DNA of 64,000 nucleotides from contig OX485808.1 of NCBI GenBank assembly GCA_950295325.1, positions 17,628,527 through 17,692,526 of the forward strand. The letters are read 5' to 3'. Of this stretch, positions 1 through 64,000 are shown one piece after another. The position numbers and the translations under genes are program-made. The notes under the pieces were generated by a model, which saw nothing but the letters and a program-made list of their open reading frames with translations, did no database searches and was not told where the DNA came from. How positions within the stretch are numbered: position 1 is the first letter of the stretch; each line of letters starts with the position of its first letter. Source of the DNA: Polytrichum commune. Taxonomy: Eukaryota; Streptophyta; Polytrichopsida; Polytrichales; Polytrichaceae.

Positions 1-2990
1 TAGATGTATATATATATAGTAAAATGTGAAAGAACTGCAATTTCTAATATACCATTTATCATGTGACAACCTTCAACATGCAAGATTGCACATGTGTTGC
101 CTCATTTGCATTAATGTACTTCAATTTATCTACCACCGTTAGCTTTCAAAAAACCTACAAAAACATAGCACTCATGCTTCAAAATATGCATAAAAATTTG
201 AAACATACATTTGACCTCCTAGACATTCAAAATACCAAAACCCACAAAAATAAAGATCTTGGGCTTCAAAATATGCATCAAACTTTGAGCATCCGCATAC
301 ATGTGACCACCTACACCTTCAAAATATCAAAACCCACAAAAACACAACACTTGGGCTTCATACCATGGATCAAAAATTAAACATTAGCACAAGTTGACCT
401 CCAAAATCAAATTCAAAGAATCAAACAAAGCCAAATCAAAAAGGAAGAAGATAAACTTACCTTGGAGATGATCATCTTAATACTACAACCAACACGACCA
501 AGCGTACCAACACCATGTGTACCAACGAGAAGAGGAGTTGAGGGGAGGGAAAATAACAACAATAGATAGTAGGGAGATGAAAGATGGCAATAACATTTTA
601 GGCTTTAGGGTTTCATATGTGTTGTGCTCTATAGTAACTACTACCTCTTTGGTGAATGCTACCATGTCATAATGATTGCACTCCAAAAAAACAATTTAGT
701 GGTCACTTTGCCACCCAAAATCTATACTCATAACATAGAAATAGCTACCCACTTGATGTCTACCTAGTGGCTACCGAAGTGGTGATGGCTACCATCTGTG
801 CCAAAATCCATAAAAAATTTATTATAAAAATGAATTTAAGTTAATGTCACCCGCTTTGTATTGTTTCATTTTCAAAACAACAATTGAATTGGCAATACCG
901 TTTAAAATGATAGTGAACTCAAAGGCACCTGCCACCACATGCTAGGGTTCATTTGGACACAATTTCTTCTAATGACCTCCAAACACTATTGAACATACTC
1001 ATTTAAATGTATTAAAAAACACACTTGAACATCAATTGTCACATAAGTCACATAAGTGTCATGTCACTAAACCATGGTTAAAATCTAGGGTTTATGGAAC
1101 TTACCATGGTTAAGGTCTCCAAAATAGATCTTGACCCCAAATGGCCTCCACTTTTGATCATTCACGCATGTGAGAGGAGGTGCTCACCTTGTTCATACTT
1201 ATTGAGGCACTAGATACATGCTAAATGTGGGAGAGTTTAAGGTAAACCACAAGAGGAGTATTCTACTTGGAATTACCCAATCATGGCAAAGGAATAGCGT
1301 TGAACGCTCATTTGTCATCTTGCACTAAGTGGAATAATTTGAAATGCCACAATACATTTGGATTTTGTTAATGGTATGTGACATGGATGACAACTGGATT
1401 TTGCTGTTATTTACCTTGTGTACGCGACTAATCTCAAATATTTGTTGGTTGGTTGCATGGGCACAAGTGAGCATGCCTTCCACACTTTCAATACATACAA
1501 TGGTGTATCTTGCTCAAGAGTTTTTTATACAATGTTATCGTATGAAGTTACTAGAAACTTGTATCCTAGTAAGACCTCCATATTTGTTAAGGTAATGTTA
1601 CATATGTTTTGTGGTGAAGCAAAGGACGTTTGCTCAAACTTGCAAGGTACGAGACATTCATACTCTAAACCTTATTGTTGGATATCATTGAAATATAGAG
1701 ACCCTAGGTATGGTATACATTTTTGCAAAGCACCTTAGCACAATATGTAAGTTGTGGATACCTCATCATGCACATACTTTAGCTATATTTGAGAACAAAT
1801 ATTATTTACCATGCAAACAAGTACATGATTACAAAGGTGAATGTTGGAAAAGAATATTGAAGGAGTCTAGGGAAAATCCCCACCCACCCACCCTTACATT
1901 GCAACGAAGAAGAGTTTGAAGGGTTTGGCCAATGAAAAGAGGAAGTTCAAGCTTTGAAAAATCAACGCTTTCTTGATCATCCTTTAGTGGCCTCGAAACC
2001 ACTACCTAATCGTTCATATTCTTCTGAAACTGCAGTGGAAGAAAACCGATTGACCAAAAATCAACATAGAATAAACAAAACATACATCAAAAAGACTGAA
2101 AGCGAACTATGTTATACTGAAATGTCTTTGCGTTTCTCATTGACATATATACTGTGCAAAACCTGGACATAGAAAAGGGGCATGAACTTAGTGACCTTCT
2201 GATTTGTGAGGTGAAACTGTTGCTTCCTTCAAAAACATCAAGGTGGTAGAATCACTTTAAGGCATGTTGAAACTTGAATCAATCTTGTTCATGCTAAACT
2301 TCAAGGTGCCCTTTGCTGCTCTTTTCTAATAATGCTTTCCTTGCTGATTTAGTAACGCCCCCTATCTGTAATGCTCGAATTTCATTAGTTCCTCTACAAA
2401 CCACTATCTCAACAAACAATGGTAACCCATATCATCAAGCAATGAGGATAATTTTAGATGATAACTACTTAAGGTAGAAATACCTAAACCGGTTAATCAC
2501 CCTTTCTCCGTGCATTAGACCGCTGTCATAATAATGAAGTGCCATTTCTGAAACCGATCATGGTGAGCCAGCAACTTCAATGCGTGTACACTTAATGTAG
2601 CCAACGGGAGTCAAGTTTGATGTACTCATGAGTTTGGTGATGTTATGTATGGAAATGCGGATTACTGTGTTCGGTGTAGGGAGAATCTAGTGAACGAGTA
2701 GGGGGTTTGACAACTTTCCACATTGAAAAATTGTGGAATTTTTTGTCCATGGCAAAAAAATAGAATGAAACAACTTGCATTCTTCATGAATCCTTCTCGT
2801 CTATCTTGGAAAATTATCTCATGATTGTAAGACCATATCTTCAATGCGAATCACCTTATCTTCACGGGTTATGGTATTTTTACCTTCGTACCTCCATTGG
2901 AAACTAAACACCTCGTTGTGTAGCGCCTTCCAACACTGCCCTAGCAAATGCAACACCTTAAACACCTACAAATTTGGCATGACAAGGAAG
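1..2990. other. Gene-free stretch, no recognised coding region
   Basis: AT-rich DNA without a recognisable gene. Two overlapping open frames at 1344-1595 and 1418-1738 (83 and 106 aa) are the longest here. They resemble no family I know, show no domain and have no convincing splice context. They may be eroded transposon coding sequence, but that is a guess. The only clear structure is the tandem repeat at 142-405, listed separately. Confidence 0.5.
142..405. repeat. Three-unit tandem repeat, about 88 bp per unit
   Basis: Units begin near 142, 226 and 313. Each has a 'TTCAAAATA...AAACCCACAAAAA' segment followed by 'TTGGGCTTCA' and an 'ATGCATCAAA'-like segment. The copies are diverged, so the array is old. 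It creates the 105-codon open frame at 63-380, which is not a gene: it is built of the repeat and low-complexity Lys/Asn/His codons. Confidence 0.6.
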
Positions 2991-2997
2991 ATTTAAA

Positions 2998-3170
2998 CCT
3001 TCAATATCCGTTGGTTCATGTTGGACCACTGGAGGGGCTATCACACCGGCCGCTTATGGCACCATCCGTTGGCATCTCTGACTGTAATAGTGTGAAAAAC
3101 GGTGGGCCAACATTTGTCTCTCAACATAATCCCCAACAATTTCACGGCTAGAACTGGACAGAAAGTTTGG
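2998..3170 (-). repeat. Dispersed repeat H, partial copy (inverted relative to 62961-63497)
   Basis: The reverse complement of this stretch matches the tandem units at 62961-63233 and 63234-63497. It shares the segment with 'TTGTTGGGGATTATGTTGAG', the 'TGGCCCACC...TTTTTCACAC' segment and the adjoining 'GATGCCAACGGATGG' block. Both ends of the window thus carry the same repeat in opposite orientation. The family is not identified. The TGTTGGGGAT start could be the edge of an LTR, but no paired LTR, primer-binding site or polyprotein is visible. Confidence 0.6.
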
Positions 3171-3189
3171 TGTGATCGGAGCATGACTT

Positions 3190-6110
3190 CTACTAAGCGC
3201 AAACATAGCATTGCAATACGCATACATATGTGATGCCAAGATGTGCAATCATATATATATATATAGATAGATAGGCAAATGGAGCAAGGACGGCAACCGG
3301 CATTGTTTTATATGCATGCATGCTCCCAAATGTGTAAGCGCTTCTTGCATCCCAACACCACATTGTCTTATTCTCGGCTGCTAGTGAATATTAATTTGTG
3401 CTATCACATACAAGGGAATGCATTGTGTGAGTAGCACTTGGGAGGTAAAACAAGATCCTAGAAAGAAATCCGAATAGTGCTCCAAGTAGCCACACCTGCA
3501 TTGAGAGAACTCACAATTTTGACAAAGCAAAACGACGTGCCATGGCCAAGGCATTTCATGATTTTATTTTATTTTTGAATTATTGATTATTATCATGGAA
3601 GGTTAAAAGCATGGTTCATCAGAATTGATTCAAGCATCGGATTGATAACCTCGGTGCTACCAAGCAACTATATCGCTAAGATAGCAGCTAGGGTTACATC
3701 ATATAAATATCCACCTTCCCGGAAACTTGTTTCCATCCCATATCCATTTGTCCTCAAGTATTATGCATGCATCTCTAGATCCACATCCCTTCAACAGTCA
3801 ACCTAACATGATATGCATAAAGGTGTCATATAGAGACACATGAACAACTTAGCAACACTTTCATACGTCTTCAAATACACACTTCTATGTAGACAGTGGT
3901 TGTTTCAAAGAGCTAGTGATGAAAATAACTTGTCAAGTTAGAATTCGAATTCTCCTTATAAGTTGCTTAAAAAATACACAATGAAAGAGTGGCGCAACCA
4001 GACATTATGATATAATTACATGTCATTATACAGCCACCCCACAAGAAAAAAAAAAAATTGTTCGTCCTTATCCTCATGTAGCAAATCCTATTGAGCAAGG
4101 TTGCCCACAATTTCCATGATGAGTTATAGAAAATATCAAACAACAAGGTGAGGTTTCACAACATGAGGTGACAGTGAGGTGCCTCTCCTCCAAAATAAAC
4201 TAAAATAAAAATAACGCATGTAGCCAGGTACCTGCGTGACTGAGAGCCCTTTGGCCAATTGTTGATCACGTTACCGTGATGCAACTATAGGTGTGATGCC
4301 TCTTGCGAGGAGGGCTCTTTTGGTGTATCCTATAAGTTTTTCACTTTTCTTAAGGGGGGGGGATAGGTGGTTGTTTGTTTTCAAGTTTCCTTTTGTTTAG
4401 GATAAGGTATGTGAGGTATTTGATTGCATTTTGGTGGATATTTTGCATGAGGGTTTTGATAGCTTGTTTTGGGATTTTAATGTTTGTAAGTTTGTTAATG
4501 GAGTGTTCGTGTATGGCTCCTCTTACTCCTGCTGTGATGATAATGGGGGGGTTTGTTTACCATCCATTTCTTAGTGCTCCAATTATATCGAGAAATCAGA
4601 GGAAACCAGCTTGAGAACATTTCAAGGTCTCAGAAGAAAAATAAAATGTTACCACATGATACTCATATATATATATATATATATATATGTAATAGCTCCC
4701 GAGGCTCCATGAAGGTACGTCGAAAGGGTTTCCGGTCAACACTAATATTTGCAAATTCATGAGGTAAAGAGCGACATTGTCATCTTCACGTGAAGTGGCA
4801 AGAGAACTGACATTCTGCGCTATTAATGCTACAGAATCTTAAAGTCCATAAGACGACATACAATGTGATCACAGTCCGGGGCGTTCTATACAAAAATTGG
4901 TACTTTTCCTACCTTTTATAAAGAGGTTTGGATTATTTTCTTTTTACTCGGAAGCTACCGAAAGCCAGTTTATTTTTATTTTTTTCCTCAGTTAAATTTC
5001 TGCATTTACCTTTACCATTCAGTGATTTTCTTAGTTTCTAAATTTTATTTTGGTACGTTTTCGAAGTTATGTATAGTAAGTTTGGTTTATATATATATAA
5101 TTGGTGTTATGCTTTTAATGGGGTGAATTTGTGTTGAAAGAAATCCCAAGTATCCCTTGAAGGAGTTGAACCTTGCCAAGTCCCCACCATCTTGGGGACA
5201 AGGATGTAGCCTTTGAAAAATGTATGGATCTAAAGAGGGTGCAAACATTTTTTAGAGGTTGGTTAGTATAATAATACGTGCAACATTTAAACTAATCTAC
5301 ATGCAACCTAGTCCCTTCGGCTACTTGCCTATAATAATAAATTACTCTCAGTAAATAACCCAAACTATGATGCCTCAACCTGCCATATTGCTCATCTATT
5401 CTCCCTTGAACCGGTCGATTTCCGACCTCGACAATTTTACATTGGTACCTCATCCCAATCATTGCGAACTCATTCGGAAATCTCCAAAAGAAATTTGGCT
5501 AGCTTGTAACTAAACCTCAATACTCCCCGTACATTGGTTGTGATACACCCAAGGAGCAGAGGATAGCATTTCAAGCAAGGTAAGCAAACCTTGAATGAAC
5601 ACTTTTAGCTTTGCATCCACTTCTCGTAGGATATAAAACAATACATTAGTGAGAAATGATACACAAATCCAAATCATGGCTGTATCTAATTTCCTCATAT
5701 GAAATATCTTATTCATTATCAAAGTGAAGATTCTCGAGCTCATTAAATAGTCATAGAGGTCTCCCTAGTTATGTTGATTATTGGGCCTAGAATTTGTAAA
5801 AACCTAGAACTCAAATGCAAAAACCTCACAAGAATGGACAAGGTAGTCATTGAGGACTTTTACAATGGATGAAAACGTGAATTGGATGGAACTAGCACAT
5901 CTATTGTCATTCTTTTTTGTAAACCCTTGGGCCTTTTTAAAAAAAAATTAATACATCTACCTCTACTTCAACATTCTTAATAACCTATTTAAATGTACAC
6001 ACTAGAGAGAAAAAATACATCTCCCTAATGTATACTATGTACGTTAATGCGTCAAATAATACCCCTTCTTACACTCATGTTAGTTCATACGTGGTATGAA
6101 TAGTCCACCC
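3190..6110. other. Gene-free stretch with microsatellites and repeat fragments
   Basis: No supportable gene. There is a TA microsatellite at about 4664-4689. Around 4330-4610 the plus strand is G/T-rich and encodes a hydrophobic 79-codon open frame (4375-4614) that I cannot assign. At 5640-5800 there is an inverted fragment of repeat family D (clear copies at 15860-16090 and 42820-43060). 5780-6110 is a diverged direct copy of 6890-7215: both begin at 'TTTGTAAAAACCT' and run through 'GAATGGACAAG' and 'ACGTGAATTGGAT'. Confidence 0.5.
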
Positions 6111-6113
6111 CCC

Positions 6114-6317
6114 ATGGTGAGTGTACCTCTCATTCATCCAACATAGAAGCCCTAAAATAATATACACACACCCGAAGGTTTTTTTTGTAAAGTTGATGTG
6201 ACATCAGAATTAGCTTGAAAGACCCCAAATTGATCTATTCAAGACCATTTGAATCAACAAAAATATAATGGAGTCAACTTTTGATGTTGGATGGATGAAA
6301 GGTACACTCGTATATGG
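6114..6317. mobile_element. MITE family A, copy 1 (about 204 bp)
   Basis: Imperfect terminal inverted repeats: the left end reads 'GAGTGTACCTCTCATTCATC' and the right end is the reverse complement 'GATGGATGAAAGGTACACTC'. The interior contains 'AAGACCCCAAATTGAT', shared with the copy at 45287-45495. No coding capacity. The length, terminal symmetry and several dispersed copies (10175-10410, 10437-11075 split, 35430-35525 partial, 45287-45495) mark a non-autonomous DNA transposon. Its superfamily cannot be read from the ends. Confidence 0.7.
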
Positions 6318-7631
6318 TAATACCTCCTCTCCATAGCGCACTTGTAGTAGTTTTGTAGTTGAACCAACCTATGAGCACGTACCATACATGAAATGCATGT
6401 TGTGTTTCATCTCCATGCAACATTCTTTGAATTTTCAACGAGCACCTAACATTAATTACCATTTTCCAACAACATTAATAACCATTTTACCCTACGGTAG
6501 AAGCATCTATCGCGGACACTTTGACAACTATGCATGAGGGTGGACTCTTCATTGGGAACCTAAATTCATGCATGGGTCACTATGAAATTAAATCCTCTAC
6601 AATTCACAAGAAGTTTGTAAAGGAAAACAAGTGTACACATACCAATAGCACGCTAGACAATGAACTCATATATTTATATTAAAGATTTTTAGTGTAATAA
6701 TAAATGCCTCCTCTACATAAACAAAATATTAAATATAAATTCCACTTTCACTTTCCAATAAGAAAGTCATTGAACGTTTTTTCATCCATAGCATGTAACT
6801 TAACGATTGCATCAAGCAAACAAACATAAATGCAAAATAACTTAGCCATAATTCAGAGAGCATAACCCAAGGAAGCCCATGAGCGCTCCAGGAGCCTTCA
6901 ATTTGTAAAAACCTGTAATCCAAATGCAAACCCCAACTAGAATGGACAAGTCACAGGGTGGTCATTGAGGACTATTATGATCTGACAACAATACATGAAA
7001 CGTGAATTGGATAGAACGAACACATTTATTTGTCAAATCTTTCTCTAAAACCTAATTCCTCTTTTGTACATCTACTTTTACTTCAACATTCTTAATAGCC
7101 TTTTTAAATGTATACACTAGAGAACAATAATACCTCTCCCTTACGTAACCCATGTATGCTAATACCTCAAATAATACCTAGTCTTGCACTCATGTTGGCA
7201 TACATGGTATGAAGAGTCCACCCATGGAGTGTGAATCAACATAACATTATTGAACTTATCCCCTTTGCACTATTTATAAAAAGGATGGGTAATAGGCTAG
7301 ACACCATGTCCCAAATCTCTATTCGTTATTTCATACAAATCATTCTCAATAAAAGAAAAAATGAAATGAAACAAGCCCACCACCCCAATTAATATAGGCA
7401 ATGACAAACTTACTATTAACTAACAAAGTAATCACCGGTCCACCTATTAACATAGGCATACAACCCCCTTTACTCCCCAAGACCCGATGGGCTCAAGAAG
7501 GAGGAGGTGAACAAACATTGCATGTCAATGTTAGCTGCATTGAATTCTTATTTATTTTTCCCCTTTTTCTATTTGGAGGGGTAGTTTAGTGAGAAAAATA
7601 AGTGTGCTTCTCTTGACGAAGCGTTGGTTTA
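6318..7631. other. Gene-free stretch; diverged direct repeat of upstream DNA
   Basis: 6890-7215 repeats 5780-6110 in direct orientation with MITE A copy 1 lying between them, so a segment may have duplicated before or around that insertion. Small open frames at 6274-6462, 6729-6929 and 7401-7589 have no recognisable content. Nothing else is visible. Confidence 0.45.
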
Positions 7632-9218
7632 CAATTGCAAACAAAACTGAGTATGTTGTACACAAAGTCAACTTCGGCTCCCATTGTCAACCGTTTCAAA
7701 TTAGAAAACAAAGTGATGAAGTGATCAAAGCAAGAGTCCAAGTAATTAATTGCATAAATGTGAAACTAAAAAGTGAAAAGGGTTTAGGGTTTCTAAAATA
7801 GGAAATGTCAAAATGCTTAGGGTTACAATAATCGTTTTTGTTCACTGCTACTCTTCCAACATCGACATCTTTGTATGCATTGTGTAGTTGAGAACGTCGT
7901 GAAATTTCTTGTGCATTGTGTAGCCTTGGTTCCATGATACGTGAGGTGCAATTTGTAGAATTGTTTGTAGCCATATGCCTCCGTTGTCTCAAGAATATAA
8001 TCACCAAGCTTTGGTGCAACTTAGAAGCGGTGTTTCTACTCGCAAAGTTGTCGCCTTAGTGGGCAAAAACCAATCTTATGTAGTGCATATGAGGAAGGAT
8101 GTAGGGGGCAAGATTGAGAGACAAAGAGGAGAGCGTCCAAAACTTCTTGTAGACTGAGAAAAGAGGAGTTGTGTCACTCTTGTTACTGAAGGTCAACTTG
8201 GAATTGCATTTGCGACAACAAAACAACTTTCATCTAAAATAGTTAAATTGTTGTCTGACATTTGTGAGGCGTGTTTTGAGAGAGTTTGGATTGGATGCAC
8301 AAGTGCAGCAAAGGAAACCATTTATGGGTCGTAAACATGCTCTCGCACACTTGAGGTTTGCTCAAAGGTATGAGAATTGGACCATTGATGATTGGAAACG
8401 CCTGATTTTTGGTGACGAAACAAAGATAATTAAGTTTAACTCAAATGATAGGTTGTGGTGTTGGATTGGAGATGGAGAATGCGTTGGACTTCAACATGTC
8501 CATTAGACTATGAAGCATGGGTTGGTGATGATTTGGGGGATGAATGATGGCTTTTGGGCCGGGAGCATGGTACACAATTCAAGGTAGGATGGATAGGCAT
8601 ATGTACAAATTTATTTTAGATAAAATCTTGTATAAAATTTCCACTATACAAAATTACACTATGGATTCAAGTAGGTTGGTTTTTCAATGGGATAATGATC
8701 CCAAGCACATGCCAAGATCATGCAAGAATGGTTGGCATCACAACCATTTCAACTCCTTGAATGGCCTGCACAATCTCTGGATTTGAATCCCATTGAACAC
8801 TTATGGGCACTTCTCAAACGGCACTCGAACAAATTTACGACACCTCCAAGAGGTATCCAAGAATTATGGGAGCGTGTGTGTTCAATGTATTTCGATTTTA
8901 GTGAACAAAATTGCATGGTGCTTTATGAGAGCATGCCATGAAGAATTCATGTTGTGATGAAGAGTAGGGGTTATTAGACCAATTACTAAAGATTTTGTAG
9001 GCAACTTGAACAATACTGAGTATTTGTATATAGTTTCTCATTTGACTTTGCAACATACTTTCTTACTATCAATATACTGTGAAAGTTTGCATACATGTGC
9101 ACAAATTTGTGCAATATCATATCCAATTTTCAAATCTAAAAAAAGAACATGTATATTGCTCGTGGTTGTCTGTTGAAGATGAGTTTGTTCAAAGTGTACC
9201 TAGTATTGTTTGTCAATG
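7632..9218 (+). mobile_element. Degenerate Tc1-type DNA transposon (about 1.59 kb)
   Basis: The transposase relic at 7975-8941 lies between imperfect terminal inverted repeats, each next to a TA dinucleotide. The left end, after TA at 7630-7631, reads 'CAATTGCAAACAAAACT'. The right end, reversed, after TA at 9219-9220, reads 'CATTGACAAACAATACT'. TA target duplication and an element of about 1.6 kb with one transposase frame are standard for the Tc1/mariner superfamily. The ends agree over roughly 20 bases with gaps, so they are eroded. The coding part identifies the family more firmly than the ends do. Confidence 0.75.
7975..8941 (+). pseudogene. Tc1-like transposase, frameshifted pseudogene
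   Basis: Fragments in different frames line up as one Tc1 transposase. An N-terminal helix-turn-helix resembling the Tc1 paired-like domain is encoded at 7975-8154. It is followed by a stop (8155-8157), a frameshift near 8264, and the segment with 'WTIDDWKRLIFGDET', which contains the first catalytic Asp at 8414-8416. After a stop at 8504 and another shift near 8540 comes 'QWDNDPKH', with the second Asp at 8691-8693. After a shift near 8716 comes 'WPAQSLDLNPIEHLW', with the Glu codon at 8795-8797. About 34 residues separate the last two acidic positions, as in DD34E Tc1 proteins. The several stops and shifts mean it makes no working transposase. Confidence 0.85.
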
Positions 9219-9806
9219 TATATAAACATAATTTCATAAAGATCGAGGCTCTTAACCCTTCAAAGTCCGGGCTGGGTGGGGTGGGGGGGTTACTAATAAG
9301 GTTTACATGACCATTTGTACAGCCCCTAACAAGACTTAAGTTCAAATACTACTTGATATACGATATTGAATATACATTTAATATAACTAACCTATTACAA
9401 ATATGAAGCGACAAATATGATCAAATCAGTATGTACTCGAGATTTGAGTCACATATTTAAACTTGGATTTGCATGGATTTTCTATAACACTATGAATACA
9501 TCCTAACCTAGAGGTTTATCAACTCCCAACCTCTCTTCATCAAGCTCCGACCAAAAGATGGTTGTTTTTGAAACAAACTCATTATTGTTCTTACAATTCT
9601 ATTCACAAGATTCGTAGTCCAACTACAAAAGAAGCTCCGACATATTCCAAACAACACTTCATCGTAACCCATGACCCATGATAATCTGCATCCCAACATG
9701 TGCTAATCAAGCTTAGATCAAGGGTTGTTGGTTTTAGAAATTGACTCACTCTTGTTCTTATATTTCTAATCTCAAGTCCAAATGCACAATAATTATCGAC
9801 ACTTTT
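9219..9806. other. Gene-free spacer
   Basis: AT-rich spacer between the Tc1 element and the first SINE copy. Open frames at 9136-9345, 9508-9699 and 9603-9872 (minus) show no recognisable family. A short G run lies at about 9277-9288. I see no other structure. Confidence 0.45.
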
Positions 9807-9821
9807 CAACATTTTGACATA

Positions 9822-10055
9822 ATTAAATAAATAACTAACTAACGTCAGGCAATTTGACGTGATTTTGAGCATGTTGGCCCTACCTTGCTCAAGAATCCTC
9901 TCGGTATTGGGTGGGGTTTACTGCCTACCTAGCTAGTGTCTTTCCATCAAGTAGAGAGAAGATTTCACAACGGGAATCAAACCGCCGACCACTCCATTTG
10001 GAAATGGGTACCTCTCCACTATCAACCGGTAGTTTAGGGTCATCTTGGACTTAGG
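9822..10055 (-). mobile_element. tRNA-derived SINE, copy 1, with 15-bp target-site duplication
   Basis: Flanked by a perfect 15-bp direct repeat 'CAACATTTTGACATA' at 9807-9821 and 10056-10070. Read on the minus strand, it starts with a tRNA-like head. A possible polymerase III A box, 'GATAGTGGAGAGG', lies at 10011-10023. A B-box match, 'GTTTGATTCCC' (consensus GWTCRANNC), lies at 9972-9982. The body of about 110 bp is unrelated to tRNA, and the end is T/A-rich. It shares head and body with the copies at 11976-12247 and 34920-35096. It does not encode protein and would depend on a LINE for movement. Confidence 0.8.
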
Positions 10056-10174
10056 CAACATTTTGACATATTATGTTCTCACCTGGGAATTCCAACATTT
10101 TTTGACATGGGGATCACATAACCAACCCACAAATGACCCAACCTACAATCTTCAAGTACAAACTTACGATTTAA

Positions 10175-10410
10175 AAGAGGGAATTTCTGCATGCAAGCGT
10201 ACCTTTCATCCACCAACATAAATACCATGAACTAATATGCAATCCGAATGGTATTAAATTTAGTTGATTAAACACCAAGATGCAATAGAACTCGCAATTG
10301 GTCTAGTCCAAGTCATTTGAGATGACTTGGTCACAAACCTTCAAGGGTCAAGATTTTACATAAGATGGGTGAGAGGCACGTTCATTTGCGATACTTCTTA
10401 CTCTCCATTG
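10175..10410. mobile_element. MITE family A, copy 2 (diverged)
   Basis: The left end 'GCGTACCTTTCATCCACC' and right end 'GGGTGAGAGGCACGTTC' are inverted relative to each other, and the inner 'AACATAAATACCATG' segment matches copy 4. Arms are more diverged than in copies 1 and 4. No open frame. Confidence 0.55.
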
Positions 10411-10436
10411 GGTTATACAATAAGGCATGCAAACCT

Positions 10437-11075
10437 TGGAGAGAGGGAATTATCGTATCCAAAAGTACCTCTCACACATCCAACATAAAAACCTTGAAAT
10501 AGTATGCAGCCTGAAGGTTCCTAATTGGGAAAGCAACCTTCGGGTTGCATACTATAACATTGCTTTCCCAATTAGTGAGGGAGGGGTAATAGTGCGTGTG
10601 GGAGTTCAATGATGTGATACTAAATTTCTTTACGCTATGACATTAGTGCCATCAAAAAACCTAGGAAGCATTGTTCATCTCAACAATATTCCCTAAAAAT
10701 ACTATTCATTGAAAGTACCGACACTTTTCATCCTAGTACTATTCACTAACAAGCATGTGTTTGCATATGACTTTTATTTTATTTTATTTTTATCACTCTT
10801 CAAGCACATTAGAGCACACACTAGTCTTCTCGAAATATATGGTAAATGAGCTTGTGTGCATGAATTTAGAATCACTCAATGAAAAAATTCAGCCCACACT
10901 AATTTTGAGACGTGACAAAATAGTGCATGTTTCGAGATTCAGTACCGCACGTAGTAATTGCGATAATCAACGTAGTTTTGAAAGTATGCTTGAGGTCATT
11001 TGAGATGAAGCAACCAATAGGAGGTCAAGTTTTGATGTTGGATGGATGAGAGGTACGCTCGTATATACAGAAAGT
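10437..11075. mobile_element. MITE family A, copy 3, split by a family B element
   Basis: The left half (10437-10519) matches the left half of the copy at 45287-45495, including 'GAGAGGGAATTATCGTAT' and 'CCAACATAAAAACC'. The right half (about 10991-11075) carries 'GATGTTGGATGGATGAGAGG' and 'TACGCTCGTATATAC'. Between them sits a repeat family B element (10568-10985). At the left junction are two interleaved inverted repeats, described as a finding. Confidence 0.6.
10568..10985. mobile_element. Repeat family B, copy 1 (about 400 bp, MITE-like)
   Basis: Matches 23888-24295 along its length: 'CTAGGAAGCATTGTTCATC', 'AAAATACTATTCAT', 'ATATGGTAAATGAGC'-like and 'AAAATAGTGCATGTTT' all recur in the same order. 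The start 'CCCAATTAGTGAGGGAGG' resembles the reverse complement of the far end of copy 2 ('CCCAATTAGTGCGTGG'), which suggests short terminal inverted repeats. No coding capacity. Confidence 0.6.
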
Positions 11076-11540
11076 AAGGGTTAGTTTCCATGTAGGCCGC
11101 TCGCCCACTAGATTCTAGTGGGCAAGTGATCTTTGTGTAAATCTTGTTGTCATTTAAGCTGACTGGGCACCTCGTGTTGAAGGGGCCACGTAAGCGTTCC
11201 AAAACGCATTGGCCCTAAATTTCTAGTACATAAGTTACCTTACATTTGTGTTTCCAACGAAATGCATCTTGTCCTTGGGCTTTGAAGCCAAATTTTGTTG
11301 GGTTGTGGGACCTGCAAACAGCCAGTGGCAAGGGACTCGGTTTTTTTCTTAATAAATTTACTCTAATGTGGCCAAAAAACATATTGCCATGATGACCTGA
11401 CAGCCTGCGGTGTGAGAAATTCGAGGAGGCTTCCTTGAGCCGGGATTAAATGACTCATCCCGGGAACATGCCCGTAAATTTTGCATAGGGTGAGGTAAGT
11501 TAGTGTGGGTGTTATGCGGTTCCTTCCTCATGTTCTCTCA
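11076..11540. other. Spacer with a small perfect hairpin
   Basis: No gene. A 9-bp perfect stem with a 3-nt loop, GCCCACTAG/CTAGTGGGC, lies at 11103-11123. The stretch is somewhat richer in G/C than its neighbours. I see nothing else. Confidence 0.4.
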
Positions 11541-11850
11541 ACTTCTACGGATTAGATTTACATCATTAAACATGTGTTGCGTTAGCGAATCTACAATGAA
11601 GCATCAACAAGATTCAAATTGAGAATCGGATGTCCCCCTTTTTTAGTTATGGTTACCGGAAGTGCATGTGGTGTTGTTGATTCCGTATCTGAAAACATGG
11701 GTGCTTCCAATCGTGTTCGCTATTGAGTGTGGAGTAGTTGATAAAATCTGAAGATGTGTCTTCTACGAGTGTTTGTTCTTTGATCCTCGCCTGACCACAC
11801 ACACCAACCCCCAACATGTGTGTTTGATTTAGAGAAATAACCGAATTACG
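11540..11850 (+). repeat. Repeat family C, half copy (left-arm type)
   Basis: Matches the left arm of the foldback element at 21336-21990: a 'CATGTGTTGCGTTAGCGAAT' segment, 'TTAGTTATGGTTACCGGAAG', 'TATTGAGTGTGGAGTAGTT' and 'GTTTGTTCTTTGATCCTC' occur in the same order. No inverted partner arm follows, so this is a solo arm or a truncated foldback. Confidence 0.6.
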
Positions 11851-11906
11851 CTTGTAAACCTCAATACATTGGTCCATGTGCCCTTCCACAAAGTTAGTAT
11901 GTCCAA

Positions 11907-12420
11907 TGAATGGGGAGAACCGATTGATCATTACAAATGAACTCGTTGAGTTTGAGAAATAACTACAGTAGTTCAAATAAATAAATATCAACGTAGGGCA
12001 ATCCAATGTGAATTTGAGCGTGTTGGCCCTACCCTGCTCAAGAATCCTCTTGGTGCATGGCGGGGTTTATTGATTACCTTGTGGTGGGTGGGCTCTTGGC
12101 TTCCTACTTACCTAGCTAGTGTTTTTTTTTTTTTTTGGTCAAGTAGAGAGAAGATTTCACAACGGGAATCGAACCACCAACCACTCCATTTGGAAATGGG
12201 TGCCTCTCCACTTATCACCCAATAGTTTAGGGTCATCTTAGACCATAAGTGGATCAACGTCAAGACTTCATGGATATTACCTATCGTTTTAGAGGAATTT
12301 ATGGAATATACCTCAAATTACAAAAAGAAAAACTAGATGTGACATGTAGCTGCTTAGACTTGGGAGCACTAGGATTTTGACCGATTATGCCCAAAAATCT
12401 CCCCCGGGCATTGAGTAACT
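11907..12420 (+). mobile_element. MITE family G, copy 1, interrupted by a SINE
   Basis: Begins with 'AATGGGGAGAACC' and ends with 'TTATGCCCAAAAATCTCCC', the conserved ends of family G (compare 22974-23429, 23089-23325 and 61733-62225). Between 11976 and 12247 it is interrupted by SINE copy 2. Joining the flanks restores the family G order, with 'TTTGAGAAATAA' before the insert and 'CAAGACTTCATGG' after it. No coding capacity. Confidence 0.65.
11976..12247 (-). mobile_element. tRNA-derived SINE, copy 2, inside a family G MITE
   Basis: Shares head and body with copies 1 and 3. The minus strand has the best B-box of the three, 'GTTCGATTCCC' (12165-12175), preceded by an A-box-like 'GATAAGTGGAGAGG'. 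An internal run of 15 or more A on the minus strand lies at about 12122-12137. The flanks 'AGTAGTTCA' (11967-11975) and 'AGTGGATCA' (12248-12256) are a diverged candidate target duplication (7 of 9). Because it splits a MITE of known structure, the insertion limits are fairly well set. Confidence 0.75.
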
Positions 12421-12424
12421 CCTG

Positions 12425-12755
12425 ATGTGGAGCCTATGGCCGTTTCGTACATGTTGTGAGTATGTATGGAGCCTACAAATATCTATCCCACGTATAAAAA
12501 ACATATGTGAAAAATGTACACCGAATTGCGATAAAATATCTCACATACCTCGTCCTAAACAAACACCAATTAGACAACAGACAAATGCATGTACTCCCCC
12601 TCCAAGGACCACCTTACACAAAAACCGTGGTGAACTATCTTGCTTAATCTAGGGCCCACCTTCTACAACATAGGCAACAAACCCTATCTTGTACCAAGGG
12701 AATTCTTAAACAAGGCAAGGCCAACAAGCTCAAATTCACATCAATGAAACTATTG
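12425..12755. other. Spacer, no gene seen
   Basis: Contains a 75-codon open frame (12425-12652) of unremarkable composition with no recognisable motif. Nothing else is visible. Confidence 0.4.
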
Positions 12756-12945
12756 ATGTTTCTTCTTCTACTGTTCCCAAAACTGATTACTGTAGTTACA
12801 TGTTGACATCTTTAATCTTTCTAAATTTGATTGTGGAATATTTTGTGAATTCCTCTAAATGGATTGGTAATAATCCTGAATCGGCTGTTTCTCAAACTCA
12901 ACTGGTTCATCTGTAACTAGCAGTTGGTTTCCCCCATTCATTGAT
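12756..12945 (-). mobile_element. MITE family G, copy 2 (inverted, partial)
   Basis: Matches family G in reverse: 'TTACATGTTGACATC', 'AATTCCTCTAAATGGAT', 'TTTCTCAAACTCAACTGG' and 'GGTTTCCCCCATTCATTG' follow the order seen in 23089-23325. The inner end is eroded. Confidence 0.55.
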
Positions 12946-14786
12946 GGCGTGTAGCTTAAAGTAGATATAGAGAAAACAGTGAAAATATGTACGAAATTGT
13001 GTGAAATCCATCCCAAAGCATGTGGAAGTTCCCTCCTTTCATCCTAAAGAAATATTGCAAAAGAACCCCCTTTCATGGAGTGGAAGTTACCTTTGTCCTA
13101 AAGTATTTTCATGATCTCATTGGTAACATTCAAGATTGAAGTGAAGTTGCAATATGTAATATTACAGTGAATACTCCCAACTCCAAAAATAACATGTTGG
13201 ATGAAAAATTATCTCACCTAGTTCACATTTGTGAATCTAACAGTTCAAACAGATTGTCATTTCAATTTTCAAATACAAAGTTGAGACGCACCAACTATCC
13301 TACATTTCTCCTTTAGCTCTTGGTGTTGATCGCAAGCCTCTGTAAAGACTCGGGGTCTTCAACCCACATTATTTCCACCCTAATTAGACGATTTTGTGTG
13401 GCCCACATTGATTTTCCACCCACACTAATAGAAGAATTTATTGTAGTTTACAGGGTACAGCAGTGGGATATAGTGGAGGAATGAGTAAAAAGGAGAGCAT
13501 TCAACTTCCTATTCTTATTCACAAGCCTTTTTCACTATCTGTTGCTATAATGTTAAAGGTAGTGCCCATGGAACTGGTACTGAGTGAATAAGAACCCATA
13601 AACATACAATATACTCCTTGTCTTTGGACAGAATTTCCATAATGTAGTTATACCTCAAAACAGTGAGTAGACAAGAGCAAACTAAGTGAGAAACATGTGT
13701 AAGGTAAGTGGATCTTAAAACAGACATTTTTATCTCTACACCTACCTCTCCTAGGATATTAAACACAGGACTAGTACAAGGTGATTAGCAAATCCAAATC
13801 TAAACTTTTGGAGCTCATATGCATGTCTTGTTTATTATCAAAGTTTATGATCATATGGGTCCCCCAAATTGTGTTGACTATTGATCCTAGAATGATTACA
13901 AAGGTTGAGCACATCATATAACCTCTTCTAAATACATGTCTTTGTTTATGTTTGTTTTTAGATCCACACTTCACCACACAATACTCAAATTTAGGTGTTA
14001 GATAAGTAACTGACTTAGGTCTGCTTACCTTTCTTGGATTGTCAGAAGCACTCTCAATGTTAAAACTCTTCATAAACTACAATATCCACTTGATAATACT
14101 AGATCACAATTCAAGCAGCCATTATTGTACAAGCCAAGAATCCTGGCTGGCAATTTTGAGCTAGTCTTGAAAGTTTTACACCTGTCCTAAGACCCCAAAA
14201 CACTGTCTTTCTTCTCTTTAGTGTAAGCCTTACTATTCTCAGGTAATTTTTTACTGGACCAATCATCTTCTATCCACATATTAGGAGCTAATCATACTTT
14301 CATAACCAGTTTCAAAACCCAATGCTTAAATGACCCATACCCCATCCACATTATTTTAGTCCCCAAACTAAAGAGAAGAAAGAGTGTACATGCTTTGGGT
14401 GACACTATAAAATAGTAGGTGTTAGATTCAGAGCTTACCAAAATTGAGCGATGGGTGCATCCGATAGACCTCTTCATCTGCAGCAAAGATTTTGGGGCAG
14501 CAAGTATTCCAACTTCCCTTTTTTTAACAGCCTCCACACAAGTACACCAATTATGAAAAATACAACAGCAAGAGGACAGCGAAATCTGCGAGCAAGAGAG
14601 GTTGGATTTTCACTTTTTTAACCTCCTTGAGTGGGAAGAAGTGTGGCGGCCACAGGCTGGGTGGGCCGCTTGAAAAGAGAACAAGTTTTCTGTATTGAGC
14701 CACTTTGTGGGGATCTGAACCTACACTGGTTTTGTTTTTCCACAAACAACAGGCCGTTGTTGTTGGGAAGCAAAGAGGAGGAACCA
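12946..14786. other. Intergenic region downstream of the ALMT gene
   Basis: No supportable gene. Around 13780-13900 there is a stretch ('CTTGTTTATTATCAAAGTTT', then 'TGTTGACTATTGATCCTAG') related to the family D-like sequence at 5690-5790. Minus-strand open frames at 13545-13766, 13771-14073, 14292-14537 and 14551-14787 lack recognisable motifs. The last lies just past the ALMT stop codon and is probably 3' untranslated sequence. Confidence 0.45.
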
Positions 14787-17700
14787 TTATGAATCTAAAG
14801 TCACAGTTTCCAAATGAGGAGTTTGACTCTCACTGCTCTGTCGTCTAGAATGAATCTTTCCGTCTCCTGTAAACCCAGCTTTCTCACTTAAATTGTTGAC
14901 ACAACTGACCAGCAAATTCAATTTTGCTGCGAATTCTACGAGAGAACATACAAACTGAACTAATGTCAAAATTGCAATTCCACCTGGGACAGGAACCAGT
15001 ATCTGCCGACTGCTGGGTTTCGAGTTGATGCGTTCAAGCAGTGAACCCTGACGCGAAATCGGTGGTGGCAGGGGCTCCAAATACGTTAGTTCAACTGAAG
15101 AACGATGCCTTTCTTGCAAATCTGAAGGTGTGCTCTGGAGAAGGCCTGCATGTTTAATATTCACTTGTCAGCTCCAAGTATTTTCAGATCACAAAACACA
15201 TGTGTCTCAAGGCTATGCAAGATAACATCACACTTCCAAAGGTATAGTTATCATGTAGAAATGATATAATGTTGAATTGAAATCATATAATTCCTCATCA
15301 ATATGCCATAATTGCATTTTTTTCTTATTTTTATTCAAACAAGTGCCACATTATGCTACTATGAAGTAAATTGATACATAAGAATAAATGCATACTTCAT
15401 AAGATCAATACATTATAAACTACTAGATGTAGATTTAGCATAATATTTACATGTTACACCACCCTTTGGAAATTTATGATGTAGTAATCCACATTGCAAC
15501 ATCCAAATTCAAATTCATGAGGATAGGTCCTATTTCATAAGAACGGGCTGAACATCCCTGAATCTGAACTTCATCTATGACGTAGGAGATGATAAAAACT
15601 ATAGTGGTTGAGAGAGGAAACTCAAGACACATACTGCGCTCTGGTGTTACACGACTTTGATGACCATAAGAGTCAGGGTGCAGGTACTCGTCTTCGATGA
15701 AACTCTCCTCTGTATGCATTATGGGGAATGAGAATTCAACAGACTCATCATCCTCTGTCGAAGGACGCTTCCCATCTGCCAATTCAGCTCTTACATTAAA
15801 ATATTGATTACTTTTGACTACATAATAAGGTAAGCGGTCCTACCCTGATTCAATCACTTATCTTAATTGGACACTGACATTTAAGTAGTGTGTGATTAGG
15901 TCTGGATCTAAGAACGGACACCAAAAAAATATGTGTTTGAAAGAGATTGGACTACGTGCTCAAAATTTGTTACATATTCTAGGTTTGATTGTCAACATAA
16001 TCGGAGGGACCTATATGATATTATGATCGTTTAGGAAGAAAGAGAATCTTCAGTTTGATAATGAATAAGATATTCATAAAATCTCCAGAATATATGAAGA
16101 AAACGGCTACAGCCTCTATTTGGATGCTACTTATCTTATATTAATCGCGTGTTTAATACCCTAGGAGAAGTGGGTGCCAAGCTAAAAGTGTTCTTTTTAG
16201 GCCCACTTATCTTATACTTGGGTTGACACAATCTTAGAACATCATGCCTCCTACCAAGACTGTAAGCTCTAACTTTCTGCATGATTTAAGTTGAAGCAAG
16301 TGTTAACAAGCACCTGCAGAGCGCCGTGCTTTACTGCTGGACAAACTGGCCCGTGCCCTCTCATCATCTTCATCCAGGAACTTCTCCACCCACCTGATCC
16401 AATGTGAAGAACACGATAAATACTTCCTTTGTGCCAAGTATTATCAGCAATGTATCTGTCTGGAAACTTCAATAACTAGAGGATTCATCAATAGAGTGTT
16501 TCACAACTTCTGGGGTACATATGACCCTGTAAACTGAGCTAAACTATGAGTTTCAGTTTTAAATGATTATTTGCAAGTGATTTGGACTGGAATTTGCCAT
16601 GGTATGCCCATGACATTGGACACTTGTATAAATCACACATAAGTCCTTTCAAGTAGAATGTATACCTGTCAGTCTCAGGTGATGGTGTAATAAGCATTCC
16701 TGCATTTTCTTGCAGTGCACTCTGCAAATCCAAGGCTGCAACTTCTACAGCGTGCATATAAGGCCGTAGATTTACCAATTTCATGTCGGTCACACACTCC
16801 CCCATTGCTTCTAAAGCCTGTAGACACAAGGTGGCTATTCAATCAGGAGGAGGAACATACACATCCAAGCTATTAAAAAAATGAGCCAATATGGTTAGCC
16901 AATGATATAGGACATCATTTTATTGGATTGCAATATGGGTGACTTGGAAATAAGTGACTTGGAAACTACTGCTGCCAATTCAAATCAAAGTGAGAAGGTC
17001 TTCACACATGTTTCTGCTTCCATAATCAGTCATTGCATTAACATATATTTGCAGCAATGAAGTTATCGTCTAACTCAACATGACTTTTGGTTCAGGATTG
17101 GTTGTTTTGCATACAAGACCTTCCATGTTTGGTAAGTTTCTGGTGCATGCTTGGAGGTAGTGTGGAGGTTTGAACAAAGAACATTCTATATTGGTTCCTT
17201 GAGGGTGAAACTCGTTTTGGCATGTCAAGAGGTGCTAACATAAGTTTGGCCCTCAATAAACCAACATAGGTTGCTTTCCATTCAAATTCAATCACTCCCT
17301 CCAAGCATGCACCATAAGTGAAGGAAATAATTGATTCTGTATGCAAAACAACCATTGGAAAATCATAGGGGACCAACTCCTGACAAAAAAAGTCCCATTA
17401 AGTAAGAGAATAACTCTAATATCCTTAACAATTTTGGACATGATAAACATACCTTGCTTGCTTCTTGTGCAAGGCGTTTCATGGGGAGTGCAAGAAGTTC
17501 TCGGATATGGACAGGGCACTGAAACTCAGAGCGCAAGCAGCCATCCATGGCTGTCACTGTGTACATGCAATGCCGGCAGAGTCGCGATAGATCTTTATAA
17601 AGTTCCCAGGGGTATTTAAATTGGAAATGACCGTGAGGTGGTTCAAATATCACAAGATCATGCTGCACACTCACACAATTGATTATTATGTATAACCGTA

Positions 17701-20084
17701 AGCACAGAATGCCACACTAAAGATGGAATTCAATAAAAACTGTACACCTCAAGAGCTGGGCTTCAAACTAAAGAGGATAATGAAGAGGTACAAATGACTT
17801 TTTCGAAAGACAGATATCTAGAAAGATTGAACTCAGTACACTGTATGGTATTCCAAGGATAAGAATGTGTGGGTGAGGAAAATGCTCTAAAAGCTTGAGT
17901 GTGAGAAATTTTACAGCCACCATGAGTTGATCTTCAACAGTAGTAGTGCAAGAGGACACTAACCAAAGCATCCTCCTCAGCTTTTGAGAGGATCACATTT
18001 TTATAGCCTTCGTACACTTTGTCTTCTGGTTCCTCTCCATATATCACTTTTTGAAGTTCTGCATAACGTGTTCCCGCTATGTACGCATGAACACATGCCT
18101 CCAAGGAAACAGCAATCTGCAAGTCCAGATGGAAACCACTATCATTGAGTGCTCGATATTGTGAAAGCAAATGTCATACACTTTTTTTCCACAATAGATG
18201 AGATATTTACAATCTGATACCACCACTGTACTAGTTATTCACTTGAGCTATGACAATAACTGATATATTGCAGTACTAAAATTGACTACTTTGGAAGCAG
18301 TTCGTTCATTTCATATCATTTTTCCAATTTTGGACTTGAGCAAAGAGGATTCCTCCAAATATAAAAAATAGTCCAGGAAGAGAACGAATACGAGCCAACA
18401 ACACTGTTGCAAACTCTTGAGAGAACCACATAGTCTGTGCATTGATGAAGAGCAAAGTGAAACTCCATAAACCTACTCTGGAAAAGTGTTGAGAAACTTT
18501 TGCATGCAAATCATTGCCTGCAAATTGTGGCTTGATGCCTATGTTGGTCCCAACTGCAATTGTGAACCCAACAAGAATAAGCAGTAATCGGAAGCCAGCG
18601 AGCTTTGGCCCAGCATGCGTACGATACCTGGTTGTCAGTGTTCATCACCCAGACAAAGTTTGTCAAAAAAGTGAAGTAAACCCCTCATCACAAATATCAG
18701 TCCAACTCTCAGTGGAAAGTACCAATGTCCAACACACTGACTTCCAAGTACCTAAAGGAACAACCAAGCGTCTAAATAGATGTAATGCTTATCAGTTTGA
18801 ATATTTTACACCCAAGATCTAATGCCCAAAGAATGGATGTGGTAATGAAAAGAGCACTCACTCAATAAGTGTGAGCAGTCCAAAAGTGATAAGAGCCATT
18901 AGAGCAGCATAGTCATATTTCCCTTTCACTGGAGGGACCTGCAGATATTAAAAAAAAACAAGTAGCATCATTTCACAACGGAACTTGCACAAAATGACAG
19001 GATTGCAGCCATTCAGAACTTAATGGCATCACCTGAACAGATTTCTCACTTAGTTTTCACAGATTCAAATAGCGCTGTCAAGGAAGTTCAGTCTTCCAGA
19101 TTGAAGAGGATAACTACACCGCACTCCAAACTCAGACTACCTTAATCGCTGCAACCAAGCATTGCAACAAAAATTTGCTGGCCATTGCTTAACCCCAAGA
19201 ACTACGTTACCGCATGACATTGGTTCAAATTGTACCTGCCGGATAAATCCAATGGCCAATCCTCCAAGAAATAAAGACACGCCAATTACATAGACCTCGC
19301 CTGCTCCAGAAGCTTCTGCAATCTCAGCACATATGAGAGATAGTATAATGGCCGAGATTGTACCAATCATTCTATTCAAACCCTTGGATAGAAGACTCCC
19401 CACTGTAGGCTCATAGATAATCACCACCTGCATCATGCACGTTGTATTGAGATAATCGAAGATAACTTCAAATATACTGAACGTAAGAGGGATATTTGAA
19501 GGTGTTACTTCATATCCAGAGAAGTTCAGAATTTCAAGTTCATAAGACGATGAACCCCCCCAAAAACTCACAATGTGATTTGAAGGATGACAAATACTTC
19601 AACCAAGGGAATAAAACACTGGGCTTAGTAATCCTCCCTCAAAGTTGGAGGGATTACATGTTTTGAAGCATTCCTTGGTTGTAAAGTAGGAAGAGGACAA
19701 TTTTTATTTTGAGAAGAAAAGGCTTGGCTCGAATGAACTTACACTGATTAAGAGCCACAAGCTGTTGACGCCGAAAAAATCATAAATTGGTCCAACAAGA
19801 ACCGCCGTGGAGCTCGCCAACATTGCTAATCCTACCTTGAAGGCGTACCATTCTTCACATTTATGGGATTTAATAAATACTCCAGCCCTCTGTAGAGCTT
19901 GCCAAGCCTTCTCTCTCCTTGAAATTCGCCTCGGGCCACCTTCTATAGAGTCCACTCGCGTAAGGGTTGGCTCCACCTTAACTTGAATCCCTTCTGTGTC
20001 GACGGAAGTCAGATTCTCAGGTAAAGATTGGTGAATTGAAGGACGGGGAGGAATTCCTTCTGCACTCGGGTCATTCTGATACAT
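14787..20084 (-). CDS. ALMT-family anion channel, ten exons, 618 aa
   Basis: Aluminium-activated malate transporter family (known role: malate/anion channels of plasma membrane or tonoplast). Exons, read downwards: 20084-19743, 19427-19236, 18938-18862, 18627-18477, 18116-17964, 17662-17453, 16817-16666, 16393-16314, 15775-15635, 15145-14787. All joins are GT-AG and keep one frame of 1857 nt. Residues ~80-270 form the hydrophobic channel half, with 'LLISVVVIIYEPTVG', 'SKGLNRMIGT' and 'KGKYDYAALMALITFGLL'. 'AGNDLH' and 'SLEACVHAYIAG' follow as in the family. The cytosolic half has 'FEPPHGHF' at 311-318, where the family usually has WEP. Introns 6 and 8 hold repeat elements. The start is the first in-frame ATG after an in-frame stop, and a 27-nt upstream frame ends 5 nt before it. 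The exact subfamily and transported anion are unknown. Confidence 0.9.
15860..16090 (+). repeat. Repeat family D copy in ALMT intron 8
   Basis: Shares 'GGACACCAAAAA', 'GAGATTGGACTA', 'GTGCTCAAAA' and 'AAGAGAATCTTCA' in order with 33150-33420 and 42820-43060. It lies wholly in the intron 16313-15776. No coding capacity. Probably a MITE related to family C, which has a similar 'AAGAGATTGGACTACAT' core, but its ends are not clear. Confidence 0.55.
17058..17428. mobile_element. Foldback MITE family E, copy in ALMT intron 6
   Basis: An imperfect palindrome. The left arm has 'GGTTGTTTTGCATACAAGA', 'TTCCATGTTTGG' and 'GCATGCTTGGAGG'; the right arm has the inverted 'CCTCCAAGCATGC' and 'GTATGCAAAACAACC'. 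The same element occurs at 53306-53635 in the glucanase intron. It lies between exons 6 and 7 and creates several open frames (for example 17092-17376 minus) that are artefacts of the repeat. Confidence 0.75.
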
Positions 20085-20089
20085 AGTAA

Positions 20090-20116
20090 TCACATGAACC
20101 GAAACTCTCCTGGCAT
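20090..20116 (-). promoter_or_regulatory. Upstream mini-ORF (8 codons) ahead of the ALMT start
   Basis: ATG CCA GGA GAG TTT CGG TTC ATG TGA, ending 5 nt before the proposed ALMT start codon at 20084. If the leader is unspliced here, translation of the channel would need leaky scanning or reinitiation. A regulatory role is inference: the transcription start is not visible. Confidence 0.4.
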
Positions 20117-21335
20117 GATTGTTGTCAACACCCTAAACCCTTAACCTCCACACGCTTCCCCTTGATGGTACCCTGATTCCAAAACCAAGAGAAAATCATA
20201 AAATTCCTAGTTTTAACAAAGGTTAGAGTGTCATGGCAAAATACACAACTCCTAAAACACCATCTCAAGAGAATGGAGCTAAAGAACCCACACCCAAGGC
20301 TGCTTACAACCACCCCTCTGAAGATTGGTGAACAACCTACCCGGACATAACCCCCAATCAATTCACTCCTAAAATCAACCCACATTGTCTCCCTTGTGTT
20401 ACAGAAAGAGATGAAATGACCCCAAATCTCTCACAAGAAAGTGACACAACCTCTCCAGTCCAGCTGAACCACATCGGCCAACAAATGCTTCCCTCTCCCC
20501 CCCCTCCCGCCCAGTTAATTTCAAAATTGGCTCCGAAACATAACCCAAGCACTTTTGGCGGGGACATCAACACTAAAACGCTAAAACAATACACCACTAA
20601 CCCACTTAACCTTAATCCATCCACACCCAAACGCAACACATACAAACACTTACTTACCAGGAGGGAAAACCAAAGCACAAATTGCACCACCAACACTCCC
20701 CCCTCTTAAAATGCCTTCTCCTTCACAGCAAGAAAACTTAGCGTAGCCTCCAGCTACATACACCACATTACAATGCAATGCAATGCAATGCAAGAGCTCA
20801 CCTCCGGCTAACCCAAAACTCTCCTAACCCTTCACCCTTCACCCTCTTCACTCTCTGCCACGAGTGAAACCTACAGACACCCCGGAGCATCGAGAACTCA
20901 ACAACCACGACCACAACCACAACAACAACATCAACAAGAAGCTCGGTTGCCTCAATGTGGAAGCGGAGCAGGGACATGGCAGTTCAAAACAATGTAGGTT
21001 CGTGCGAAGATGCCCAATAGCAAGAGGCTTGGGAAAATGCCATCAGGCGCAAGAGGAAGGAATTCCAGTCATGATTGCGAGCTGGAAGGCGAGGAAGACA
21101 GTACATAGAAAGAACGAAAGGGAGTGACGAAAGAAGGAAAGAAAATATAAAAGGAAAAAAAAAAAAAAAAAACAGGAAACGAAAGGAAGGAAGGAAGGAC
21201 GAGTACCTGGAAGCATACAGGGGGGGCAGGCTCTTCTCTTTCCCAGGGTTTAGGGTTTAACTCGTGGTGGGGTCCACGGGGTTGAAGGTCTTAAGTTCAC
21301 TTTTCTTAACCAGACACCAAAGGTATGTGGTTCGG
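20117..21335. other. Region upstream of the ALMT gene (probable promoter and leader)
   Basis: No protein-coding gene identified. C/A-rich on the plus strand at 20140-20830, including a (TGCAA)n run near 20773-20792 and telomere-like 'CCCTAAACCC' at 20131. At 21140-21200 there is an A/G-rich low-complexity patch, followed at 21243-21260 by 'CCCAGGGTTTAGGGTTTAA', which recurs at 22800-22819. Open frames at 20358-20696 (minus), 20416-20709 and 20864-21127 show no domain. Confidence 0.45.
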
Positions 21336-21990
21336 TTAAAACTAGATTTACGCAACAAAACGCATGTTGCACTAGCAAATCTATGATGAATTATATGCAA
21401 AAGCCAGATTGGAAATCGGACCTCCCCCAATTTAGTTGTGGTTATCGGAAGTGCACACTTGTTGACGATTTCTTAACTGGATATATAGGTCTTCCCAATT
21501 GCGTTGATTATTGAGTGTAGAGTAGTTACTAATATTTGGAGATGTAGTTTTTAAGCATGTGTCTTTATGATGTTTGCTCTTTGATCCTCACCGAGCCACA
21601 TACCAATCGAGTATAGGGGCATGATTAAGAAAACGAGCCACTTATGACCCGTCAACCTTATATATTCAATTTGGTGTGTGGTAGATGAGGATCAAAGAAC
21701 AAACACCATAAATACACATGTTTAAGAGCGATTGGATTACGTCTCCAAATTTTATTCACTACTCCACATTCGACAATGAATAAATACGATTGGAAGAACC
21801 TATGTATTCATCTAAGGAATCAACAAATGCGCACTTTTCGAAACCGTGACTAGATCACATGAAGTCCAATTTATGTTGATGCTTTGACTTAGATTTGCTT
21901 ATGCAACACAAGTTTTGGTGTGTAAATCTACTCGGTAGAAGTTTGGAGGACATGAAAAACGAACCAAGTAACACCCACATAGGACACCGT
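21336..21990. mobile_element. Foldback element, family C, full copy (about 650 bp)
   Basis: Two arms of about 300 bp inverted around a short centre near 21640-21660. The left arm carries 'ATGTTGCACTAGCAAATCTA', 'TTGATTATTGAGTGTAGAGT', 'GTTTGCTCTTTGATCCTC'. The right arm carries the reverse complements in opposite order ('GAGGATCAAAGAACAAAC', 'ACTCCACATTCGACAATGAA', 'AGATTTGCTTATGCAACACA'). No open frame of substance. Solo arms occur at 11540-11850, 22470-22760, 45545-45885 and 50795-51030. The structure is that of a long-armed foldback MITE and would form a long double-stranded RNA if read through. Confidence 0.8.
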
Positions 21991-22469
21991 GGATGTTGAC
22001 CATTATTACTACGTGAACCTATATGTGGTTTATGAAAAGAAGTAAAGAAAGAAAGGGAAGGAAGAGTAAGGACCACTTCACACATGAGCCAATGGCCATC
22101 ACCATGTAATTGTAAGGGCCCTCAGTTCTCATCCAAAGGCTATACCACCGCCATGGTCTACCAAAATTTGCACCATGCCTACCTCTTGGAGGTGTGCCTG
22201 ACGCAAGTTCTAGTAGATCATGAAACGTTATCCTTAGTTTGCCCGTATAGGAATCAATGTCGACTTTTCATCCATGATCGTGTTTTAATTTTTTAATTTT
22301 TTTTGGCCCTTAGGCATTCACCTTTTAGTGTGAAGTAAACCTGGACGGTCTTGGCCTTTTCCATCTTAGAATGCAATGGCCATTGACCTTCAATCGTATG
22401 TGTGAAGTGGCCCCGAGTTATGAGGTGGGTGGGTTTTAAGCGGCTCATTTCCTTAATCAAACCCCCTAG

Positions 22470-22760
22470 ATTCAATTTGGCATCTGGTTCGGCGCGGATC
22501 AAAGAGCAAACATCACAAAGACACACATGTTTAAAAAAAGTTTGGACCGTGTCTTGAAATACCCATAACTACTCTCCACACTCAATCATTAACACATTTG
22601 AAAAGACCTAAATATTCACTTAAGAAATCAACAAACATGCACTTTCAAATAGGGAAGGTCCGAGTTTCAATCCAATGTTTCATCATAGACTTACGAATGC
22701 AACACGAGTTTTGTGTTGGAACATCTAATTGGTAGAACACAGAAAAATAACCAAATAGCA
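22470..22760 (-). repeat. Repeat family C, half copy (right-arm type)
   Basis: Contains 'GATCAAAGAGCAAACATCA', 'ACACATGTTTAAA', 'ACTCTCCACACTCAATCAT' and 'CTTACGAATGCAACACGAG' in right-arm order. It is preceded at 22420-22470 by the same inner sequence ('TTAAGCGGCTCATTTCCTTA') that precedes the copy at 45545-45885, so both derive from the same truncated form. Confidence 0.65.
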
Positions 22761-22798
22761 GCCACATGCCTGGGCACGCAGCAGTCTCCAAGGAGTTA

Positions 22799-22975
22799 TC
22801 CCAGGGTTTAGGGTTTAACCCAATGGTGGGCCCGGGGGTTAGTGTGACACTAACTAACTAGCTAGCTAGCTCGCTAGCTAGCTACTAGGCGGGCGGGCAG
22901 GCGGGGGTTATATTAAGTTACATAGTGGGAGTGGGGGTGGCCGGGGGTTTGATGATGATGATGATGATGAGGGCT
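22799..22975. repeat. Low-complexity patch: telomere-like motif, GCTA palindromes, GGGC and GAT runs
   Basis: A compact run of simple sequence. 'AGGGTTTAGGGTTTAA' at 22803-22818 repeats the motif at 21245-21260. An interrupted CTAG/GCTA tetranucleotide block at about 22853-22885 is self-complementary. Then come GGGC/GGCA repeats and a (GAT)n block at 22952-22970. No gene. Confidence 0.7.
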
Positions 22976-23429
22976 CGGGGAGAACCGGCGGTTAGTTACA
23001 CATGAACCGGTTGAAGGTCGAGACTTCATGAGAATCACCGGTCATTTTAATGGAATCTATTGAAGAATATACCTCCAAGGAATGAAAGGAGTGATCGGGG
23101 AGATTTTTGGGCATACTAATTGGTTGAGATCCTAGTGTTTGCAAGTCCAACCAGTTACATGTTGACGACATCCTCTGGTTTTCCTTTATTAAATTGGAGT
23201 TCATTCTATAAATTCCTCTAAAATGATCGGTAATTTTCCTGCAGTCTTGATGAACTTCAACCGGTTGATTATTTCTCAAACTCAACCGGTTCATTTGTAA
23301 TTAACTACCGGTTCTCCCCGATCATGGAATGAAAGCAAAACCGGAAGACATCAAGCATGTAACCGGCTGGATTTAGAATCACTAGGATCTTGACCGACTC
23401 TATATGCCCAAAAACACACTTCCCGGGCA
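22974..23429 (+). mobile_element. MITE family G, copy 3, split by a second copy of itself
   Basis: The left part (22974-23088) starts 'CTCGGGGAGAACCGG' and the right part (23326-23429) ends 'CTTCCCGGGCACC'. Both abut GAT microsatellite sequence, which makes the exact target duplication ambiguous. Between them lies an inverted family G copy at 23089-23325. Joined, the flanks give one family G element of about 220 bp. Confidence 0.75.
23089..23325 (-). mobile_element. MITE family G, copy 4, nested with 10-bp target duplication
   Basis: Flanked by perfect direct repeats 'GGAATGAAAG' at 23079-23088 and 23326-23335. The ends form short inverted repeats: 'TGATCGGGGAGA' at the left and the same sequence reversed at the right. 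A 9-11 bp target duplication is typical of Mutator-like elements, so a Mutator-type MITE is the best guess, though the inverted repeats are short for that group. Other copies lie at 11907-12420, 12756-12945 and 61733-62225. Confidence 0.8.
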
Positions 23430-23887
23430 CCGATGATGATGATGCTAATAATATTAAGGCCGGGCAGGGGGGCAGGCGCCATGTTTGGTGGCGGAAAGGG
23501 GAGGGCTGGGAATAGAAGGTGAGGGGGGTGGGAGATATATATGTGTGTGTGTGTACTTTGGGGAGTTAATTTAGCCCAGTTAGGGGTGGCTGCTGCTGGG
23601 CTGCTTATCATTTTGCATGCACTTTAAACCCCTCTTTCAGGTGTCATTTACTCATTAATGAGGTGGCCCAAACTGGGAGAGGGGGGGGGGGGGGGCGGCT
23701 ACCCTATTTTAGGCCTTTTCAAACTTTTGAGCCCGGCCCTGCAACGACACCACAGCTGGCGCAGCTTATTAAGTTACTCTCAAGCTGTAACTCATGTGCC
23801 CATTGCTTTATTCCCCCCTTCTTTCTTGGGATCACACTTCTCGTGCCAAAATCGCCTCCCTGCTTCGTTTCAACATACGTGGATTAG
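23430..23887. other. Spacer with simple-sequence tracts
   Basis: GAT repeat at 23431-23442, (TG)n at about 23542-23553 and a run of about 15 G at 23682-23697. Open frames of 80 and 74 codons across the G run are low-complexity artefacts. No gene. Confidence 0.5.
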
Positions 23888-24295
23888 CCTAATTAATTAG
23901 TGAGGGAGGGTTAATTAACAGTGAGTGTGGGGAATTAGTGACGGTGTTACTAATTTTTTTTACCATTATGGAAAATTTGTGCCACCGTGAGATCTAGGAA
24001 GCATTGTTCATCCTGGCACTAATCACAAAAATACTATTCATAACGGAAGTATTCTTTGATAGTACCGGGAATATTCATCTTGTCGTTATTCAACTTTGTG
24101 TATAATTTTCTTCTTCAATCACTCTACCTAAAGTTTAGAGAATGCACTGATTTTCTTGAAATGTATGGTAATTGAGCATGAGTACGTGAATTTAGTATCA
24201 CTCGATAAAAAATTCAGCTTCCACTAATCTTGAGACTTGGGCAAAATAGTGCATGTTTACCTCCACGCACTAATTGGGATAATCAATGTACTTGC
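23888..24295. mobile_element. Repeat family B, copy 2
   Basis: Collinear with 10568-10985 (see that entry). It starts with 'TTAATTAGTGAGGGAGGG' and ends near 'CGCACTAATTGGGATAATCA', whose reverse complement resembles the start. No coding capacity. Confidence 0.6.
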
Positions 24296-24489
24296 CACTC
24301 ATTTACTCAACGTGGCCAACTTCGTGAGGAAAAATATGATAAGGAACTATAAAAAATAATATAGTACTTAAGGCTTTTGAGAATCCTTGAATTCTCATTG
24401 GTTGAGGATGTCGATTCATCATAGTGAACTATTGATGTTGCTTTGTCTTTGAGTTGCTCTAACTCTCTACATGTAAATTCCGAAACAAA

Positions 24490-26085
24490 GTATCATGGGA
24501 AGTACATACTAACAACGCCAATGAGTGCCATCATAAGCTTCAAAGCATAGGAGCACAATAGGAGCGATGAGGGAGAGCTCACGAAGTGATGCATGCACAA
24601 AGTAGACACACCATAGCAAAAGACACACATCAACACGATGGTCCTCACCCAAGAACAAGTATTGCAACGCATCTCACCATAATGCAAACAAGTGAAGCAC
24701 CAACAAGTGCAAGCAAAAAAAAAAAAAGTACAAACCAAACAAAACCCCAAACAACCATGCCCAAACTTGCACACCACCAACAATACACTCAAATATTTAT
24801 CCCTACACACAAACATACACAAACATGCATACAAAATTAAGCAATTTGTGTACCTAGCATGATCACTCCACCCCCCAACGGCCAATCAGCCCCCCGGCAA
24901 CAAAATCACAACACTTAGGCACAACCCATGGGCAAGCCAATCCCCTATATATTCACCACCCCAACCCACTTCAAGCACCGCCTTCCATTCCCAACCATCA
25001 ACCAACATAGTATCACATATCCAACAATGAAGATCAACAACTTGCCATCAACTACATCAACATCAAACCAATCTTAAGACCTAAAGAGACCAACACCCGC
25101 ACATAGAACGAGACACAAGTGCTCCCAAACATCAACCACCAGGAGATGCCGAAGACATCCTACGCTCAGACTCACAACCGCACAATGCCAAGAAGCCCAC
25201 TCAATTACCACCACCAACTTAGCAGTGTTGGAGTGTGCCCACATCCACGCAATGGAGTGAAACATAGGAGTTGCCAACACCTAAAGTTATGGTACCATGT
25301 CACAAGGAGGTCGCAATAGAGAGACAACTAGCAATCGCCACCAACAAGACACAATGAATCGACATGAACCTAATAGAGCCTAACCATCCCACACTTTACA
25401 CTATACACCCAAGAGTGTAATCCAAACAAAAACATCATAACTAACATGCCCACCATCCAAATACACCTTCCACCATAACAAATACATGACCATGATGGCA
25501 ACTATCATACCAACATATCACTTGAAAGATTATTGTGGCTATGGGAAAGATACTCGGCCAATATAAACACGCCCACACTCGACTTAATCCCCCACCCTCA
25601 TGCAAGACGTTGCAACATAAGTTCTCCTCCTAGCTAACAAATATATCAAACCAATACCCAAAAAGCAACTAAACACTATATCCCCCATACACAACCAGCA
25701 ATCCTAGACACCCTAATAAACACCTCCCAACTCACATATTCCTACTTCTCATACCCCCTTACATGCCCCCACCACATTCACACAATATCACTCCTCACTC
25801 AAGAGAGACAAAAAGAATCGGTTCACTAGGCCCAACCTACTCCACACAATGGGCATGATAAGGATACACTCACTTTACAAATACCAACCTTATACCCAAA
25901 CCATCAAATGGGCTAAAATGGTAGCGAAAGATAATCCGGATTAAAAAACTAATATTGTCTTCACACATAATGATTGGTTGCCCAACCAAACCAACCCTCT
26001 CCACCAAACAAAGATTATTTCCATCCTAACAATCCCCCCCCTTCCCCACCCTCCTTGCATGTACTATTATGATAAGAGCCTCTCT
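24490..26085. other. Strongly strand-skewed, G-poor tract of unknown origin
   Basis: For about 1.6 kb the plus strand is very rich in A and C and nearly free of G runs. Open frames on both strands (24493-24885 minus, 24586-24840 plus, 25074-25280 minus, 25119-25319 plus) have skewed composition (Thr/His/Pro/Asn or Cys/Val/Leu) and no recognisable domain. I do not regard them as genes. A similar tract lies at 41540-42190. Confidence 0.5.
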
Positions 26086-26090
26086 TCACA

Positions 26091-26252
26091 TGACATTATT
26101 CAAATCCATAACAATGCTCTATGGGACTAATATTATTCCATGGGATATTCCATGATATTCCCAACATTCAGATTGAATGTGGGAAATATCCAAGAATATT
26201 ATGTGGATTAATGTTAGCCCCATGGAACATTGTTATGGATCTGAATAATGTT
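26091..26252. mobile_element. 162-bp near-perfect palindrome (hairpin MITE)
   Basis: The left half starts with 'CATTATTCAAATCCATAACA'; the reverse complement of the right half starts with 'CATTATTCAGATCCATAACA'. Pairing continues to the centre at about 26171 with few mismatches and almost no loop. No coding capacity. Such short hairpins are typical of Tourist/Stowaway-size MITEs, but I cannot assign the superfamily. Confidence 0.7.
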
Positions 26253-28745
26253 ATGCACCTTCATCCTCATCGTCTCCAATACACCAGTCCAATCCCAATT
26301 ACATAAATTTCTCCAAACCATCCCTAACCCTCTACTCACAATATGAATCACATACCCCCCTCCTCCCAACCTTCCCTCCACTACCATGGTTGCCCATCAA
26401 AATCTCTAAGGTTGAGGCATCAACAACCGATAAATAAGAGAGTTCGCAACCTTTTTACAACTCATTGTTAGTGGACTTTGATATCAATTCGTAAAAGAAT
26501 TGGTACTAGATCCATAATTTGATGGAGTTGAACACATCTTTATTCAAACACAATTGCAGACGTACATAATTTTCAACCTTGCAAATCATTGTATTATAGA
26601 GGACACTCTATTCCATGTTTACATGTGTTGGAATGTAGTTTCCATGTTGGATACAAGTGGGTTGTGGCGAATGTGCGCATGCCATTTGACAAATTTTGAG
26701 GGGTAATTAATTATTTTGTGTTGGAATAGATAGCCCTCTACATTAATAGAATTTAAACATAACCAAATAATGTCCATCTACCATACATCACCCCCTCATA
26801 TTGTAGTTCCTCAGGTTCCCACATATTTGTTTCACCTTTGTGTGTTCAAATAACATCACAAGCACCCCAAATTTGAAGGTAGAGGGTGCTTGAACCATCC
26901 TTTTAGCTTAATTGACCTATGCATAGCATCGTACTTGCATATGTGAGGGCAAAAACAACTTAGTAAATGGAAACACATTGCCATAAGAGTTTGATTTTTT
27001 TTTACCGCAACATGAATATAGCATGCAATGTTTTCCCCAACATGTACAAGTTTCTCAATGTTATCATATAGGGGGGCTTAACTAACCCACTAGGCAGCTA
27101 CAAAGCAAGCATTTTATAATATTAGTTTGGGCCTTCCCAACCTTTTAAGTTCCCATCCCATTCTACCCCATAGTTGGCTTCTTATAGCCTTATTCTGTCC
27201 ACGCTATAAACTTCATGAACCAGGCCTCGATCCTCTCGCGAGGGCCCACAACACTTACTAACTATGGTGTAACTAACCCATGTCTCTTGGAGTCGCCACC
27301 TTTATTAGTCTTCACCGACTCTTTCTAGAGCTTGACATGCCCATTGTAAGCCCTCCGTGCGGTACTCACCATATTTAATGTCGGTCCTTGAGGCAAATAG
27401 TTAGCATAGGGTGGCATCAGGCTTAACAATGGTACACTAACGAGAGGTGGGTACATGGGGCGGAATTAGGTAGGAAACAAAATCAGTATTGTCTATCTCG
27501 TCTAGTTTATCAAGGGACCATTTTGTAGTAGTATTTGTGGAAATTGTCTTTTTGTGTCAAAATCCTCTCGAACGTAGCAACTACACTTCGCGCATATGAG
27601 ATTTGTGGCAACCATGATAGGGTTCAAGTATAATCATACTCTCTATAGGTATATCATTGGTTCATTCCAACCTAATCTCAATAGACTGATTTGGAATCTA
27701 TGATTATGATACTAAGGTTAGAATATATTTCATATTTTAAAAGAGAAGTTTTAAAGGGTTCTGAACGTTTTTCACCTTCAACTAACATGGGTGTCACAAA
27801 TCCTTTACCAACTTTGGTGGGCTTAGAATTCGTGCCTCCTTAATTAAGTGGTTTACCAAGAACCTTCATCCCATTTATTTGTGGTTGTCTCATCCCAACT
27901 CAATCTCAGTAGACAAATTTGGGGTCTCTTGTTTCAGGAAAGGGGGAGGGACATTTACAACTTGCACAACATGATGCAGCAAGGACTGGCACTAGCCCAA
28001 CATAGTACTTCGGAGGTGACACCTAGGGGGTTTTTTAATTTTTTACATGGATTGTGAGCTAGGCCTTCATCGAGGCAAGTGAGTGATGATGAAAGGCTAA
28101 ACACCACCAAGAAGAATTGGATGCTTGACCCCATGGATCCGACCTTAAGGCCCAACCACTCGCCTTTCACTTAGGTACACTAGGTAGTCCTCATGTGGTG
28201 GGTGAATTTTTTTTTAAAAAAAAAAAAAAAAAACTCAACATTGACCACTCTAATTGTGTAGTCTAGGTGGAAGTAATTTACACGCTTTCCACATGGTATC
28301 TAATACCATCTCAGCGAATGTGCAAGAGACACGTGGCACACTTTGCTATTATGTGCTTCAACGCAAGATTGCGGTGACACGGTGGCCGGTCAGTGGCCGT
28401 CTCGCCTCGCCTCAAGTCGCAGCCCAATCTGGCCTCGCAAAACTTCGGTCTCAACGATTGTTACATCGACCGCCACTGTCCAATTTCTCCACCAAATCCA
28501 TCAACATTCACAACGCTCAAAATTCCAGTGGTGGTAAGATGAGACACCTCTGGCTCGGAGTATTTCCTTTCTCTAGTTTGCAACATTGTCTTCAATTTGT
28601 CGCTCAAGCAAACTCAATTCGATGATCCGTGTCATTTCAATCGACAAATTCCGAGCTAGGCATCATGTTATACATTTCCCACAGGCATGCCATGTCTGCT
28701 TCTTATTAGTTCCAACTTCCATTTTCTCTTTTGAGCAGGTGAGAA
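26253..28745. other. Intergenic region upstream of the metalloprotease gene
   Basis: No supportable gene. 27060-27480 contains GC-richer sequence with 'CTTGGAGTCGCCACC' near 27289. That reminds me of plant Gypsy LTR sequences, but no paired LTR is visible. There is an A/T homopolymer block at about 28208-28233. The 123-codon frame at 28254-28625 precedes the protease start in another frame and is more likely leader or promoter sequence than a protein. Confidence 0.4.
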
Positions 28746-31700
28746 ATGACTTCCATTGGATGCGTTCACATCATCGCTAGCCCGATTTACGAACACTCTG
28801 TGGGTTTCAAAGTTAGTGATCCCAAATGCGTCTTTCGAGATTCAAGTGCACCAATCAGGGTTTCATGTAGTAGGCCATCGGGGTTTAAGAAGGCTAAGAA
28901 GTCAACCCAACATCCGGTTCATGTGAAAGTGAAGCAAAGGGAATGGCAGGAGGCAGAGGATCCACAACTGGAGCCTTCAGTACGATTTAACCCTACGGTA
29001 ACTGAATTGGAGTGGAAGGAGTTCGAGGAAGCTGTGGAAACAAAAGATTTGCAAAGAGCACTCAATGTGCTGGAGGTTTTAAATAGGTTTCAATCAGATG
29101 GCCCTACTGTTGGTGAATATGATTCGGTTGAAACTAGGGCAGAGTCTTCCAATCAGACAGGGACTTCCGGAAGATTGTTTCTTCCCCGAACAGAATATAT
29201 GAAGGTTTTGAACACATGTCAGAGTGCCATGGATTTGGAAATGGTGGGCCAGGCATACCAATGGCTTCAAGATAGGGGAATGCTTGCGAATTTCGGAAAA
29301 TTTAAGTCTCGAGGTGCAATTACAGAAGACTCCATGTCAATTTTCTGCTCTCTATGTCAATTATAATTCAATCCTTTTTCTTATGCATATGAATTGAGAG
29401 TACATTCATAACATTCTCGAGTGGCCTATGAAGTCTCCTGGAGCAGATGGAATAATTCTTAGGTTATTTGGGTTCAAATGAAGACTTCATTTTCTGCTCT
29501 TTCAATCTTGGATTCTTTTCTTTTATTATCCATATGGCTTGAGGATACATTTATAACATTCTTGAGTAGCCTATCTAGTCTCCCGGGGCAAATGTAATAA
29601 TTCTTAGGTTATCCGGGTTTAAATCTCGAGATACAATTACAGAAGACTTCATATTCTGCTCTCTCATCTTGCATTCTTTCTTTTCTTATCCACATGGCTT
29701 GAGAGTACATTCATACATTCTTGAGTAGCCTATGCAGTCTCCTGGCATAATCAAAAACTTTCATAGGTTACTCGGATAACCTAAGAATGATTTTATATGG
29801 GGCGCACCAGGCACTCCTTCATGGTTTCATGTCCGTAAGATACGCAACAATGAGGTGTCAAATGATGAGAGCTTGCCACTTGACTGTGCTCAGCATTCAA
29901 CCATGCAATTAAGGACCTTAAATTATGGAAATCTATTCTTGAAGCCAGAATAGAAAGGGAGTGTCCTTACAAGACTCAAGAATTTTATGTCGATTGATTG
30001 TGGGAGTTGTGGTCACATGCCACAGTGTTTGAAGCTAGTGGAGAAGGGAAGACAATCACTCAGGAAGATATGTTGGCATCCTCTGGTCTAGATGGTACGT
30101 ACTAAACCTTCTGATAAATTTTCAAATAAAGATTTTCAATCTCCTGGGCCCTTCAATTAGGGGACCTCAATAGGCTTTAGTAACATCTCATCTGCTAGTG
30201 TAATTGCACGAGTGCTCAACTTGCTGAAGTAGTAGCACACCATTTATGAAAATTGCTACGAAGGGAGGCTGCCTTCGTTTTTGAAGGGGTTAATCCTGTC
30301 ACAGTTTCCTAATGCTCTCTTACGGACTGTACATCTGTTTGCAATTTCTCTGTGTTGTTGCAGCATCCAGCCTGTCTCCTAAAAAGTGGGGTATCAGTGG
30401 AGATTCGGGATTTGTACTTATTGGAGCAATTGCTCTTTACAGCATCCTTGGGAACAACTTCAACATTGATTTACGGCCAATTGCAGCTATAGTTGTTGGC
30501 TTGGGTTTACTGGACTCCATATATCTCGGAGGCACAGTCCAAGCTCAGGCCCTGTCCCTCTGGCTACCTTACAAGCGTCGAATATCTGTTCATGAAGCTG
30601 GACATGTCCTTGTGGGTGAGTTGTGGTCTTGCACATTGCACACTTGCCTTTCGTTTGAAGAATATGGTATCTGGCAGTTTGTGAGGTCAGTGAGAGAAGA
30701 TGCAGCAAAACATTGCTGAGAAGTCAATTTTTTGTACGTGTGCAGCATACCTGCTAGGGTGCCCAGTGAGGGGAGTGGTGCTTGATGCAGTGGAGGCCCT
30801 AAAAATTGGAGTTGCTGGTCAGGTGCAAGACAAGGCTTCTATATTCATCCTTTCTTACCCTAACCCGGGTTAATTACTTATAATTTCTTTGCATTTTCCT
30901 TTGTAAACTTTCAGTGGATTAAGTCGTGTTGATATGTTATGTACCTTGTAGAATTATCTGTTAGTTTAAAAAGAAATTCAGCTCAGTGGCTGGATATACG
31001 TTGCTTTTTATCACTCCAGATGTACACATTATGAAGTGTTGGTCAGCCATGGTTATTATCTGTAATTTGGAGATGATTGCAGCCTATTAGTGTCATGCTT
31101 TAATCTGGTGGATTTGGGTATTCATTCCACTCCAATCTTTTGCAGGCTGGCACTCAATTTTGGGATGCAACTTTGGAGCGAGAGCTTCGTGAAAACAGAT
31201 TGACAGGAGCTTCTCTTGACAGGTGTGTTACATTTCGGATACTGTGGGAATTCTTTAGAAACAAGATTCTGCATCCACTGCAACCTGCCTTATTTCTTAT
31301 TCTCACTTGCTCCTTTTGTCCTTTATTGAAGCAGATATTGTATAGTATTGTTTGCGGGCATTGCCGCCGAAGGTTTAGTCTATGGCGAAGCAGTGGGTGG
31401 TGAAAGTGATGAAAATCTGTATAAAGGGGTCATTTCTGGACTTCGGCCCCCTTGGGCTCCTGGTAAGGTGAGTACCTATTTGAGATTTTGCTTGAGCACT
31501 TCCTAACACTGATGCCATCAGTCGTTACTGTAAGTATCTTGATCGTCTTTTAGAATTATAATCTTCAGTTATTATAACCCTCTGTACCTGTGATTGATTT
31601 ATTTCTGTTGCAGATGTCAAACCATGCCCGGTGGTCAGTTCTCCAGGCCTTCAATCTTTTGAAAGAGAATCGGAAGGTCCACGAGGCTCTGGTTGAAGCT

Positions 31701-31769
31701 CTGTTGAAGGGGGCAAATTTGGCTTCGCTTGTGGAGACAATCGAGACCACTATGGCAGCCAAAGCATAA
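28746..31769 (+). CDS. Chloroplast M41-like membrane metalloprotease homologue (VIRESCENT3-like), 443 aa
   Basis: Exons 28746-29313, 30026-30094, 30364-30615, 30746-30822, 31146-31222, 31335-31467 and 31614-31769. All introns are GT-AG and the total is 1332 nt in one frame. The first ~50 residues are basic and Ser-rich, like a plastid transit peptide. A charged region with 'YMKVLNTCQSAMDLEMVGQA' and 'RGMLANFGKF' follows. Two hydrophobic segments (about 228-241 and 252-267) precede the zinc-binding motif HEAGH at 289-293. 'GTQFWD', 'LFAGIAAEGLVYGEA' and 'SNHARWSVLQAFNLLK' follow. The family is plant-wide, related to FtsH proteases but without the AAA ATPase. Arabidopsis VIRESCENT3 is, to my knowledge, a member acting in thylakoid development. 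The function here is inferred from family. Intron 1 is expanded by tandem repeats of the exon 1 splice junction. Confidence 0.88.
29301..29776 (+). repeat. Three tandem units spanning the exon 1 donor site of the metalloprotease gene
   Basis: Units at 29301-29472, 29473-29617 and 29618-29776. Each contains 'GAAGACTTCAT'-like, 'TTCTGCTCT', 'GAGTAGCCTAT'-like and 'AGTCTCC'. Unit 1 includes the last 13 nt of exon 1 and the real donor (CTCGAG|GTGCAATTACAG). Unit 3 carries the same junction with the donor changed (CTCGAGATACAATTACAG). So intron 1 lengthened by duplicating the exon-intron boundary. Confidence 0.8.
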
Positions 31770-32748
31770 CACATTCACAATAATTCTTTCATCAGTTTTG
31801 TGAAAGAAACCTGAATGACACCACATAGTAGGTTTCTAGGTTGAAGAACTAGATAAATCAAGTAGACAAGTGTTCTGGAAAGCGGCAAAGCTATGGAAGC
31901 TCAGAAACCTATTGGCCATTTGTGATCCCTCCATTGAACTGAGGTGTAATTTATGTACTATTTGAGATGAACTTACAATGACTTCCATGCATTATCAGCA
32001 AGAAAATGCGACAGAATCTTGTCAACACCATACTTCAACGCTATATTGACTTCAACGCTATATTAAAATCCCTAAAAACCCCAAAATTCCCAAAACTTGA
32101 AATTTCGTATTTTAAAATCCAGATTTTAAGCATTGGTGGAGAATATATCATTGACGTGAATTACAAGTTTGTGAGCTCATAGAAGCTGTTGACAACACCT
32201 TGTAAGTAGGTCTCATTATGGTGCTCATCTAACTTAATACTCAGTATTTGGTCTGAATCATTAGTGTCTGGTTGGTGCAATTTTGTCAGTCATCTATACT
32301 CGAGAGACAGCTACCTTATTCCCAATAATGAGGGCATTCTTACTACTCGGCTGTGCAGGTGCAAGTTTTCAGGAATCATCACCAACTAACTGTCAGTTCT
32401 TTGAGGCTTGAGCTTTGATTGCAAAAGAAGATAACGTAAGTATGAGAAGTATCAAATTTATGGATTCATTGCTAATGAGCCTTGATTCGGGCCTCAAATG
32501 TTCGGCCCCATTTAAAGTTTCGTATCGAAATTCCTATACCTAACCCCAATCAATGGGCCTTGGAGGCAAGAAAATAAAATCCCAGTTCTCATAAGTATCT
32601 GGCTCTGATTTAGTTCAAACTTTGCCGGTTATTGCATAATGACAAGCATCCATGCATCGGGGCTCGTGAAATCTTTCTATCTGCGTGAGGGAGGCCTTGA
32701 TGATGGCAAAGTGATCAATACGAAGTTTCAAAAGATTGGAGGCTAAAA
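31770..32748. other. 3' flank of the metalloprotease gene, no gene
   Basis: The first few hundred bases are probably 3' untranslated sequence; I cannot place the polyadenylation site. Nothing else recognised. Confidence 0.4.
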
Positions 32749-32932
32749 TATTCTACACAGCATCCCAAGAAATTATATGGGTGAACCTCATTACTGACTT
32801 ACTACACCAGAGTGAAAGCCTCGCATTATTAGGTGGTAAGTATTCTACACAGCATCCCAAGAAATTATATGGGTGAACCTCATTACTGACTTACTACACC
32901 AGAGTGAAAGCCTCGCATTATTAGGTGGTAAG
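32749..32932. repeat. Perfect 92-bp tandem duplication
   Basis: 32749-32840 and 32841-32932 are identical base for base as I read them, starting 'TATTCTACACAGCATCCCAA' and ending 'TTATTAGGTGGTAAG'. Identity in otherwise drifting DNA suggests a recent duplication or an assembly artefact. No coding frame involved. Confidence 0.9.
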
Positions 32933-33149
32933 TACCTCAACAAATCGGAGCCAATACTAAATAGTGCACCTAAGTTACTTTCTTCTCTTGCTGGAACCAT
33001 ATATTCCTTTCGTATAGGAATTCGTAGCTTGAAATAAATGCATTATAATCCACTCGATTCAAAACCACTAAAAAAAACCGTGGGCTTATCCTAAGACTCA
33101 TTGGTGTGGTGCGTGATGCTCTCATTCTACTTATGACATGTGGGCCTTA

Positions 33150-33420
33150 TATGGTCACTCATCTTAATCGGACGCCTCTGTTTGAGTGGTATATGGTAAT
33201 GCTTGTAGTTTAAAACAAACACCTAAAAAAGCATGTGTCACGATGAGATTGGACTATGTGCTCAAAACAAGTTAACCCTTCTAGGGACACAATTGGGAAG
33301 GCCTATGTCATCACTCAAACAAAAAGAGAATCTTCATTTTAATCGCTTTTGTGTTTCAACTCCCATGATGAAACTTTAAATGTCAATCTTCTAGATTCAC
33401 AAATGCTACTTGAATGAGGC
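33150..33420 (+). repeat. Repeat family D copy
   Basis: Shares 'GAGATTGGACTATGTGCTC', 'AGAGAATCTTCATTTT' and 'CTCCCATGATG'-like segments with 15860-16090 and 42820-43060. The ends are uncertain and there is no coding capacity. Confidence 0.5.
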
Positions 33421-34908
33421 AATTTCTTATCCAATTGAACTGTCAAAATTGTATGTGGAGTTATTCTACGTGCTCACCTTCAACTTCCACCCCAATCATT
33501 TCAATCCATCTTCCACGTGTTCATACCAAATGTTGTGTGAGTATCTAAGTTCAACCATGCATCCATAGTGGTAAGTGTACATGTGACATACACTACCCGA
33601 CATTTAAATATCCACTTGACACTTGGACATATTCTACTTCAAAACTCCGTGATATCACTTATACACCCTTGAACATTATATGAACATTTTTAATACCTCT
33701 ACCTACCGGTATAATAGTTATAATAATAACAATACATGGACAATGTTGGTAAATGCCAAATCCTTGGAGGTGATGAACTTTCACCTCGATCACACCAACC
33801 CATCCATGCTTTGGGTGAACTAACTTAACCCCGTGCACTCATGCGAAGAGGATGTATGGGAAGTGCCTTCTTCATGAGCTGTCTACCCACCACATTCCAA
33901 GTTATAATTATCATGGCTTGTACACATCACCTACGGTTATTTTCAATCTTGAGTTGGTGTCATATGTTTCTTTTTCAATACCATTTGGGTATCTATAATG
34001 AGAATTTCACATGTTTTGATATTCATAACATCAGTAAGTAGCTTACATGATGGTCTCTTCTCAAAGGAGAGGTTGCAATCAAAACACTAGATGATAATTT
34101 ACAGTTGCTTGTCAAAAAGTTCATAGGACACATCTGAGTGCTCCCCATAAATTAATAATCCATAGACTATAGGAGAATTATCCTCATTCGATACAGAGTC
34201 CCACAAAACACAATCAAGGAGTTGTGTGATGTTACGTTAGTAGGGTACGCGTATTTGAGGAGATTTTTGTTAATGACGTCATTTGGGTCTATGTACCATG
34301 CAAGAACCTATGTGCCTAGGTAAAATCGCCCTAGTATCAATACGGTTTAGAATGGTGTTGGCCCAAGTAACAATTTAGATATAAAAAGATTCTCTCACTT
34401 TGAAACACCCATCAATTATCAATACTTGAATTTAGTATTACGAATTTCGATATTCGCAAGTTGGTTCTTTGATATCATGCATCCACATGTAAATTGCTCC
34501 AACATTGGTTATTCCCAATGTTGCATGGGTAGATGCACAACCAATGCATCAATAAAAGCATGTGGATGGGTATGAAATACCTTTTGCAACTTTCAATACT
34601 TGATACCCACTTGATATCTACCTATACACCGTTGCAAAGTTTCATAGTATCAACTATCATAGCACCGTGGCGATTTTGGTCATCAAAGAACCTCATTTTT
34701 ATAAAGGAAAAAAGCATAAACCTAGTAGAATATACTGTTTATAAATTAAAAATGAACGATTTGCCTAGACTGCCATGGGACTATGATACATGTCCTTGGA
34801 CACTTTCTAAATACCATTAATATTAAGGCCCACTAGTTGTCAATTTTTAAGATCTACATGTTTCAACATCATTAGCTATTGGTATGTGTCTCAAATGATG
34901 CCTGCGTG
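33421..34908. other. Gene-free spacer
   Basis: AT-rich DNA. Open frames at 33841-34041 and 34533-34820 have no recognisable features. No repeat structure is obvious by eye. Confidence 0.4.
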
Positions 34909-34919
34909 CAACATTGGAT

Positions 34920-35096
34920 TTTATTTTTATTTTTATTTTTTCGAAACACATGACGTTGAGGTGCTTTTTGACCACTTGGATAGTATTTTGTCAAGTAGAG
35001 AGACAATTTCATGGCCGAGAATCAAACCGATGATCACTCCGTTTGGTTTGGGTACCTCTCCACTATTATCCAGTAGTTTAGGGTTATCTTGGACCA
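34920..35096 (-). mobile_element. tRNA-derived SINE, copy 3, with 11-bp target duplication and A-rich tail
   Basis: Perfect 11-bp direct repeats 'CAACATTGGAT' lie at 34909-34919 and 35097-35107. On the minus strand the head matches copies 1 and 2 ('CCCTAAACTA', 'ATAGTGGAGAGGTACCCA', and a B-box-like 'GTTTGATTCTC'). It is followed by 'TCTCTCTACTTGACAAAATA', and the element ends in a (TAAAAA)n-type tail (plus strand 34920-34940). It is shorter than the other copies because the body is partly deleted. Head, tail and target duplication together are diagnostic of a SINE. Confidence 0.85.
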
Positions 35097-35107
35097 CAAC
35101 ATTGGAT

Positions 35108-37645
35108 ATTTCTATTCAAAGGCATTGGTCATTTGGAGTGAGATCCCAAGTCCGTAATTGTACTAAGGTACCATAGTACCGATTCCCTTTGGTTCCAATT
35201 GTGCCGGAATGTAATGGAATGTTCGAGTGCGACTTTATGAGGTCTGTCTACTTGTTTGTGGTAGTGGCACATGAAAATGCATGCAAACTTATTTTTAGAA
35301 TGTTGAATTTATGGGTCAATCAAAGAGCATGTGGTCCAATATGTATCAACATCTCGTGTCAACAACGCACATGTTCAATGTAAACAAAAACATGTGATAT
35401 CAAATTCCCTTTGTGGTTGTTTTGAAATTTTGCAGGGATGGATGGTGAGAGGAAATTGTTCCATACAAACATACCTCTCATTCATCTGACAACAACAACA
35501 TAAAATGGTATGTAGCATGGAGAATTATTTTTCTTGGTTAAACTGACACCAAACATAGTTTCAAAGGTCAAAATTGAGACAAAGAGCAGTTAAACTTTGA
35601 ATGGTCATTGCACCCAACTAGCTAAGAGTTTGAATGGGATAATTCTTAGCGTATACTTGTGGAATGGTACCGAGAAGCTCTACAAAATGGAGTGTTATGT
35701 TTTGGTTAAATTGATTTTGGCAAAAAGATATCATCATTTAAAGGAACTAAGGGTGTTTCTTGAAGGTAGGTCTTGGTTGTGAGCACCACCAAGTTACAAG
35801 GTACGTACTTGCTTCAAAGAGATAAAGTCACTTGACGTACACCTAGAGTACATTGCTAGGAAGAGAGATGACACCCACCGTAGGCCAGTACATTGCTACC
35901 CTACATAAGCCCCTCTATTCAAACCCAAATACACGACGCCCCCCGCCCAAAAAAAAACACACACACACACAAGGACCTTACTACCTATTTGCAGGTTTCA
36001 TCCCTCACATACTATTACTAAGCTTTGTGTGAGGAAATTCCACCGATGCACTCAAAAGGGGAGCATTATCCTAGCATTTGAGGAAGAAATCCCAACATGC
36101 CCTCCAAATCTACCTAATATGTTAAGGGATCCTTTTGTGCTCAAAACCACTTGCTACAAACCCTAAACTATATCGTATTTACAGAAAATGTAGAAAGGTT
36201 CAGTGTTGAGTAGTGTGATGCAAAAATACCACAATATACACAAAAAAATATTAAACCTTTGTTGTTCGATACACCTCGGACCGTATACTAAACCTTCAAG
36301 CACAATAACAATATAGAACTACAAAACTAATTGGTCACTCAAAATGATATCCTACTTTAATATGTACCTAGATGCACTAGAATCATCATATGTCACTCTT
36401 TGATTTAGATGCACTCGTGATGAAATGAGGACAAAACGTCATATGCTCACCTTCACATTGTTACCTATATGAGATGTACGTGACATTTGCTTTGAGGTGC
36501 TTAAGAACTCACCTTCTTCAACGCCAAAACTTGCTTCGATTTCCACATAGATTTTGAGTGAGTCTCAAGCAATGATAATTTGTTGAGAGCCGAGCCACGA
36601 AGCATTCCATGGTGCTTACAATACACACTTATGATCAAATCATGGACCTTGGATGCACGGTCCTTAGAGAAAAAGCTAGTTGCCATGGAAGCCCTTATGG
36701 TCACCTCGGATTCAAAGCAAATGTTGTAGACTTGAGTGGTCAAGCTTGTACACCTATAGCAAGACCTAAAGGTTGCATTGACCATCACTATCACGTAGTC
36801 GTTCGCTTTCCTCTTTCTTTTGGACATTAGTGTGGCCGTTGGTTTCAAAAGTGGCTCAAAACAATAGTATAGAAAACTCTTAGTGCTTATCCATTAAAGG
36901 ACGCATGGCTTGAATATATGGCCGTATACGCAATTTTTATACAGGCCTCACCAAGTTCATAGATTGTAGTTTATAAAATTTTGGGTTTGAACCTTGCTTT
37001 ATAGTTTCTTATGCCAAGGAAAAATTAAAGGAAGCTCATGAGTCTTGATATTTATGATTAAAATATAACGTATGTATTTGTATTCAAGAGTACCCATAAC
37101 ATGGATTTGAACTTAACTCCTCAATAATATCAAGATTTTTAACTGATTAAAAGTGTATTTGCATAACAAGTTGATTACGAGTAGGATCATTAGGCTGAAT
37201 ATCGTATTTAGTGTCATAAGGTATTTTATGCCATTGTGGTCACTTTTGTAATGGCACTTCTTATGAATATGCTTACAAATATTGTCATCTCAATTTACAT
37301 TTGGTTCATTCACTTTTGGTATATTTTTCATCCTATCATTTATGTTATGAAGCACTATCACAAATGCTAGAAGTTTAGATGAAAAATCACTTAGCAGGTG
37401 ACGATAATCGCAACATTGTAAACCTATAATGTCCAATTTTTCTTACAAGGAATGATGATTAATGTTAGGTTCACATTTAGTGTTGGTGACACTGCATGGG
37501 CACTTTATAATTAGTGTTGAGCAAGAAAAATAGAATTGGTGACACTAAAATACAATATTCAATGTGCTCACATAGTTAACTAGAACTAGAAGTATGGAGC
37601 TCAAATACATGTTTTTGGTGCATAGAGGAACCTAGACTGGGCTTC
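35108..37645. other. Gene-free stretch
   Basis: No supportable gene. 35430-35525 holds a partial MITE A left end ('GAGAGGAAATTGTTCCATAC' and 'ATACCTCTCATTCATCTG'). There is a (CA)n tract at about 35957-35970. Open frames at 34886-35176 (overlapping the SINE), 35189-35383, 35597-35782 and 36501-36848 (minus) show no domain. Confidence 0.45.
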
Positions 37646-38500
37646 TCAAATGCTCGAAACACAATATTCATTAAAATGAGAGTTTTCCAGTGAATTGAGA
37701 GTACATAAAGCAAACTATTAATCCAAGAATGAAATGAAAACCACTGGAAAGTTGTAGAGTACAAGTAAAAAAGTAACATTTGATTTTCCGCCGTAAATTC
37801 CGCTGAAGTTTCCATTAAAATGAGAGTATGTTAAGGTGGGAAATCGACTCATTTAGGTCGACTCAACCTAAATTGACAACATATTGTCCTCATTTAGGTC
37901 GACCCAACCTAAATTGACTAACATAATTGTCCTCATTTAGGTCGACTCGACCTAAATTGACTAACATAATTGTTCTCATTTAGGTCGACTCAACCTAAAT
38001 TGACAACATAATGTCCTCATTTAGGTAGACTAAACCTTAATTGACAAAATATTGTCCTCATTTAGGTCGACTCAACCTAAATTGACAACATAATTGTCCT
38101 CATTTAGGTCGACTCAACCTAAATTGACTAACATATTGTCCTCATTTAGGTCGACTCAACCTAAATTGACTAACATATTGTCCTCATTTAGGTCGACTCA
38201 ACCTAAATTGACTAACATAATTGTCCTCATTTAGGTCGACTCAACCTAAATTGACAACATAATGTCCTCATTTAGGTCGACTCAACCTAAATTGACAAAA
38301 TATTATCCCCATTTAGGTCGACTCAACCTAAATGAGTCGATTTCCCAACTTAACATACTCTCATTTTAATGGAAACTACACGTCTGAAGTATAATCTAGT
38401 ATTTATCAACCTAGCATGACTTTTAGGTTGATAAATGGCCAATATTATTTTGAGAGGACCCCACTCTCTCAAAATATTGAATATCGTGTTTCGAGGGTTA
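37646..38500. mobile_element. Non-autonomous element: palindromic minisatellite between nested inverted repeats
   Basis: Outer inverted repeats: 'CTCGAAACACAATATTCA' near 37652-37670 against 'TGAATATCGTGTTTCGAG' near 38478-38496. Inner inverted repeats of about 50 bp: 37809-37858 starts 'GTTTCCATTAAAATGAGAGT' and 38326-38375 ends 'ACTCTCATTTTAATGGAAAC'. Between the inner repeats sits the 12-unit, 42-bp array at 37851-38333. There is no open frame of substance. Terminal symmetry plus an internal array suggests a foldback or TIR transposon that has amplified a subterminal palindrome. No clear target duplication found. Confidence 0.7.
37851..38333. repeat. Twelve-unit minisatellite, 42-bp period, each unit a palindrome
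   Basis: Units start at 37851, 37892, 37935, 37978, 38019, 38060, 38102, 38144, 38186, 38229, 38270 and 38311, a spacing of 41-43 bp. Each unit has the stem ATTTAGGT...ACCTAAAT around CGACTCA, then TTGAC(TA)ACATAAT(T)GTCCTC. Copies are nearly identical apart from a few substitutions (unit 5 is the most diverged). No protein is encoded. Confidence 0.95.
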
Positions 38501-38958
38501 TTAGGGGGCGGTAGAGGTTAGCATCGTGGTTCAAAGGGGTCAACAACGTGTTGGGAAGTACACCCTAACCTCCATAATGTCACTCCCTCTCTTATATCCC
38601 GAAATCCTAGGGAATAGATGTGCTCAGTTCAAATCTCAGTCCTTGTTATCACATTTCCCTCACACATATCACATGTTTCGACATTAAAATAATCCACTAA
38701 AGAATTTAAACCACATACTTCACGTTATCATCATGGTCATTATTGCAATGTTGACTTTTGCGTTATTCCATAATGTCACTCGTTACACTAATTATCTAAT
38801 ATCATGCATCCATGTGAACACTACAAACCTCCTCGATATCACGTGCACTTTGGTTGCCACATGCATGCTATTAGGGAGGTTATAGTTGTATTTCCATGCA
38901 CTAGATACAGATGCACGGAAGTAAAAATAGACTATCAATGTTTTGACATTACATGCAA
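38501..38958. other. Spacer, no gene
   Basis: Ordinary AT-rich spacer between the satellite element and the foldback at 38959. Nothing recognised. Confidence 0.4.
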
Positions 38959-39366
38959 TATTTGTTCACCACCTCCCACCCACGGTTGCCATGGGCTAGA
39001 TCACATATTCATTCGGCTGGGCCCCGTCCCTCCCACGCCTCCTTTACTGCCCAGTTTTCCTGCCCAAACTTGCGTGAGAACTCCTACTCGTTGGGAACCA
39101 CTGTGACAATACCCGGTCAAAATTACAAATACTCAAGTTGACATCACTTTCATTATTCTCAAGTTAATTTGATGAAGTTCCTTCACATGCCAAAGGAGCT
39201 CAATGGCTTTAGTGACCGGGTATTGTCACATTGGTTCCCAATGAAGAAGAGTTCCCACACAGGTGCGGACAAGATGATTGAACAATGAAGGAGGCGTGGG
39301 AGGGTTGGGCCCCAGCCAAATGAAGATGTGATCTAGCCCGGAGCCCCATGGTTGTGTGAACATGGA

Positions 39367-39368
<2 letters not shown>
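38959..39368. mobile_element. Foldback element with about 160-bp arms
   Basis: The left arm, 38959-39119, includes 'GGGCTAGATCACAT' and 'TGTGACAATACCCGGTCA'. The right arm, 39213-39368, is its reverse complement with some mismatches, including 'TGACCGGGTATTGTCACA' and 'ATGTGATCTAGCCC'. The loop is about 93 nt. The open frames at 38953-39141 and 39209-39430 (minus) are the same arm sequence read outwards from each side, which explains their shared 'SLGT.VTIPG' ends. A (TA)n(TG)n(G)n tract follows at 39366-39408. Confidence 0.8.
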
Positions 39369-39397
<29 letters not shown>

Positions 39398-39408
39398 GGG
39401 GGGGGGGG

Positions 39409-40735
39409 CTTCCTTGCATTTTCGGCCCACTTTTCAAAGAATCAAGGGTGGTTGGTATAAGGAGGAGAACCTCCCAGAAATCGTACATTGTATGACTTAC
39501 TACATGTCCGGTTTTGTTCAGAGCTTGCTAGGATTGACCCAAAAATTGACGAAGAAGCATTTTGAAATTGTGAAGTTCAAAAGTTTGCATGCTTTTGTCC
39601 CAAGTCGATGAAGTACAACAAGGACCTTACATCCAATAATAGCACTTCCAAAAAACGAAGCACATTTGAAGACGGGAATCCGAGTATCAAGTCATTGGAT
39701 GTACAACTTTTGTGGTCCCAACATATTGTAAGACAAGCTACCCGGTTTCCTTGAAAACAAGTACAATAGAGGCGTCAATTGTGAAAGTCTTTCTTCTCTC
39801 TTCAAGAAAGACTATGATACTCTTCTCACATCTAGTAGCAACAAAATGTTGAGATGAACATGTTAAGTGAACGGTTATAACCACGTAAACCAAGGGCAAT
39901 CATGGAATTGAACGTTTTCATGCACCAACTACACTAAATAGTGTTTTTAGTGTCACCAACATCGAATGTAACCCTAACATGATTTATCATTCCTTGTAAA
40001 AAAAATGGGCATTTTAGATTTAGGATGTTGCGAAGAATGTCACTTACTAAGTGAATTTTCATCCAAATCTCAATCATCCATGACAATCTATTTCATTACG
40101 TAATTGTTAGGATGCAAATTATACCAAATTTTGTTTCGATACTTATCATGGATTCCATTCAAATATCAATCATCCGTGACGATACTTGTAAACTTATTCA
40201 TAGGAAGTGTCACTAGAATAAGTTACCAAAATGACATAATATACCATATGACACCCATATGACACTAAGTATAATAGTTAGTGTAGTCCCTTAATGGATA
40301 CGAATGGTATTTGTGACAAAGGAATGTCTTCCCATTAATTATGCAATCATAACAATGTTGCCCTAGACCAAATGTATCTATATTCATTTTGTTATAAGAG
40401 CCCTAGTGGTGATCACAGTCATGGGAACATTCCTAATATATGAAAAGTACTCGGATGTGATTTGATATTCATCTTGAACTATACTAGTAATAATATATTT
40501 GGGCGATCTTGCCCATTTTGTATAATTTTTTTTTGTAAAAATTAGTCAAGAAAGACAAATATCCCATTTTAGATTTTTGAGGTATGTAATTTTTGAAAAT
40601 TTGCTACAAACGTTTACATCGCCATAAACTTAACACCCCTTCCCCACCCCTTCCCCACCCCCCCCCCCCCCAAAAAAAAGAAAAAAACATTCATGTGTTT
40701 TTGTGTGGGGCTTAGCAATGCATTGCTTAGAGCCG
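39409..40735. other. Gene-free spacer
   Basis: No gene recognised. A C run with a flanking A run occurs at about 40656-40687. Nothing else visible. Confidence 0.4.
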
Positions 40736-40738
40736 GTT

Positions 40739-41280
40739 TACACCGTGGACCATGAAGTCAGACCATGGAAGATGGCCTTTTTCCATGGTCCGATTTTTTA
40801 AAAGAAATCAATTTACAAAGCCTTTGGACCCCTCACTAGGTGTAAACCGAATGTGGACCAAGAGGAATGACCATGCACCCAAAAAATGAATGTGTTGACT
40901 TTTTTAAATATATTTTGCAAAATGGGCAGTTTTGGAAAAATTCAAGTTTGACCATTCTTTTGTCTTCTCTTGTCTTCCTCTTGTCTTCCCAAAAACATTT
41001 CATTAAAATTTTATTATAACAATATTTCTCTGCCATTGGCCCTAGACTTTTTCTACCAGAGCAACTCTTTTGCCTCTCCTACCGCAAAACCCATTGGATC
41101 ATGTTAGTGGAGAATGTAGACCTTAAAATGTGTCTCTTGGGAACCTCAACCTCCATGGTCACTCTTGCATTTTTTTTTTCCTTGGTGTAAACCGAAATGG
41201 TCCCGGGACGAGTTCAATAACCAATCACACATTTTACAGGGCCTTGGGACGACTTCATGGTCCATGGTGTAAACATCCCC
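40739..41280. mobile_element. PIF/Harbinger-type (Tourist-like) MITE, 542 bp, TTA target duplication
   Basis: Ends: left 'GAGCCGGTTTACACCGTGGA', right (reverse complement) 'GGGGATGTTTACACCATGGA'. Both continue with 'CCATGAAGTC', giving about 30 bp of terminal inverted repeat. The 3-bp direct repeat TTA flanks it (40736-40738 and 41281-41283), as expected for PIF/Harbinger. There is no transposase. The minus-strand 66-codon frame at 40836-41036 is not recognisable. 44776-45175 contains related end-like sequence ('TTTGTTTACACTAG', 'TTGCTTTACACCATG'). Confidence 0.8.
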
Positions 41281-41283
41281 TTA

Positions 41284-43308
41284 GTTCATCAACATTGTGA
41301 TGGTAAGTATTACATATATTGTACCACTCTAGGAGGGAAAATTGTCATCAAACATCATCGACTATCAACTAGTAGATGTAAGTTACATACCATCAAACGA
41401 TCATTACAATTAACGGGTCCACATATATTGTGGTTGAATCATGTCATAATAAGGTATGTGATCTTATCGATCAACACCTCTTTTCTAACTTCAAGGGACA
41501 CATTTGAATATGACCAAACTTCAATTTTGGTTGTTAAGAACATTGAAATTATGATACGCCCAATACATGGGCAACCATCACAAGAATATCTTCTGGCCCA
41601 TTATGCACCCAAACCCAAACTACACACTATGTCCTAATAATGTCATAAACACTTGGCCACACTTACTCTCTACATGCTCAAACCCTCACATAAAAGGACT
41701 TTGTATAGCCCACCACAACAAGGCAATACACCAAATAACACACACGCTATAATCAAACAAACACACGAGATCCTACACTCTCATCAACACATGAAACCAA
41801 AACTCTAGACCTCGAGACATCATAGTCCCACAGTGGCTGCTCCAATGCACATGCTCCATCCCCCTGTGTACATGCCCAGCCAAACTTAGGTTGGATATCT
41901 TATGTGACTAGGTGCCTTCATTGATAGCCGACCACCCCCTTAACACCAACCCCACCAAACATCATACAATTTATTGAATTCACCTATTGTCATGACAAAT
42001 TTCCCAACACCGCCCACATTGAAAAGGCCACTAAATACAACCCACTCATACAAGCACTTAGAACAACATGATGGCAAGTTAACCCCCTCATCACTATCAC
42101 AACCGACGTTAAAGGAGCCATCCATGAACGGTCAATTCAAGAATTATAATGACTCAAAATGCCCAAGAACGAAGTCAGAACACTCGTGAAACAAATACAC
42201 TAAATTTCGAGTTCAGAGCTGAAGTTCGTGTATAGTTTAAATCTAGAACATTGTTACTTTTCTCTAGATTACATGGATCTAAGGTATTTGGACTACACCA
42301 TTTTATGGTATTTAGTGTCACATGCATAATAATGTCACTTACTCTATTTTGAGGGTATGCTAGGTGACATTAACAATCAACAACTACATCATTAGTGTCA
42401 CCTCATAACACTTGGCGTTCAAGTGCGTTTACTAATATCTTGGCATGAGTATGTTCAATAGTGTTATGAAATGTATGTCTATGTTACACAATGGTCTACA
42501 AGTTGACTAAAGTGTACACAAATGACACTTGGTATTAATATGCTCAGGAGTATCTTCCTATTGCATACTAAAATGTAAGCACATGACACTTGCCATTAGT
42601 ATGTTTGATAATAACTTCCCCATGCGTACTAAAACACAAAACTATTATCTCAAGTATCCAATGTGCTACGCTTGAATGTCATAATGAAATAATTTTCCAC
42701 TTGAAAAAGTTACTTATGTTGATGAATAGTATCATATTGATAATTAGTAGACCTCCGGGCATCTAGTTTAGGCCCTTCGCAAATAGTGGACGCGACACTA
42801 AATACCATAAATGATGTAGTATGTGGTCACTCTTCTTCTATATTTGAGTGGTAAATAACAAGGTTTGTAATTAAATGATGGACACCAAAAAGAATTTTGT
42901 TATGATGAGATTGGACTATATGCTTCTGATGTGCTCAAAATACAACCACCACTATAAGTATAATATTTAACACAATTAGAAGAGCCTTTGTGAACATTTG
43001 AAGGGATCTAGAATCTTCACTTTGACCTCTAATAAAATGTGCATCTTAACTCCCTTATGTGTATTTGACAATAAATGTGTTAGTTTCATCCAATCCATAT
43101 TCATCCATTGTTGTTACATGGTAAAAAAATCTCAATGTCTCCCTTATCCGTTATTGTTAGGGTTCACATTTGGGTTCTAGGACAAGCTAGAGGCTCTTGG
43201 AGTGCTCATTGGCTCCTTTAGTTTTGCTCTCCATATTGTGGCTATGTTATTGTAATCTTGTCTTTGTTTGTTTGATGCAATCAGTCAATTACATGCTATG
43301 AATGAAAA
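41284..43308. other. Gene-free stretch with strand-skewed tract and a family D repeat
   Basis: 41540-42190 is G-poor on the plus strand, like 24490-26085. The frame at 41257-41637 (126 codons) shows no domain. 42820-43060 is a repeat family D copy ('ATGGACACCAAAAA', 'GAGATTGGACTATATG', 'CTAGAATCTTCACTTTGA'). No supportable gene. Confidence 0.45.
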
Positions 43309-43879
43309 GAATATTCTAGACCTTGGACAACTAACTAACTAATTCAATTACTAGTTAACTAGTTGCCTTTCGTAACTATAGTTGTTCGCGACTCGACTTG
43401 CCAAAAAATGTAGTTAATTACAATTGTTTTGGATTCGGTCTGCCAAAAAATATAATTAACTATAGTTATATGAAGTTAACCAAAGGTGAGCGCAACTTGT
43501 TCATGGAATCATGTTGTAGTGTTGTAGTGTCACAAGTGTGTTATTTGTGTTGGTGGTGTACATGGAGGTTGTCATGGAGCCCAATGCTATGAGTGATCAT
43601 ATAGAGGCGTTTCTTGATGATCCTCAGTGGCCCAAGCATATTGAAGACCCTCAACTGAAGCAAATCGAGAGGCGAACTTCTTCAAATATATAATAATACT
43701 TGGATTTTTTTTAGTTAACTATAGTTGTTCCCTAAAATGTATTAAAAAAGAGAGTTAACGATACTTATTTTGGCAGTTGTCCAAGGTCTTTCTAGTTAAC
43801 TATAGTTGTTCCCTAAAATGTATTAAAAAATATAGTTAACGATACTTATTTTGGCAGTTGTCCAAGGTCTAGAATCTTC
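43309..43879. mobile_element. TIR element, 571 bp, with internal duplication and a short open frame
   Basis: Terminal inverted repeats of 24 bp with one mismatch: 43309-43332 and 43856-43879, core 'TTCTAGACCTTGGACAACT'. Next to the right end, an 81-bp direct repeat occurs twice (43712-43792 and 43793-43872). Between lies a 43-codon frame at 43562-43693 with 'SDHIEAFLDDPQWPKHIEDP', more protein-like than its surroundings. No transposase seen. The superfamily is unknown. Confidence 0.7.
43712..43872. repeat. 81-bp tandem duplication inside the TIR element
   Basis: Both units read 'TAGTTAACTATAGTTGTTCC', 'CTAAAATGTATTAAAAAA', 'GTTAACGATACTTATTTTGG' and 'CAGTTGTCCAAGGTCT', with few differences. 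The second unit contains the right terminal inverted repeat and the first a second copy of most of it. Confidence 0.85.
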
Positions 43880-45286
43880 AATGACTTTTCTCATTGGAAA
43901 GTGAACATGCATTTTACATGTAATGGAGGAATAATGAATTCATGATTTATCTTCTGTATATGTAGTGGAGGCATTTATCACATTAAATTGAAAATCTGGT
44001 GTAATTACATGAGCCCACTTTCTAGTTTGTCATTAATAAGTATACTATTCTTTCTCTCTAAAAACTTCTCGTACATAGGGGGTTTAATTTCATAGTGACC
44101 CATGCACATCATTTAGGTTGCTAATGAGGAGTCCACCCCCTAGGACTACGAGCAACTATCCTCATGTCAATTAAAGGTCATTTGCAAGCGGCACTTACTC
44201 CTCGTGGTTCACATCATTACATTCTTAAGCACGTGCAAAGACATCCTCTTTCTATTCTAGATTCAAGAATAAATTTCCAAGAATCAATGTCCTTGCTTAC
44301 ATGCATGAATGCTAAGCCTATCAAATCACTTGACCTCTTATTTGTCAACACGTGGATACCTCATTGTTACCTATCTTTGCATGTCTCGCTTATCAAGATT
44401 TGACTTAGAAATCTCGTTTAAAAAAATCCCACCTCGTGTATGCTCTCCAAGATGCTTATCTAGGGAGAGGACCCACTACACCACTTAAGAATGCCATGAT
44501 AATCACATGTATTGATGACTAGTGGGAGATTGTTAACTTTCTCCTCTTCTAGTGCACCATTGAAAACCCCTTCCCTTATTGCCAACAAGTATATATACCT
44601 CTTCTAGTGCCCCATTTGGTTGATGGCCAACTATCCCACTCCAACAAATTATACAACTTTTGCTCTTTCAACGTAACTTGACAAAACAAACACACGTTGT
44701 GTTAGAGTTTCCACTCTACAACTTCATTAGAGCTAAGTTACCACCCCAATTTGACAATGTAGCTTTAGGTAGTCTCAGGGTTTGTTTACACTAGCGACTA
44801 GTGACCATGACCTAAAATCCCTCATTGGTTGAGCAACGAGTGGCGGTCCCACTTTGGTTTACAAAAAGTCTTAAAAAATAAAAGCAACAATGAATGAGCA
44901 TATCAAAGAATGGATGAGAGAGTGACATGAAATCCCACGTGCCCAAAAAATGGTAATGTTTGGTGATCATCCAGATTTTGCGGTGAGAGAATACAAAATA
45001 GGTTCTTTGAGTGGAAATTAAGGTGACTATTAGTTGAAACAAAAATTTCAACTAATAATATTTTTAAATATAGTAAAGCTTATCCTCTTTAGCAAAATGT
45101 TATTTTTAGTAGTTTCCCCCATAAAAAACACTATGTCCTGGTCTAAGTTTGCTTTACACCATGTCCCATGACCAAGACTTTAAAAAAGTGATGTGTATTT
45201 CTCTTTGGCCACCAACCATGACCACGAAAAATCGTAAATAAGTTATTCCCTCGGTCCCTAGGTGTTGTGGGAGAGAGAGGGAATTA
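43880..45286. other. Gene-free spacer
   Basis: No gene. Frames at 44164-44403 and 44812-45051 (minus) are unassigned. 44776-45175 carries eroded ends resembling the Harbinger-type MITE at 40739-41280. Confidence 0.45.
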
Positions 45287-45495
45287 TCGTATACAAATGT
45301 ACCTCTCATTCATCCAACATAAAAACCATGAAATACTATGCAACCTGGAGGTTATATTTTTAGAGTTAATTTGATCCCTGAAGTAACTTCAAAGACCCCA
45401 AATTAGTGTAACTCAAGGTCAGTCGAGATGAATCAACTACAAACTTATAGGGGGTTTTATGTTGGATGGATGAGAGGTACATGCTTGTATGTACA
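45287..45495. mobile_element. MITE family A, copy 4
   Basis: The left end has 'TACCTCTCATTCATCCAACA' and the right end its inverse 'TGTTGGATGGATGAGAGGTA'. This is the cleanest copy of the family. It directly abuts a family C half copy beginning about 45545. No coding capacity. Confidence 0.75.
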
Positions 45496-45544
45496 TGAAC
45501 CCCCCCCCTTCCTCCACCCATAAGGTAGATGGGTCTTAAGTGGC

Positions 45545-45885
45545 TTATTTTCTTAATCATACCCCTATATTTGATTAGGACGAGGTTCGGTGAGGATCAA
45601 AGAGCAAACATCATAAAGACACATGTCTAAAAGAGATTGGACTACATCTTCAAATATTAATAACTACTCCACGCTCAATAGTGAACACGCTTAGGAGGAC
45701 TTATGTATCCAATTTAAAAATCAGTAGACACACACTTCCGATAACCATAACTAAACAAGGGAAGGTCCAATTTACATTCTGATTGTTGCAAATGTTCCAT
45801 CATAGATTTGCTAATGCAACACGAGGTTTGTTGTGTAAATCTAATCGGTAGAAATTGGAGAACATGAGGAAGGAACTAAATAACA
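45545..45885 (-). repeat. Repeat family C, half copy (right-arm type)
   Basis: Contains 'GAGGATCAAAGAGCAAACAT', 'AAGAGATTGGACTACATCTT', 'TAACTACTCCACGCTCAATA', 'CACTTCCGATAACCATAACT' and 'AGATTTGCTAATGCAACACG', in the order of the right arm at 21665-21990. It lies just upstream of the carbonic anhydrase leader. Confidence 0.7.
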
Positions 45886-45989
45886 CCCACACACCTTACA
45901 TGATGATGGGTGTTGCAATGGGGGAGGGAGCCCTAATTTCCGCAAGCGGAGGCCATATACACCGTATAATACTAAGAGAATCATACATA

Positions 45990-46001
45990 TACGTAGAGGA
46001 G

Positions 46002-46033
<32 letters not shown>

Positions 46034-47009
46034 GGAGTCTGCACAGTGCGGCGTTTGCTGCTGCCAGGTGCAACAACTTGTACCACTCTCGATTTGTCCT
46101 GGCGATGTCGCCAAAGCCCGCATCACGCTCTGCTACGTCCGCCTGTCGCTGATTTATATCCCCGCACCCCGATCGATCGCCCCTAACACGGCCCTAAACC
46201 CCCATCCAATACGGTCCAAGGATCCCCCCATCTCGCTCTCTCTCTCTCTCTCTGTGCGCCGCACGACGACCCGACTCGACTCGGAGCAGCAGCAGGAGCA
46301 GGAATGTATCGGGCGCTTCCGGTGAACATTTCTTAATCTGAGTGAGTCTTATTCACAGGTGTCCCAAAGGATCGGTACATACAAGGGATTACTGAAGGCT
46401 TTGGAAGGCTTAGTGGTAACGTCGTTGCGGGAGTTGCTGTCGCTGGAGATTTTTGTGGGTCAATAATTTCCGGGGCAGGCAAGAGATTGCGAGTCTCTCT
46501 CCAAATTTTTCCTGCCAGGAGTCGTCGAAGAGGACACGAATCGACTTGAAAGTGTTGTTGCTCAAATAGGTAGTCGCCTGTAGAGGTTTTGTTTGTTTGC
46601 CTTCTCCACCTCCAGCTGAATGCTGGTGATGTTGGGAGATACGTGAAAATCGGGGCTCAGAAATTGAGGGATGTGTAGGTGATGAAGTTTTGATAGCTTG
46701 TGTGCAGCTGAACTATTTCTTTATAAGTCCTCAGGGTTTTTAGTTGCATTCGTTGTTGTCTTTGTACGCAGGAGTCTGTATCTACTATACAATAGTTGTT
46801 GCTGCTGAAGAAACGCTGCTGGCGAGAGAGAGCACTGGAGACGGATGCCTTTAGAATCGAGGAATTAAACTTGTAAATCCCCTCCTGCCATTAAAGTTAG
46901 TATGTGAACCTACGGTGTAAAATTTGAATCTTTTCCTTCGAATAGGAATTGATGATTAAAAGGTAGCCAGGAGTCGAGAGACACTTGTCTGGTGATTTGC
47001 TCTACAAAA
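45990..47009 (+). promoter_or_regulatory. Carbonic anhydrase promoter and 5' leader with two CT microsatellites
   Basis: (CT)n at 46002-46029 and 46236-46252 in a GC-richer stretch, followed by about 750 bp of mixed sequence before the start codon at 47010. CT-rich tracts near transcription starts are common in plant promoters and leaders. I cannot place the transcription start, and a leader intron is possible. Frames at 45855-46325 and on the minus strand here are microsatellite artefacts. Confidence 0.5.
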
Positions 47010-50000
47010 ATGCACAGGTTGCAGCAGGATTGTAGAAGTTTGGGGCAGGGCGAAACATTTGCCAACAGATTCCTCCCTACTCTTTTGAAGGAAGCGAATG
47101 TCTCACGGAATGTGCAGATTTTTGGCTCAAGGTGTAGTGCAGTGAGGTTGAGATGTGTAGCATTTGAAGCTCCGAATCCGTGCTTCAAGCGCTCAGCTGC
47201 CCGGCCCTTGGTGCTCAAGCAACAGCAACAGAAGAGGACGACAAGAATCATGGCGCAGGAAAATGTCCATGGATTAGGAGACACTTTGAGGGAAGGATAT
47301 GAGCTGACAGACCACGTCGTGGTGGATGAGAATCACACCATTGAGGGGACCAACGATGTCATTGAGAAGCTTATAAGTGGATTCAAGACCTTCAAGGAGG
47401 GAGTGTTCAAGTATGTGCAAATTCATAACACAGTGATCGAAAATAAATGATTCATCATCCTGTTCTGCTGTATGATTATATGGTAACTGTTTCCTCAGAT
47501 TTTTTCTGGATATATACCATCCATCTGAGAAGATTGTTTGCCTGTGCTATTCTCTAAACTAACTTACAGTCTGGGCTGTTGATGGAGTTTGTCTTGGAAC
47601 AATGATCAATAGAAGTCGATTCATAATTTAGCCTTGATTAGGTTTGTGCCCAAAACAATTCAAATTGTCCAGGTTTTTTATTTTTATTTTTTATTTTTGA
47701 CATCTGGTAGCCTGAATATGGTTTTTTTTGGTTGTGATGAGCAGACAGAAGCCAGAGTTGTATGAGAAGCTTGCAGTGGGACAAGAGCCAAAGGTACATT
47801 ACTGATTATGATCTTCATATGTTTCCACTGTCTGGTTCATTATTTTTCCAAGTAAACTGTTTATTTAAGAAACTCTTGTTGTATATCTTTGAAGGAATAT
47901 GATGACACCGACCAGATAACCTTCAAGATAGATGCCTTACTCCTCTTAAAATTCAATTTATTGACAAGAACTTGCTGCAAGGCTTTTAGGACTTGATTTC
48001 ATTTTAATATGAATAAGAGAGTTATATGAGAAACTTGATGTTAGAGAAAAGCCAAAGGTACTACTGATCATCGTCTTGATTTCTTTCAACTATCTTCCTA
48101 ATGATCTTCTCAAGCACTTTTTGTTTGAAAAACCTTTGTCGCATATCTTTGAATGAAAACCTAAACACTTACCAAATAACCTTCAAAATAGATGCCTTAC
48201 TCCTCTTGAAAGCAATTTTGTCAAAGAGAACTTGCTGCAAGTCTTTTAGGGTAACCATTCACGCAGATTGAGATGGAAGTTGAATGATTTTCTCAATCAT
48301 GCACTTTCTTTTGATACTGAAAGCACTCCCATACATATGATGTTGGATCATTTTTCCTTTTTGTGCAGATGATGATGATCACATGTGCTGATTCACGTGT
48401 CTGTCCAACAATGCTCCATGGACTCGAGGCTGGTGAGGCGTTCATAGTCCGTAATGTTGCCAACTTGGTTCCACCCTGTGAAGGATCGGTATGTGTAATG
48501 AAGTTACTCTCATGCTATGTGTACTGCTAACGAACTGTAAAATGTCACGCTATGTATCATGCTATGGAAACTGTAAAGTATCTCAATTTGACTACATGTG
48601 GGCTGTGTAAAAAAAAATTCTTTTGCATCAGGACAGTTACTTCCTTTGTTTTCCTGGTTAAGCCTCCTTGAACAGAGCTGCTGGTTTAAATCCTTGGTGT
48701 AGTTTATCTTCCTATACCATAACAATTTCTTTAGTTCATTTAAAAAAAGAGGACAAATGGAGTTTATGAAGCAGCATAAGGCTTCCTTCTGAACACAGTA
48801 CTAGCTAAAATGCGCCAGTGTCACTGAGTATTTGTTTGTTTGTTTGTTTTTGAATAGTTTGAATGGCAATGATTTCTTTGAAGAGTAAGCTGAGGGTGAC
48901 TTGTGATGTGTACAATACCTACATTTTATATCTACATGTATATAGGCTTACCCATGTGGAGCAATTTCTTGCATCCTAGGAGCTGCTTGTGCTTCAGTAT
49001 ATAGTTCATTGAAGTTGGAGTTCTCTGTTACCTGTTTCAGCCATGCTTGGAGTATTTTTTCAAAGTTGATAGACATTTATTGTTTATGGCGGATTTTGCA
49101 GGGCAAGCATCATGGAACAAGTGCTGCCATAGAGTTTGCTGTTACTGTACTCAATGTAAGACTTCTACTAATAAGGAAATATTCAGTTTGATGCTTGAGT
49201 TATTTTAGAATGATTTTTCAAGTCTACAAGGTAATGAATTCTAAAACTTGTAGAATTGTGGAATTGCTTTCTCATTTCATAGGTACTGATATTTGTTACA
49301 GTGTGCTTCTTCCTCGGATATGAGATTCCTACCATGTGCTTGTATCCTTTTTGGCGACCAATGTTATGGAGAGGGTGTTACCTCATGTGAAATATTTTCT
49401 ACCTATGTAGCTTCTGAATCCTCCAGACTTGATTGCAGGTGGAAAGCATTATTGTGATGGGCCACAGTAGCTGTGGTGGCATCAGAGCCCTCATGTCCCG
49501 AGATGACTTCTCTGGGTACCATATCCAGACTTTTACTTCATTTATGGGGGTTTTTGTTAGATTTGCGCTACCTGGATTCCGCTAATTTGTTGCTTTTTTT
49601 CTTCTAAATGCTGTTCTAGAGTGTTTGGAACATTTGAAACTGAGGAATAACTTGTCGTGGGGATTAGATTTATTTTTGAGACGACGGATGGTAAAAGGAA
49701 AGTTCAAGTCTCTTCAAATGGTTGTTGGATGTCAACTGGTCCAAATATTAACTTCCAGAAGCCTCAAATGGTGCGTGGTCTTGGCAGTGACTTCATTGGA
49801 AGCTGGGTTAGAATTGGCATGCCGGCGAAGAAAAAGACTTTGTCTCTTCTAGGTCACAAGTCACTCAAGGAACAATGCAGCTTCTGTGAAAAGGTACCTC
49901 TGAACCATTATGTGTAGGTACCTGAAAAACAATATTTAGTGATTCTAAAACATTTGTTTACTACCTCTGGTGGGAAATTATACAGTACCTCAACAATGGT

Positions 50001-50342
50001 CAATGGACATTTGTATAGATTGCAACACCCCCCCCCCCCCCCCCCGCCAACCTCTAAGTATATTTCCCCTTCCAGCAATGAGGTTGTTATGTCAATTTGC
50101 AATACACTCAATGTTTAGGTATATTATCACCCTGGAATATTGGGGACTTACATTTCAACCTTTGTTTGTCACCTTGGCAGGAAGCAGTCAATGTATCGTT
50201 GGCTAATCTATTGACATTTCCATTCATTGAGGAACGAGTCCATGACGGGCGACTTCAAATTTACGGGATGCATTACGATTTTGTAGAAGGGAAGTTGACT
50301 AGTTGGCGGATTGTGCAGTCTCAAGTTCCAGTAAGTGTATGA
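47010..50342 (+). CDS. Beta-carbonic anhydrase, plastid-type, seven exons, 322 aa
   Basis: Interconverts CO2 and bicarbonate. Exons 47010-47410, 47745-47793, 48369-48488, 49102-49155, 49439-49515, 49788-49893 and 50181-50342. All introns are GT-AG and the total is 969 nt in frame. Residues 1 to ~75 are basic and Ser/Arg-rich, a likely plastid transit peptide. Zinc and active-site residues are present: 'TCADSR' (Cys156, Asp158, Arg160) and 'GHSSCGG' (His217, Cys220). '[15 protein letters not shown]', '[11 protein letters not shown]', '[16 protein letters not shown]' and 'GMHYDFVEG' are family signatures. Start: the first ATG of the open exon. The last exon runs to a stop at 50340-50342, but 'CCA|GTAAGTGT' at 50329-50337 is a good donor, so a further exon is possible. 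Intron 2 contains a duplicated exon 2. Confidence 0.92.
48018..48057 (+). other. Possible alternative or decayed duplicate of carbonic anhydrase exon 2
   Basis: The reading [13 protein letters not shown] followed by GT matches exon 2 ([13 protein letters not shown], 47745-47793). Using the AG at 48016-48017, the 40-nt segment has the same entry and exit phase as exon 2 and contains no stop. The duplication continues into the intron: 47755-47990 and 48019-48250 share 'ATAGATGCCTTACTCCTCTT' and 'GAACTTGCTGCAAG'. The acceptor has a poor pyrimidine tract, so use as a mutually exclusive exon is only a possibility. Confidence 0.6.
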
Positions 50343-50696
50343 ATGCCAGCCTAACAAAGGAGGGTCGAGTTTGAACAAGGGCAAAAGCCATTTCCCTAGA
50401 AGTTTCCCAACTATACCATACTGATGACTGCAAGAGCTCATCACCTTCATATGGAATAAGTAGTGTGCTACTAAGGTTATGATATCTTTGATGGTAGAAG
50501 CTCTCCTTTGCTTATCCATCTACCCCAAGAGTCATCTACATGTGGCATAACGTTGTATTTCAGTGCACAGATTTTGTGCAAAATAAATGAATTCTGTTGT
50601 TTGGACAGATTCTTGAGTTTCTCTAGAAATATTTACTGTTGTGTAATGAATGAGGATGGAGAATGTTTCTGCAAGTGGCAGCAGTTCTCTCGGTCT
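50343..50696 (+). other. 3' flank of the carbonic anhydrase gene
   Basis: Probable 3' untranslated or intronic sequence (see the donor-like GTAAGT at the end of exon 7). Frames at 50208-50519 (minus) and 50508-50855 are unassigned; the latter runs through the hairpin at 50697-50784. Confidence 0.4.
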
Positions 50697-50784
50697 TCTC
50701 TTCTAAGGAACTCTCCTCATAATAATGGCGAATTCGATATACACTCCAATGAACATTATTATGAGGAGAGTTCCTTAGAAGAGA
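50697..50784. repeat. Perfect 31-bp inverted repeat, 26-nt loop
   Basis: 50697-50727 (starting 'TCTCTTCTAAGGAACTCTCC') and 50754-50784 are exact reverse complements over 31 of 31 bases. The loop is 'GCGAATTCGATATACACTCC' plus 6 nt. It lies about 350 bp past the carbonic anhydrase stop and just before a family C half copy. Confidence 0.95.
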
Positions 50785-50794
50785 TTTGTTGTGC

Positions 50795-51030
50795 GAACAA
50801 ACACCATAAGACACATGTTAAAAAGAGATTAGACTACATCTTTAAATTTTATTAAATACTCCACTCAATGTGAACTGCAATTGGGAGGACCGATGTATAC
50901 AGTTCAGGATTTGAAAAATATGCACTCCCAATAATAGGGACCTCCAATTTTTGCTGCTGATTCATCATAAATTTGTAACACAATACATGAGAAGTTGGAG
51001 AACATGAAATGAACCGAACAACAATTTCTT
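50795..51030 (-). repeat. Repeat family C, half copy (truncated)
   Basis: Contains 'AACAAACACCATAAGACACA', 'AAGAGATTAGACTACATCTT', 'AATACTCCACTCAATGTGAA' and 'GAAGTTGGAGAACATGAAAT', matching the right arm of the element at 21336-21990 and the copy at 45545-45885. More diverged and shorter than those. Confidence 0.65.
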
Positions 51031-52072
51031 TCTTGATAGCCAGGGGTATCCTTCAAGAATGTCTTTGAACCAATGCAGTCTATGCATGTATACACTGATT
51101 TGGCGAGGCTGTATACTGGAAGGCCCAGAACTAACAAAATAGATTGTTTCTTGCACAATGGTGTGGGATTCTTTCCCCAATCAATGATTATCTGTCTTCA
51201 ATTGTTTTCCCATCTCTTCTGTTCCGATCACAGTTTTACACAAAAAAACATAGTTGAAACAGGATGCACCTTCTGATGATATCTCCCATTCATTTGGACT
51301 CACTGACATGTTCATGATGTTCGTCTCCAACCATGCGTTGAGTTTCCATTTCTTTTGGTATTTCCATTAACACAGGATTGAAAGGACGATGTGCCCCAAC
51401 GTGAATCCCAAGACGACAAAATTCACCTTGCACACAGAACGTGGAGATGAAGTTCACCTTCAAAGCATTTCAGGTTCCCACTTTTGAAAGCAATATGGAC
51501 ATTGTCTGGGTTTCGTCTGACATATGCTCAAAAGTGTGACAGGTTTAATATTTTTTTGTACTTGGCATGGAAGATCACAACCCTTAACATCCAAGCTACA
51601 CAATGCCAGGGTAACAAACTGGAGACATAAAATGGTTGACACACTAAATATTGAAGAAGCCCTTTGAAAACTGCACCTCCAATTTTATCTACACTGGTTG
51701 ACAAAAACTGTCTGCAGAAAATATGGTTAACAGAATTGTATAAATCAAAGTGTCGCCAAACCCAACTTCTGGAACTGTTTTATTAAATCAAGGATCTCAA
51801 CTATAGTTCGCCGCAAATGTAACAGAGGGTCAATCATCTTTCAAGACCCGGGGTAAGCGGAAGTGAAGCGAGTATTTTTCTACTTTCTCGTTGCTGTTGT
51901 TGTTGCTGTTGTTGACGTTTTCAGTGTCATTGTCAGTGTCATTGTTGTTGTTGCGGTTTCTTCTTCAATCAAGCGGTAATCTACAAATTTTTATAGGTCA
52001 AAGAATTCACGACATGCTAAATCCTAAACCCTAAACCCTACATTGCTACTACGAGCATGTCCGAAATCATCA
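51031..52072. other. Spacer between convergent genes
   Basis: Intergenic or untranslated sequence between the carbonic anhydrase (plus) and glucanase (minus) genes. It has a GTT/CTGTT-rich tract at about 51890-51955 and a telomere-like 'CCTAAACCCTAAACCCTAC' at 52024-52042, probably within the glucanase 3' region. No gene seen. Confidence 0.45.
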
Positions 52073-54917
52073 TCAAATCCTTAAGTTGAACAAGGTTCCG
52101 AAAACCGAAACGGAGAGCGGAAGCACACTAGGTTTACCGTTACAAAGATTTCCGCCATCCAAAGCGGTTCCACTTCCACTCGTTCCGCCGCCTGACCCAC
52201 CACCTCCCCCGGATCCCCCCGACCCACTTCCGCTGTAGGATTTGATGTCAAGCGGGTAGACGGCATTCCCATTCGGATACAAAACCCCCCAATTCCTCTC
52301 GGTCGTCGCCCCTGTCTTCTGATTCTCATTGAACAGGGCAAAGATGAAAGTGGGTATAAAAACCCCAGGTTTCCTCGGCGTACCCCTGGTCGGGGAGCCC
52401 AACACATACTTGACTAAATTGTTGTTGTAAGTTTGTGCATTGGAGATATTCGCCCCGAGTTCGTCCGAATCTCCCAACGTCGGCCACCCAGTCTCGCTTA
52501 TGGCCACCCTCACATTGCCATACCCGACGGCCGCCATAGCCGCGTACATGGCGTCCAATTGCGCGTCGAGCAAATTCGTGTACTGCAAACTGGTAGTGCT
52601 ATCCGTGTAGAAAACCGAGGAGTTTGTGAACAAGGCGTAATTCAACGGAATGTATTGGGAATTCGTCGACCACCCGAAGTAGGGGTAAACATTGATGAAA
52701 AGGTAGGAGCCCGTGGAATCGAGAAACTTGAGCAATGGGGTGATCACTTGAGTCGCGATGTCGGTCCGAAAAACGCCTTTCGAAGGAGGATAGGATAGAG
52801 AGAGGACGCTATACTCGACCGCGGTGGAGAGACGAATCGCCGTCAAATTGCGATTCGTGAGGCTTGTGTAGAGGTTTTGGATCGCGGGGACGAGTTGAAG
52901 CCAGACGGACGAGAGGCTGGAGTCGGCGAAAAGCTCGTTGCCGACCATGATGTAGGTGATGTTGGAGGAAGGGTAGTATGGGACGACGTTGGTGAGGATC
53001 CATTGGTCCGCTGCGTTTACGTCAACGGCGAGTGCGGAGATGGCGGTATTTGGCATCCCGATTATGAGCTCAAGACCCGACCCGGCGAACGCTTTTATCG
53101 TTGGCCCGTCGAAGTCGAAAATTCTAGCTCTGCCGAATCCTAAGTTCTGCATGAGCTTCACCGAGTCCGTTCCGCTGGGCAGGTTGTTCCCCAGCCGTCC
53201 ATAATTAATTCCTAATGTGTGTGCCTCTGCAAATCACATAAACAGAAAATTAGAAAGTAAGATTTTCTCTAGCAAAATTCAATCATGGAGGCAGCCGACA
53301 CAACATATTATCCTTTAGTTCAACGGGAGTTGGTTATCTTGCATACAAAACATTCCATGTTCGGTAAGTTTTGGGCATGCTTGGAGCCGGTGTGGAAGTT
53401 TGAACGAAGAATATTCTATAGTGGTTCAGAGTGGGCCAAACTCATTTTAGCACCTCTTGGCATGTCAAAAGAGTCTGGCCCCCAATGAACCATAATAAAA
53501 TGTTCTTCGTTCAAACCTCCACACCGGCTCCGAGCATGCCCAACAAACTCACCGAACATGGAAATTTTTGCATGCAAAACAACCAACTCCCGACCAAAAC
53601 TCCGGTTGAATTAAAGGATAACTCTGATGTAACCTAATGAAGATAGGCATTGCACCCACAAGCAAGAGGATCGAGGAGGAATTATACGAAATGTGCTGTG
53701 GGATTCACCGATCTCCACTAAGCAACACACACATCTTGACGAACAATTACGACAGCATCAATTTTGAGCTTTCAGTCCTGGAGGCAGGTTCACAGACCAG
53801 ACACAACGTCAACTTGGGAGATTTTGCACCCACGAGCAAGAAGAAATAAGAATGTGGTGTGCGAGAGTCACCGAAACTCTAAATAGCACGACTAGTTAAA
53901 GACAGTTCTTGACGCACATTACAACACAATAAAATTTTGGAATTCTCATTCCTGGAAGCCGATTCACAGACCAGACACAACATAACCTGGGAGATTTCGC
54001 ACCCACAAGCTAGACGATCGGAAATAGAAGAAGGGAAAAATGTAAATGTGAGGTTCACCAAACTCCACATAGCACATCTAGTTAGACAGATCTTGAAGCA
54101 CATTACGACACCATCAAATTTTCAATTTTCAATCCAATTTGACCCACTTGAAACAATCTTGAAATGCCGGCAGCACTTCACATAACCCCAACTTCAGACC
54201 GATGTGGGTCACAGGGGAAGCAAGATCCAGAAGAAACTACAAACTCCCAAGATCCACAAATCGGCTTAAAGACTCCCAACCACAAGTTTCAGCAAAATCC
54301 TATAACTTAGATCCTCAGTATCTCTGAGGAAGATACACACACACCAATGTGTCTCGGTGGAGTACTACCTCCAACACACGAACCCTACAAATTTACCAAC
54401 TCCAAGCTACAGAGAACTCCAAGGATAAGAACTCCCAGAGAGTCGTTGATCTTATATGTGCTACAATCAATACTACAATCTGATCATCAAGATGTCGACA
54501 TGCGAAACCTGAATCCCAGACACACGAATTTGACGACTTGACCTCTTCGCAATGACATTGCAAGACAATAAACATGTGACTTGAGCAATTCCATAACCTC
54601 AAAATAATCAATCTGATGTGCATTCACTACGAACCTCATCCGTAGCTCATTTCTCACCAATTTCGGAAGCATTGCGGGACAACATCACATACCCTTAACC
54701 CCAGGATGAGAATTTTGAGACTAATAATTCAGGTTATCCTCCGGAATTACATGATTTGCTGCAAATCAGAGGAAAGGAAAACGAAAAAGGGGGAGATTTG
54801 ATGTGTACCCGGAGCGTAGTCCGCAGTGGTTGGTGCAACCCATAAGAGATTGCAACACATAAGAGAGAATAAAACGCTAATCCAGCTCCATCGGACTACG
54901 GAGCACGCAAGAAGCAT
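52073..54917 (-). CDS. Secreted GH17 glucan endo-1,3-beta-glucosidase, 420 aa
   Basis: Hydrolyses beta-1,3-glucan (callose) in the apoplast or wall. Exon 1 is 54917-54809 and exon 2 is 53226-52073, with a GT-AG intron of 1582 bp. The join recreates ..APEAHTLGINYGRLGNN. Exon 1 encodes a hydrophobic signal peptide (MLLACSVVRWSWISVLFSLM...). The GH17 fold runs from about 38 to 340: 'GINYGR', 'VGNELF' (Glu134, acid/base), 'FINVYPYFGW', 'SETGWPT' (Glu281, nucleophile) and 'FALFNENQKTG'. A Gly/Ser-rich linker follows (about 365-390), but no X8/CBM43 domain. The short C-terminus is only weakly like a GPI signal, and a missed 3' exon is possible. An alternative ATG 63 codons upstream (55106) would add a charged extension that hides the signal peptide, so I prefer 54917. 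The intron holds a foldback MITE and a tandem triplication. Confidence 0.92.
53306..53635. mobile_element. Foldback MITE family E, copy in the glucanase intron
   Basis: Inverted arms of about 120 bp. The left arm has 'GGGAGTTGGTTATCTTGCAT', 'TTCCATGTTCGGTAAGTTT', 'GCATGCTTGGAGCCGGTGTG'; the right arm has 'CACACCGGCTCCGAGCATGC', 'CTCACCGAACATGGAA' and 'CAACCAACTCCCG'. The outermost ends 'TTATCCTTTAGTTCAAC' and 'TTGAATTAAAGGATAA' pair. The same family as 17058-17428. No transposase. Confidence 0.85.
53652..54135. repeat. Three tandem units of about 174 bp in the glucanase intron
   Basis: Units start at 53652, 53826 and 53999 with 'GCACCCACAAGCAAGA'-type sequence. Each then has 'TCACCGA..CTC', 'TAGCA', 'TCTTGA.G.ACATTAC' and (units 1-2) 'TTCACAGACCAGACACAAC'. 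Divergence between units is moderate. Open frames inside (53637-53849, 53879-54103 minus, 53937-54185) are repeat artefacts. Confidence 0.75.
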
Positions 54918-56512
54918 GGGCCTTCTTCTTCTTCGTTGTTCATTATCTTCATCATCTTCATCATCACAACTAGGTGTTGGTGGTGGTGGGTTGTTGACGT
55001 CGACGTTGTTGCAAGGAGGCCATCTCGCCAGAGGATCTTCCTTGTGGGCCATTATGATCTGCCCAGGCCCTGGCCTGGTAGCTCGCTTCTCCCTCCGCCA
55101 TTGCATGTTGATGCAAATGAGGATGGATGATTCCCCAACTCAGGATGGAAGATTCTTCCTCCAAATGGAAATCTCACAGATGGAAGCAAAACCTCCACAA
55201 ACACACACACACTCTCACACATACACACACTATCTCTCTTTCTATCAAGCTCAAGCTCAATTGGAGCTCCAGAAACGGTGGATAGTGATTCTAGCGATGG
55301 ATTCTTCATTCACAGCCAAAATGCACCGTTGAGCTTCCTGCGCTGCTGCCACAATCTTCTTGTACAGGGTAAGGATAGGGAAGCCGATTTTGAAGGGGCC
55401 CGGAAGCTCACAGCCCCTTTCTTGAATGATTCCAAGTTCCAACAACCAAAATGCAAACAAAAATGTCAAGCTCCCCTCCCCTCGGCCGACACCCCCAGAT
55501 GACCCTAAAATGTCAATCCTGGGCAGATTCTTGCGGGCGCAGATTCCTACGCACCAAAATGAGTCAATGCATTAATAAGTCTGCCGCCGCCCCTAAATAT
55601 CAATCATCCCAAACCTCACAACTCCCTCTGCTGGCTCGCCTCTGTGGGGGGACTCTCTTTTGGTGCATTTGGCTACCGTATTTACTTCGGTTGCATTAAC
55701 CCAAAACCTGCCAACAACCCAACCTCTCATCACACGCAAATGCCTTCTGTTCTGTCTGAATCCCAAATAGACTCTCTAACCAACTCTAAAACCTCTTGTC
55801 GACCGGCAGCCGTGGGAGCTCAAAAATTTGCTCCCAGCAGCCAGCATACATGCATCCACCGGTTCAACTAAACCCAGCTCACTGCACCGAAAACTCCAAA
55901 CTCCAAACACTCCACCCTAACCCACGCCCCCAAAAACCACAACAGCACCAGGGGACCGAATTTCGCGACCGCCGCAACGACGACCGCTTTCACCGGAACC
56001 ACAATCCTTATGTTGTTGTTTCTCCTTCCTCTTCTTCTCCCCCAACGACTTCCCCTGGCCCTGTGACCTTTCACCGCGTCACTCGATTATCTCCGTGCAC
56101 AGGGGGCCAAATCCAAAACTACAAACGGCAGACCCGCTCGGAAATGTGCGAGCCAGGCGAGAAAATGCACGCCGACCGCCGCGCGCTCCCTCGCTTGCTC
56201 GGCCGATCGATCTCGGCCGGTGTCGAAGGTAGGCGTGCACGTGCTGGCTTGGGCGCGCGGGCACGGGTGGCTTAAGTGTCCGCTGCTCACTCGCTCGCTC
56301 GCCGCAATCGGGCCAATCACAGGCCTCGGTAATCGGGCCTTAGTGGCTCGCTGGTTGGTTGGTTGGCCCCGGTCCCCGGGCAGACCCGTGACCGACGGTC
56401 GACCCACTAGCACGGTTATAGGACTCCATATTTTTACCTCCTGGACCCACCGCCTTTGTACCCATGAATCATGAGTAACATACCCCCCAGTCATCGCTCA
56501 TGCGTTCATTGG
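54918..56512. other. Region upstream of the glucanase gene, with a GC-rich patch
   Basis: Probable promoter and leader of the minus-strand glucanase nearest 54918. (CA)n/(TC)n simple sequence at 55199-55245. 56080-56430 is markedly GC-rich and rich in CpG, with overlapping open frames on both strands (55796-56275, 56087-56494 minus, 56220-56474). Their Arg/Ala/Pro-rich products look like composition artefacts and I cannot assign a gene. Confidence 0.45.
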
Positions 56513-56864
56513 CACTGGTCCTTGTGCTCGGTCGAAATTAAACAATGCATGGCTAAAAGGCCACAAACCCATCATGTGCCGAGACAACCACGGGTTTAGG
56601 GTAATGGGTGATGCTACATGAGCGGATTAACACATCCAAATGAGGAGCCTAAAGTCGGCATCTTTTGAATGTTTGAATCCCAATTCCTTTACACTGGTCC
56701 TTGTGCTCGGTCGAAATTAAACAATGCAAGGCTAAAGCCCACAAACTCGTCGTGTGCCGAGAGAACCACGGGTTTAGGGTAATGGGTGATGCTACATGAG
56801 AGGATTTAACATATGCAAATGAGGAGCCTAAAGTCGGCATCTTTTGAATGTTTGAATCCCAATA
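56513..56864. repeat. 179-bp tandem duplication
   Basis: 56513-56691 and 56692-56864 share 'CACTGGTCCTTGTGCTCGGT', 'CCACGGGTTTAGGGTAATGG', 'GATGCTACATGAG' and 'AGTCGGCATCTTTTGAATGT' with few differences. No coding capacity; the minus-strand frame at 56649-56867 is repeat sequence. Confidence 0.9.
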
Positions 56865-58014
56865 CAAACATACATTTTTAATTTATTTCTCGTACTTGAA
56901 TTTGTACTTGTACATTACAAACCATTTAAGGTTGCCAATGTCCACACGAAGAGGGCACACACATTGCCCTAAACCCATGGCTCTCGCGCATGATCATGGG
57001 TTGTGGGTTTTACATTGTTTATTAGAATGTGTACATGTACATTAGAAACCGATCAGTGTCGCTACTAACCATGTGAGGTGCACACAAATCGCTCTAAATT
57101 TGTGGTTTTCTTATACGATCGTGGGTTATGGGTTTGCACCCTTTAGTAGAATGTGTTTATTACAACATGTTTCTATTATCACCCATCTCCTCTTGAATTT
57201 CTAGCATCAACCATGTCTTTCACCGTCTTATCATATCATTATTCAAGTGGTGGACTCTGCTCAATTTTGCATCATGCTATGTCACAAAGTTTACTCAAAT
57301 TTAGTTTGAGTAAGGCGGATCATGGGCAAGATTCGGGAATAATGCGAGGGTATATGCGAGGTCCTACAAAAACAAGCTGAACCATTTGAATATTCTTATG
57401 ATTGGTATGGACAAGCTGACCCATCACATTGGTATGTACATGTGCTTCGGTTGAATAGAGTGTCTCAAACATTTAGACGATGGAGCCTCTTTTGGCATCG
57501 GCACATGGACGAGACAATGACATACCCATGTTGTAACTCATAATTGCGGGGGGGGCTCCACTTCAACAAGGCATGTTGCACATGATGTCAGCTACAAATG
57601 CATGGCAATTATGACATAATAAATGTAGTCATGACATTAGAAAATATGTGAGTTTTTAAATAGAATATGACCAGTAGAAACCTTTTGGGGAAACAAAAAC
57701 CCATGCGTTTCATATTTGCCATGCCATCTTACAAGTTGAAATTGTTGATGTGCCAATCATTGCATCTTTGGGCCCTCCTGGGCAAGTTCGCAATGCACCT
57801 TCCTAGAGGTTGTTAGCATCATGGGCAACCAATTAAGTGCAAGGATTCATTTGGATCATGTGCTCGGCCAAGCTCTTCATGATTGACCTCTAGATTAGTT
57901 AATTCTAAGATGTTAATTTTCTTATTGTTATGAAACCCATACACATGTAGAAAAAAATGTTGTAACTCCGCACGATAGGGTCACACACTTTGGCTTATGG
58001 TTTCTAGACTTAGG
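56865..58014. other. Gene-free spacer
   Basis: 56930-57130 contains two diverged versions of a short segment ('GAATGTGTACATGTACATTA' and 'AGAATGTGTTTATTACAACA' contexts, each after a 'TGGGTTGTGGGTTT'-like run). No gene recognised. Confidence 0.4.
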
Positions 58015-58103
58015 GGGAAGACCCGGGGCCTTGGACCTACGTTAATCAGAAAATCAGTGTGGTCCGCGTTAATTCACATAGGTCCAAGACCCCGGGTCTT
58101 CCC
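58015..58103. repeat. 24-bp inverted repeat, 41-nt loop
   Basis: 58015-58038 and 58080-58103 are reverse complements at 23 of 24 positions; the right arm starts 'AGGTCCAAGACCCCGGGTCT'. GC-rich compared with its surroundings. It could be the inner part of a foldback or a microRNA-like hairpin. No other copy was noticed in the window. Confidence 0.9.
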
Positions 58104-58849
58104 TTGAGCCATCATGAAGACTTCCGACTGACACCTTCCACAATATAAAGTAGTCGCCTTACATCCAAAGTAGCACAAGAACAAAACAATCACCCACATT
58201 AACTTCCTAGAGGGAAACACACCTGGTCACCGTGGCTCATGCAAATTTTCCACTGTACATTTAGCGTGGATGAACATTCGTGTGACCCACAGTAGTAGGA
58301 CTATTTAGTGTCGTGTTTTTGCGGCAAGAATTAGTGTCGAAAGACCTAATATAGGTGAATCGGTGGAGGCTTGAGTTGAAAAGAATTATCCACCAAAGAT
58401 AGCGTGAAAGACCGCGCTCTACGTTTAGTGGGTCACGGCCGACGTGACTTTTAGCCACAAATGACGTTAACTCGACTCGGGGATCGAGTTGTTTGAATGG
58501 TATCCATTTCACTACCTCGGGATCATTTACATTGGACGATCAAGCATGTCTTTCTAAAACTCCAAGGGCCCAAAGAGACTCTTCCGCAAGCCTAACCCCC
58601 CCCCCCACACACACAAGGGAAAGGGGAAAGAAAGGGAAGGGGGGCCCACACCCGGGTCCCACCTTCGTTATTGATTAGTCCGATCATAGTAGTAGGTGCT
58701 ACCTAACCTCCACAAGGCGGTTTGGTGGTTTCTAGTCCCGGGCTTATTTACGGGGTTGTTGGTGGGCTTGGTGGCGAGTCTCTTTCAAGGCTCGAATTAG
58801 AGTTGGAGTGTCTTTTTGGATGACGTCGGGTGGTGGGTAGCGTGGTGGC
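58104..58849. other. Gene-free spacer
   Basis: Contains a C run followed by (CA)n at 58597-58615 and a purine-rich patch. Frames at 58261-58512 (minus) and 58493-58678 are unassigned. Confidence 0.4.
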
Positions 58850-60433
58850 CAGGCGTGTTGGGTTACGGGGAATTGTTGCATATGAGCGTACTCTCCTACA
58901 CTAGAAACTCGTTCCCTTGTAGGTATGTGATTAGTTCATTCTGATTTGGAATGCCATGGTCCAATACCGTACACTAATCTGGGGTTTTTCGAGACTAATT
59001 CTAGCGTTAATCTAGTGTTGCGTAGTACAAACTTGGGTTATGGATGGTTTCTGGTTTTTCCGCTAGAAGAACAAGACAAACATTTGTACGCAATGCCTTT
59101 TGTGTGTCCAAACTATGAACTTGCTTCTTATATGATTTGGCAATGTGTGTTAATTTGTGGGGAATTGATGCACATGAGCGAACCTAAACTATAAACTTTG
59201 TTCCCTCATAGGTTTGTGATTAGTTCATTTTGATTGATATTCCACAATCCAATACCATGCAGTAATTTAGGGTCCTTGAAGCTTAACTAATTCCTACTTT
59301 AACCTAGTGTTAAGCAATACAAATCTTGGCTATGGACGGATTCCGACATCTTCACTAGAAGCGCGAAACATACATTTCTACGCAATTCCTCTTATATGTA
59401 TCCAAATTGCGGTCTTGTTTCTTACGAGTTTGTGATTTATCTATCTCAACTAGGTCTCATTGTATACTAATGCGGGGTACCTTAAAGCTAACTTTATTAA
59501 AGAGATTGGCAAAGGCGTGTTGGTTTATGGGGAATTGATGCATATGTGTGTACGTACCCAAGCAAGAAACTTGTCCCTCATAGGTTTGAGACTAGTTCGT
59601 ATCGATTGGAATGCCACAGTCCAGTACCGTACACTAATTTGGGGTCCTTGAAGCTAGTTTTAGTGTCAGCCTAGAGTTAAGGAGTACAAACTTGGACTAT
59701 GGATGGTTTCCAACATTTTCATTGGAAGTATGAGACATACATTTCTATGCAACACCACTTACATACATCCAAAATGTAAACTTGTCTCTTATAGGCATGT
59801 GATTTATTCATCTCAACTAGATCTCATTGTGCACTAGTTTGGGGACCTCGAAGCTAACATTTTAAAAGGAATTGACGAGGCGTGTCGGTTACGGGAATTG
59901 ATGCATATGAGCATACATAAACTAGAAACTTGTTCCTCTTAGGTTTGTGATTAGTCCGTCCTAATTGAATCCCGGCACCATACACTAACTTGAGGGCTTT
60001 GAAGCTAATTTTAATATCAACATGGTGTTAAGCAGTAAAAGTTTGGACTATGGATGATGGAACCTAACGTTTTCACTTGAGGAATGAAACATACCTTTCA
60101 TATGTCCAAAATAGAAACTCATTTCTTATAGGTTTATGATTTGGTCAAATGTCTTGATCACATTGTACAATAATGTTGGGTCCTTGAAGGTGACGTTTGT
60201 GTCAACTTTATTTGTAGGAGTTAAAGTTTTGGGCTATGGATGATTTCCATCATTGCCATTGGAAAAATAAAGACGTACATTTGTATGCAATCGCATCACT
60301 CACCCGTGCTTATTTCTTACATGTTTATATATTTGGGAAACGTCCATCTCGATTGGATCCCATAGTACGAAGTTGGGGATCCTCATTGCAAACTTTGGTG
60401 TCAAATTGGCTTATGAAAGCAAAAGGCTTTGGG

Positions 60434-60483
<50 letters not shown>

Positions 60484-60770
60484 GGTTCCAAACATTCTCA
60501 ATGGAGGAATGAGATGTATGTGTTTGTATATGATGATTTTTCCACACGAGTGAAACTTCTCATCCACCTCAATGAAAATTTCGTTTCTTATAGATTTGTG
60601 AGTAAGGGGTGGTTTGTTTGTTTTGATTGGATCGCACTATACCAATTTGGAGTCTTCAATGCTCACTATAATGTCGACCCAATTTAAATAGTCAAAAGTT
60701 TTTAGTTATAGATAGTTACCAACATTTTCATTGGAGGATTGACATCTACACTTGTATGCCATATTTTTGT
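58850..60770 (+). repeat. Degenerate tandem array, about nine units of roughly 150-290 bp
   Basis: A recurring segment ('AACTTGTTCCTCATAGGTTTGTGATTAGTTCATC'-like, here shown only as core 'ATAGGTTTGTGATTAGTTC') occurs near 58906, 59195, 59412, 59568, 59779, 59928, 60115, 60308 and 60580. Each is followed by 'ATTGGA..CCCATAGTACA..AATTTGGGGTCCTTGAAGCTAA'-type sequence, then 'CTATGGATGGTTTCCAACATTTTCATTGGA' and 'GACATACATTTGTATGCAAT'-type blocks. Units alternate between a longer and a shorter form. It looks like an old satellite with no coding function. Confidence 0.75.
60437..60482. repeat. (CA)n(TA)n compound microsatellite
   Basis: About 16 CA units followed by about 8 TA units, inside the degenerate tandem array. 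The overlapping open frames at 60236-60553, 60325-60567 (minus) and 60373-60687 are artefacts of it. Confidence 0.95.
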
Positions 60771-61732
60771 GTGGTTGTGATATAGAAGGGAACATAAGGA
60801 GATAGAGGTGAACGAGCAACGAGTTTAAACCTTACACAAATGTTGCACCTGGAGAATGTAGAGGATGCTCTATTTCTTATTTATTGGTGTTGGAATGTAG
60901 TTTACAAATGGGGACTTGACCAATGTATGAATGAACACATGGCAAATACAAGGGGAGAATGTAGTTTTTTGGGAGCAAACATCACATTGCTTAGCTCCTT
61001 GGTTGCATTTTACGAGACCATGTATTGGGCAAGCATACGTATCCTTTCATTCCGGGATTCCCCATTTTTGGGGAGCACTCGCGTTGTGTACTGTGAATTT
61101 TTTGGACACGCAACTATGAATTTGGAGTTTTTTTAATTGCACCACTTTCTCTGCACCATTGACTAGCTACTTAGTAATGTTATGAGAGCAATGGTGTTGC
61201 CCATCAATCAATATAGGTTACCCCCCCCCCGCGAGCGCTGATAATGCATGTATTTGTATCAGGACCTAGTCACTAAGGTACATGCACTTAGAAAAAACAA
61301 CACTATCTACAACAAACATTTGGGGCTTCCATGTACAATTGTGGTACATGGAGTTGGTTTTGAGGTAAGGGCTCGAGATGCTAAAACCAACGCCTGAAGT
61401 GTTAAATATCGATATATTGTTATTAGATATTTAAAATCTAATAAGTTTCTCATTAAAAATGTAAAGGGGAGACCATACCAACACACCAATGTACATTATC
61501 TTTAGAATCCATATACAAAATCATAAGGAGTCAAAATTTCATTGGTAGATTACCCAAAAACCGTTACATGGACCCAACGACAAGGTGGTGGGCATTTCTA
61601 GAATCAATATGTGATTATCATCCAAGATTTTAGGGCGGTGGTTATGGGCGAGGTGTTGATTTCAGCGCCCTCTTAAATACCTACTCGAGAAGATCATGGT
61701 CATCACCATTGCTTGGTTGAAGACCAATGAAT
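60771..61732. other. Gene-free spacer
   Basis: The 98-codon frame at 60840-61136 is the longest open stretch. It has no recognisable domain and no splice context. A short C run lies at 61221-61230. Nothing else seen. Confidence 0.4.
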
Positions 61733-61747
61733 GGGGAGAACCAAAAT

Positions 61748-61906
61748 CTACATTGAATTGTCCTATTAGTGCAGGTTACGTGTTGCTATAACTTTTAACC
61801 AAGCATATATGATTTTTACTCAAAGCTACATAAATAGTTAGTATACACATCAAAGAACACGATATAACGTACCTATGAACCACACAAACAAGACAATTCA
61901 ATGTAG
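61748..61906. mobile_element. 159-bp TIR element inside MITE G copy 5
   Basis: Perfect 15-bp terminal inverted repeats: 'CTACATTGAATTGTC' at 61748-61762 and 'GACAATTCAATGTAG' at 61892-61906. It lies between the 'GGGGAGAACC' end and the 'AAATGAACCGG' segment, which are only about 15-20 bp apart in other family G copies. A target duplication is not evident. No coding capacity. Confidence 0.65.
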
Positions 61907-62071
61907 TTGCAAATGAACCGGTTGCATTCAAGAAACAATTGGTCCAAAATCAAAACTTCGAGCAAATTACCGATCGATTTAGAAGAATCTATAGAATATT
62001 CATCCATTCAATTCAAAAAAACCCGAAAGATGTCAACATATAACCGGTGATATTGAAAACAGTAGAATCTC

Positions 62072-62174
62072 CTCTCTGCTTGACATAAATCTTGTCAGGT
62101 GGTCAACTGCCTCTTGTGCTTTGGCATTGGCCTGTCGGCCTTCTGTCTCAAAAAAAGAAAGAAAGAAAAGAAAA
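62072..62174 (+). mobile_element. Short retroposon (SINE or truncated LINE), 17-bp target duplication
   Basis: Perfect 17-bp direct repeats 'GAAAACAGTAGAATCTC' at 62055-62071 and 62175-62191 flank a 103-bp insert that ends in an A-rich (AAAG)n tail. The body includes 'GGTGGTCAACTGCCTCTTGT' and 'GCATTGGCCTGTCGGCC'. Long target duplication plus an A-rich tail on one side is the mark of LINE-driven target-primed insertion. The body is unlike the SINE family at 9822, so it is a separate family. Confidence 0.85.
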
Positions 62175-62225
62175 GAAAACAGTAGAATCTCGATCGATTA
62201 TGCCCAAAAATCTCCCCAGGCACTG

Positions 62226-62960
62226 TTGGAGACACAATAGAGTTCTTTCACTAAACTAGGCAGTCCCCGATATGAAGATTCATAGCGAAGGTGAGCATAT
62301 TTCATTTACGGACCACGAAGAAAATTCAATCAGAGCCGAGAATTTGGAATTTACACTGTATTAGTAACTTTGACCATAAATTTGGATTCTAGGGTGCAAA
62401 CCTTCCTTCAAATTAACCCCACACATCTAAGTTAGTAGAAATGTTTTGTATTGATAGAAATGGCGAAGGAGAGTAGTAGTATATTCTCTCAATAAAGAAA
62501 TCGTCATGTAAGTTAGAGAACCCGAATTAACAAGGTGGCTCTCAATCAACCTCGTGGTGACCAACCACATAATAATAGGCGTATGGTATGTAGTACACAC
62601 ATGCGTACCTTTCGACTATATTTTGATGTTTACTAATTTAGGGGGGTCTTTGACTTGCACCCAAAAATAAAGTGACATGATGATGAATACTAACACACAG
62701 TAGTACCTCCTGCTAGAGACTTTGTCACCCTTTATTATGGAGTTAGAAAAATGGAAATCAACCCTAAAATCGGAGGATTAAGTTAGTTGGAGCCTCTCTC
62801 TTTTAACTTGATGTCCATTCAAGTGCCTTTGTATGTTATGTGGCGCTTCGGCTTTATTCGCCGCTAGCTGTGCCAAAAGAGAACCTTATGTGATAATTGA
62901 GCCCCGATGACATCACCGTGTTGTTTCTCTTTCCGGTATTTTAAGAGGGAGGGAGGGGGG
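62226..62960. other. Gene-free spacer
   Basis: No gene or clear repeat recognised. It ends in a G/A-rich run (62946-62961) beside the tandem repeat H. Confidence 0.4.
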
Positions 62961-63497
62961 GAGTTTAACAAGGGTTAAGGTATGTGCCTTAAGTGGTCAC
63001 TTGTGACATTACTCGTGTACTTCTTTATGTCTAGTTTCAGTTGTGAAATTGTTGGGGATCGTGTTGAGAAGTAGATGTTGGCCCACCACTTTTCACACTA
63101 TTAGAGTCAGAGGTGCTGACGGATGGTGTTTGAATTCGCCGGTGTGATCAGCCCCTGAGCTGGTGAGTTGTGTTCGTGGGCTTGGCAGTAGATTTGAGGA
63201 TGAAGACTCCGGATGTCGGTCCTGTAGCAACCGGAGTTTAACAAGGGTTAAGGTATGTGCCTTAAGTGGTCACTTGTGACATTACTCGTGTGCTAATTTA
63301 TGTCCAGTTTCAGTTGTGAAATTGTTGGGGATTGTGTTGAGAAGTAGATGTTGGCCCACCACTTTTCACAGTATTACGATCGGAGATGCTGACGGATGCC
63401 GGTGTGATCAACCCGTGAGCTGGTGAGTTGTGTTCGTGGGCCTGGCAGTAGATTTGAGGATGAAGATTCCGGATGTCGGTCATGTAGCAACCGGATT
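62961..63497 (+). repeat. Repeat H, two tandem units of about 273 bp
   Basis: Units 62961-63233 and 63234-63497 start 'GAGTTTAACAAGGGTTAAGG' and end 'GTAGCAACCGGA'. They are nearly identical apart from a 15-20 bp deletion in unit 2 near 63400. An inverted partial copy lies at 2998-3170. The minus-strand frame at 63310-63615 is repeat sequence. Confidence 0.9.
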
Positions 63498-64000
63498 GAA
63501 TATGAAAGTTAGGGCAATTGAACACAACTCCTCGGTAGAGTAATGTTGTGCTCCTCTTCATCGGACGACTGTATTTCATAAGGTTGACTTTCATGACATC
63601 TACCAAGGGGGTCAAAGTTCAAAGAAACCCACCTCATGTTGATTGGCTGTTGATTCAATCTCAGTTTTAAGTTCACGAAACTAAATCAAGGTCTTTGACC
63701 CGTATTTAGGGGTTGAGTTGGGTTCAAATAGAAACATGTAGGCTCTGCAATAATAAAATGAACCTTTTCATTGCTCCTCTTCCCCGATTTGTCTCCGCCT
63801 TAGTAGGTGTTGTGAACATTCACCCGATATCATATGGCAAGACTTGTACTATAGAAACGTTGTTGTAGGTGAAATAGTGAACAAAATTTTGTAAAGTTTG
63901 TATGACTAGTTCAAGAGGAAGAGAATCTTTGCTTTGGACTCTTGTATTTGTTACATATCCGTGATGTGAACTTCAAATGACAATACGCATGGGTCACAAT
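63498..64000. other. Right edge of window
   Basis: No gene. 63830-63990 contains a fragment resembling repeat family D ('GAAGAGAATCTTTGCTTTGG' and following sequence), cut by the window end. Confidence 0.4.

Follow-up and report, generated by a model that had tools for sequence, protein, structure and literature searches.

Tandem arrays within MITE-like elements are already known, as the original prediction for the present locus suspected. Tetris, a foldback element of Drosophila virilis, is non-autonomous and carries variable internal tandem repeats inside a frame of inverted repeats; these repeats of ~220 bp form part of its terminal inverted repeats and are also found as kilobase satellite-like arrays (PMC4079207). 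Galileo, a member of the P superfamily, likewise has internally repetitive inverted repeats (PMC3688188). The tandem repeats in its long inverted repeats hold extra transposase-binding sites, which were proposed to aid end recognition (PMC3688188, PMC4079207). BrickBuilt of Porphyromonas gingivalis is a MITE built around a short-unit minisatellite with predicted stem-loops, and its copies have 1 to 22.8 units (PMC4596501). Tandem repeats are also carried by MITEs of Xenopus (Xstir, miDNA4), Donax and Lepidoptera (PMC9659126, PMC4596501).

The locus described here lies in a window of 64,000 nucleotides of Polytrichum commune DNA, the whole stretch that was analysed, and further copies were sought in the genome that the window comes from (407.8 Mb in 64 contigs). 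The reading we favour, with a probability of about 0.8, is a non-autonomous MITE-like DNA transposon with an internal palindromic minisatellite, whose left inner repeat was made by fold-back copying before a burst. The copy in the window occupies 37658-38490 (833 bp), where 37646-38500 had been given originally, and has the target duplication TCGA on each side. Its parts, in window positions, are the following.

37654..37657, no strand: target-site duplication, left copy (TCGA)
37658..37670, plus strand: left terminal inverted repeat, AACACAATATTCA
37671..37804, plus strand: left subterminal arm, non-coding and different from the right one
37805..37850, plus strand: left inner inverted repeat, 46 bp, probably derived
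37851..38333, plus strand: array of 12 palindromic units at 41-43 bp spacing, core ATTTAGGTCGACTCAACCTAAAT
38334..38379, minus strand: right inner inverted repeat, 46 bp, probable template of the left one
38380..38477, plus strand: right subterminal arm, non-coding
38478..38490, minus strand: right terminal inverted repeat, reading AACACGATATTCA on that strand
38491..38494, no strand: target-site duplication, right copy (TCGA)

The twelve regularly spaced units of the original prediction were borne out: allowing up to three mismatches, the core pattern is matched 12 times in the window, where 100 shuffles give an expectation of 0.00. Each unit consists of a 23-bp core, which is able to form a hairpin, and a linker, which also folds into a weak hairpin. 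The predicted foldability of the units holds as well, since a stretch of two cores folds with z = -4.9 and none of 200 shuffles folds equally well. The array is framed, as predicted, by inner inverted repeats of 46 bp, whose arms differ by 2 mismatches in the window copy; the outer 29 bp of this repeat have 2 matches, both exact, against 0.00 expected (100 shuffles). The outer inverted pair is real and is the true end of the element, AACACRATATTCA. In the window copy it has 13 bp, 12/13 identical, with weaker similarity out to 25 bp, and it had originally seemed longer because the TCGA target duplication is itself palindromic. The long inverted repeat is thus an internal one with the units between its arms, while the terminal repeats have just 13 bp. 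No open reading frame of at least 120 aa (stop to stop) overlaps 37658-38490. Around the inner repeat no symmetrically placed target duplication was found, short chance matches aside; the motif CTGAAG occurs near both of its ends in asymmetric positions.

Several other repeats were seen in the window. An inverted repeat of 127 nt (38993-39119 / 39213-39339, 81% complementary, 93 nt apart) lies just downstream and is possibly another MITE-like or foldback element. Another repeat has two inverted copies flanking the element (37211-37493 / 39949-40254), with the ends GTGTCA and GGTGACACT, and a 92-bp tandem duplication (32746-32837 / 32838-32929, 99% identical) is apparently recent. Two 13-mers beside the element that resemble its terminal repeat (37549, plus strand, and 37196, minus strand; one mismatch each) were taken as chance matches. 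The window also encodes a fragment of an aluminium-activated malate transporter and a glycosyl hydrolase family 17 protein.

A search of the genome with the 855-bp query, in which 40 of 289 candidates were scored, gave at least 101 element matches. The long ones start at query base 8-13 and end at 845-853, and the others are partial because the array differs between copies. The left subterminal arm alone has at least 40 matches at 98-100% identity (40 scored among 277 first-look candidates). The terminal 16-mer occurs 419 times against 4 times for its reversed control, although at least 3 of the 419 belong to an unrelated retroelement. The left junction of the derived form was found 244 times with up to three mismatches (control 0), which together with 7 junctions of the ancestral type gives ~250 copies genome-wide. 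Locus L061 holds two of them within 5.6 kb. The 39 loci fetched with flanks (L009-L047) are the best matches to the 12-unit query, and further copies came from the listing of termini. In the resulting set of 60 copies L061 is counted as two, and L025 and L037 are left out as one or both ends were not recognised.

An exact 4-bp target duplication adjoining AACAC/GTGTT is present in 53 of the 60 copies; six more agree in three of four bases and one has none. The first copy set gave a similar picture, with an exact 4-bp duplication in 34/38 copies and target matches of 5, 6, 7 or 8 bp in 0/38. The target sites are A+T-rich, without a single consensus. The original prediction had named target duplications at empty sites as a check, and for two copies uninterrupted paralogous sites, 76-79% identical, agree with a simple insertion that duplicated 4 bp (L054 against window positions 10551-10651, and L019 against L006). 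The alignment of the candidate empty sites for L050 and L021 is ambiguous at the junction. With dispersed copies, 4-bp target duplications, and a variable number of units in an array that travels along, the view of the locus as a mobile element is supported.

The copies are similar to one another, with a median divergence from the consensus of 2.3% and a maximum of 4.3% (59 copies); the window copy stands at 3.1%. The tree of the 59 copies is star-like, its terminal branches summing to 1.15 and its internal ones to 0.13. Such a tree and such low divergence look as they would after a burst. An apparently inverted array in L030 was rejected, the whole element there being in the opposite orientation, and divergence was computed with L030 turned to element orientation. 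Trees and divergences omit L035, which carries an insertion: its left arm contains ~295 bp of nested sequence with perfect 16-bp inverted ends, ACTCGGGGGGTTCACT (by eye), flanked by a repeated target of 6-7 bp, perhaps another small transposon family. Variant termini, AACCTTATATTC, are found at both ends of L093 and at the left end of L099; L093 has the target duplication CAAC, and both ends of this old copy deviate alike from the common AACAC form.

The element has the marks of a MITE in its terminal inverted repeats at a fixed boundary, in a target duplication of fixed length (4 bp, 53/60 exact) and in a high copy number (244 + 7 junctions) with no coding capacity. Searches with three terminal patterns (100 of the 419 places being listed for the main one) revealed no autonomous partner, and mobilisation and superfamily are therefore inferred. 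Unpaired ends read inward (on contig C1, on early C2 and on a few others) led back to the same element in 16 of 20 short stretches. A scripted check of 27 ends on C1 revealed no facing ends 1.2-15 kb apart. The variant end AACCTTATATTCA gave 42 hits against 28 for its reversed control, and its single pair is L093 rather than a new element; the variant end AACACRATATTCAS gave 47 hits against 23, with no facing pair by eye and no new element. As a candidate partner end L075 proved to be a match of 17 bp only, and L074, L081 and L083 led to a retroelement. The copies of this retroelement (L088, L089 and L090) are related, ~78-96% identical in blocks, and have reverse-transcriptase-like frames; it is probably a LINE, and its 16-17 bp match to the element terminus was taken as chance.

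Helitrons have neither target duplications nor terminal inverted repeats, and a Helitron was rejected as the element has both. The target lengths are 2-3 bp for CACTA, 8 for hAT, 8-11 for Mutator, 3 for PIF/Harbinger and 2 for Tc1/mariner, and the 4-bp duplication excludes these five, the superfamilies that are common in plants. Four-bp target duplications are made by Sola1 and Chapaev-like elements.

The number of units differs between copies. Among 37 copies picked by their ends alone (both ends exact among the terminus matches listed on C1 and part of C2; lengths 455-833 bp) it ranges from 3 to 12 with a median of 6. Units in these copies were derived from length by a formula that agrees with the counted units in 57/60 copies, and the 37 are less biased than L009-L047, whose unit numbers are biased towards 12. 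The range is 3-19 in the 60 copies, and the largest array seen, in L037, has 23. Neither the 60-copy nor the 37-copy set contains a derived copy of less than three units, although the number varies above that. The unit number does not correlate with divergence (rho 0.12, P 0.38, 59 copies); nearest relatives are slightly closer in unit number than chance (3.2 vs 4.3, P 0.035, 59 copies).

Core variants are clustered by copy: 82 pairs of like variants fall in the same copy against 27 expected, the maximum of 1000 permutations being 55 (L030 excluded). One variant recurs five units apart in L016, and in L028 recurrence is at one, three or four units. At either edge one linker prevails, at the first position in 34/60 and at the last in 33/60 copies, while the middle is reshuffled. 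As variants cluster within copies and recur at unit steps, blocks of units were probably gained and lost locally, through unequal exchange or slippage. Among 567 units the CpG of the core is the most variable part, its two bases showing 44 and 40 variants against 33 for the next position and no more than 13 for any other, which suggests methylation. In a plain comparison the arms of the unit are at least as variable as the non-CpG positions of the loop, so nothing in the variation shows selection for the hairpin. The idea that all hairpins sit on one face of the DNA found no support beyond what a spacing of ~42 bp gives by itself. The commonest spacing is 41 bp (351/518). Over 42 copies of 8 or more units the phase vector, taken at 10.5 bp per turn, averages 0.54, against 0.27 for random spacing and 0.90 in the window copy; spacings near 42 yield such values without any further constraint.

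The exact 28-bp unit occurs 758 times in the genome (control 0). The 100 places listed first lie on C1 up to 60.3 Mb and fall into 33 clusters, of which 29 are no more than 1.2 kb from an exact terminus. The remaining 4 (L091, L092, L093 and L037) are recognised as element copies by their arms, their ends being mutated or interrupted. All 33 clusters thus lie in or beside element copies, so that among these 100 of the 758 units the arrays do not have the character of satellite DNA. The proposal that the element builds its own satellite found no support in the same material, where no free array was seen among these first 100 of 758 exact units. Neither a free genome-wide unit nor flanks occurring only here, either of which had been named as evidence against the prediction, appeared in the material examined.

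A search with the interior of L093 revealed seven copies, L093 included, that are without the left inner repeat, and a pattern from this interior occurs seven times at up to three mismatches (control 0). In place of that repeat the seven copies have divergent palindromes (e.g., TTCAGGTCGACTCGACCTGAA), which occupy 101-105 bp in the five asymmetric copies that could be measured cleanly, and then 2 to 10 standard units followed by the right inner arm. The copies with the most diverged arms are L094 (identical with L093), L099 and L100; all three belong to this type, and in two of them the standard units number just 2. The other four have young arms and 5-10 units. The three longest branches of the ancestral type measure 0.07-0.27 against a median of 0.012 for derived copies. 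With the tree rooted on L094 and L099 by divergence, so that their basal place is an assumption, the node of all remaining copies has a support of 88. The node uniting the derived copies with the four young asymmetric ones has a support of 28; within this node the two kinds intermingle in an unsupported order. As the three most diverged copies all have the asymmetric interior, we infer that this interior is ancestral and that inverted copying of the right flank, before the burst, gave rise to the left inner repeat. The consensus inner arms are a perfect inverted repeat (46/46), and the doubled CCGCCGTA at the consensus left junction is a plausible trace of rejoining. The outer arms are asymmetric in 60/60 copies by whole-arm scoring, which also cleared four copies flagged as symmetric by a motif that resembles the inner repeat. 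Private changes common to both inner arms number 3 against 2.3 expected (P ~0.4, 53 copies), so there is no sign that copying from arm to arm would have continued.

It may be asked whether the left inner repeat arose instead by recombination between two oppositely oriented copies, which also yields inverted repeats. With ~250 copies two may be near neighbours, as in L061, and the proposal deserves weight even if it is unlikely; the inversion is confined to the inner 46 bp between outer arms that are asymmetric throughout, and a second switch back, at the left arm, would be needed. Rather lower still stands the possibility that the asymmetric interior is the derived state, a few copies having lost the left inner repeat. 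Divergence guided the choice of the root, and four of the seven asymmetric copies are young-armed and placed, without support, among derived ones, as a loss would predict. It is decidedly improbable in view of the three most diverged copies, all asymmetric, and of the same divergent palindromic segment in all seven, for which one loss spanning old and young copies is the less simple account.

The nesting of two inverted pairs, with CTGAAG near both inner ends, could be taken to mean that the inner palindrome and its array are an independent foldback element inserted into an outer MITE. This is very improbable, given that CTGAAG is asymmetrically placed and that the right inner arm and the units occur in ancestral-type copies without the left arm. 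Moreover, among 175 inner-repeat matches of at least 30 bp in 109 sequences none is without an element arm within 1.5 kb, a weak test as these sequences had been selected as element copies. The nested pairs are most probably not two elements: the outer pair is the terminus, and the most diverged copies lack the inner one. An ordinary minisatellite with flanks that merely resemble a transposon would also show tandem units and a clustering of variants within copies, and is refuted by dispersed copies with fixed termini and 4-bp duplications in 53/60.

Observed in the copies are their dispersal, target duplications and fixed terminus, the variable number of units, the clustered variants and the two kinds of interior; the fold-back reading adds a proposed course of events. 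On this reading an old element with an asymmetric interior and few palindromic units, moved in trans by a separate transposase, would have multiplied the 42-bp unit at its right. An end arising in a left unit during repair or replication may then have annealed in inverted orientation to the last unit, which is possible because the unit arms read ACCTAAAT on both strands. From there 46 bp of the right flank would have been copied and the strand joined again to the left arm, with the inverted copy replacing ~104 bp of divergent units. Template switching by fold-back would thus have run through the palindromic unit. The symmetric interior would then have spread in the burst, its unit number continuing to change via unequal exchange or slippage. 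Fold-back inversions are known for chromosomes (PMC7467729, PMC3907307). As proposed here, the cases described there involve a fold-back inverted duplication, with single-strand hairpins in the yeast paper; they concern chromosomal rearrangements, whereas the mechanism is borrowed here for the interior of a transposon (PMC7467729, PMC3907307). 

By analogy with Galileo, the array units could serve as extra transposase-binding sites, a role that would fit the lower limit of three units seen among derived copies in the two sets. It is a bolder and rather doubtful thought that the symmetrisation by fold-back, together with palindromes acting as such sites, set off the burst, and that AACAC termini with 4-bp duplications may mark a superfamily undescribed in plants.

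In comparison with the described systems, the element differs from Tetris in its palindromes of 41-43 bp, in its one central array and in that no free satellite was seen among the units listed (PMC4079207). For Galileo the transposase is known and binding sites were located by footprinting and sequence (PMC3688188). BrickBuilt is bacterial and, unlike the present element, has 23-bp units without spacers; the passages on it mention neither an ancestral asymmetric form nor an inner inverted repeat (PMC4596501). The MITEs of Xenopus, Donax and Lepidoptera differ in units, termini and hosts, and a palindromic unit within a derived inner repeat is not described for them in the passages concerned (PMC9659126, PMC4596501). 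In the parts of the literature covered, no earlier account was noticed of palindromic units arrayed inside a derived inner inverted repeat, with an asymmetric form as the ancestor. MITEs with internal tandem arrays being known, it is the order of events that is new. The asymmetric diverged copies and the symmetric young ones are likely a before-and-after series in one genome, which would show how inner inverted repeats and minisatellites arise within transposons, and with ~250 close copies of 3 to 23 units it can be measured how fast and in what way units are gained and lost. Apart from this series and the turnover of its units, the element is a further example of a MITE that carries a tandem array inside.
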